Shown: positions 1-39,745 of the stretch, one piece after another
Position numbering within the stretch: the stretch's first letter is position 1
Layout of the letters: the number at the start of each line of letters is the position of its first letter
Notes under the pieces: model-generated
Databases searched by the model: none
What the model was told of the DNA's origin: nothing
Seen by the model: the letters and a program-made list of their open reading frames with translations, nothing else
Assembly: GCA_018816345.1 (NCBI GenBank)
Contig: JAHIWG010000125.1
Location: 1-39,745 of the forward strand
Length of the DNA: 39,745 bases
DNA from: Spirochaetota bacterium
GTDB taxonomy: Bacteria > Spirochaetota > Spirochaetia > Treponematales > UBA12059
Direction: 5' to 3'
Made by a program: the position numbers and the translations under genes

Positions 1-146
1 CGGAGCCGCGGTTAAGCCGCGAGGCCAGGCGAGACGGCTTGAACCGCGGCCGGAGAACGCCGCGCTACCGCGCCGGAGCCGCGGTTAAGCCGCGAGGCCA
101 GGCGAGACGGCTTGAACCGCGGCCGGAGAACGCCGCGCTACCGCGC
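1..146. repeat. Two tandem copies of a 73-bp palindromic unit
   Basis: Bases 1-73 and 74-146 are identical. Within each unit an imperfect inverted repeat is visible: in copy 1, bases 5-18 pair with 36-50 with one bulged base. The second copy is followed at 147 by a sequence that pairs with its own end. The left edge is cut by the window, so more copies may lie upstream. The arrangement resembles REP/BIME-type intergenic palindromes. There are no spacers between copies, so it is not a CRISPR array. Its function is unknown; it lies just downstream of the minus-strand ABC-F gene. Confidence 0.85.
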
Positions 147-157
147 CGGCGTTCTCC
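125..157 (-). terminator. Hairpin at the 3' end of the ABC-F gene
   Basis: Bases 125-135 and 147-157 form a perfect 11-bp GC-rich stem with an 11-nt loop, beginning at the stop codon of the ABC-F gene. One arm belongs to the second 73-bp repeat and the other is unique sequence. There is no T-run, so it may be an RNA-stabilising or Rho-assisted 3' structure rather than a textbook intrinsic terminator. Confidence 0.4.
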
Positions 158-1791
158 TATATCTCGGCTACCACGTGTCCGTGGTAGTACTGGTCGCGTA
201 GGGCCTTGACCTGGTCGTCCTTCAGGTACTCGTCGAATTTCATCATGCGGTCTATGACGCCGCCCGGGCAGAACTCGACTATGCGGTTAGCTATCGAGTT
301 CACGAACTCGTGGTCGTGGCTCGTGAACAGCACTATCCCGGGGAACTCCATGAGGCCGTTGTTGAGGGCGGTTATCGACTCGAGGTCGAGATGGTTGGTC
401 GGCTCGTCTAGTATAAGGCAGTTCGCGGCCTGGAGCATCATGCGGGAGAGCAGGCATCGGACCTTCTCTCCTCCGGAGAGGACGCGCACCGGCTTCAGGG
501 CCTCGTCGCCGGAGAATAGCATACGGCCCAGGAACGAGCGTATATAGGTCTCGTCGTCGCTCGAGGTGTAGCGCTTGAGCCAGTCGACGATCGTGTCGTC
601 GGAGTCGAAGAGGGCGGCGTTCTCCTTGGGGAAGTACGAGGAGCTCATCGTCTGGCCCCACGAGCAGTCGCCCGAATAATCCTTCTCCTCGCCGGCGAGT
701 ATCCTGAAGAAGGCGGTCTTGGCCAAGTGCTCTCGCCCGACGAAGGCGATCTTGTCGCCCCTGTTGACTACGATGTCGAGCTTCGACAGGACGGGCTTGC
801 CGTCGGCGAGCAGCGTCACGTCCCTGAGGCTGACGACGTTATTGCCCGGCTCGCGGTCCGGCTTGAAGCCGACCCAGGGGAAGCGCCTCGTCGTCGGCTG
901 CATGTCCTCGACCTCGAGCTTGTCCAGGACCTTGCGGCGGCTCGTAGCCTGGCGGCTCTTTGCGGCGTTCGACGCGAATCGCTGGATGAATTCCTTGAGG
1001 TCCTTGATCTTGTCCTCGCGGCGCTTCTTCTCGTCCTTCATCTGGGACTGGAGCATCTTGGAGACCTTGTACCAGAAGTCGTAGTTGCCGGGGTACTGGC
1101 GGATGAGGCCGAAGTCGATGTCGCATATCTGGGTGCAGACGGAGTTGAGGAAGTGCCTGTCGTGGGATACGACGATGACGATGTTCTGGAAGTCCATGAG
1201 GAATTCCTCGAGCCAGGTTATGCTGTCGAGGTCGAGGCCGTTGGTCGGCTCGTCGAGGAGCAGGATATCGGGATTGCCGAAGAGCGCCTGGGCCAGCAGC
1301 GCGCGCACCTTGAGGCTCTCGGTAACCTCGCGCATCGGGCGCTCGTGCTCGGTCGAAGGGACCCCGAGGCCGGAGAGCAGGATGCTGGCCTGGGCCTCGG
1401 CCTCCCATCCTCCAAGTTCAGCGAATTCGCCTTCGAGCTCGCTGGCCCGTATGCCGTCCGCCTCGCTGAAGTCCTCCTTCGCGTAGACGGCCTCTCGCTC
1501 CTTCATGATGGCGTACAGCTTGTCGTAGCCGCGGATGACGACGTCGACGAGGCGCTCGTCCTCGAACTCGAAGTGGTCCTGCTTCAGCACCGCCATCCGG
1601 AGCTTGGGCGGGTAGGAGACCTGGCCGAAGTCTGGCTCGAGCTCTCCCGAGAGCACCTTTAGGAAGGTGGACTTTCCCGAGCCGTTTGCGCCGATGATGC
1701 CGTAGCAGTTGCCGGGCACGAACTTCAGGTTGACGTCCTTGAATAATATGCGCTCGCCGAAGCCGAGCTTGAGATCGCTGACATTGATCAA
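157..1791 (-). CDS. ABC-F family ATPase (YkpA/YbiT type)
   Basis: This is a soluble twin-ATPase of the ABC-F family, whose members act on the ribosome as translation factors rather than as transporters. The first nucleotide-binding domain has a good Walker A (GANGSGKST) and Walker B (LLLDEPTNGLD), but its signature is degenerate (TESLKVR). The linker (about residues 230-300) is rich in Lys, Arg and Glu. The second domain has a degenerate Walker A (GREHLAKTAF) but an intact LSGGEKVR signature and LILDEPTNHLD. As far as I recall this asymmetry is typical of the YkpA/YbiT group. I place the start at a TTG at 1791 (544 aa) because an AAGGAA ribosome site precedes it and a good promoter lies at 1835-1863; the longer ATG reading from 1863 would begin inside that promoter. 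Confidence 0.9.
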   Translation of the reverse strand: MINVSDLKLGFGERILFKDVNLKFVPGNCYGIIGANGSGKSTFLKVLSGELEPDFGQVSYPPKLRMAVLKQDHFEFEDERLVDVVIRGYDKLYAIMKEREAVYAKEDFSEADGIRASELEGEFAELGGWEAEAQASILLSGLGVPSTEHERPMREVTESLKVRALLAQALFGNPDILLLDEPTNGLDLDSITWLEEFLMDFQNIVIVVSHDRHFLNSVCTQICDIDFGLIRQYPGNYDFWYKVSKMLQSQMKDEKKRREDKIKDLKEFIQRFASNAAKSRQATSRRKVLDKLEVEDMQPTTRRFPWVGFKPDREPGNNVVSLRDVTLLADGKPVLSKLDIVVNRGDKIAFVGREHLAKTAFFRILAGEEKDYSGDCSWGQTMSSSYFPKENAALFDSDDTIVDWLKRYTSSDDETYIRSFLGRMLFSGDEALKPVRVLSGGEKVRCLLSRMMLQAANCLILDEPTNHLDLESITALNNGLMEFPGIVLFTSHDHEFVNSIANRIVEFCPGGVIDRMMKFDEYLKDDQVKALRDQYYHGHVVAEI

Positions 1792-1834
1792 GGTTTGTTC
1801 CTTATATACCGTAGGATTCCGTAGCCGTATGCGA

Positions 1835-1863
1835 ATAATGACGAAAAAACGCGAGAAACGCAA
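1835..1863 (-). promoter_or_regulatory. Sigma-70 type promoter for the ABC-F gene
   Basis: On the minus strand TTGCGT (1858-1863) and CATTAT (1835-1840) are separated by 17 bp. The predicted start site lies about 35-40 nt before the TTG start at 1791, which supports that start over the ATG at 1863. Confidence 0.5.
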
Positions 1864-1902
1864 GGGCTACGGGGCTCGCTAGCGATAGGATTCCTTCCTC
1901 GT

Positions 1903-1930
1903 TTGACACGGAACTATTCGATCGTATACG
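1903..1930 (+). promoter_or_regulatory. Sigma-70 type promoter for the Cas2-like/prfB operon
   Basis: A perfect TTGACA (1903-1908) is followed after 16 bp by TATACG (1925-1930), or after 18 bp by TACGAT (1927-1932). The predicted transcription start at about 1937-1939 coincides with the ATG at 1938, implying a leaderless message. Confidence 0.6.
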
Positions 1931-1937
1931 ATGCTAT

Positions 1938-2225
1938 ATGTTCGTGTCAGTCGTTTGCGACCTAGGCGGAGAAGACTCTAGGGCGGCCGTGTACGGCCTC
2001 CTCCCGCAGTACGGCTTCGAGAAGGTACAGCGCGCCTGTTTCGAGAGCTCTCGCGCCAGCGAGAAGCAGGTCGCCGCGCTCAAGCGCGATATCGACAAGG
2101 TGACCGACTACTACGATACCGTTCGTATCTACCAGTATCCAATAGAAGGGCGGCTCGCCGTTTCGATCCTCAAGGAGAATCGATGGAAGCGGGTCGTCGT
2201 GCGCGCGCCCTCGGCCGAGAAATAA
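1938..2225 (+). CDS. Orphan Cas2-like small protein
   Basis: This is a 95-residue protein with the layout of Cas2/VapD-type ferredoxin folds. A first beta strand ends in an aspartate (VVCD, Asp8), where Cas2 enzymes carry the conserved metal-binding Asp. A helix with R15 and the LLPQYGF segment follows, then KVQRACFES, a Leu/Lys-rich helix (ALKRDID) and the strand DTVRIYQYP, which matches the SVRIY-type strand of Cas2. No cas1, other cas gene or CRISPR array is visible in the window. No Shine-Dalgarno sequence precedes the ATG, and the predicted transcript starts at the start codon. prfB begins 28 nt downstream, so the two are probably cotranscribed. The family assignment rests on pattern recognition alone; whether it is a nuclease or only shares the fold is open. 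Confidence 0.65.
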   Translation: MFVSVVCDLGGEDSRAAVYGLLPQYGFEKVQRACFESSRASEKQVAALKRDIDKVTDYYDTVRIYQYPIEGRLAVSILKENRWKRVVVRAPSAEK

Positions 2226-2253
2226 AGCCGGCGCCCGCGAGAGGAAGACGACG

Positions 2254-3388
2254 ATGCTCGACGATCTAGCCGCTCCGATAGCGCAGCTCAAGAAAGAAGT
2301 CCTCGAAATCTGGGGGCGTCTTTGACGCCGCGACTATTCGCTCCAAGATAGAGACGAAGGAATCCCAATCGTCCGAGCCCGGTTTCTGGAACGACCAGAA
2401 GCGTTCCGAGCGGGTCATGGGCGAGCTCAAGATACTACGCAACCGCCTCGAGACCTGGGAGGAGATAAAGCGCTCCACCGACGCCTTGGACGAGGTCTTC
2501 GGCATGGCCATGGAAGAGGACGGCGCGTCCCTGGAACCCGAGATCCGGGAATCGTACGCGGCGATAAGCGCCCGCTTCGAGAAGGCCGTGACGCTCGAGC
2601 TCATGACCGGCGAGGCGGACAGGGCCAGCGCGTTCCTGTCTATCCACGCCGGCTCCGGAGGTACCGAGGCCTGCGACTGGGCGGGCATGCTGTTCCGCAT
2701 GTATACCAGGTGGGCCGAGCGGCAGGGCTTCAGCTACGAGGTAGTCGACATGCTCGAGGCCGAGGGCGGGATCAAGAGCGTCACTATCCAGATCGACGGC
2801 CCCTACGCCTACGGCCACCTCAGGACCGAGTCCGGCGTCCATCGCCTCGTGCGCATCAGCCCCTTCGACGCGAACGCCAGGCGGCATACGAGCTTCGCGA
2901 GCGTCTCTACCTTCCCCGTGATCGACGACACGATAGACGTGACGGTCAAGCCCGACGAGATACGCATCGACACCTACCGCGCGGGCGGCGCCGGCGGGCA
3001 GAAGGTCAATAAGACCGATAGCGCCGTACGCATCACCCACCTCGCGACGGGCATCGTCGTGACCTGCCAGAACGAGCGCAGCCAGCACAAGAACAAGGAC
3101 GTGGCGATGTCAGTCCTTAAGAGCCGCCTCTACGACCTGTACCGCAAGGAGAAGGACAAGGAGAACGAGAAGTACCAGGGCGACAAGAAGGAGATAGCCT
3201 GGGGCTCCCAGATCCGCTCCTACGTGTTCCAGCCCTATACCATGGTGAAGGACCACAGGACCAAGTTCTTCGTCGGTAATATCCAGGGCGTCATGGACGG
3301 CGATATCGACCCGTTCATCGATTCCTACCTGCACTTCCTCTGGAAGGGCGGCACTGTCCAGGCCGACGGCGACGACGACGAGGATTGA
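2254..3388 (+). CDS. prfB: Peptide chain release factor 2 (programmed +1 frameshift)
   Basis: RF2 recognises UGA and UAA stop codons and triggers peptide release. The ATG at 2254 follows a GAGGAAG ribosome site and opens 23 codons that end at an in-frame TGA (2323-2325) in the classical CTTTGAC context. The G-rich stretch before it (2312-2316) is the usual internal Shine-Dalgarno-like stimulator. A +1 slip on CTT continues with GAC at 2324 and reads on to 3388, giving 377 residues in all, close to the usual 365. The codon-recognition tripeptide SPF (RISPFDANARRHTS) and the catalytic GGQ (GAGGQKVNKTDSAVR) are both present. The frameshift is the known autoregulatory device: abundant RF2 terminates at the UGA and scarce RF2 allows slipping. 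Only the downstream part appears as one open frame (from an internal ATG at 2417). Confidence 0.97.
2311..2326 (+). promoter_or_regulatory. Programmed +1 frameshift site in prfB
   Basis: The string TGG GGG CGT CTT TGA C combines an internal Shine-Dalgarno-like G-run, the slippery CTT codon and a UGA stop followed by C. This is the conserved RF2 recoding signal. Confidence 0.95.
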
Positions 3389-3395
3389 CGGCGCG

Positions 3396-4859
3396 ATGGG
3401 AAGGCTCTCGCGATCCTCGGGCCCCGCGGCGGCTCCGTTGCTGGCCTTCTCCCTATCGCTATTGTCTACGGTCCTCGCCCGGGCCGAGCCCCTCGTCATA
3501 GCGTGGGCGGAGCTGGAGTCGGGCGACCTCGCGGACGGCTATCGGAACGCGGCGACGCTCGTCCCTCGTCAACTGATGTCGGAGATGGGCTTCGTGGGCG
3601 TACGGTACCCGGGCGACGATGAAGTCTCATCGGTCGAGCTCAAGCGCTCCGCCGAGGCCATGGAGTCGGCGAGGAAGGCCGTGGCCGACGCGCGGGCCAA
3701 GCGCGACCTCGCGGCCCTGTCGGTACGCGATCCCGGGAAGCGGGCGGCCGATATAGTAGCGGCGGACGCCGCCGTCGAGAAGGCCCGGGCTCACCTCGAC
3801 GAGCTCATATCCGCCGAGGCGCTCGCTGGAACGGAGCCGCCCGAACCGAACGGAGCCCCCGTCTCCTATGAGCTAAGACGCTGGGCCGAGCACGACTCGG
3901 GCTCCTTATTCCCCGTCGCGCCCGATCCGGCCGCCGCCTGCGCGGAGAAGAAGGTGGACGTGCTCGTGCACGGCAGGCTCGATTCGAAGGGCGATTACCT
4001 AGTCGTCGAGCTCTCGGTCTTCGTGGCCTCGCTTGGCCGCGATATTTGGACGGGAACCGAGTACGCCTACGCGGACGGCCTACAGGATCTGGTAGGCGCT
4101 CTCGTACGCCCGGCGGCCGAGGCCGCGCTCGGCCGGCCGTATTCGCGCGTGGCCTTCAGGATAGATCCTCCTCAAGCGGACCTGTACGTAGACGGCAAGC
4201 GCGTACTCGATTCCGATGTCCTCTACTTCGAGCCCGGCGAGCACGAGGCGCAAGCCCGAGCCGGCGGCTGGGCTCGTTCCGGCGCTTTCTTCGTGGTCGT
4301 GCCCGGCGAGGACGCGTTCGTCTCCTTAAGCCTCGAGGAAGAGACGGTGCCGGGATTCACCCTGCGCAGCCTTCCCTCCGGCGCCTCGGTCTACCTGGAC
4401 GGAAGCCTCGCCGGCGTCTCGCCCTTCGAAATGCCCGGCTTCGCCTATCCTAGGGTCGCGCGCATCACCATGCCAGGCTACGATGACGCTCAGCTGGTCG
4501 TCAGGCCAGAGCTCCTGATGGAGGATACGGAGATCGCCTTGCTCCCGTCGGACGGGCTATCGTTCGACGATAGGTTCGACGATCGCAAGGGCGCCTTCTA
4601 TCGCTCTCTCGGCTTGTTCGTCGTATCCCTGCCCGTCACGGTGCTGTCCGGTGGTTTGTTCCAGACATTCTACGCCACGCTCGTCGAGGCTCAAAAAAAG
4701 CAAGCCGAGGGTGATACTAGCATCGAAACGGCGATCGAAAGGCTGAACAGCGAGTACTATACGACCCAGACGGTATTCTGGGTCTCCGCGGCGGCTTCCG
4801 CCGGTTTCGCGGCGAACGCTATAATCCAGCTCGTCCGGTACATCGGCGCGTCCCAATGA
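3396..4859 (+). CDS. Exported PEGA-domain membrane protein
   Basis: This 487-residue protein has a signal peptide (about residues 1-28, ending LARA). A charged Ala/Lys/Glu-rich segment follows (about 85-130), probably a coiled coil. Two PEGA-like beta modules come next, one near residues 250-300 (PPQADLYVDGKRV) and a clearer one near 325-370 (LRSLPSGASVYLDGSLAG, then PGY). Two hydrophobic segments near the C-terminus (about 408-435 and 460-484) look membrane-spanning. PEGA domains are small surface or periplasmic beta modules; no enzymatic motif is visible. The gene starts 7 nt after prfB and ends 22 nt before ftsY, so it is in the same transcription unit. Its function is unknown. Confidence 0.75.
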   Translation: MGRLSRSSGPAAAPLLAFSLSLLSTVLARAEPLVIAWAELESGDLADGYRNAATLVPRQLMSEMGFVGVRYPGDDEVSSVELKRSAEAMESARKAVADARAKRDLAALSVRDPGKRAADIVAADAAVEKARAHLDELISAEALAGTEPPEPNGAPVSYELRRWAEHDSGSLFPVAPDPAAACAEKKVDVLVHGRLDSKGDYLVVELSVFVASLGRDIWTGTEYAYADGLQDLVGALVRPAAEAALGRPYSRVAFRIDPPQADLYVDGKRVLDSDVLYFEPGEHEAQARAGGWARSGAFFVVVPGEDAFVSLSLEEETVPGFTLRSLPSGASVYLDGSLAGVSPFEMPGFAYPRVARITMPGYDDAQLVVRPELLMEDTEIALLPSDGLSFDDRFDDRKGAFYRSLGLFVVSLPVTVLSGGLFQTFYATLVEAQKKQAEGDTSIETAIERLNSEYYTTQTVFWVSAAASAGFAANAIIQLVRYIGASQ

Positions 4860-4881
4860 CGGGGCGTCTACAAAAGGAGAC

Positions 4882-5757
4882 ATGATGAGGTTCGGGGATA
4901 AGATAAGGAAACTGCTCGGCATGGAGGTCGTAGGCGACGACGACTGGGACGACCTCGCCGACCTGCTCGTCGAGGGAGACCTGGGGGCCGCCTTCTCGGA
5001 GGAGGTCGTCTCCGAGCTCAAGGCCTCCTGCGCCCGCTCCGGCGTCAAGAACGGCGACGGAGCGAGGCGAGCGCTGAAGGCGATGCTCTCCGGCTACGCG
5101 CGCTCCGTCTCGATAGCGCCGACCCCAGGCGGGCTGAACGTAGTCATGCTCCTGGGAGTCAACGGCGTCGGCAAGACCACGACTTCCGCCAAGCTGGCCA
5201 AGTACTGGATAGATCGCGGCGTTTCCTCCAAGGCCATACTCGCGGCGGGCGACACGTTCCGGGCGGCGGCCATAGAGCAGCTCAGGGCCCACGGTGAGCG
5301 CCTCGGAGTCCGCGTCGTCGCCCAGGAACGCGGTTCCGATTCCGGGGCCGTGCTGTACGACGCGCTCGATTCGGCGGCCGCCGACGGCTCCGACCTCGTC
5401 ATAGCGGATACCGCGGGCCGAATGCACACTAAGCAGAACCTGATCAAGGAACTCGAGAAGATGGACAAGATCGTAGCCGCGAAGGCGGATCCGTCCAGGT
5501 ACAGGCGATTGCTCGTCGTGGACGCGACGACGGGGCAGAACGCCCTGAGGCAGGCGGAGGCCTTCGCCGAGGCGGTCAGGATAGACGGCCTCGTTCTGAC
5601 GAAGTACGATTCGAGCGCCAGGGGCGGGATAGCCATCGCCATAGCCAAGCGCCTCGGGATACCTACCGCCTTCGTCTGCGACGGCGAGCGCTACGAGGAT
5701 ATCCGGCCCTTCGACGCGGATACGTATCTCGACGAATTCCTCGGGCTCGGGTCGTGA
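4882..5757 (+). CDS. ftsY: Signal recognition particle receptor FtsY
   Basis: FtsY is the SRP receptor GTPase that docks ribosome-nascent chains at the inner membrane. The protein has 291 residues: a short N domain (about 1-80) and a G domain with the P-loop GVNGVGKTTT (92-101), the SRP-specific insertion region (AAGDTFRAAAIEQL), DTAGRMHT and TKYD. The long acidic A domain of E. coli FtsY is absent, as is common outside enterobacteria. A strong AAAGGAGA site precedes two adjacent ATGs (4882 and 4885); either could be used. The stop codon overlaps the next start (GTGA). Confidence 0.95.
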   Translation: MMRFGDKIRKLLGMEVVGDDDWDDLADLLVEGDLGAAFSEEVVSELKASCARSGVKNGDGARRALKAMLSGYARSVSIAPTPGGLNVVMLLGVNGVGKTTTSAKLAKYWIDRGVSSKAILAAGDTFRAAAIEQLRAHGERLGVRVVAQERGSDSGAVLYDALDSAAADGSDLVIADTAGRMHTKQNLIKELEKMDKIVAAKADPSRYRRLLVVDATTGQNALRQAEAFAEAVRIDGLVLTKYDSSARGGIAIAIAKRLGIPTAFVCDGERYEDIRPFDADTYLDEFLGLGS

Positions 5758-6857
5758 GCCCGAAGGCGGCGATCCTCGCCGTACTGATCTTATCGATAGC
5801 CTCTGTCGAGTCGCGCGCGCAATCGTCGACGGCGCCTGGATGGTACGCCTCCGATCCCGCTGGCATGGCCTTCGAGCCTATCGCCGGCTTCGAAGGCCAT
5901 GAATTCGCGCTGCGCGTGACGGAGCGGGAAGGCTCAGTACTGTCGGAGCTATTCAAGGACGGGTCGCCTTTCAAGGAATGGATCCGCGCCTACGGCCCGG
6001 GCGGGGTCCTGTCGCGCGAGGCCTACTCGCGCGAAGGCGTCATAAAGGAAGAGTCGCTATACGACGCCGCAGGACGACGGGTCCTCGAGAGGTTCTTCCT
6101 CGACAACGGAACGATAGAGGAGACCGAATACGAGTACTCGTCGGGAAGGCTAGCCTCTAAGGCTACGAGCCGAGGCGGCGATCCGATAGCTACCGTCTCT
6201 TATTTTTACGCCCCCGACGGGCGGCTCGCCCTCACCAAGGAATCCACGGGGCTATCCTTCGGGACCGACGAGTCAAGGATAGCGGGGGGCTCCCGTGGCG
6301 GATCCTCCACCTGGCGGATAGGGCCGGACGGCCTAGAGCTCCGTCGGTACGACTCCTCGGGAAGGCTCGCGACGATTTTCTCCTATCGGGGCGCGCAGCT
6401 CGCAAGCCGGGAGGACAGGTCCTGGAAGGACGGTCGGCTAGAACGTTCGGTTGTCGAGTCGAGCGACGGCGCCATGACAATTATTGAATACGAGACCGAG
6501 GGCGCCGCCGCCGGGGAGCCGCGAACGTCTACGAGAAAGAAGGACGGGGCGGTCGTATCGGCGGAAAGCCGCGAATACGACGACGAGGGGCGGGTATCGC
6601 TCATTAGGACGAGCTCGGGCGCCGCCGAGACCGTGGCGGAATACGGCTACGGCGAGACCGGGGAGCTAACGACGGTGCGCACCTCGAAGGCAGGGATCCT
6701 CGTGTCTGTCGTGCGCCATGAATCGGCTACCGTCAGGGTAGAGGAGTTCTTCGACTCCGGGGTGGCGTTCGCGCGCGTCCGATACGAGGACGGCCGGAGA
6801 GTGCTAGAGGAAATACTGCGCGACGGCCGAGTCGTTCGCTCTAGGAGCTTCAAATGA
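5754..6857 (+). CDS. Exported protein with YD/MORN-like repeats
   Basis: A GTG start at 5754 overlaps the ftsY stop (GTGA), indicating translational coupling. The 367-residue protein has an N-terminal signal peptide (about 1-22, ending SRA-Q). The rest is a series of short beta-hairpin units in which a tyrosine strand is followed by a turn of the form D-x-x-GR, for example YDAAGRRV, YSSGRLAS, APDGRLALT, YDSSGRLAT, YDDEGRVS and YGETGELT. These resemble YD/RHS-like or YwqK/MORN-like repeats. No catalytic motif is visible. It ends in an ATGA overlap with the first Lol-type permease, so it may be an accessory of that exporter, but this is inference from position only. Confidence 0.7.
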   Translation: MSPKAAILAVLILSIASVESRAQSSTAPGWYASDPAGMAFEPIAGFEGHEFALRVTEREGSVLSELFKDGSPFKEWIRAYGPGGVLSREAYSREGVIKEESLYDAAGRRVLERFFLDNGTIEETEYEYSSGRLASKATSRGGDPIATVSYFYAPDGRLALTKESTGLSFGTDESRIAGGSRGGSSTWRIGPDGLELRRYDSSGRLATIFSYRGAQLASREDRSWKDGRLERSVVESSDGAMTIIEYETEGAAAGEPRTSTRKKDGAVVSAESREYDDEGRVSLIRTSSGAAETVAEYGYGETGELTTVRTSKAGILVSVVRHESATVRVEEFFDSGVAFARVRYEDGRRVLEEILRDGRVVRSRSFK

Positions 6858-8101
6858 GCGTCCGGGGGTGGATTCCTTTCGTGGCGTCTCGGTGGTTCCG
6901 CTCGGGGAGGGAATCCGGGCCTTCGCTCGCCCCGGCCACGGCCGGCATCGCGGTCGGAGTAGCCGCGCTCCTCTGCGTGATAGGCGTCATGAACGGCTTC
7001 CAGCTAGGGTTCATCGACGCCGTGCTGGATCTGGATAGCTACCACGTCAGGGTACCTGCCGGGGTCGACGGCCCCGCGAGCGTCTCGGGAATAATCGACG
7101 CCCTGCCTGGCGCGACCGCTGCCCTGCCGTTCGTCGACGTGAGGACGATGGTAGCCAATAAGCGAGGCAAGGCCGCGGCGCTCCGTATAAAGATCGTGCC
7201 TGACGACGCGCTGTCGCTCGACCCCGCCCTGGCCGCCCGCCTGGAATTGCGTTCGGGCGAGTTCTCCGGGGGGCTCGTCGTCGGGTCCGAGCTATCGAAG
7301 CGCCTGGACCTGCGGGTAGGCGACGTCGTATCGGTGCTCGACGTATCGGCGGACGAGGAAGAGGGGATAGACGCCTCCATGGCGGGGCTAAGCGTCGCCG
7401 GCGTCTTCCATTGCGGCTACTACGATTTCGACGCCGCGCTGGCCTTCCTCCCGGAATCGTCGGCCGGAGGCCTCGGCCGCGGAGAGGCCCCGACCATAGG
7501 CATCAAGCTAGGCGATCGCTACGGCGACGCCCGCGCTATCGCCGAGCTCGCGGAGGCGGGCATCGCCGGCGCCGAGAGCTGGCGGGAGTATAACCGGGCG
7601 TTCTTCGGGGCTCTCCGGATGGAGAAGTCCGTGATGATGATGCTCGTCGGGCTCATCTTCCTGGTCGTCGGCGTCAATATCTTCCATTCGATGAGGAAGG
7701 CCGTGTACGGCCGAGTCGAGGATATCGCGACCATGAAGGCCCTCGGCGCAGACTCCGCGAGCGTCAGGCGGGTCTTCATGCTCGACGGCATCGCCGCCGG
7801 CGTAGGCGGGGCCTTGGCCGGCCTGTGCGCAGGCCTCCTCGTCTCCATGAACGTCAACGAGGTGTTCTCCGCGATAGAGGCCTTCGTGGCCTTCGCGTAT
7901 CGGATAGTCGGGGCCGGCGGCTCGGCATTCGAGATTTTCTCCCCGAAGCTGTTCTATATCGGCGACGTACCGGTGCGGCTTTCTTTCGCCGAGACGCTAT
8001 TCATAACGGCGGCCGGCGCGTCGTCCGCCGTAGCCGCCGCCTGGGCCGCGAGCTCTCGCGTTTCCAGGATCCTGCCCTCGGAGGTCCTCCGCGATGAATG
8101 A
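6854..8101 (+). CDS. LolC/LolE-family lipoprotein exporter permease (first)
   Basis: This 415-residue permease has the FtsX/MacB layout: an N-terminal membrane helix (about 30-50), a large periplasmic domain (about 55-250) and three C-terminal helices (about 255-280, 310-340 and 375-400). The helix after the periplasmic domain carries the typical VGVNIFHSMRKAVYGRVEDIATMKALGA stretch seen in this family (read from 7666). With the following ATPase and second permease it forms a LolCDE-type complex, which extracts lipoproteins from the inner membrane using ATP. It starts in an ATGA overlap with the gene before and overlaps the ATPase gene by 8 nt. Confidence 0.85.
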   Translation: MSVRGWIPFVASRWFRSGRESGPSLAPATAGIAVGVAALLCVIGVMNGFQLGFIDAVLDLDSYHVRVPAGVDGPASVSGIIDALPGATAALPFVDVRTMVANKRGKAAALRIKIVPDDALSLDPALAARLELRSGEFSGGLVVGSELSKRLDLRVGDVVSVLDVSADEEEGIDASMAGLSVAGVFHCGYYDFDAALAFLPESSAGGLGRGEAPTIGIKLGDRYGDARAIAELAEAGIAGAESWREYNRAFFGALRMEKSVMMMLVGLIFLVVGVNIFHSMRKAVYGRVEDIATMKALGADSASVRRVFMLDGIAAGVGGALAGLCAGLLVSMNVNEVFSAIEAFVAFAYRIVGAGGSAFEIFSPKLFYIGDVPVRLSFAETLFITAAGASSAVAAAWAASSRVSRILPSEVLRDE

Positions 8102-8798
8102 GGAATTGATGGACGAATCAAGGGACGACATCCTCGTATGCAGCCGCGTCCGCAAGGTGTTCGCGAGCGAGGCGGAGGAGCTGGAGATCCTGGGCGGCGT
8201 AGACCTGCGCCTCGGCCGCGGGGACCGCGCCTCCATAACGGGGCCCAGCGGCTGCGGCAAGAGTACCCTCCTGTCGATCCTCGGAGGGCTAGACCGGCCT
8301 AGCTCGGGCGAGGTCTCGGTCGGGGGAGTCGACCTGGTACGGTCCGGCGACGACGGGCTCTCGGCGTTCAGGGCTAGCGTCGTCGGCTTCGTGTTCCAGT
8401 TCCATTACCTCCTCAAGGATTTCACCGCCCTGGAGAACGCGATGCTTCCCGCCTACATGCTATCAGGGGACCGGAAGGCCGCCGTAGCGAAGGCCCGGGT
8501 CCTCCTCGAGGCGGTAGGGCTAGGCGGCAGGCTGTCCCACGTCCCGGCCAAGCTGTCGGGAGGGGAGCGGCAGCGCGTCGCCATAGCCAGGGCCCTCATA
8601 AACGATCCCGCTATAGTGCTCGCCGACGAGCCTACGGGAAACCTCGACCGCGCGAGCGCCAAGGCGGTAGAGGACCTGCTCTTCGAGCTGGCCGAACGGC
8701 GGGGCACGACGCTCCTCGTCGTCACGCACGACCCAGGCATGGCGGAACGGGCCTCGAGGCGATTCGTATTGCGAGACGGAGCGCTCGCGGAGTCATGA
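8094..8798 (+). CDS. lolD: LolD-type ABC transporter ATPase
   Basis: This is a 234-residue ABC ATPase with Walker A GPSGCGKST, Q-loop FQFHYLLKDFT, signature LSGGERQRVAIARAL, Walker B IVLADEPTGNLD and H-loop VVTHD. Its closest functional class is the LolD/MacB group, as the flanking FtsX-type permeases suggest. The ATG at 8094 has GGAGG 9 nt upstream, while an in-frame ATG at 8109 has GAGG closer to it; the two starts differ by five residues. The gene lies between two permease genes with overlaps at both ends, so one LolCDE-type exporter is made from one message. Confidence 0.9.
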   Translation: MNEELMDESRDDILVCSRVRKVFASEAEELEILGGVDLRLGRGDRASITGPSGCGKSTLLSILGGLDRPSSGEVSVGGVDLVRSGDDGLSAFRASVVGFVFQFHYLLKDFTALENAMLPAYMLSGDRKAAVAKARVLLEAVGLGGRLSHVPAKLSGGERQRVAIARALINDPAIVLADEPTGNLDRASAKAVEDLLFELAERRGTTLLVVTHDPGMAERASRRFVLRDGALAES

Positions 8799-10096
8799 GG
8801 GGCTCTCCTATAGCCTTCGTCTCGGCCCGCTTCTTCATAGGCCGCAGGGCCGCGGACGGAGCCAGGGACCAGGCTAGGAAGGCCTTGGCCGGAGCCGTTT
8901 TGAGCGTGGCCCTGAGCCTCGTGCCGCTCATCACGGTGATGCAGGTCGCCGACGGCATGATCCAGGGCATAAGCGCCAGGTACGTCGAGCTTGGCACGTA
9001 CCACGCCCAGGCCTTCCCGTTCGCCTCGCAGGACCTGGATGGCGCTCGCGAGGCGGCCGCGGCGTCGCCCGGCGTGACGGGCGCCTGGCTAGAGACTCAA
9101 TCCGTCGGGGTCGTATTCGCCAACGGCAGGCGAGAGGGCGCGGCCGTCAGGGGCGTCGAGGATTCCTTCATCTCGGACGGCTCCACCGCCGCCTACCTGC
9201 GCGTCGAGGCCGGGGAGGCGAGGCTCGAGCGCCCGTACGACGCCCTCGTGGGCTCCGCCATGGCGGCCAAGCTAGGGATCGCTCCGGGAGACGTCATCAG
9301 CCTCATCTCCTTGCGCAAGGGCCAGGACGGCGGGATGCTGCCTCGCGTCACGATGCTCACGGTCCGCGGCCTCGTCTCGGCCGGGTACCGCGACCTCGAC
9401 GCCCAATGGTTGTTCATGCGGCAGGATACCGCCTTTAGGGTACTGCCCAAGGAGAACGCGCGCAGCTTCATCGGGATAAAGGCGGGGGATCCGTTCTCGG
9501 ACCCGTACGCGGCGCGCGACGCGGTCGAGGGACGGCTGCCGGCGGGCTTCAGCGTCTATTCCTGGCGCGACGTAGAGCGCAATCTTTTCGAGTCGCTGGC
9601 GAGCACGCGCACGATGCTCCTCCTCATTATGGCGGTAACGGTAGCGGTCGCCGCCATAAACGTATCGAGCGCCTTGACGACGCTCGTGCTCGAGCGCGGC
9701 CAGGAGATAGCGGTCATGAAGAGCCTCGGCGCCGGCCCGGCGGACCTAGCTAGGATATTCTCGCTAGGGGGCGCCGCTATCGGGGGGCTAGGCGCGGTGC
9801 TCGGCTCGATCGGCGGCCTCCTCGTAAGCCTGAGGATCAACGATATACTCGCTTTCCTCGAATCCCTGGCGAATCGATGGCGCGCCGTGGCGGCGGCCGT
9901 CTCGGGCGGAGCCGCTCCCGAGGTCTTTAAGGTGCTCGATCCCGCGTATTACCTCGAAACCATTCCCGTGAACGTGCCGTTCGGGGAGATCGCGGTCGTC
10001 GTCTCGGCGACCGTCGGCCTATCGTTCCTCGCCGCGCTCGGACCGGCGAGGCGAGCCGCGGCCCTGTCGCCGCTCGACGGCTTCCGTAGGCGCTGA
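8795..10096 (+). CDS. LolC/LolE-family lipoprotein exporter permease (second)
   Basis: This 433-residue permease has the same plan as the one encoded at 6854: one N-terminal helix (about 30-55), a periplasmic domain (about 60-265) and three C-terminal helices. The helix after the periplasmic domain is followed by LERGQEIAVMKSLGAGPADLARIF, the conserved coupling segment. It starts in an ATGA overlap with the ATPase gene. The two permeases are clearly different proteins, so the exporter is a heterodimeric LolC+LolE type rather than the homodimeric LolF type. No terminator is obvious after the stop; recA has its own promoter. Confidence 0.87.
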   Translation: MRGSPIAFVSARFFIGRRAADGARDQARKALAGAVLSVALSLVPLITVMQVADGMIQGISARYVELGTYHAQAFPFASQDLDGAREAAAASPGVTGAWLETQSVGVVFANGRREGAAVRGVEDSFISDGSTAAYLRVEAGEARLERPYDALVGSAMAAKLGIAPGDVISLISLRKGQDGGMLPRVTMLTVRGLVSAGYRDLDAQWLFMRQDTAFRVLPKENARSFIGIKAGDPFSDPYAARDAVEGRLPAGFSVYSWRDVERNLFESLASTRTMLLLIMAVTVAVAAINVSSALTTLVLERGQEIAVMKSLGAGPADLARIFSLGGAAIGGLGAVLGSIGGLLVSLRINDILAFLESLANRWRAVAAAVSGGAAPEVFKVLDPAYYLETIPVNVPFGEIAVVVSATVGLSFLAALGPARRAAALSPLDGFRRR

Positions 10097-10124
10097 CCGT
10101 CTTGCCCGAGCGCCGGTCTACGTG

Positions 10125-10153
10125 GTGACAATCCGCCGCGCCCGGGGTATAGT
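10125..10153 (+). promoter_or_regulatory. Sigma-70 type promoter for recA
   Basis: GTGACA (10125-10130) and TATAGT (10148-10153) are separated by 17 bp, placing the transcript start near 10160, about 50 nt before the recA ATG. I could not recognise a LexA operator of either the E. coli (CTGT-N8-ACAG) or the Bacillus (GAAC-N4-GTTC) type here. Confidence 0.6.
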
Positions 10154-10212
10154 GGTCCTGGTCGAACGCGCTCGTGCTCCGCGCCGCGTACGTACCTAGC
10201 AGGAGGATCCCT

Positions 10213-11460
10213 ATGGCCAAGACAGAAATCAACTATAGCACCCAGAGCGCCGACGATAAGCTGAAGGCCCTCGAAGCGGCACGCCTCCAGATAGAGAAGC
10301 AGTACGGCCTCGGCTCGCTAATGCAGCTCGGGAAGTACGATAACGCGCTCGGCATCGAGTCTATACCGTCCGGGTCCATCCTCCTCGACGAGGCGCTCGG
10401 CGTCGGCGGCTATCCGCGGGGCCGTATCATCGAGATCTACGGCCCGGAGTCGTCGGGCAAGACGACGCTGGCCCTGCACGCGATAGCCGAGGCCCAGAAG
10501 AAAGGCGGCATCGCGGCGTTCATAGACGCGGAGCACGCCCTCGACCCCGTCTACGCCAAGAACCTGGGCTGCAATACCGACGAGCTATGGGTCTCCCAGC
10601 CCGATAACGGCGAGCAGGCCCTCGAGATAGCCGACTCGCTCGTCCGTTCCGGCGCCGTGGACATCATCGTCGTCGATTCGGTAGCCGCGCTTACCCCGCA
10701 GGCCGAGATCGAAGGGGACATGGGGGACGCCCATATGGGCCTCCAGGCCCGCCTTATGAGCCAGGCTCTCCGCAAGCTTACGGGAACGTTGTCGAAGTCC
10801 AAGACCATACTCATATTCATCAACCAGATCCGCATGAAGATCGGCGTCATGTTCGGCAACCCCGAGACGACGACCGGAGGCAACGCGCTCAAGTTCTATT
10901 CCTCTATCCGCGTCGAGGTTCGGCGCATCGAGACGATAGAGGCCGGCGGCGACGAGGCCATAGGCAATAAGGTCCGCGTCAAGGTCGTCAAGAACAAGGT
11001 CGCTCCGCCTTTCCGCCGCGTGGAGCTGGATATCATGTTCGGCAAGGGCATATCAGCGATAGCCAGCCTCCTCGACGCCGCCGTCAAGTGCGGGGTCGCC
11101 GACAAGAAGGGCGCCTGGTACACCTACGGGGACGAGAAGCTCGGCCAAGGCAAGGAGAACGCCAAGGCCACGCTCGAACAGAATCCGGAGCTCGCTTCGG
11201 AGATAGAAGCCAAGGTCAGGGCGATATTCTTCCCGCCCAAGGTCTCCCAGTCCGCGGAGAAGAAGCTCGCGGGGGCCGCGGCCGCGAGCTCCGCGGGGGT
11301 CGCAGCCGGGACCGTAACCGGGACCGCCGGGGCCTCATCCGCCGCTGCGGCCTCGATGAAAGCGGCTCCGCCCGCGAAGGCCGTCAAGGCGGCTCAGGCG
11401 GAAGCTCAGAACCCTCGCGCGGCCAAGCCATCCGCCGAAGACGATAGCGGGTTATTCTGA
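10213..11460 (+). CDS. recA: Recombinase RecA
   Basis: RecA forms filaments on single-stranded DNA, pairs homologous strands and stimulates LexA-type self-cleavage. The ATG at 10213 has a perfect AGGAGG (10201-10206) upstream, so the 13 residues that could be read from 10174 are not part of it. The protein has 415 residues: Walker [10 protein letters not shown] (about 77-85), Walker B ([10 protein letters not shown]), the L1/L2 loop regions ([35 protein letters not shown], each shown as seen) and a core that ends near residue 340. The last roughly 75 residues form an Ala/Lys-rich low-complexity tail ending EDDSGLF, longer than the short acidic tail of E. coli RecA (353 residues). folK follows with overlapping codons. 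Confidence 0.97.
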
Positions 11461-11951
11461 CCCCGGTCTACCTAGGCCTGGGATCGAATTCCGGCGATAG
11501 CGAGGCCATCCTGCGAGGCGCTATCGCGGAACTCGCTACGTTCCTCGGCGACCTGGCCGTATCGTCGCTGTATACCTCGTCGCCTCGGTACGTGCTCGAC
11601 CAGCCGGACTTCCTTAACCTCGTCGCGCGCGGCGAGACCGGGCTCCGGCCCCTCGAACTGCTCGCCGCCACGCAGTCCGTCGAGGCGCGTTTCGGCAGGG
11701 ATCGCTCGAGAGAGCGGTCGAAGGGGCCGCGGACCCTCGATATAGACATCCTCCTCTACGGCGACGAGATCCTCGAGCTGCCCGGACTCTCGGTGCCTCA
11801 CCCCGGTATGAGGGAGCGCGCCTTCGTCCTCGTCCCTCTCGCGGAGATAGCGCCGGGCCTGCGGCATCCGGCGGACGGGCTTACGTTCGCTAGCTTCATA
11901 GAGTCGGTAAGCGGGCAGGGGATTTACCTGCGCGCCGCCCGGCCTGTATAA
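11457..11951 (+). CDS. folK: HPPK, folate biosynthesis (CTG start)
   Basis: 6-hydroxymethyl-7,8-dihydropterin pyrophosphokinase transfers pyrophosphate from ATP to the pterin in folate synthesis. The N-terminal [12 protein letters not shown] and the active-site stretch [16 protein letters not shown] are diagnostic. The family N-terminus must lie near 11457. In this frame the only codons between an upstream TAG (11445) and VYLGLG that could start translation are ATT (11454) and CTG (11457); there is no ATG, GTG or TTG until 11592, which would remove the conserved GLGSN loop. CTG gives 164 residues (E. coli 159) and forms a CTGA overlap with the recA stop, the same geometry as the ATGA overlaps elsewhere here. 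Initiation is therefore probably coupled to recA translation. Confidence 0.85.
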
Positions 11952-11952
11952 T
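11923..11952 (+). promoter_or_regulatory. Possible internal promoter before scpA
   Basis: TTTACC (11923-11928) and a perfect TATAAT (11947-11952) are 18 bp apart at the very end of folK. The predicted start near 11959 would leave only about 9 nt before the scpA ATG and exclude the GAGGT ribosome site, so the message from recA/folK may matter more. Confidence 0.3.
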
Positions 11953-11967
11953 CGAGGTAACGATCAC

Positions 11968-12741
11968 ATGGAAGAATCCACCGACCTAAGCCTCGAACCC
12001 GCCCAGAACGGGCGCAGTTATCGCCTCGACGATTTCGAGGGACCGCTCGACCTTCTCCTCTTCCTGATCAAGAAGAACGAGGTGAGCGTATACGATATCC
12101 CCATAGCCTCCATTACCGAGCAGTTTTTGGCCTGGCTCGCCGAGGCCGAGGGAGTCAGCCTCGACGACCTGACCGAGTTCTATACGCTCGCCGCGACGCT
12201 CCTATACATAAAGAGCCGGATGCTCTTGCCGGTTGAGATAGACCTTACCGACGAGATAGAGGATCCGAGGCGTGACCTTGTCGAGAAGCTCATAGAGTAC
12301 CAGAAGTTCAAGAAGCTATCTGAGCTCATGGAGAAGAAGGAGCTCGAGGTCGAATGGACCATCGAGCGCACGAAGATGCAGCGAGCCCTTCCCTTCGCCG
12401 AGGAAGAGGAGCTGTGGGATAAGATCGACGTCTGGGACCTGTTAAAATCGTTCTCCGGCCTAATGGGAGGCATGTCGAGCGAGCGCATTATCGACATGTA
12501 TGAAGAAGTATCCATTAACGAGAAGACTGCGCTCATACACGAGCTGCTCGACGCGAGGGAATCGTTCGCCTTCCATGACCTGATCACGAGGCCGGGTTCC
12601 ACGCTCGATATCGTCTGCGCGTTCCTCGCGCTACTCGAGGCGGTAAAGTACCGCGTTATCTCAATTCATCAGCATCGCCTGTTCGGCGATATCCAGATAC
12701 GACGACACGAAAAGCGGAGTAAAGATGGATCTGAATCTTGA
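11968..12741 (+). CDS. scpA: Segregation and condensation protein A
   Basis: ScpA is the kleisin subunit of the bacterial SMC complex, which compacts and segregates the chromosome. The 257-residue protein begins with the conserved YRLDDFEGPLDLLLFLIKKNEVSVYDIPIASIT-type N-terminal domain (from about residue 19), which binds the SMC neck. It continues with a charged helical middle, and the C-terminal winged-helix part contains DIVCAFLALLEAVKYRVI. The ATG at 11968 has GAGGT upstream. The gene overlaps scpB by 17 nt. Confidence 0.94.
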   Translation: MEESTDLSLEPAQNGRSYRLDDFEGPLDLLLFLIKKNEVSVYDIPIASITEQFLAWLAEAEGVSLDDLTEFYTLAATLLYIKSRMLLPVEIDLTDEIEDPRRDLVEKLIEYQKFKKLSELMEKKELEVEWTIERTKMQRALPFAEEEELWDKIDVWDLLKSFSGLMGGMSSERIIDMYEEVSINEKTALIHELLDARESFAFHDLITRPGSTLDIVCAFLALLEAVKYRVISIHQHRLFGDIQIRRHEKRSKDGSES

Positions 12742-13276
12742 CCGCGAGGCGGCTATCCTCGAGACGATACTCTTCCTAGAGTCCGAGCCGCTGGACCACG
12801 CGGCGCTCGCGAGGATTAGCGGCCTAGGCAAGGAATTAGTAGAGGCCGCGCTAGAGCATCTCAAGGAGACTCTGGCCGCCCCCGGCCATGGGCTCGAATT
12901 GGCCGAGATGGGCGGCGGATGGATGCTAGCACCAAAGCGCGATCTATGGGAGACGCTCAAGGACAGGTACGGCCGCAAGAACGATCAGAAACTTTCGCGC
13001 GCGGCGATGGAGACGCTTTCGATCATAGCGTATTCCCAGCCCGTGACGAGGGCGGAGGTCGAGGCCATACGAGGCGTCGCGGCCGATACCATGATACGTT
13101 TCCTGCTCGACAAGGGGTTCATCAAGGAAGTCGGCAAGAAAGACTCTCCGGGCAAGCCGATCCAATACGGCACCACGAAGGATTTCCTGAAATTCTTCCG
13201 ACTGGGCAGCATCTCGGACCTGCCGAAGCTTGGCGAGCTAGAACGGGACCGCTTCGAGCTCGAGGATAGCGAATGA
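12725..13276 (+). CDS. scpB: Segregation and condensation protein B
   Basis: ScpB dimerises through winged-helix domains and binds ScpA in the SMC complex. The 183-residue protein contains the family hallmark LSRAAMETLSIIAYSQPVTRAEVEAIRGV (from about residue 90) and a second winged helix ending YGTTKDFLKFFRLGSISDLPKL. The ATG at 12725 lies inside the end of scpA, with a GGAG site before it, indicating coupled translation. It ends in an ATGA overlap with the pseudouridine synthase gene; the order scpA-scpB-rluB-cmk is a common bacterial cluster. Confidence 0.95.
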   Translation: MDLNLDREAAILETILFLESEPLDHAALARISGLGKELVEAALEHLKETLAAPGHGLELAEMGGGWMLAPKRDLWETLKDRYGRKNDQKLSRAAMETLSIIAYSQPVTRAEVEAIRGVAADTMIRFLLDKGFIKEVGKKDSPGKPIQYGTTKDFLKFFRLGSISDLPKLGELERDRFELEDSE

Positions 13277-14019
13277 GCGGCGAGACCGCCGAGCCGGAGC
13301 CCGGGATCGAGCGAGGCGTTAGGATCCAGGTCCTCATCGCCAGGGCCGGCATCGCGTCGAGGAGAGCCGCCGAAGGCCTCGTAAGCGCGGGCAGGGTCAG
13401 GCTCAACGGGAAGACCGTCACCGAGCTAGGGGCGCGCGCCTTGCCGAGCGACATCCTCCTCGTCGACGGCAAGCCGGTCGTGGCCGAGAAGCGCCTGCAT
13501 TACCTGGCCCTCAACAAGCCCCCGGGATACCTATGCGCCATGAGCGACGAATTCGGCCGGCCCCTCGCGGCGTCCCTGTTCAAGCCGCAGATAGCCGAGA
13601 GGGTCTACAACGTCGGGCGCCTCGACCTCGATTCGTGCGGCCTTATCATTTTCACTAACGACGGGACGTTCGCCGCCAAGGTGGGCCATCCGTCCTCCGG
13701 ACTAGTCAAGGAATACGACGTAGAGGCCGACAAGCGCGTCCCTAACGGCTTCGGAGAACGGTTCGAGGCGGGGATAGAGTCGGACGGTGAGATGTTGAAG
13801 GCCCATAGGGCGATAATAACGGGCGAGCGCCGCTTAACCGTGAGGCTCGTCGAAGGAAAGAACAGGGAGATCCGAAGGGCCCTCGAATCCGCGGGGCTAA
13901 AGGCCGTAGTGCTCAGGCGGGTCGCCATAGGCCCGGTCCGCCTCGGGGACCTCCCCGAGGGGCGTTGGCGCCCGATCTCTTCAGAAGAGCGTTCCGCGTT
14001 GATACATGGAGGAGCATAG
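13273..14019 (+). CDS. rluB: rRNA pseudouridine synthase, RsuA/RluB family
   Basis: The enzyme converts a uridine of rRNA to pseudouridine; RluB-type members act on 23S rRNA. The 248-residue protein has an N-terminal S4 RNA-binding domain (about 15-62, RIQVLIARAGIASRRAAEGLV) and the catalytic domain with the signature VGRLDLDSCGLIIFTNDG (about 114-131), in which the first Asp after GRL is the catalytic residue. The assignment to RluB rather than RsuA rests on the neighbourhood of scpB and cmk. It abuts the next start codon exactly. Confidence 0.88.
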   Translation: MSGETAEPEPGIERGVRIQVLIARAGIASRRAAEGLVSAGRVRLNGKTVTELGARALPSDILLVDGKPVVAEKRLHYLALNKPPGYLCAMSDEFGRPLAASLFKPQIAERVYNVGRLDLDSCGLIIFTNDGTFAAKVGHPSSGLVKEYDVEADKRVPNGFGERFEAGIESDGEMLKAHRAIITGERRLTVRLVEGKNREIRRALESAGLKAVVLRRVAIGPVRLGDLPEGRWRPISSEERSALIHGGA

Positions 14020-16389
14020 ATGATAGTGGCGATGGACGGCCCCGCCGGGACCGGCAAGAGCACAATAGCGCGGATGGTCGCCGAGAAGAACGGCTTCACC
14101 TATATCAACTCGGGTAGCCTCTACCGCGCAATTACCTTAGGCGCCATACGCTCGTCGGTCCCCATGGCCGACGAGGCCGCGATGGTCGCGTTCGCCGAAT
14201 CGGTCCGGCTCTCGTACGCCGCCGGCAGGCTGCTCCTCGACGGCGCGGACGTCGAGGGGGACCTGCGCGGCGCGGAGGTCGACGCGAACGTCGCCCAGGT
14301 ATCCTCGATCGTTCCCGTAAGGCGCGTCGTCAATAGGATAGTGCGCGCCCTTGGCGCGGGCATGGACGCCGTCGTCGAGGGCCGGGATATTTGCACCGTC
14401 GTATTCCCGGAGGCGGAGGTCCAGATCTATATAGACGCGACCGTCGACGCGCGGGCGAAACGACGTTTCGAGCAGGGCACGAGCGACTTAAGTCTTGAAG
14501 ACATAAAGAAGAATATCGAGATGCGCGATCGGATCGATACGAATAAAGCCGAAGGCAGCCTTAAAAAATCGCCTAAAGCCTTCTATTTAGATACATCGCA
14601 CTTGACCATAGATCAAGTTTATGACATTGTGAACACGAAAATTCAACAGCAAGGGAACCGTATGGGCAAGGAAGTGGAAATGGGCGCGGTCGCTCCCTCC
14701 GACGACAGCATCCAGACACAGTTACAGGAACAGTATCTAAAAACCATGAACCACCTGGAAGAGGGCGACCTCGTCGAGGGACAGGTGGTACAGGTCGCCA
14801 GCGACTGCGTATTCGTAGACGTCGGCGCCAAGAGCGAAGGCAAGATCCCGCTCTCCGAATTCACCGAGCCGCCGAAAGTCGGCGACACCGTCACCGTCGT
14901 CCTCATGAAGAAAGAGACGCGGTCCGGGGAAACATACGTTTCCAAGTCCAAGGCCGACGAGAAGGTTCATTGGCGGAACGTCCAGAACGCCCACAAGAAC
15001 CACGAGACGGTCGAGGGCGTGATCGAGAAGGAAATCAAGGGCGGCTTCGAGGTTAGCCTCGGTTACGGCCTTCGCGCGTTCCTTCCCGTCTCCAAGGCCG
15101 ACGTCCAGCGAGTAGAGAAGGGCGACTACCTCATCAAGGTCAAGTCCAAGTTCTACATCGAGCGGCTGTATTCGGAGAAGCGCGTAAATATCGTCGTCAA
15201 CCGACGAGAATACCTAGAAGAGGAGATCAAGGTCCGAAGGGACGCGTTCTTCTCCTCGATCCAGATCGGCGACATCGTCAAGGGCGCGGTCAAGAGCTTT
15301 ACGAGCTTCGGCGCCTTCATCGATCTCGGCGGTTTCGACGGCCTGCTCCATATCAACGATATGAGCTGGGGCCATGTGACCAAGCCTAAGGACTTCGTGA
15401 AGAAGGGCCAGGAGATCGAGCTCAAGGTGATAAAGATCGACCCCGAGGAGGGCCGTATCAACCTGTCGCTCAAGCATTTCTCCCAGGATCCGTGGGAGAC
15501 CTTCGAGGAGCGCTATCACCTGGACGCCGTCGTCAACGGCACGGTCACCAAGCTTACCGATTACGGCGCCTTCATCGAGCTCGAGGACGGCATCGAGGGC
15601 CTCGCCCATATCTCCGAGTTCTCGTGGGTCAAGCGCGTGAAGCGCCCTGACGAGATGCTCAAGGTCGGCGACGGCGTCGAGTGCATGATACTCGGCTACG
15701 ACCTCGACCAGCAGAAGGTGTCGCTTGGCCTCCGCCAGGTTCACGAGAATCCATGGACGACAATCGACGACCGCTATCCGGTCGGCATGCGCCTAACCAA
15801 GAAGGTCGTCAAGATCACCGCCTCGGGAGCCTTCGTGGAGCTCGAGGACGGTATCGACGGCTTCCTGCCCGCCGAGGAGCTATCCTGGACGAAGAAGGTG
15901 CGCAACGCCGGATCCGAGATCCAGGTCGGCGAGGAGATCGACGTCATGGTGATCGAGAACCAGCCGAACGACCACAGCATCAGGCTGTCCGTCCGCAGGC
16001 TCTCGGACGACCCCTGGCAGGCCTTCTCCGGCACCTACCGCGTAGGCTCCGTGCTCGAGGGGACCGTTTCCTCGATCACCGACTTCGGCGTCTTCGTCAA
16101 GGTCCCCGGCGAGATCGAGGGCTTGGTCAACAAGTCCAACCTCAGCGCCAACCGCGACGAGGAATACGAGGTCGCGGTCAAGAAGTACGAAGTAGGATCA
16201 CCCATAAAGGTGGTAATAACCGAACTCAGCCCGGAGCGCCAGAAGCTCTCCCTGTCGGTGCGCGACCTCGAGCGCAAGCAGCAGCAGGCTGAGCTGTCCC
16301 GCTTCATGGACGAGGGCTCCTCGAACGAGGGCTTCACCCTCGGCGACCTGCTCAAGGAGAAGAAGGACATCTCTCGCAAGAACGACTAA
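14020..16389 (+). CDS. cmk-rpsA: Cytidylate kinase - ribosomal protein S1 fusion
   Basis: Residues 1-212 are a cytidylate kinase, phosphorylating CMP/dCMP: P-loop GPAGTGKST, SGSLYR, EGRDICTVVFPEA and the LID region with DARAKRRFEQ. Residues 215-789 are a complete ribosomal protein S1 with six S1 RNA-binding repeats starting near residues 248, 333, 415, 499, 585 and 672; repeats 3 and 4 show the clearest SFGAFIDLG/DYGAFIELE cores. S1 delivers mRNA to the 30S subunit. The same fusion is known from Treponema. Between the halves an AT-rich stretch (about 14540-14660) ends in AAGGGA followed by an in-frame ATG at 14662, so free S1 of 575 residues (E. coli S1 has 557) could be made by internal initiation. 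Confidence 0.95.
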   Translation: MIVAMDGPAGTGKSTIARMVAEKNGFTYINSGSLYRAITLGAIRSSVPMADEAAMVAFAESVRLSYAAGRLLLDGADVEGDLRGAEVDANVAQVSSIVPVRRVVNRIVRALGAGMDAVVEGRDICTVVFPEAEVQIYIDATVDARAKRRFEQGTSDLSLEDIKKNIEMRDRIDTNKAEGSLKKSPKAFYLDTSHLTIDQVYDIVNTKIQQQGNRMGKEVEMGAVAPSDDSIQTQLQEQYLKTMNHLEEGDLVEGQVVQVASDCVFVDVGAKSEGKIPLSEFTEPPKVGDTVTVVLMKKETRSGETYVSKSKADEKVHWRNVQNAHKNHETVEGVIEKEIKGGFEVSLGYGLRAFLPVSKADVQRVEKGDYLIKVKSKFYIERLYSEKRVNIVVNRREYLEEEIKVRRDAFFSSIQIGDIVKGAVKSFTSFGAFIDLGGFDGLLHINDMSWGHVTKPKDFVKKGQEIELKVIKIDPEEGRINLSLKHFSQDPWETFEERYHLDAVVNGTVTKLTDYGAFIELEDGIEGLAHISEFSWVKRVKRPDEMLKVGDGVECMILGYDLDQQKVSLGLRQVHENPWTTIDDRYPVGMRLTKKVVKITASGAFVELEDGIDGFLPAEELSWTKKVRNAGSEIQVGEEIDVMVIENQPNDHSIRLSVRRLSDDPWQAFSGTYRVGSVLEGTVSSITDFGVFVKVPGEIEGLVNKSNLSANRDEEYEVAVKKYEVGSPIKVVITELSPERQKLSLSVRDLERKQQQAELSRFMDEGSSNEGFTLGDLLKEKKDISRKND
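14651..14664 (+). promoter_or_regulatory. Internal ribosome site and ATG at the S1 half
   Basis: AAGGGA (14651-14656) lies 5 nt before an in-frame ATG (14662-14664), exactly at the boundary between the kinase and S1 parts (codon 215 of the fusion). The flanking sequence is markedly AT-richer than the surrounding gene, which favours ribosome access. Confidence 0.55.
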
Positions 16390-16390
16390 G

Positions 16391-17902
16391 ATGTTTGAAC
16401 GTATAGATCCCGAGAAGTTCGAAACGCTGCTCGAGATCAATACGCTCATCAACTCGAATTACGGAGACGCCACGTCGCTCCTGACTCAGATCCTTGAGTC
16501 GGCGACGCGGCTAACCGCCGGCGAGGCCTCTTCGCTGATCCTGAAGAACGAAGAGGACGGAAAGCTGTACTTCGAGATAGCGCTCGGCCCCAAGGGCCGG
16601 GACGTCAAGAAGTTCAGCCTCAACCCCGGAGAGGGGATCGCCGGCTGGGTAGCCGACCACGGCCAGTCGCTGATCGTCAACGACGTCGAGACCGACTCCC
16701 GCTTCTACGGCGATATATCCAAGTCCATCGACTTCCCTACCTACAGCATACTCGCCGTCCCCATGATAGTCCGCGAGAAATGCGTAGGCCTCTTCGAGAT
16801 AATCAACAAGAAGGATAAGAAATACTTCACTCAATCCGACCTGCAGTGGCTCGAGATATTCGCGGTCCAGGCGGCCATCGCGATCGAGAACGCGAAGTAC
16901 CTTGAGAAGGCCCGCGAGGAGATCGGGTACCTTCGGGACCAGATCTCGGCCGACAAGGGCTACCACGTCCTCATAGCCAAGAGCCCGGTCATAGTGGAGA
17001 AGCTCGACCTGATCGAGCGCGTCGCGAAGACAGACTCCTCCGTGCTGATACTCGGCGAATCGGGCGTAGGCAAGGAACTGATCGCCGAGCAGGTTCATCT
17101 CCGCTCTAATAGGAAGAATCGGCCCTTCGTCCGCGTCAACTGCGCGGCCCTGCCCGAGGGCCTCCTGGAGAGCGAGCTGTTCGGCCACGTCAAGGGGGCC
17201 TTCACGGACGCCGTGCAGAATAGGCGAGGGCGCTTCGAGCTCGCCGACGGCGGGACGATATTCCTGGACGAGATAGGCGACCTGCCCCTAAAGCTGCAGT
17301 CAAAACTGCTGCGAGTGCTCCAGCAGAAGACGTTCGAGCGGGTCGGTTCGAGCGACACCGTCAGCGTGGACGTCCGCATCGTCGCCGCGACCAATAGGGA
17401 TATCGACGCGCAGGTGAAGCGGGGGGAATTCAGGAGCGACCTTTACTACCGCCTGAACGTCCTTCCCATCTACGTGCCGCCGCTTCGCCAGCGCAAGGAA
17501 GACATAGTGGCGCTCGCGGACTTCTTCCTGAAGAAATTCGGCAGGGAGACCAAGAAGCAGTTCTCCGGATTCACGGACCAGGCGATCGAGCAGATGCTGT
17601 CGTATCCTTGGCCGGGCAACGTACGGGAGCTGGAGAACGCCGTCGAGCGCGCTGTCGTCATCGCGAAGGAAAAGGTCATAGGCGCCCGAGACCTCCTCAT
17701 AGGCGACATCGCGACGGGGCAGGACGAGTACAGGGGGAAGAACCTCAAGGACGCCCTCACGATATTCAAGAAGCACTTCATAGCGAGCGCCCTGGACGAG
17801 CACCAATGGAACCAGACGGAGACGTCAAAGGTCCTGGATATTCAAAGAACGTATCTCTCCAGATTGATCAAAGAACTAGGCATAGCAAACCCTAAGGAGT
17901 AA
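16391..17902 (+). CDS. GAF / AAA+ / Fis-type enhancer-binding regulator
   Basis: This 503-residue regulator has three domains. A GAF sensor occupies about residues 20-165 (GEGIAGWVADHGQSLIVNDV). The AAA+ domain (about 190-425) carries Walker A GESGVGKE (about 222-229), Walker B GGTIFLDEIGDL and the sensor region VRIVAATNRDI. A Fis-type helix-turn-helix (about 460-500) contains NQTETSKVLDIQRTYLSRLIKELGI. Such proteins activate sigma-54 promoters. The sigma-54-contacting loop reads GAFTDA (269-274) instead of the usual GAFTGA, so activity with sigma-54 needs testing. The ligand of the GAF domain is unknown. The gene starts 1 nt after cmk-rpsA. Confidence 0.88.
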   Translation: MFERIDPEKFETLLEINTLINSNYGDATSLLTQILESATRLTAGEASSLILKNEEDGKLYFEIALGPKGRDVKKFSLNPGEGIAGWVADHGQSLIVNDVETDSRFYGDISKSIDFPTYSILAVPMIVREKCVGLFEIINKKDKKYFTQSDLQWLEIFAVQAAIAIENAKYLEKAREEIGYLRDQISADKGYHVLIAKSPVIVEKLDLIERVAKTDSSVLILGESGVGKELIAEQVHLRSNRKNRPFVRVNCAALPEGLLESELFGHVKGAFTDAVQNRRGRFELADGGTIFLDEIGDLPLKLQSKLLRVLQQKTFERVGSSDTVSVDVRIVAATNRDIDAQVKRGEFRSDLYYRLNVLPIYVPPLRQRKEDIVALADFFLKKFGRETKKQFSGFTDQAIEQMLSYPWPGNVRELENAVERAVVIAKEKVIGARDLLIGDIATGQDEYRGKNLKDALTIFKKHFIASALDEHQWNQTETSKVLDIQRTYLSRLIKELGIANPKE

Positions 17903-17909
17903 GCACGAC

Positions 17910-18629
17910 ATGAGCTCTAAGGAAATCGGTTCCAAGGCCGCCGCGCAGGCAAGCCCCAAGGAAGAAACGACAGTCACCGAGCGGCTGAACCATTTTTTAC
18001 GTTCCAATAGAAGGACGCTACAGGTCCTGGGCGTCGCGGTGATCGCGATCGTCGTAGGGCTGGGAGTATATTCTCTCGTATCGAGCAACGTCCTCGCGAA
18101 ATCCACGCTCGCCCTCGAGGCGCTCGAGGATGGGTACAAGGACTTCGAGGCGCTTACGGAGACGGAGAAGTCATCGAAGGGCGCCGAGCTCGTCGCGGAG
18201 GCCGACGCGATCGCGGCCAAGTACGGCAAGAGCTACGCCGCCGCGAGCGCCGCGATGCTGAAGGCTCAGCTGCTATTCGCGATGAACGACCTCCCGGGCG
18301 CCGAGAAGACGTACGCGGGCGTCGCCGACGCGCAGCCTAAATCCCACCTCGCCCCCGTGGCCCTGGCCAACGCCGCGGCCATAGCCGAGGATAGGGGAGA
18401 TAGCGACGCGGCCCTGGCCTACCTGTCGAGGGCGGAGGCGGCGTATCCCGACGCGCCGGGCGCCGGGCGCCTGACGCTCTCTATCGGGCGCATATACGAG
18501 TCGACGAAGCGCTACGATAAGGCGATGGAATCCTACAGCAAGCTAGTCGCGAAGGGCGACGAAAGCGATTGGACAAAGCTCGCCCATGACCGTATAATTC
18601 TCCTTAAGTCGCAAGGCCTCGCCAACTAG
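17910..18629 (+). CDS. YfgM-like membrane-anchored TPR protein
   Basis: This 239-residue protein has a cytoplasmic N-terminus, one membrane helix (about 33-55, LGVAVIAIVVGLGVYSLVSS) and an extracytoplasmic part of Ala-rich helix pairs that look like tetratricopeptide repeats (for example YAAASAAMLKAQLLFAMNDL and SIGRIYESTKRYDKAMESYSKL). This is the layout of YfgM/TPR-2 proteins, which in E. coli associate with the Sec translocon and periplasmic chaperones; that role is not shown here. It begins 7 nt after the regulator gene, and a hairpin follows its stop. Confidence 0.75.
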   Translation: MSSKEIGSKAAAQASPKEETTVTERLNHFLRSNRRTLQVLGVAVIAIVVGLGVYSLVSSNVLAKSTLALEALEDGYKDFEALTETEKSSKGAELVAEADAIAAKYGKSYAAASAAMLKAQLLFAMNDLPGAEKTYAGVADAQPKSHLAPVALANAAAIAEDRGDSDAALAYLSRAEAAYPDAPGAGRLTLSIGRIYESTKRYDKAMESYSKLVAKGDESDWTKLAHDRIILLKSQGLAN

Positions 18630-18654
18630 GATTTCCCCCTCGGGGAATGCAAGG

Positions 18655-18674
18655 AGCCCGGCATACGCCGGGCT
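18655..18674 (+). terminator. Hairpin after the YfgM-like gene
   Basis: An 8-bp perfect stem, AGCCCGGC/GCCGGGCT, has a 4-nt loop and is followed by TCGACG rather than a T-run. A smaller 6-bp hairpin (18633-18647) precedes it. This may be a weak terminator or processing site before the cyclase gene. I see no convincing promoter between it and 18732. Confidence 0.45.
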
Positions 18675-18731
18675 TCGACGTACTGGGACGGTCGCCTGCG
18701 GGCAGGATCAATAAAGTCGCGGAGGCTAAGC

Positions 18732-21134
18732 ATGCCGAAAAGATCGATGATATTCGAGGCTCGGAGATTCGCGTTCGTAATCGCGGTATTGATCTTTGGC
18801 ATATTCGCCTCCCTGTACCTGACTATGAATTTCCTTCAGAACATGGAAGGCGCCGTCCTCGATAAGCATTTCACCCTAAAGACGAGCCGCGAATCGAAGG
18901 CTATCCAGGAAGGCGCCGTCCTCTCGCACCAGAACCTGAAGATATCCGACAATATCCTCATCCTCGGCATCGATCAGAAGACCCTCGCCGAGTACGGGAA
19001 ATGGCCGTTCTCCAGGACTCGGCACGCCGACCTGATAAACGCGTTCTCTAGGCTGAAGGACCAGGGCAACAGGGAGAGCGCATTGTTCATCGACGTGTTC
19101 TTCATAGAGGAAGACGCGAACCCGACGAACGACGCGCTGCTGGCGAAGGCGATAGACGATTCCGACAGGGTATTCCTGGAGACCGTCCTCTCGCCTTACG
19201 GGTTGGTCCAAGCGGACGATCCCATGAGCGTCCGACAGAGGGCTCTATACGAGAGCTGGGGCTCCGTGAGGAACGTCAAGGGCGATTGGAAGACGGTGCC
19301 CGCGTTCTACGGGTACGAGCCTCCGCTCGAGCCGTTCGGGAGGCTGTCCGGCGGTTACGGCCACGCCAACTTCCTCTCGGACGACGATATGGTTTACAGG
19401 CGGCAACCGCTCGTGCTTCGCTCGAGCGTGCTCGCGGACATGCCTAGGCTCGATTCCCTGTCGCCAGGATACGCCGTCGACGAGGCCGCGTTCGAGAGGC
19501 TAGCGTGGCAGGACGATACTGGCGCCATGCACGACATCGAAACCCCGCTGACCGAGGCCTCGTTAAAGAGGCTCAAGGAGCGCATGGAAGCGGACGCGCC
19601 CAAGAAGGTCGAGGACGTAGACATGGACGGGGTACCCGACGACAGCTATCACGTCGTCAGGCGCTATAAGGACAGCTTCGTCCCCGCGATCACGCTGTCG
19701 CTCGCGGTCAATTTCTTCAATAAGACCCTCGACGACCTGGAGGTCGTCATAGGGTCTCATATACTCATCCCGTCCCCGATGGTCCGCGACCCGGAATCCG
19801 GGGAGCTCGTCCCGTATTCTATCCAGGTGGAGCCTGATAAGTACGACAAGGACGGCAACCTCGTCGCGGAAGGCGTCCGTAAGACCCTCCCGGAAATTCG
19901 CATCCCGATCAACGAGCGCGGACAGATGATGGTGAATTTCATGGGCTACCGCTCGAGCCCGACCTCCGACGGCGCTCAGACGTTCCCGGTCAGGTCGTTC
20001 GCGGCCTACGCGGATAGGAACCCGGGGCCGGACCCTGATTCATGGAGGAGGACGCTCGCCGTCAAGGATAAGATCCTCATGGTCGGGGCCTTCGCCTCAG
20101 GAGTCGCCGAGGACGAGAAGCCGACGCCGCTCGGTATCATGTACGGCATAGAGATGCACGCGAACGCCCTCAATACGATCCTCATGGACAATTTCCTTAC
20201 GCAGGCGCCTAGCTGGGTGGACCTCCTATCGCTCGGCGTCGTCGTGCTGCTGATCGCGTTCGTCAGTTCCAGGCTGCCCGCCATCGCGGGATTCTTCATC
20301 ACCATAGTCGCTACCGCCGCGTACTTCTTCGGCGTCAACTACGCCTTCGACTCGAAGGCCTATATACTGAACTTCTCCATGCCCGCCATCGCCGCGGTCT
20401 TCACCTTCATATCGGTGGTCGTATACAGGGTCTTCACCGAGGAGAGGGATAAGCGGCAGATCAGGGAAACCTTCGGCAAGTACCTCAGCCCGAGGGTCGT
20501 AGACCAGCTCGCCAACGATCCTCCCGAGCTCGGCGGCGTCGATAAGGAGCTGACCGTGTTCTTCTCGGACATCCGCGGCTTCACGACGCTCTCGGAGAAC
20601 ATGACGCCGCAGGAGCTCGTCAACCACCTGAACGTCTACCTGACCGCGATGACCGACCTCACGATCGACTACCGGGGCACGCTCGATAAGTACATCGGCG
20701 ACGCGGTCATGTGTTTCTGGGGCGCTCCGCTCCCTCTGCAGAATCACGCCGAGCTCGCGTGCAAGTGCGCGCTCCGGCAGATGCAGGTCCTCGAGGAGCT
20801 GAACAAGGGATGGCCGGAAGCCAAGCATATACGGATAGGCATAGGCATCAATTCCGGGATAATGACGGTAGGGAACATGGGCTCGAAGCAGCGCATGAAC
20901 TATACGCTGATGGGAGACAACGTCAACCTCTGTTCCAGGCTTGAGGCCACTAACAAGGAATACGGGACCGGCATAATCATCAGCGAGTATACCTACGCGC
21001 AGGTCAAGGATAAGTTCGTCGTAAGGGAGCTGGATAATATCAGGGTCAAGGGAAAGAATAAGCCGGTGCTTATCTACGAGCTGGTAGACTGCGTCGAGTC
21101 CATCGATCCTCCCGCGAAGGTCATAGCGAAATAA
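18732..21134 (+). CDS. CHASE2-domain class III adenylate cyclase
   Basis: This 800-residue membrane-bound nucleotide cyclase probably makes cAMP. It has an N-terminal helix (about 10-32), a large extracytoplasmic CHASE2-type sensor region (about 40-490, opening with ILGIDQKTLAEYGKWPFSR), three closely spaced helices (about 495-570) and a C-terminal class III cyclase domain (about 605-790). The metal-binding aspartates are in FSDIRGF and GDAVM. The Lys of LDKYIGD and the Thr of NYTLMGDNVN are the pair expected of adenylate-specific class IIIb enzymes, and the transition-state Asn/Arg lie in NLCSRLEATN. GGAGG precedes the ATG. The stimulus sensed is unknown. Confidence 0.92.
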   Translation: MPKRSMIFEARRFAFVIAVLIFGIFASLYLTMNFLQNMEGAVLDKHFTLKTSRESKAIQEGAVLSHQNLKISDNILILGIDQKTLAEYGKWPFSRTRHADLINAFSRLKDQGNRESALFIDVFFIEEDANPTNDALLAKAIDDSDRVFLETVLSPYGLVQADDPMSVRQRALYESWGSVRNVKGDWKTVPAFYGYEPPLEPFGRLSGGYGHANFLSDDDMVYRRQPLVLRSSVLADMPRLDSLSPGYAVDEAAFERLAWQDDTGAMHDIETPLTEASLKRLKERMEADAPKKVEDVDMDGVPDDSYHVVRRYKDSFVPAITLSLAVNFFNKTLDDLEVVIGSHILIPSPMVRDPESGELVPYSIQVEPDKYDKDGNLVAEGVRKTLPEIRIPINERGQMMVNFMGYRSSPTSDGAQTFPVRSFAAYADRNPGPDPDSWRRTLAVKDKILMVGAFASGVAEDEKPTPLGIMYGIEMHANALNTILMDNFLTQAPSWVDLLSLGVVVLLIAFVSSRLPAIAGFFITIVATAAYFFGVNYAFDSKAYILNFSMPAIAAVFTFISVVVYRVFTEERDKRQIRETFGKYLSPRVVDQLANDPPELGGVDKELTVFFSDIRGFTTLSENMTPQELVNHLNVYLTAMTDLTIDYRGTLDKYIGDAVMCFWGAPLPLQNHAELACKCALRQMQVLEELNKGWPEAKHIRIGIGINSGIMTVGNMGSKQRMNYTLMGDNVNLCSRLEATNKEYGTGIIISEYTYAQVKDKFVVRELDNIRVKGKNKPVLIYELVDCVESIDPPAKVIAK

Positions 21135-21148
21135 GGCGGTTTCCCGGA

Positions 21149-21883
21149 GTGGTTCCTACGATCAATTCGGCAGCGTCGCGGAGGGCGACCGCGCGCGCCT
21201 GCTACGCGACAGCGATCTTGGCTACGGCCTTAGCCTCGTGCGGTATAGATACGATAGAGTATTTCCCGCTGAAGACCACCGTGAGCCAGACGAGCGGGAG
21301 CGCGATGACTTTCTCGGGTCCGGAGTCGGATGACTCCAATTACCTGGGCCTCGCGATCTTCTATAAGATCTACGCCAGCGAGGCGAAAGCCATCACGGAC
21401 CAAAGCTACGTCAATTCCAAGCAGAGCGCTATTAATACGGTCCCCGGCGCCATAGTAGAATCTACCTTGATATCCGCGGGCGGACTAGGCTACCAGCGGC
21501 TTATCCTGACGACGCCAGCGACCGGATCTTCCGCCTCCGCGGCAATACCGACGATAGCCAAAGCCTACCTTACCTCAGACTATTTCGTATCGATCAGCTT
21601 CCCGGCCGGCAGCGAGCCAAGGCTCACCGTTACAAACGAGGCCTCGGGCGCCGTATCGGAATTCCTGATCCGAAGGAGCGTGGCTGGATCTACCGGGGCC
21701 TACTTGACGTTCCTCGACGAGCCGGCCTCGGGGAATTCCGACTACGTCTCGAGCGCGACGAGCGCGCTCGAAGGAACGTATTTCGTGCAGTTCTTCGCCG
21801 CCGCCTACGGGCTTAACCCTAACACCCTTACGGACCTTTACGGCGACGCCGTCTTCCTCAATAGGATTACCATCAACCTATGA
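21149..21883 (+). CDS. Putative lipoprotein of unknown function
   Basis: The GTG at 21149 opens a 244-residue protein with a signal sequence and a lipobox, ALASC (Cys about residue 32), so the mature protein is probably lipid-anchored. The remainder is rich in Ser, Thr, Ala and Gly with alternating hydrophobic residues, as in beta-rich secreted proteins. I recognise no domain. It starts 14 nt after the cyclase stop, so the two are probably cotranscribed, and it could be a substrate of the Lol exporter encoded upstream. The exact start is uncertain because no strong ribosome site is visible. Confidence 0.65.
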   Translation: MVPTINSAASRRATARACYATAILATALASCGIDTIEYFPLKTTVSQTSGSAMTFSGPESDDSNYLGLAIFYKIYASEAKAITDQSYVNSKQSAINTVPGAIVESTLISAGGLGYQRLILTTPATGSSASAAIPTIAKAYLTSDYFVSISFPAGSEPRLTVTNEASGAVSEFLIRRSVAGSTGAYLTFLDEPASGNSDYVSSATSALEGTYFVQFFAAAYGLNPNTLTDLYGDAVFLNRITINL

Positions 21884-21886
21884 TCG

Positions 21887-21920
21887 CGGGGTAGCCCCGA
21901 AGCCTCGTGCCCCCCGAGGC
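21887..21920. terminator. Paired GC hairpins between convergent genes
   Basis: A 5-bp stem (21887-21891 with 21895-21899) and a 6-bp stem (21902-21907 with 21915-21920) lie just past the lipoprotein stop, in the 138-bp gap before the 3' end of the minus-strand radical SAM gene. Neither has a T-run. The rest of the gap shows nothing recognisable. Confidence 0.3.
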
Positions 21921-22021
21921 GTCCCATCCGCCTATCCGCGACTACTGATAATGTATATTCTGTCTACCAGCTAGCGTCGAAACTAGCCCGCTCCGTCGGT
22001 GCTCCCTTTGAAGCCGCTTTC

Positions 22022-24544
22022 CTAGAGCGAATCGTACCTGTCGAAATAATTCATGGTCGTACCGGACTCTCCCTTGGCGTACTGGGCTAGCCGCTTGACG
22101 GCGACCCTGGCGTCGCGTATCGACGCCCCGAACGCGGCCTCGAACAAGGCAGGCAGGCCGAGCTCCCGGCTGCCGGCGAACGGCAGTAGCAGCTCAATCG
22201 ACGAGTCGCCCGCCGTCGCCGTGCCGGCGGCTATCGACTCGGCCTGGGCCTTCCTCGCGTCGAAGGCGCGTACGAAGTCGCGAGGGTCGAAACCGGTATC
22301 TAGGAGTTCGACCTTGAAGCGAGACCCCCAATGTACCGAAGATAACGAGGGGAAACGTTTCCCGTCCGCGCATTCGAGTAGCCGCGCCTCCCGTATCCTC
22401 AGGCTCTCGTGCAATTGGGCGTTAGCGCGAGCTACAATATCGTCGATCCCCGTCTCCGGCCTGGACGTGAGAATGGCGACGCCGTACTCTTCCTCCGACT
22501 CGAAACCGAGCGATAGCGGCTCAGAGATTTCAAGCCTCGGCATCGGATTGAAGCCTTGAGAATACGCCAGGGTCACGCCCGATCTATCGAGGCAGGCGCT
22601 GAGCATGGACTGTACCTCGTGATGCGCGAAGAAAGCGGACGCGCCGACCTTCCCGTACCTGAATAGCAGACGATGGCGAGTGCCCGAGGTCGGAGCTTCC
22701 CTGGAAGATGCTATCGTTTCAGTAGCGGCCGGGTCGTCGCGCTCGGCCTCGTACGCTGAGCTTAGCTCTAGTATCCTGGCTTGAATATCCGCGTCGCCTG
22801 ATATGCTCGCGTCGTCGGAGCAGGCGCCGCAACGAGCGGCGCAGTCTTCGGCGCAAATCGCCGTGAGGACGGATTCCTCGGATCTCCGTAGTTCCTCTCT
22901 AAGGTAGGCGTTAGATACGCGAAGGGAGACGCCCGACCAGGGGAGTTCCGACGCGGGATCCCTCGGCGAGGCGGAGAAGTCTATGCCGGAGGACTCTATC
23001 GCCGATCGCCAGGCGTCCTTATTGAACAGGTCGTCCCAGGCGTCGAACCTGGCGCCGCGCTCGAAGGCCGCGACGAGAAGCTCCCCTACCCGCTCGTCGC
23101 CTCTAGCGACGATACCCTCGAGCCAGGATAGATACGGCGCGTGGTACGTTACCTTCACCCTGGGATCGGAGCGGAAAGCGTCCTTTATGGCGAATATCCT
23201 GGACGCCGCGTCCTCGGGCGACAACTGAGCGCTCCATTGGAACGGCGTATGGGGCTTCGGGACGAAGGCCGCTACCGTTACGTTAAGCTTGATCTTCGGG
23301 GCCGCGGCCGATATGCCGCGTATGAAAGAGATGATCGCGTCCTCTTCCTTGACGCCGGCCACCGGCAACGGCAACCCGATCATGAAATAGAATTTTGCTA
23401 CGCGGTAGCCGCGGGTCGCGGCCTCCAGCAGGATGGAACTGATTTTCTCCAGGCCTACCTTCTTGTTCAGCGTCATCTGCCATTGCTCGAGCGGAGTCTC
23501 GACCGCGAACGTAAGCCCGCTCTTGCGGGTACCGGATATATCCTCTATCAGCTCGAGCGGGAAGGACTCTACCTTCAACGAAGGAAGCTGGAAGGACACG
23601 CCCTCGCGCGACCATTTCCTGCTTAGCAGGGACACGAGGTCCGCGATGCCTGGATAATCGCCGCTGGATAGCGAGGAGAGGCTTATCTCCCTGTGCCCCG
23701 CGACGCGTACCTGCGCCTCGACGTCCTCGAGTATCCTGTCGACAGAACGGAGCCGCCTCGGCCTGTAGTAGTAGCCCGCGTGGCAGAACCTGCAGCCGTT
23801 AGGGCAGCCGCGCATTATCTCCACGACCCCGTGGTCCTGGATGGGCTTGACTATCGGCGTAGGAAAGGCGTACGCGTACTCGGCGGAGGAGAAGCCCTCG
23901 TAGACGTTCCTTACGGCTTTCTTCCCAGGCATCCAGACGCACGGTTCCGCCGCGAGCAGCGCGATCAAGTCGGGTCGCCTCGCGCCCTCGAGCTTAGCCG
24001 CCCTCATCCTCGATACGAGCTCGAAGAAGGCGTCCTCGGCCTCGCCGATCCATACCGCGTCCAGGATTCGGGCGTACGGGGCCGGGTTCGTGATCGCGGG
24101 GCCGCCGGCGATTACTATCGGGCAATCCTCCGCGCGCTCGGAGGCGCGGAGCGGTATCCCAGACAGGTCGAGTATAGCCAGCAGGTTCGTGGCGGCGAGC
24201 TCGTAGCCGAGGGTGAAAGCGAGCACGTCGAAGGTCGCGACGGGAGAGCCGGTCTCTAGCCCGTACAGAGGCACGCCGCGCTGGCGGAGAAGCGCCTCGA
24301 AGTCGAGGCCCGGGGAGAAAAGACGCTCGCAGGCGACTCCCTCGCGGCGGTTCAGGCCGGAGTAAAGGATGCGCATCGCGTTATTGGCCATCCCGATTTC
24401 GTACACGTCGGGGAAGCACAGGGCTACCTTGAAATCGGCGCCTTCGTTCCGCGCGATGCCGCTCTCTCCGCCGAGGTAGCGAGCCGGCTTCTGTATCTTG
24501 GGAAGATCGTTCTTAAAGACGCTGCAAGGGTCGATGCGATTCAT
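22022..24544 (-). CDS. B12-binding-like radical SAM protein fused to DUF2344
   Basis: This 840-residue protein looks like a fusion of a TIGR03960-type radical SAM protein with a TIGR03936/DUF2344 C-terminal part (from about residue 625, LLFRYGKVGASAFFAHHEVQ). The N-terminal region resembles a cobalamin-binding fold (VYEIGMANNAMRILYSGL) but shows no DxHxxG, so true B12 binding is doubtful. The radical SAM cluster motif RGCPNGCRFCHAG (Cys about 247, 251, 254) is intact. A Cys-rich linker near residue 560 (CAEDCAARCGAC) may hold a further metal or cluster. The family's reaction is not established to my knowledge. Its start overlaps the rodA stop (ATGA), so it is the last gene of the rod-shape operon. 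Confidence 0.85.
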   Translation of the reverse strand: MNRIDPCSVFKNDLPKIQKPARYLGGESGIARNEGADFKVALCFPDVYEIGMANNAMRILYSGLNRREGVACERLFSPGLDFEALLRQRGVPLYGLETGSPVATFDVLAFTLGYELAATNLLAILDLSGIPLRASERAEDCPIVIAGGPAITNPAPYARILDAVWIGEAEDAFFELVSRMRAAKLEGARRPDLIALLAAEPCVWMPGKKAVRNVYEGFSSAEYAYAFPTPIVKPIQDHGVVEIMRGCPNGCRFCHAGYYYRPRRLRSVDRILEDVEAQVRVAGHREISLSSLSSGDYPGIADLVSLLSRKWSREGVSFQLPSLKVESFPLELIEDISGTRKSGLTFAVETPLEQWQMTLNKKVGLEKISSILLEAATRGYRVAKFYFMIGLPLPVAGVKEEDAIISFIRGISAAAPKIKLNVTVAAFVPKPHTPFQWSAQLSPEDAASRIFAIKDAFRSDPRVKVTYHAPYLSWLEGIVARGDERVGELLVAAFERGARFDAWDDLFNKDAWRSAIESSGIDFSASPRDPASELPWSGVSLRVSNAYLREELRRSEESVLTAICAEDCAARCGACSDDASISGDADIQARILELSSAYEAERDDPAATETIASSREAPTSGTRHRLLFRYGKVGASAFFAHHEVQSMLSACLDRSGVTLAYSQGFNPMPRLEISEPLSLGFESEEEYGVAILTSRPETGIDDIVARANAQLHESLRIREARLLECADGKRFPSLSSVHWGSRFKVELLDTGFDPRDFVRAFDARKAQAESIAAGTATAGDSSIELLLPFAGSRELGLPALFEAAFGASIRDARVAVKRLAQYAKGESGTTMNYFDRYDSL

Positions 24545-25863
24545 GAGTCGAATTTCCTCGCGCTAATTCCGATGGATAGCCCGACGCCTATGCAAATCGT
24601 CCACAAGGACGATCCGCCGTACGATAAGAACAGGAGCGGGATTCCCGTTATGGGCATGATGCCCATGGCCATGCCCGTATTTATGATGAAGTGGAACAGG
24701 ATTATCCCGAAGATCCCCGAGACGAACGTCGAGGAGAACACGTTCCTGATATTCCTAATCGATAGAGCCAGCCGAATCAGTATCAGGAAGAAAATGGAGA
24801 ATATGGCTATGCCGCCTAAGAAGCCGAGCTCCTCGGAGATTATGCTGAAAATGAAATCCGTGCTCTGCTGCGGCAGGTAACGATAATGGCTCTGCGTTCC
24901 CTGAAGGAAGCCCTTTCCCGATACGCCGCCGGAACCGATGGCGGTGATCGACTGCAATATATTCCAGCCCGATCCTAGCGGGTCAACGCTCGGGTCTAGG
25001 AAGACCACGAGCCGCATTATCTGGTATTCCTTAAGGAGCCTTTGCCCTACCAGGGACAGTCCGAGCCCGAGCGTGAAGATCATGGAAGCGAAGGCCGTGC
25101 CGTAATAGTACTTCTTCTTGAAAAAACGATAGCCGAGGAGCGATAGGACGAGGCTCGAGACCGCCACGAGCAGGGTGTATATGACGTAGGGCCTCTCGTA
25201 TAGGATGCGGAGTAGTAGCGACGGCTTGGCCACGATTATCTTCTGCCATAGTGGCATGACGGTCAGCACGATCGTTATGCCCCCGGTGATTATCAATGAT
25301 AGCAGGTACCGCCTATTGATCCCCCCCACGTACGCCATCGCGAGGTACAGGGGAATGAAGACCAGCGCCGTGCCGAAGTCCGGCTGTAACAGGATAAGGC
25401 CCATGGGTATCGCGACGATAGCCAGGGATACGGCGAAGCGCTTGAACGAGGACGGCTCGTGCGCGCTCCTGTCAAGATAGCGCGCCAGGAATAGCGCGGC
25501 GGCGATCTTAGTGAATTCCGAGGGCTGGATGCCGTAATCTCCGATCACGTTGAGCCACGAGCGGGCCCCGTTTACGACCTTGCCGAAGAAGCGCGTGTAT
25601 ACGAGCACTAGGAGGAAGAACCCGTATATTATAGGTATATAATCCACCACGCGCTTCGTATCGACGAGCACGCACGCGAACATGAGGAGGAGCCCGGATA
25701 CGGCCCATACGATCTGCTTGGTGTACTCGGTAGATACTATATCGCCGGCGCTCGTCACGCCGGACGAATAGATGAAGAGGATCCCGATAACCATCAGTAT
25801 GCATATGGCGAGGACGATGACCCAGTCCATGGATTTCGCAAGGTTCTTAATAGAAGCCATCAT
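24541..25863 (-). CDS. rodA: Rod-shape SEDS peptidoglycan polymerase RodA
   Basis: RodA is the SEDS-family glycosyltransferase that polymerises glycan strands during elongation, together with PBP2. The 440-residue protein is almost wholly hydrophobic, with about ten membrane helices. It shows SEDS hallmarks such as NGARSWLNVIGDYGIQPSEF and, near the end, MGIMPITGIPLLFLSYGGSS. It overlaps mrdA upstream and the radical SAM gene downstream by 4 nt each. Two adjacent ATGs (25863 and 25860) could serve as the start. Confidence 0.95.
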   Translation of the reverse strand: MMASIKNLAKSMDWVIVLAICILMVIGILFIYSSGVTSAGDIVSTEYTKQIVWAVSGLLLMFACVLVDTKRVVDYIPIIYGFFLLVLVYTRFFGKVVNGARSWLNVIGDYGIQPSEFTKIAAALFLARYLDRSAHEPSSFKRFAVSLAIVAIPMGLILLQPDFGTALVFIPLYLAMAYVGGINRRYLLSLIITGGITIVLTVMPLWQKIIVAKPSLLLRILYERPYVIYTLLVAVSSLVLSLLGYRFFKKKYYYGTAFASMIFTLGLGLSLVGQRLLKEYQIMRLVVFLDPSVDPLGSGWNILQSITAIGSGGVSGKGFLQGTQSHYRYLPQQSTDFIFSIISEELGFLGGIAIFSIFFLILIRLALSIRNIRNVFSSTFVSGIFGIILFHFIINTGMAMGIMPITGIPLLFLSYGGSSLWTICIGVGLSIGISARKFDS

Positions 25864-27734
25864 TCAACCCTCGCGCCCGCGGATATCGTCTTGCCGAGAA
25901 GCCCCAGGGCCGATGCCGCCTCCTCGAACGTCTGCCCCTCGAAGTAGCCTTGGAAGATAATATTGGTCGCGTAGGGCGCCCACCATTCCCATGGGTTGCT
26001 CGCCTCTATCATCGCTACTACCACTATTACGTCCTCCGGGTCGGTCGCGTTGACGGGTCCGAAGCCTACGAACCAGGAATGCCAGCGGTCGTGGAGGCCG
26101 ACCTCGGCGGTTCCCGTCTTGCCGCCGATCGTGACCGCCTTCGTGTTGACGGGATACCTCGCGGTTCCTTCGACTACGACTCCCCGCAGGTATTCCTTAG
26201 TCTTCTTGAACGTATCCTTAGAGATGCTTGACGCCAGGAGGACCTCGGGCACGGTCTTGGTCACTATCGACCCGTCGCGCGGGTCGCGGATTTCCTTGAG
26301 CAGGTGCGGCTTGTAGATCACTCCCTCGTTTACGACCATGGCCATCATGTCGGCGAGCTGTAGCGGGGTCGTGAGGAGGTAGCCTTGGCCGATGGCCATG
26401 TTAAGCGTGTCTCCTCCCAGCCACTTCTCATGAAACCGCCGCTCCTTCCATTGCGGCGTCGGCACGAAGCCCGACACTTCTCCGGGCAAGTCTATGCCGG
26501 TCGCCAGCCCGAAGCCGAATTCCCTAGCGTAGGAGACGATGCGCTCGATGCCGAGCTTGTCCCGGCCTACCTCCCAGAAATACACGTCGCACGACTGCGC
26601 GAGCGCGCCGGCCAGGTCGAGCCGACCGTGCCCGGGCTTGCGGATCCAGCATCGGAAGACGCGGTCCCCGTAGTTGATCTCGCCCGAGCATAGAATCGTC
26701 TCGTCGAGCGGGATGGATTTCTCTTCTATGATCGCGGCGGTCATTATCGTCTTGAACGTCGAGGCGGGCGGATAGCTGGACTGTATCGTCCTTTGGATGA
26801 GCGGCATGCGGGTATCCTCGAGGAGCCTCGCGTACTCGTTGTTCCCGCCCTTCTCCACGATTAGGTTGGCGTTGAACGAAGGGTACGATACGAGGGCGAG
26901 TATCTCGCCGCTGGCCGGCTTGAGGACGACGACCGAGCCGATTCTCTCGCCGAGGGCCTTCTCCGCCAGAATCTGGGTCGGACGGTCTATGGTCAGGACT
27001 ATGTTCTTGCCCATCAGCGGCGGCTCGACGTCCCTGATGCCCGCGTCGACTCGCCTACCCCGGACGTCGACGGTCTTATACTGCCTGCCGTCGACCCCAC
27101 GCAACACGGAATCGTACTGCCGCTCGATGCCCGCCTTGCCTAGTATATCCCCCGTCTGATAGCCGCGGTTATAGTAGATCTTCAGCTCGTCGCGGGAAAT
27201 ATTCCCTACGTAGCCGATGATATGCGAGAAGCTCCCGGTGTCGAGATAATTGCGCTTTGGGCGGGAGTACCACGATACGCCGGGGAATTCGTCTATCCGC
27301 TCCGCGATATTGACTATCACGCTCTGGGTCACCGACGATTCCAGCTCCAGAGGCTGGAACATCCGGTACGACGAGGGAGGGATCCGTCGCCTGATCTCGT
27401 CGAGCGGCTCCTCGAGGAGGACGGCCAGTTTGGCGAACACGGTGTCGCGCATGTCGCCTGGGATCTCGGCGGGCACGACCAGGAGCGCGAACGAATCGAC
27501 GTTGAGGACGAGGGGCAGGTTATAGTTCCTGTCGTATATCTCCCCTCGCTGCGCCGGGAGCCGCTCGATCTGCCGCGAGATCGTTACGGCCTTGCGCTGG
27601 AACTCGCCGCCCCTTATCACCTGTAGATAGAACAAGTACGATGCGTACGTCGAGAAGACGACTCCGGCGAGCACGACGAGCAGGAATACCCGCGGCAGCT
27701 CGTCCCCCCTGCGGCCCTCCCCGTAATCTCCCAT
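25860..27734 (-). CDS. mrdA: Penicillin-binding protein 2 (elongation transpeptidase)
   Basis: This class B transpeptidase crosslinks peptidoglycan in the elongasome. The 624-residue protein has one N-terminal helix (about 14-35), a pedestal/dimerisation region and a transpeptidase domain. The active-site Ser is in SYPPASTFKT (SxxK, about residue 323), the second motif is SCD (SCDVYFWEVG) and the third is KTG (GGKTGTAEVG, about 537). It begins directly at the mreD stop and overlaps rodA by 4 nt. Confidence 0.95.
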   Translation of the reverse strand: MGDYGEGRRGDELPRVFLLVVLAGVVFSTYASYLFYLQVIRGGEFQRKAVTISRQIERLPAQRGEIYDRNYNLPLVLNVDSFALLVVPAEIPGDMRDTVFAKLAVLLEEPLDEIRRRIPPSSYRMFQPLELESSVTQSVIVNIAERIDEFPGVSWYSRPKRNYLDTGSFSHIIGYVGNISRDELKIYYNRGYQTGDILGKAGIERQYDSVLRGVDGRQYKTVDVRGRRVDAGIRDVEPPLMGKNIVLTIDRPTQILAEKALGERIGSVVVLKPASGEILALVSYPSFNANLIVEKGGNNEYARLLEDTRMPLIQRTIQSSYPPASTFKTIMTAAIIEEKSIPLDETILCSGEINYGDRVFRCWIRKPGHGRLDLAGALAQSCDVYFWEVGRDKLGIERIVSYAREFGFGLATGIDLPGEVSGFVPTPQWKERRFHEKWLGGDTLNMAIGQGYLLTTPLQLADMMAMVVNEGVIYKPHLLKEIRDPRDGSIVTKTVPEVLLASSISKDTFKKTKEYLRGVVVEGTARYPVNTKAVTIGGKTGTAEVGLHDRWHSWFVGFGPVNATDPEDVIVVVAMIEASNPWEWWAPYATNIIFQGYFEGQTFEEAASALGLLGKTISAGARVE

Positions 27735-28237
27735 CAGTGTTTTTCCGTGGGGAAAAGGAAGCGATCGAGGGGGCTAAGGACCAGGAACAGGATCGGCGCG
27801 ACCGCCGCGTTATAGGCGGCCTCGATCCAGAGCGCCCGGCCTACAAGGTCGTAGGACAGTACCTTCCCCGAGAAGAACACGGCTAGCAAGGCAAGGCCGG
27901 CGGCCTTGGCTAGGGTCGCGACCAGGCCGAAGAGCGCCGGCATGAGCAGCTTGTCGATATAGAATTTCCCCGACAGGAGGTTAGCGAGCCAGGATACCGT
28001 AGTCTTTATGAGCGCGTTCAAACCTAGCGGCGCGGCGCTTATCCCGTCCTGCAGGAGCCCGGCGGCGAATCCGACGCCCTGCCCCTGCAGGCCCGGGCTC
28101 TTGAAGGAGATGTACACCACCGCGAGGAGAGAGAGGTCGGGTACGACCGAGTAGATTGCGACGTAGTCCAGCCATGTCGATTGCATGACCAGGAGTAGCG
28201 CGACGATTCCGAAGGAGAGTAGCCATCGCCGTAACAT
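27734..28237 (-). CDS. mreD: Rod shape-determining protein MreD
   Basis: This 167-residue protein has five or so membrane helices and the hydrophobic profile of MreD, the inner-membrane member of the MreBCD complex. Residues such as PDLSLLAVVYISFKSPGLQG and GFAAGLLQDGISAAPLGLNAL are typical of the family. It lies 3 nt after mreC and overlaps the mrdA start by one base. The identification leans on the gene order as well as the profile. Confidence 0.88.
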   Translation of the reverse strand: MLRRWLLSFGIVALLLVMQSTWLDYVAIYSVVPDLSLLAVVYISFKSPGLQGQGVGFAAGLLQDGISAAPLGLNALIKTTVSWLANLLSGKFYIDKLLMPALFGLVATLAKAAGLALLAVFFSGKVLSYDLVGRALWIEAAYNAAVAPILFLVLSPLDRFLFPTEKH

Positions 28238-28240
28238 TCC

Positions 28241-29095
28241 CTACTCCGATCCCGAGGCGGTCTCGGCCCGAACGATGAAGACGTATTCGATCCTGCCGAA
28301 GTCGATGATGGGCTCCATCTCCAGTTCGAGGGAGGTAAGGTAATCGAGATCCCGGAGCTTCGTCACCCGTCCTATGCGTATCCCGGGAGGATAGAGCGAC
28401 TGCATCCCGCTGGTGACCACTACGTCGCCGTACTGTATCTCGTCCTTAGCCCGCTTCTTGATGTATCGGATTATAAGCGGGGTCTCCAGCGAGCCGAGGC
28501 CGACGGCTAGGCCGTCGTAGCGCGAGCGTTCCAGCTTGACGGCGACGAAGGCGGAGCTGTCGTAGATAGGCGAAACGACGCACGTGCTCCTGCCGACCTC
28601 GACGACCCTCCCGACGAGCCCCTCGACGCCGTCCTGGTACGCGATGACGGCTTGGTTCTTGACGACGCCGTGAGACGCGCCCTTGTTCAGTATGAACGTC
28701 GCATAGAGGTTCTCGGGGTCCCTGGCGATTATCTTGGCTGAAACCGAGGAGTAGGCCGCCGAGAGCTGGAAGCCGAGCTGTTCCTTGAGCCTGTCGTTCT
28801 CGCGCTTCAGGTCGGTATAGCTCCGCTCGAGGTTGCCAAGGGACTCCACGCGCGCGAGCAGTTCCTTGTGCTCGGCCTCCAGCCTGCGTAGCTCGGCTAT
28901 GCTGTCGATGGTTTCCGCGACGAACTGCCCGACCCCGTCGAATCCTCGCTGGAAGAACGATAGCACCGAGAGCCCGAACCGCTCGGGAAGGCCGGCGAGG
29001 CTTCGAGTGGATACGATGAGCGTAATGAGCGAGATCGCCATCAAGAGCGCGGAGCCCATCGTACGGCGCGCCACGCTTCGGTCGCGGTGGGCCAT
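28241..29095 (-). CDS. mreC: Rod shape-determining protein MreC
   Basis: MreC is the periplasmic scaffold of the elongasome and activates PBP2. The 284-residue protein has an N-terminal helix (about 13-35), a coiled coil (about 65-110, LRRLEAEHKELLARVESLG) and two beta domains with the conserved VVTSGMQSLYPPGIRIGRV near the C-terminus. It lies 6 nt after mreB. Confidence 0.94.
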   Translation of the reverse strand: MAHRDRSVARRTMGSALLMAISLITLIVSTRSLAGLPERFGLSVLSFFQRGFDGVGQFVAETIDSIAELRRLEAEHKELLARVESLGNLERSYTDLKRENDRLKEQLGFQLSAAYSSVSAKIIARDPENLYATFILNKGASHGVVKNQAVIAYQDGVEGLVGRVVEVGRSTCVVSPIYDSSAFVAVKLERSRYDGLAVGLGSLETPLIIRYIKKRAKDEIQYGDVVVTSGMQSLYPPGIRIGRVTKLRDLDYLTSLELEMEPIIDFGRIEYVFIVRAETASGSE

Positions 29096-29101
29096 ACCGA
29101 G

Positions 29102-30145
29102 CTACAGGTTCATGTTGCTAGCCGAACCGAAGGCCACGTCGATTCCGTGGATCGCCTCGAAGTACTTGCCCGCGCCGATCGCCACGCACTCGAGCGGGCG
29201 CTCGGCGAGGATGACCGGCACGCCGGTCTCCTTGGCTATCAATCGCGGGAGGCCCTTGAGGAGGGAACCGCCGCCGGCCATGACGATGCCGCGCTCGACT
29301 ATATCGGCCGCCAGCTCGGGCGGCGTTTGGCCGAGAGTCTTCTTTATCTCCTCTACGATCTGGTTGACCGGCTCCTGCAGCGCTTCGCGTACCTCTACCG
29401 AGTCTATCTCGAGCCTGCGGGGCAGCCCCGTGATAGCGTCCGTGCCCTTTATCTCGACCTTCTCTATGACCTTGTCGGGACTAGCGTTGCCTATCTCTAT
29501 CTTCAGGCGCTCGGCGGTCTGCTCGCCGATGATGAGGTTGTGCGCCGCGCGGATGTGCTTGATGATCGCCGCGTCGAATTCATCGCCGCCGATACGTATG
29601 GCGTTTGTTACGACGAGGTCCTTAAGGGAGATGACCGATATCTCGGTCGTGCCGCCGCCGATATCGCAGATCATATGGCCCGCCGGCTCGTGGATAGGTA
29701 TATCGGAGCCGATAGCGGCCGCGAGCGACTCCGGCAGCACCTCTACCTGGCGAGCGCCGGCCTTGTACGCGGCCTCTACGACGGCCCGTCGCTCGACCTC
29801 GGTAATGCAGGTAGGAATGCCGATGACCATCCTCGGCTTTATGAACCACCGCCTTGGGATGACCTTCTGGATGAAGTATTTGATCATCTTCTCGGTCGTA
29901 TCCGGATCCGCTATCACCCCGTCACGCAGGGGGCGAATGGCGATGATATTGCCGGGGGTCTTCCACAGCATGCGCTTCGCCTCGGAGCCTACCGCTATGA
30001 CGCGCTTGGTGCCTCGCTCGACGGCCACTACGGACGGCTCGTTAATGACGATGCCCTTGCCTCGGACGTAGATCAGGGTGTTGCACGTGCCTAGGTCGAT
30101 CCCGATATCGAGTGAAAGCGAGTCAAATAATCTTCGTTTCGCCAT
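29102..30145 (-). CDS. mreB: Rod shape-determining protein MreB
   Basis: MreB is the bacterial actin that directs lateral wall synthesis. The 347-residue protein shows the actin-family phosphate loops, [21 protein letters not shown] at the N-terminus (phosphate 1) and [15 protein letters not shown] (phosphate 2), and an adenosine-binding loop near [12 protein letters not shown] clear GGAGGAG site lies 8-9 nt before the ATG. It follows the TPR gene by 22 nt and leads mreC, mreD, mrdA and rodA. Confidence 0.97.
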
Positions 30146-30167
30146 GATGTTCGCTCCTCCAAGGATT

Positions 30168-31133
30168 CTATGAACGTTCAGATAGTTTCTGCCTGGCGCC
30201 CATGTGCATAGGGTCGATCGATACGGCCTTTCGCCACGCCGCGCGTGCGCCGATGGGGTCGCCCATCTCGAAAAGCGCGAGCCCTTGATAATACCATGCG
30301 TCGGCTGACTGGGGGTTCTTATCTTTAATAGCCTCGTATCGGGCGAGGGCCTCGCTCTGCCGCCCCGTTTTCATGAGTAGGTCGCCGAGCAGGAATCCGC
30401 AACGCTCGGCGAGGTACTCGTCGCTGGTCATGGCTAGCGCCTCGGTCGCTAGCCGCTCCGCCTTGGCGGCGTCGCCCGCGGCGGCGTTGGCCGTAGCCGC
30501 CGCAAGCGTCAATTCCGGCGAGCCCGCGGTGGCGGCCATCGCCTTATCGAAGTACGCGACGCTCTTCCCTAGCGAGCCGGTTCCCTGGGCGGCCAGCGCG
30601 AGGTATTCCCATGTGTCGGACTGCGAATAGCCGTTTCTCGCGGCTTCCTCAAGGTAATCAATAGCCTCGTTGTAGTAGTCTATTCCTTTAAGGAAATAAG
30701 CCTTCCCGAGCACGTACGTGGCCTCGGCCCTCAACGGCGCGTCCTTGTCTATCAAGGCCTTGCGTAGCGAGAAGATGGCCTCGTCCATTCGACTCGACCT
30801 TCGCTCGCCGTCGCTTTCCGCTATCCCGAGGTAGAATGCCGAGAAGCCGTTGAATACGAGGTAGAAAGGGTCTAGCGGCGAGATGGCGAGCGAGGCTTGG
30901 CACGCCTCGTATACGCCGGCGAAGTCTTTCGCGAGCCATCGATCGGCTATAGACTGCTGCGTAGCCTTGGGGGTCGCCCTATTCGCGGCGATGCGTCCAA
31001 GGGCGACCGTAGCGCCAGCGACTATTATGGCGATAGAGGCGACGACGACGATTCCCGTGATACGGCGCTTGCGCCTTAGCTTCTTGAGGAACGGATCTGA
31101 GTTGCGCGGTAATCCGGGGGAATAATCGTTCAT
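30168..31133 (-). CDS. Membrane-anchored TPR protein heading the mre operon
   Basis: This 321-residue protein has a basic cytoplasmic N-terminus ([12 protein letters not shown]), one membrane helix (about 27-48) and then helix pairs with TPR character, such as [28 protein letters not shown], and near the end [29 protein letters not shown]. It has no enzymatic motif. It is the first gene after the promoter at 31147-31176 and lies just before mreB, so it may be a scaffold of the elongation machinery; that is inference from position. No Shine-Dalgarno sequence is seen, and only about 7 nt separate the predicted transcript start from the ATG. Confidence 0.75.
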
Positions 31134-31146
31134 ACTAATGAGCTTC

Positions 31147-31176
31147 GTTGTACCACGGCGCGCCCGCTATAGTCAA
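31147..31176 (-). promoter_or_regulatory. Sigma-70 type promoter of the mre operon
   Basis: On the minus strand TTGACT (31171-31176) and TACAAC (31147-31152) are 18 bp apart, between the 3' end of the RNase P RNA gene and the TPR gene. The predicted start is about 31140. Confidence 0.55.
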
Positions 31177-31187
31177 TTAAAGCAAGG

Positions 31188-31616
31188 AAAAGGGACGAAC
31201 CTATAAGCCGGGTTCTGTACCGCTTGCGCGGCGGCCGCCATCCATCTTCGCGGAAGCTCGCGCTCCCGCTTACGCGGCCTACCCGCGGAGTATCGTCGTC
31301 GGCCTAAGCCTCCGACGTCGTCGTCGCCCGAAGGCGCTTCCGATGCGCGAGCCGCGCCTCCGCTGTTCGGCCTTGCTCGCGACGAGGCTTGCCGTGCCGT
31401 TCGCGTTGCCGCGAACGCGGTGGGCTCTTACCCCACCTTTTCACCCTTACCGAGCGCCTCGCGGCGCCAGGCGGTTCGCTTTCTGTTGCGCTGTCTGTCA
31501 CGCGGCCGTCTCCGGCCGCGCGCCCGGTCGTTAACCGGCGTCGCGCCCTATCGAGCCCGGACTTTCCTCCGCCCAAACCTCGCGGCCTGTGCGGCGGCGG
31601 CCCGGTTCGCCCCTTA
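31188..31616 (-). ncRNA. rnpB: RNase P RNA, bacterial type A
   Basis: This is the catalytic RNA of RNase P, which trims tRNA 5' leaders. On the minus strand the universally conserved blocks appear in order: GGAGGAAAGTCCGGGCTC near the 5' end (P4 strand), ACAGAAAGCGAACCGCC, then GGTAAGGGTGAAAAGGTG and GGTAAGAGCCCACCG, GATGGATGGC and finally ACAGAACCCGGCTTATAGG. The ends were set by the P1 helix: GGGGCGAACC at the 5' end pairs with GGTTCGTCCC at the 3' end, allowing one G-U. The length of about 430 nt fits type A RNAs. A run TTTTCC follows P1. It starts about 11 nt after the zinc-ribbon gene, so it may be cut from that message or use a promoter inside that gene. Open frames seen across it on either strand are artefacts. 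Confidence 0.95.
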
Positions 31617-31626
31617 TAAAAACTCT

Positions 31627-32490
31627 TTAATCGTCAGAATCGTCGGTCGAGTCCTTGTCGGAGTCGCCGTCCATATCGCTGTCCGAGTCGTACTCGTCGT
31701 CGGAATCGTCGCCGTAATCGTCGAGGTCGGCGAGGGAGCCCGACTCTATGTCTACTATCAGGTCTTCCTGCGCCTCGTCGCCTTCCTGGAAGAATAGCAC
31801 TCGCGAGCAATAGGGGCAGAATACTATCTTGTCGCTCTGCCTAACCTCGTTGACGAACTGGGCGGGCAGGATCATCGAGCAACCGGAGCAGACGACGCCC
31901 TTAACGGGAACGATACCTACGCCTTGCTTGGACTTGATGATGCGCTCGAATTTAAACACGACCTCGGTGTCGATATCGGCGGTGATATCGGTTTCCTTGC
32001 CCTTAAGCTCGGTCACGCGGGCCTTCATGGAAGCCTCGTCGTTGGTTATCTTCGTGCGCTTGGCCGCGATCTCCGATTCCTGGGAGGTAATGAGCGCCTC
32101 GCTCGACTTGACCTCGCCCTCGGACTCCCTGAGGTTCTCTTCCTCGCGCTTCAGGTCCTTGCGGAGCTGGTCTTCCTTGAGCCCGGCCTCCGTTATCTCC
32201 TTATTGAGCGCCTCGAACTCCCGGGGATTGGAGATCGAGTCCATCTGCTGCTCAGACTTGTCCTTATGCGCTACCACGTCGGCGAGCTCGGCCCTGAGCT
32301 GGCCGACCCTCGACTGGGTCTCCTCGAAACGCTGGCTACGCTCGCCGTAGCTCTTCTTCGCTCGGGCTAGGACTTCTTCCTGCGCGGCGATAGACTTGGG
32401 AAGCTCCCTAACTTCCTTCTCGATGGCGACCCGCTCCATCAGGAGTTCCTGGAATGTACGCAGCCGCTCGAAAAGCTCTTCCATCAGCAT
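31627..32490 (-). CDS. Coiled-coil zinc-ribbon protein with acidic tail
   Basis: This 287-residue protein has a long antiparallel coiled coil (about 1-185) followed by a C4 zinc ribbon, CSGC (about 201-204) and CPYC (about 223-226). It is the architecture of the DUF164/C4-type zinc-ribbon family (CdsZ/Slr-like), often found in bacteria near housekeeping genes and with no firmly settled role. After the ribbon, about 50 residues form an extremely acidic Asp/Ser tail (DDSDDEYDSDSDMDGDSDKD) unusual for the family core. GAGGTG lies 9 nt before the ATG. The promoter at 32533-32562 drives it, and rnpB follows immediately. Confidence 0.82.
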   Translation of the reverse strand: MLMEELFERLRTFQELLMERVAIEKEVRELPKSIAAQEEVLARAKKSYGERSQRFEETQSRVGQLRAELADVVAHKDKSEQQMDSISNPREFEALNKEITEAGLKEDQLRKDLKREEENLRESEGEVKSSEALITSQESEIAAKRTKITNDEASMKARVTELKGKETDITADIDTEVVFKFERIIKSKQGVGIVPVKGVVCSGCSMILPAQFVNEVRQSDKIVFCPYCSRVLFFQEGDEAQEDLIVDIESGSLADLDDYGDDSDDEYDSDSDMDGDSDKDSTDDSDD

Positions 32491-32532
32491 ATGATTTCAC
32501 CTCGTCTAGGGTTATGAATCGAAGATCGCGAG

Positions 32533-32562
32533 ATTATATCACAAGGCTCGCGTCGTGATCAA
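32533..32562 (-). promoter_or_regulatory. Sigma-70 type promoter overlapping the rpoD hairpin
   Basis: On the minus strand TTGATC (32557-32562) and a perfect TATAAT (32533-32538) are 18 bp apart. The -35 box sits in the loop of the hairpin that follows rpoD, and the descending arm forms most of the spacer. The start would be near 32526, about 36 nt before the zinc-ribbon ATG. Confidence 0.6.
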
Positions 32563-32574
32563 CGACGCGAGCCT
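32544..32574 (-). terminator. Strong hairpin after rpoD
   Basis: A perfect 13-bp stem (32544-32556 with 32562-32574) with a 5-nt loop begins 17 nt after the rpoD stop. The RNA that follows is TGTGATATAATC, not T-rich, so termination may be partial or need Rho. The same DNA carries the next promoter. Confidence 0.6.
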
Positions 32575-32591
32575 CGACGTAAATCGTGGGC

Positions 32592-34328
32592 TCAGTGGTC
32601 TACGTAATCGCGCAGCTTCTGGCTACGCTTGAAGTGGCGAAGCTTCTTAAGGGCCTTCGCCTCGATCTGCCTGATACGCTCCCGGGTCACGTTGAAGTAT
32701 AGTCCCACTTCCTCGAGCGTGAGCGAATAGCCGTCGTCGAGTCCGAAGCGCATTCTCAGGACCTCTTGCTCCCTCGGCGGCAAGGTCGCGAGGACGGACC
32801 GAATCTGCTCCTGAAGGAGCTTATAGTCCGTCTGCACGCTCGGGTTCTCGATTTCCTTGTCCTCTATGAAGTCGCCGAGCAGGCTGTCCTCGTCCTCGCC
32901 GATGGGCGTCTCGAGGCTGATAGGCTCGCGCGCGACGTTCTTGACGCTCTTGACCCGCGCGACGGGCCAGCCAAGCTGCTGGGCCACTTCCTCGTCGCTC
33001 GGCTCTCGCCCTAGCTTCTGCATCAGTTGGCGCGACTCGCGGACGACCTTGTTGATCTGCTCTATCATATGGACGGGAACGCGTATGGTCCTGGCCTGAT
33101 CGCTTATGGAGCGGGTTATGGCCTGCCTGATCCACCACGTGGCGTACGTCGAGAATTTATAGCCCTTTCGGTACTCGAATTTCTCGACCGCCTTAATGAG
33201 CCCTATATTTCCCTCTTGCACGAGGTCGAAGAAATGAAGGCCCCTGTTGGTGTATTTCTTCGCGATCGAGACGACGAGCCTCAGGTTGGCCTTTATGAGC
33301 CTATCCTTGGCGCTCTTCATCATGATGCGGCCCCGGTTGATCTCCTTGGCCATCGTGATGATAACGTCGCAATCGTTCTCGAAGGAGTATTCCATCTCCT
33401 CGAGCTTCTTCTCGGTCACCTGGATCTGCCTGATGCGTTCCTTGATCTCGTCGGCGCAGATACCGAGTTCCGACTCTATCTGCTCGCGGCGCTCCTTGAG
33501 CGTAAGGTTGCGTCCGAGTACCCGGAGCTCACGCAGGTTCTCGACCTGAAGCGTGCGCTCAAGGCGTTCCTGCTCGCGCCGGAATTTCTTTATCCGCTTG
33601 GCGGCGTTGATGAACTTCTCCGAGAAGGAGTTTATCTCCTCCGGGTGGAGATCGGCCTCGCCCAGCCTGTCGAGCAGCGCGTCCCGCGACTTGACGAGCG
33701 TCTCGTCGGCCTTGACGTCTCCGCCTCGGGAAGCTATCCGCTTCTTCGTTTCCATATAGGACTTTAGCTCTACCTGAGTGTCCTTGAGGACGTCCCGGTA
33801 GAATTGATTCAGCCGCCTGCGCTCGGCTATGCGTTCGGAGTTCTCCTTGCGCTGCTGCGAACCGGATTCGCGCTTGGCCTTCACGGATATCTGGTAGAAC
33901 TCGGGGATCAGCATGCCGCTTTTCTTAATGATCCCCTTGATGATGTTCTCGCCCTCTTCCATTTGCTTGGAGAGCTCCACCTCCTGCTCGGCGGTGAGTA
34001 GATTCTCCTTGCCTATCTCCCTGAGGTATAGGCGAATAGGATCGTCGACGGCGCTTTCCTTGTCGTTGTAGACGAGGCGTTTCTTTTCCTTCGTCGAGAC
34101 GGCCTCGGGCTCGCGTCCCTTCGTCTCGACGGCCTCGTCGATCTGAAGGTCTTCTTCCTCGAGCTGTATGTTATTGCTCTCGAGGAGGGCGAGCACGCCG
34201 TCGATCTTATCAGAATTCAAGAATTCTTCCGGTAGGAAATCGGATAGTTCGTCGAAGCTGATAGTCTTCTTCGATTTCGCGTAGTCGAGTAGTTTTACGA
34301 TCGCAGGATCGAGTTCAGGGTCGCCCAT
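32592..34328 (-). CDS. rpoD: Primary sigma factor RpoD (sigma-70)
   Basis: This is the housekeeping sigma factor of RNA polymerase. The 578-residue protein has region 1.1 at the N-terminus (about 1-75), region 1.2 ([25 protein letters not shown]), and a charged non-conserved insert of about 200 residues. Region 2 includes [20 protein letters not shown] and [15 protein letters not shown], region 3 follows, and region 4.2 is [29 protein letters not shown]. It overlaps the dnaG end by 14 nt, giving the classical dnaG-rpoD pair. Its -35/-10 recognition regions look standard, in keeping with the TTGACA/TATAAT-like promoters found in this window. Confidence 0.97.
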
Positions 34329-36108
34329 GCCGCTCTTCCTTTATTCTGGTGAGTTCTCCGTCTAGGAACATTTTTTCATATAGCAGATCGTTCAGGGACA
34401 GTTCGTCGCCGTCCCTTTCTGGATCGTATTCTCTTATCCTCGCGACGATACGCTGTTTCTGGCGCTCGAGCGCGCGTTCCTTGATCCTTCGAACGCCGTC
34501 GACGACGAACCGCTCTGGATTAATAGAATACGCTCCGTCGGATATTTTCTGTAGAATGAACTCCTTGAGCCCTCCGCAGGTTAATCGATCCGTGACGGCG
34601 GAGACGCTCTGGTCACCGCCCCGATAGCATTCCTCCATCGTGATGAAAGCGTCCTTCAAGGCGTCATCATCGAAGTCGACGGGCCCTATCTCCGACCGCG
34701 CGGACTCGAAAAGCTCCGAATTCGCCACTATCGCCGCGATAAATTCCGCGTCAGAGCTCGGAACGAACGCGGATGCCTGCTCGGCGCCAGCGACGACTCG
34801 CCGCGGGGCTTCCTTGTTTAAGAATCGATTATAATCGCTCCTAACTGAAGCAGGATCGGCGCCGAGACGGGTCGCGGCGGCGTTGATAAAAGAATCGCGC
34901 TTGATATCCGAAGAAATCCCCGCGATATATGGAAAAATATACTGGAATGCGATGGACTGCGACTCGGAATCGCCCTTCCGCAGCATGGAAGACGCGTTTC
35001 CGAGAATAAATTCATCGGAAGTTATAGTGGAAGCGGCATTTTTTTTCAATCGCTCGGGGCCGTTTTTTTCAAGTATCTCCGCGGGATCCTTAGCATTCTC
35101 TATCCGGAGTACCCTTACGGCGAGCCCCGTGCCTTCGGCGATCGCGATTGCCCGCTCCGTGGCCCTCGTCCCCGCCTCGTCGCTATCGAAGCCGATGACG
35201 ACGGTTCCGGCGTAGCGCTTTATCAGCGCCGCCTGCGAATCGGTGAACGCGGTGCCTAGCGGCGCGACCGCGTTCGATACGCCGGCGGCGTGGAAGGCTA
35301 TCGCGTCCATATAGCCTTCGCATAGTATTGACTCGCCCGTGGTTCTCATGGCTTGAGCCGACTTGGAAAGCCCGAATAGGGTGTCGTGCTTCTTAAAAAT
35401 GTCAGTCTCGGGGGAGTTGATATACTTAGGGCCGTCTCCCGAGAGTATGCGGCCTCCGAACGCCACGACCCTGCCTCGGGCGTCGTCGATCGGGAACATG
35501 AGCCTATCGGAAAAGATCACTGATCCCGCGTATTTCCTCGAAAACAATCCCGTAGTCTCGAGGAAATCCGCCGAGTACGACTTGCCGCGCAGGAATCGGT
35601 ATAGCCAGGAGCGGTCCTTAGGAGCGTAGCCTATCCTAAAGGACTTAAGAATATCATCCGAGAGCTTACGCCTACGGGCGTACTCCAAGGCTTCCGCGCC
35701 GCGGGGATCGGATAGCAGGAGGTGGTGGAACGTTCCCGCGAGCCGCTCGTAGAGCTCGTAGAGGGATTGCCTCTCCTTCGCCGCCTTAGCCTCCGCGGGA
35801 TCCTCGTCTCCTTCGTAGGTAACGAGCACGCCGGCTTTTTCGGCTAGATGCTCCAGCGCCTCGACGTAGCCGCAACGCTCTATCTCCTTGACGAACGTGA
35901 TCGCGTCCCCGCCCTTCTTGCAGCCGAAGCAGTAGAAGAAACCCCGCTCCTCGTTGACGCCGAAGGAAGGCGTCTTCTCGTTATGGAACGGGCAGAGGCC
36001 GGTCCATCGCGAGCCTCGCTTCTCCAGGCGGACGTATTCTCCTACTATCCTCACGATATCGGTTCTCGAGACGATATCCTGAACGATGCGCTCCGGGATG
36101 CGCTTCAT
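34315..36108 (-). CDS. dnaG: DNA primase
   Basis: DnaG makes RNA primers at the replication fork. I start it at the ATG at 36108 (597 residues, [17 protein letters not shown]), which overlaps the mltG stop (ATGA); an open frame continues 54 codons upstream, but that part is an out-of-frame shadow of mltG. The CHC2 zinc finger is seen as [11 protein letters not shown] with [13 protein letters not shown] (about 39-67). The TOPRIM core includes [13 protein letters not shown] and [11 protein letters not shown] (about 265-335). The C-terminal helicase-binding part is less conserved. Two uninterrupted A-runs of 7 and 8 (minus strand, 35063-35069 and 35039-35046) encode Lys-rich turns, in contrast to the GC-rich surroundings. 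Confidence 0.96.
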
Positions 36109-37184
36109 CGGCTCCTGGGCTTTACCAGAAGGGACGCCGCGCCTATATGCTCGTCGAGCGAGGCCGAGAAGTAGTGCTGGCCCGTGGCCTCGTTGACCAG
36201 CCGGAAGTAGAGATACTTGGATACCGCGGGCCGTAGCGCGGCGGAGACGGCTGTCATGCCGGGGTTGCATATCGGCCCGGGCGGCAAGCCCGGGTACATA
36301 TACGTATTGAACGGGTCGTCGATCTTCAGGTCCCTATCGAAGAGCCTGCTCGGATGCGGCTTGCCTTGGTGCTCCGTAATGACGAAGACGACGGTGGCGC
36401 ACGACTGCAGGGCCATGCCTATCCTGAGCCTGTTAAGGAAGACGCTCGCCATGAGCGGCGCTTCCTGGGCGACCCTGTATTCGCGCTCCACGATGCTCGC
36501 GAGCACGACCCGCTCGTGCAACTCTTTCGGGGATAAGGCTAAGGCCTCCGGAATGGCCTCCGCGAGCCGCTTCTTGAAGGTCTGGACCATGAGCGTGACC
36601 AGGGCTCGCCCGCCTGCGTTGCGCGGTAGCAGGTACGTATCGGGGAAAAGGTACCCGTCAGCCGACTCGGCGGGGATTCCAAGGCCTCGCACGAGGTCCC
36701 CGTCCCGAGCCGCGGCGAGCGTGTCGGAGGCCGAGGCTACGCCGGCGGCTTCCGCCGCGTCCGCGATGTATCCGATATCGGCCCCTTCGGGAACGGTAAG
36801 CCGCAGGAGCGCCTGCCTCCCCTCGACCAGCATCTCGAGGACGTCGCTCGAATTCATAGCCGGGCCGATAGCGTACTCGCCCGCCTTGAGCGACGATTCG
36901 AGGCGCTTCGCCTTGAGGATAAGCCTGAACAGGTATTCCGACCTGATGAAGCCCTCCTGGGCTAGCCTCCGCGATACCGACATCCCGGATTCGCCTTGCC
37001 GGACGTTGAAAAAAGCTCCTTCGGGACCGATCTTCCCGGTCGGCTTATCGTAGGCCGAGGCGAAGGCGAGAGCCGCGATCAAGGCGGCGGCCGCGATGAC
37101 TATGGCGAGGGCGACAAGCGTGCCGAGGACGCGGAATAGAATGCTCGCGATGCTACGCTTATCGTTCGGCTTGCTGTTCCTCAT
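36105..37184 (-). CDS. mltG: Endolytic murein transglycosylase MltG
   Basis: MltG cleaves nascent glycan strands near the inner membrane and sets their length. The 359-residue protein has one N-terminal helix (about 15-42), a LysM-like domain (about 50-130) and the YceG catalytic domain, with the catalytic Glu in LASIVEREYR (about residue 233) and the conserved NTYMYPGLPPGPICNPG and YLYFR near the end. It overlaps the small unknown gene upstream and dnaG downstream by 4 nt each. Confidence 0.93.
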   Translation of the reverse strand: MRNSKPNDKRSIASILFRVLGTLVALAIVIAAAALIAALAFASAYDKPTGKIGPEGAFFNVRQGESGMSVSRRLAQEGFIRSEYLFRLILKAKRLESSLKAGEYAIGPAMNSSDVLEMLVEGRQALLRLTVPEGADIGYIADAAEAAGVASASDTLAAARDGDLVRGLGIPAESADGYLFPDTYLLPRNAGGRALVTLMVQTFKKRLAEAIPEALALSPKELHERVVLASIVEREYRVAQEAPLMASVFLNRLRIGMALQSCATVVFVITEHQGKPHPSRLFDRDLKIDDPFNTYMYPGLPPGPICNPGMTAVSAALRPAVSKYLYFRLVNEATGQHYFSASLDEHIGAASLLVKPRSR

Positions 37185-37408
37185 GGAATACGCCCGTCCT
37201 CGAGCGCGCGCGCGTACGAGGCGGAGAGGCCCTCGAGCTCCTCGACCGAGAGGTTCTCGTAGAGAATGGCGCGCAATCGCTCTAGTACGGTCCTCTGGTG
37301 CTCGACGAGCCGCTCCTCGTCACCGGACAATGCTATATAGAGCGCCATTATCTCGATCCCGTCGAACGGCACGTCGAAGCGAGCGGAGCACAGTTCCCTA
37401 AACGTCAA
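37181..37408 (-). CDS. Small protein of unknown function
   Basis: I place the start at a TTG at 37408 with a perfect AGGAGG (37418-37423) 9 nt before it, giving 75 residues (MTFRELCSARFDVP...); a longer ATG reading from 37441 would overlap the preceding gene more and lacks that site. It overlaps the end of the hydrolase gene by 11 nt and mltG by 4 nt, which supports real translation. The sequence is mixed charged and helical with no signal peptide or known motif. I recognise no family. Confidence 0.6.
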   Translation of the reverse strand: MTFRELCSARFDVPFDGIEIMALYIALSGDEERLVEHQRTVLERLRAILYENLSVEELEGLSASYARALEDGRIP

Positions 37409-38336
37409 TTTCGACGCCCTCCTGAGCCAATACGACCTCAATGCCTCGGTCCTCGATATGCTTGAGGTACCAGGAGGCTGATTTTAGGATGGAGCCGATC
37501 TTCTGGTCGCCGTACGCCGGCTCGTGATGGAACAGCACGAGCCGTTTTATATGCCACGACGCGGCGAAATCCGCCGCCAGGCTGAAGGACGAATGGCCCC
37601 AATACTGCTTCTCTATGGCCTCGCCGAGGGTATACTGCGCGTCTATTATCAAGGCGTCGGCGCCCTTGAAGTAGGTCTCGTTCTCGGGCGTCCTATCGAA
37701 ATCCTTCGGATCGAGCTCCGTATCGGTAGAATAGATTGCCTTCTTTCCGCCTTCCTCGATGGCGTAGCTATAGCAACCGCCGGGATGGCTCATCGCGCGG
37801 TATCGAATCTGCACGTCGCCGATGCGCACGCCGCGCCCCTCGAGATGCACGAACTCCTTCTTGGCAGCCATGGAATCCAGCTCTATCGGGAAATAGGGCG
37901 CCTTCATCTGTCCTTCCAGAATCCTTCGCAGGTTCGGATCGGGGCTATACATCGAGAGTTGCGTGCGCGGATCGAAGGCCGGCGCGAAAAAAGGCAGGCC
38001 CTGGATATGGTCCCAGTGGAAGTGGGAGAAAAAAAGATGGACCGTCGCCGCCTTCTTGGAAGCGATTATATCCTGCCCGAGATTGCGTATTCCGGTGCCC
38101 GCGTCGAATACGAGGCGGAAGCGCTCGTTAGTCTCCACTTCGACGCAGGCCGTATTACCGCCGATGGTGGAAAACAAGTAATCGGGGAGCCTCGCCAAGA
38201 ACAGCTCCCTCGATTCCTGGGACTCGAGGTCAGCCGGCGTGATGCGCTGTACTATCGACGATATCTTGCTCCGTAGCTTAGCCGGCGTCAGCGGGGTCGG
38301 CAACGATCCCCGGGCGCCCCAGAAGCGAATTTTCAT
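37398..38336 (-). CDS. Metallo-beta-lactamase-fold hydrolase
   Basis: This 312-residue protein starts MKIRFWGARGSLPTP, as many MBL-fold phosphodiesterase/RNase Z-like proteins do. The ATG at 38336 has GGAG about 8 nt upstream, and the earlier ATG at 38360 has no ribosome site. The metal motif HFHWDHIQG (HxHxDH) is intact, with further ligand candidates in SHPGGCYSY, the Asp of YSTDTEL and a late His in LVLFHHEP. The substrate is not evident; relatives cleave cyclic nucleotides or phosphodiesters. It overlaps the cysteine-cluster gene by about 59 nt. Confidence 0.85.
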   Translation of the reverse strand: MKIRFWGARGSLPTPLTPAKLRSKISSIVQRITPADLESQESRELFLARLPDYLFSTIGGNTACVEVETNERFRLVFDAGTGIRNLGQDIIASKKAATVHLFFSHFHWDHIQGLPFFAPAFDPRTQLSMYSPDPNLRRILEGQMKAPYFPIELDSMAAKKEFVHLEGRGVRIGDVQIRYRAMSHPGGCYSYAIEEGGKKAIYSTDTELDPKDFDRTPENETYFKGADALIIDAQYTLGEAIEKQYWGHSSFSLAADFAASWHIKRLVLFHHEPAYGDQKIGSILKSASWYLKHIEDRGIEVVLAQEGVEIDV

Positions 38337-38799
38337 CGATGGACTCCAATGCGGCGTCATATGGTATGATAAGAGGCGGATTCGCGCGTCTCGACAATAG
38401 GCGTTCGCCTATAGCGTCTCTGGGCACGATCGGGCCTCTTCCTATTCCAGGGCAATCCTCAGCTTCCCGATCCCAGTCCTCGGGAGCGTCGAGCACCCCT
38501 TGCCAGAACGGGTACGTAGAGCATTGCACGGGCCGAGCCTCGTAGGCCGAGCATCCGTCCTCGGTCCATAGTATACAATCATTATTAGGCTTTTCCCGAA
38601 GGCTTATCGCGTATCCGGTGCCTACGTCCACAGTCCTAAGTAATGTATCGAAAAAGGCGCGAAAGGCAAGGCCGAAATGCCCGAGCAGGCGCTCGAGGTC
38701 GGTAGCCGATAGGAAAACGAAGCCAGGCTCGTGCCTGCAGCATGCGGAACAGCGCGCGCATTCGAACCTGAGGCCGTCGCTCCAGAAATCTCGGCTCAT
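38278..38799 (-). CDS. YkgJ-family cysteine-cluster protein
   Basis: This protein of about 173 residues has the N-terminal CARCSACCRH and later Cys in DCILW, DGCSAYEARPVQCSTYPFW and DCPGIG, the eight-Cys pattern of the YkgJ (zinc- or iron-chelating) family, whose function is unknown. I chose the ATG at 38799 because GAGG lies 7 nt upstream; five more residues are possible from 38814. It is the first protein gene after the tRNAs and begins about 20 nt past the hairpin at 38821-38844, so it is either reached by read-through or has a promoter I cannot see. Confidence 0.83.
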   Translation of the reverse strand: MSRDFWSDGLRFECARCSACCRHEPGFVFLSATDLERLLGHFGLAFRAFFDTLLRTVDVGTGYAISLREKPNNDCILWTEDGCSAYEARPVQCSTYPFWQGVLDAPEDWDREAEDCPGIGRGPIVPRDAIGERLLSRRANPPLIIPYDAALESIDENSLLGRPGIVADPADAG

Positions 38800-38820
38800 C
38801 CAGCAACCTCGCATACGAAT

Positions 38821-38844
38821 AAGGACCGCCGAAAGGCGGTCCTT
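38821..38844 (-). terminator. GAAA/TTTC-loop hairpin after tRNA-Tyr
   Basis: A perfect 10-bp stem, AAGGACCGCC/GGCGGTCCTT, has a 4-nt loop and lies 5 nt past the tRNA-Tyr 3' end. On the minus strand it is followed by ATTCG, with no T-run beyond the stem, so read-through into the downstream genes is plausible. Confidence 0.7.
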
Positions 38845-38849
38845 AAGAT

Positions 38850-38931
38850 TGGAGAGAGAAGGATTTGAACCTTCGAAGGCATAGCCAACAGATTTACAGT
38901 CTGCCCCCTTTGACCACTCGGGAATCTCTCC
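38850..38931 (-). tRNA. tRNA-Tyr (GUA)
   Basis: The acceptor stem GGAGAGA/TCTCTCC with discriminator A, the anticodon arm CAGA-CTGTAAA-TCTG, a long variable arm and the T arm GAAGG-TTCAAAT-CCTTC form a complete class II tRNA of 82 nt. The anticodon is GTA. The CCA end is not encoded. Confidence 0.95.
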
Positions 38932-38959
38932 AGGTCGTAGCCGCCATCGGACTCGTTTG

Positions 38960-39032
38960 AGCCATCTCCCGGGATCGAACCGGGGACCTCGAGATTACAA
39001 GTCACGCGCTCTTCCAACTGAGCTAAGATGGC
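38960..39032 (-). tRNA. tRNA-Thr (UGU)
   Basis: The acceptor stem GCCATCT/AGATGGC, D arm GCTC/GAGC, anticodon loop CTTGTAA (anticodon TGT) and T arm CCCGG-TTCGATC-CCGGG are all intact. The discriminator is T, and CCA is not encoded. The middle pair of the anticodon stem (CGTGA/TCTCG) is a U-U mismatch. It precedes tRNA-Tyr by 28 nt in the same transcript. Confidence 0.95.
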
Positions 39033-39046
39033 GTGGAACGAGGCAC

Positions 39047-39075
39047 ACTATACAGAAAGCGAGCGATCGAGTCAA
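39047..39075 (-). promoter_or_regulatory. Strong sigma-70 type promoter of the tRNA operon
   Basis: On the minus strand TTGACT (39070-39075) and TATAGT (39047-39052) are separated by exactly 17 bp, just upstream of tRNA-Thr. The transcript would start near 39040. Confidence 0.8.
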
Positions 39076-39092
39076 GCGCGCCCCTTTTTAAA

Positions 39093-39745
39093 TTATCTCA
39101 GCGGCGCGAAGAATCCGCTCTCGTCCTTGCCCGAGCGATCGCGAAGGTATACCTCGACGCTGAACGGCAAGTAGCTGCGGCCGAAACCGTCGTCGGCGGA
39201 CGCGATATACGAGAGCCTGTACCTCCCCGTCCTCGCCTCGCGGACGCGCCGCGCTATTATCGAAAGCCCCTCGGGCCTATCGGACCTATAGGTCTCGCCT
39301 CCCGAACGCTCAACGAGGAAGCGAAGCTCCGGCGACGGTTCGCCCCTGCCTATCAGGACGGCGTACAGCGCGATGTCGTTATTCTCCAGCAGGGAGGCGA
39401 GTTCCGACAACGAGGCCCCGTCGATCGCGCCGTCGCTCACCGATCCCGTTCCAACGTAGACGACGACCCTCCTGCCGGACCTGTCGAAGAGGGATCCCGC
39501 CGCGAGGCGAAGACCCGAATCGAATCGCCAATCCTTGGCCTGAGGAGCCGCGAGCACCGCGTCGCTTATCGCCCGGAGGCTGCCTGCCGTCGGGGGCTGG
39601 GCCGAGCGGCCCGCTACGACGAGCCTCGCCGAGGCGTCCTCTCCCAGCGTCGAATAGAGCGACGCCACGGCGTCGCGCGCCTCGAGCCTCCTCGCTGACA
39701 ACTCGGGAGACCCTTCCAGGAGGAAGATGGCATCGATCCGCGCCG
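39093..39745 (-). CDS. von Willebrand factor A-like protein, 5' end cut off
   Basis: The frame is open from the right edge of the window, so the N-terminus is missing. The visible residues begin AIFLLEGSPELSARRLEARDAV, which fits the first strand and helix of a VWA domain, though the MIDAS motif DxSxS reads EGSPE here. Later segments also fit: RRVVVYVGTGSVSDG, a helix (LSELASLLENNDIALYAVLIG) and a C-terminal beta-rich part ending FFAPLR. VWA proteins usually mediate protein contacts at the cell surface. A TTG at 39701 could be read as a start, but the continued open frame and the fit to a VWA strand argue for a longer protein. Confidence 0.65.
   Translation of the reverse strand, partial: ARIDAIFLLEGSPELSARRLEARDAVASLYSTLGEDASARLVVAGRSAQPPTAGSLRAISDAVLAAPQAKDWRFDSGLRLAAGSLFDRSGRRVVVYVGTGSVSDGAIDGASLSELASLLENNDIALYAVLIGRGEPSPELRFLVERSGGETYRSDRPEGLSIIARRVREARTGRYRLSYIASADDGFGRSYLPFSVEVYLRDRSGKDESGFFAPLR

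Follow-up and report, generated by a model that had tools for sequence, protein, structure and literature searches.

The open reading frame at positions 1938-2225 of the window (the whole stretch of 39,745 nucleotides of spirochaete DNA that was analysed) encodes a stand-alone Cas2-fold protein, here called Cas2L, which belongs to a single-copy, Spirochaetota-wide family and is not a CRISPR adaptation gene. Its fold, its family, its linkage to prfB, the spacing of its promoter and its independence from CRISPR are all supported by computation. The explanation that we prefer, with somewhat more confidence than doubt, is that Cas2L is a largely vertically inherited, non-CRISPR housekeeping protein that would bind nucleic acid and be made together with release factor 2 (RF2) from a leaderless transcript. 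The finding is sound, and the family proved to be broader and more cohesive than a sequence-only reading could reveal. The features on which the following account draws are these:

157..1863, minus strand: ABC-F type ATPase gene, divergent, outside the conserved unit
1903..1932, plus strand: predicted Cas2L promoter, TTGACA, 18 nt, TACGAT; the -10 element ends 5 nt before the ATG
1938..2225, plus strand: Cas2L, stand-alone Cas2-fold protein of 95 aa, identified by PF09827, an AlphaFold2 model and structural matches
2254..3388, plus strand: prfB, the gene for release factor 2, standing second in the operon and translated with a +1 programmed frameshift
2320..2326, plus strand: programmed frameshift site of prfB, CTTTGAC, conserved in relatives
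3396..4859, plus strand: PEGA-domain protein, operon neighbour
4882..5757, plus strand: ftsY-like SRP receptor gene, named from sequence, its linkage tested

Cas2 fold and active-site residues

The reading frame opens with ATG and closes with TAA, and its product is matched by PF09827 (CRISPR_Cas2) with an E-value of 1.2e-8 and a score of 35.5 bits, the Pfam cut-off being 23.8. The PADLOC Cas2 models concur, the NCBIfam cas2 equivalog TIGR01573 is just missed (22.5 versus 24.5 bits), and PF09827 is matched by 21 of 24 aligned family members, with E-values of up to 0.1. An AlphaFold2 monomer model built from a 24-sequence alignment reached a pLDDT of 94.2, and its top structural matches (Foldseek, VIA-align) were all Cas2 chains, with Z up to 10.7, followed by VapD chains at Z about 8 and, below these, by PaaX at 7.2. 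A resemblance to Cas2 beyond chance, which a sequence-only reading of the window had proposed, is thereby confirmed: a structure comparison that might have yielded no Cas2 or VapD fold found the Cas2 fold.

The closest known proteins are the CRISPR Cas2 proteins SSO8090 (3exc), PF1117 (2i0x) and TT1823 (1zpw), which share with Cas2L the ferredoxin-like fold, an acidic residue closing strand 1 and a similar size, at 27-30% identity over the aligned part. Unlike them, Cas2L has no cas1 partner, lies in a conserved prfB operon and falls in a separate clade; it has also lost the serine of QxS, Tyr7 and the arginines of helix 1, and has gained YQxP and a C-terminal W83-K/R-R/K. A Cas2-like domain is also present in a non-CRISPR transcription regulator as the middle domain of PaaX (8a39), but PaaX is a multi-domain protein and Cas2L consists of the single domain alone.

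The residues were compared between 83 distinct Cas2L sequences and 28 CRISPR Cas2 sequences from spirochaetes, listing the commonest residues and leaving unused the columns around positions 58-67, where strand-4 residues of CRISPR Cas2 are gapped in the mixed alignment. Seven residues (E36, K49, D57, Y65, Q66, P68, and W83) are invariant across the 83, and the family signature reads K49, D57, Y65-Q66-x-P68, W83-(K/R)-(R/K). Position 8, which is that of the catalytic Asp of Cas2, is acidic in all 83 sequences (74 Asp, 9 Glu), and position 35 keeps its aromatic residue. Tyr7 is missing from nearly every sequence, Asp (at 13) and Ser or His (at 14) take the place of the helix-1 arginines, and position 33, a Ser in 28/28 CRISPR Cas2 (QxS), is almost always Ala, Asn, Asp or Gly in Cas2L. 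The Cas2 pattern noted in the sequence-only reading therefore stands at Asp8, but the VQRACFE stretch is not an intact Cas2 motif, the QxS serine never being the commonest residue in Cas2L. In SsoCas2, the residues important for RNase activity are Tyr9, Asp10, Arg17, Arg19, Arg31, and Phe37 (PMC9510766). When these six are matched by eye to Cas2L, SsoCas2 being outside the alignment, the acid and the aromatic residue are kept, the Arg31 position is mostly Lys or Arg, and the Tyr and the helix-1 arginines are lost. Judged by these alignments, Cas2L keeps the fold and one acid, not the known catalytic set. The mean calculated pI of the family, 8.5 (range 5.1-9.9), is only mildly basic, a point against the binding of RNA or DNA.

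These residues bear directly on one rival reading, that Cas2L is a stand-alone Cas2-type endoribonuclease resembling an mRNA interferase, which would use its pair of Asp8 residues in RNA turnover or stress. The acid present in every sequence and the aromatic residue at 35 are in its favor, as is the activity of non-CRISPR Cas2/VapD relatives, namely the DNase BPSL1038 (PMC10491678) and the RNase LinCas2C (PMC9510766). Against it, Asp8 is Glu in nine sequences, Tyr7 is mostly lost, and the helix-1 arginines and the Ser are replaced. Because of these losses, nuclease activity of Cas2L cannot be assumed; the losses nevertheless do not exclude an RNase, because LinCas2C, which comes from an array-less locus, retained much RNase activity even in mutants including D8A (PMC9510766). 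BPSL1038, of a Burkholderia Cas2/VapD nuclease sub-family, is, like Cas2L, a chromosomal Cas2-fold protein without CRISPR that keeps a catalytic-type Asp; compared by description, it carries a reported D-SST motif (PMC10491678), whereas Cas2L is without the Cas2-invariant Ser and has the link to prfB. Overall, nuclease activity appears possible for Cas2L but is not implied by its residues, and we regard the endoribonuclease reading as a serious one that nonetheless falls short of being probable.

The prfB operon and its promoter

The stop codon of Cas2L is separated by 28 nt from the ATG of prfB (2254) on the same strand. This placement ahead of prfB, pointed out in the sequence-only reading, holds far beyond the window, since prfB lies directly downstream on the same strand in 87 of 89 genomes checked. 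A survey of spirochaete genomes for this linkage, which that reading had suggested, found a same-strand prfB after Cas2L in 58/60 class-level carriers from the phylum set, 44-461 bp away as measured to the profile match, the exceptions being a Cas2L at a contig edge (G274) and a prfB on a separate contig (G252). The linkage also holds in 29/29 further genomes from many families, a few of which repeat loci of the 28-locus close-relative search described below. In relatives, the gap between the two genes is mostly 4-60 nt, the frameshift site CTTTGA(C/A) is kept in nearly all prfB genes, and the order prfB-PEGA-ftsY-lolC is widely kept downstream of Cas2L. The ftsY order is the same in relatives with and without Cas2L. 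The ABC-F gene was ruled out as a functional partner: it adjoins Cas2L in the closest relatives only, and upstream genes are otherwise not conserved.

Against the preferred reading, the tie to RF2 does not hold everywhere: seven deep-branching carriers (families f18, f31, and f44) keep Cas2L away from prfB, there with a Shine-Dalgarno-like leader. The neighbors at these loci (TPR, DUF3047, OmpA, O-antigen ligase, and peptidase M3) have no clear common theme.

Upstream, only 5-8 nt separate the end of the -10 element from the start codon of Cas2L in 48 of 49 distinct sequences and in 28 of 30 further loci, and spacing this short predicts a leaderless transcript. Such mRNAs occur commonly in Leptospira interrogans, which is also a spirochaete (PMC5243855). 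A strict form of the promoter-to-ATG pattern occurs at 45 sites in the genome that carries the window, compared with 4 for a reversed control, so that the Cas2L promoter has a few dozen counterparts there. No RNA element in the operon leader matched Rfam.

The sequence-only reading had also held co-transcription of Cas2L and prfB to be probable, and it remains so in view of the conserved anatomy; in addition, no terminator was found between the two genes. The strongest case for the Cas2L promoter driving prfB as well comes from relatives that are without Cas2L at the locus and retain prfB-ftsY (L068, L069, and L074), in which a promoter-like sequence, judged by eye, stands before prfB either directly (L069 and L074) or roughly 80-110 nt off (L068). 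A search near prfB in seven loci without Cas2L there revealed no degenerate Cas2L, even with filters off. As a separate observation, the prfB start in L069 and L074 appears to lie about 6 nt after the -10 element, so that prfB itself is apparently leaderless there. In two other relatives (L025 and L026), no prfB start was found in the short stretch from the stop codon of Cas2L to the prfB frameshift site, which suggests that the two genes overlap.

This anatomy invites the reading that Cas2L regulates its own operon, binding the transcript or the promoter and adjusting the expression of RF2. Cas2L is the first gene, its promoter-to-start spacing is tightly kept, its gap to prfB is short, and a perfect palindrome, ATCGTATACGAT, lies over the -10 element of the window. 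This palindrome, however, is not kept past the closest relatives and may be a -10 element common to divergent promoters; in addition, prfB already has its own frameshift autoregulation, and deep-branching Cas2L genes are unlinked to prfB. We therefore consider own-operon regulation unlikely.

The palindrome itself is 12 bp long (1921-1932), and on the minus strand it forms a promoter-like site that faces the divergent ABC-F gene. It was rejected as an operator: the same genome holds 2 exact sites and 14 with one mismatch, and farther relatives do not keep the palindrome.

Family distribution and independence from CRISPR

A search reaching close relatives alone found 28 Cas2L loci, in spirochaetes only. 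Profile searches found the gene in 67 of 345 phylum genomes, one copy in each, and in 143 of 395 class genomes, spread over 68 of 133 genera; Treponema lecithinolyticum (L022) is a named carrier. More than half of the genomes of the class are thus without Cas2L, and for this reason it is not essential in general. Where present, it is under strong purifying selection (dN/dS about 0.03-0.13 for unsaturated pairs). In a tree, a 99/99 branch separates all 56 Cas2L sequences from 28 CRISPR Cas2 sequences of spirochaete genomes, the inner forks being weak since the alignment is short on columns. Inheritance largely follows host relationships. Searches of plasmid, phage, and viral collections revealed no Cas2L, and PHROGs gave no match.

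The reading of Cas2L as the VapD-like toxin of a toxin-antitoxin pair starts from the common fold of VapD and Cas2 (PMC3150331), and Haemophilus influenzae VapD (6zi1 and 6zn8; Z about 8) is indeed, like Cas2L, an example of the Cas2-like fold outside CRISPR. The identity between the two is about 10%, however, and Cas2L is single-copy, largely host-following and not mobile; no antitoxin-like partner is seen, upstream genes being unconserved and the downstream gap leading mostly within 4-60 nt to prfB. A toxin is thus highly improbable, and of the VapD likeness raised in the sequence-only reading, the shared fold survives but the affinity does not, as VapD ranks under Cas2 and neither an antitoxin partner nor a mobile context was seen.

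The absence of cas1 and CRISPR near the gene, which the same reading had asserted, holds at the locus: no cas1 was found on the window contig (PF01867 and TIGR03638) and no CRISPR-like array in the window. It does not extend to the genome as a whole, whose sole cas1 lies on contig C41 (L160, 1-6000) in a type I-E locus with cas1, cas2e, and an array. This array comprises at least 10 repeats of 29 nt, CGGTTCATCCCCGCGTCCGCGGGGAACAC, at 61-nt spacing, and is followed by cas2e (PF09707, 117 bits) and cas1. Since the genome has a cas2e, Cas2L is not a missing Cas2. Five further ORFs after cas1 resemble, by eye, cas6e, cas5e, cas7e, cse2, and cas8e. Across the family, 24 of 67 carriers have no cas1 detectable with PF01867, and TIGR03638 regained none. 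Where Cas2L and a cas1 share a contig and their distance was measured, at least 18 kb lie between Cas2L and the nearest cas1, and no cas1-like neighbor was seen at the seven deep-branching loci. The CRISPR Cas2 genes of carriers lie beside cas1, elsewhere than Cas2L, and the survey revealed no complete CRISPR-Cas locus adjoining Cas2L in relatives.

Given the type I-E locus in the same genome and the naming of PF09827 as CRISPR Cas2, Cas2L might be a second Cas2 that serves a distant CRISPR system in trans, or a remnant of such a system, but the cas2e of the C41 locus, the carriers without cas1, the separate clade and, for a remnant, the strong purifying selection have already largely refuted this reading, the least probable of all.

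Proposed role of Cas2L and further observations

In the preferred reading of Cas2L as a housekeeping protein, it would occupy, in Spirochaetia, the promoter-proximal position of a prfB-(PEGA)-ftsY-lolCDE operon, and the leaderless transcript predicted from the conserved anatomy would run on into prfB. By analogy with other Cas2-fold proteins, Cas2L would form a homodimer with two Asp8 side chains at the interface. We infer that this dimer binds nucleic acid, most likely RNA, and acts at translation or mRNA turnover, the tie to translation being drawn from its production together with RF2; it may also cleave RNA weakly. Since a conserved set of residues particular to the family stands in place of a large part of the catalytic residues, the function that has been conserved may be binding and not cutting. 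The more specific proposal, that a Cas2-fold protein now serves as a translation-linked factor, RNA-binding or regulatory, and is co-produced with RF2 from a conserved leaderless mRNA, is put forward tentatively, as an idea that we rate below an even chance.

Cas2 has been proposed to descend from toxin nucleases, and to our knowledge little is known about the roles of Cas2-fold proteins outside CRISPR. A conserved non-CRISPR Cas2 family tied to RF2 across much of a class provides a natural test case, and if the translation-linked role is true, Cas2L would represent a housekeeping use of the Cas2 fold beyond immunity and toxins. It should also be noted that PF09827 matches labelled "CRISPR Cas2" in spirochaetes need not signify CRISPR. 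No published description of Cas2L, or of a cas2 with prfB, was found in the literature searched, nor were "orphan", "solo" or "standalone" cas2 found as terms there (preprints and most subscription papers lay outside the scope of both searches).

Finally, two minor observations concern the surroundings of the gene. Similar large proteins (MDN.xFxID..CFLI...), for which no Pfam match was found, are encoded near Cas2L in two deep-branching genomes (L061, 1176-3602, and L064, 2635-5130). At the contig end, positions 1-149 of the window hold, possibly as an assembly edge artefact, two perfect copies of a 73-bp unit.
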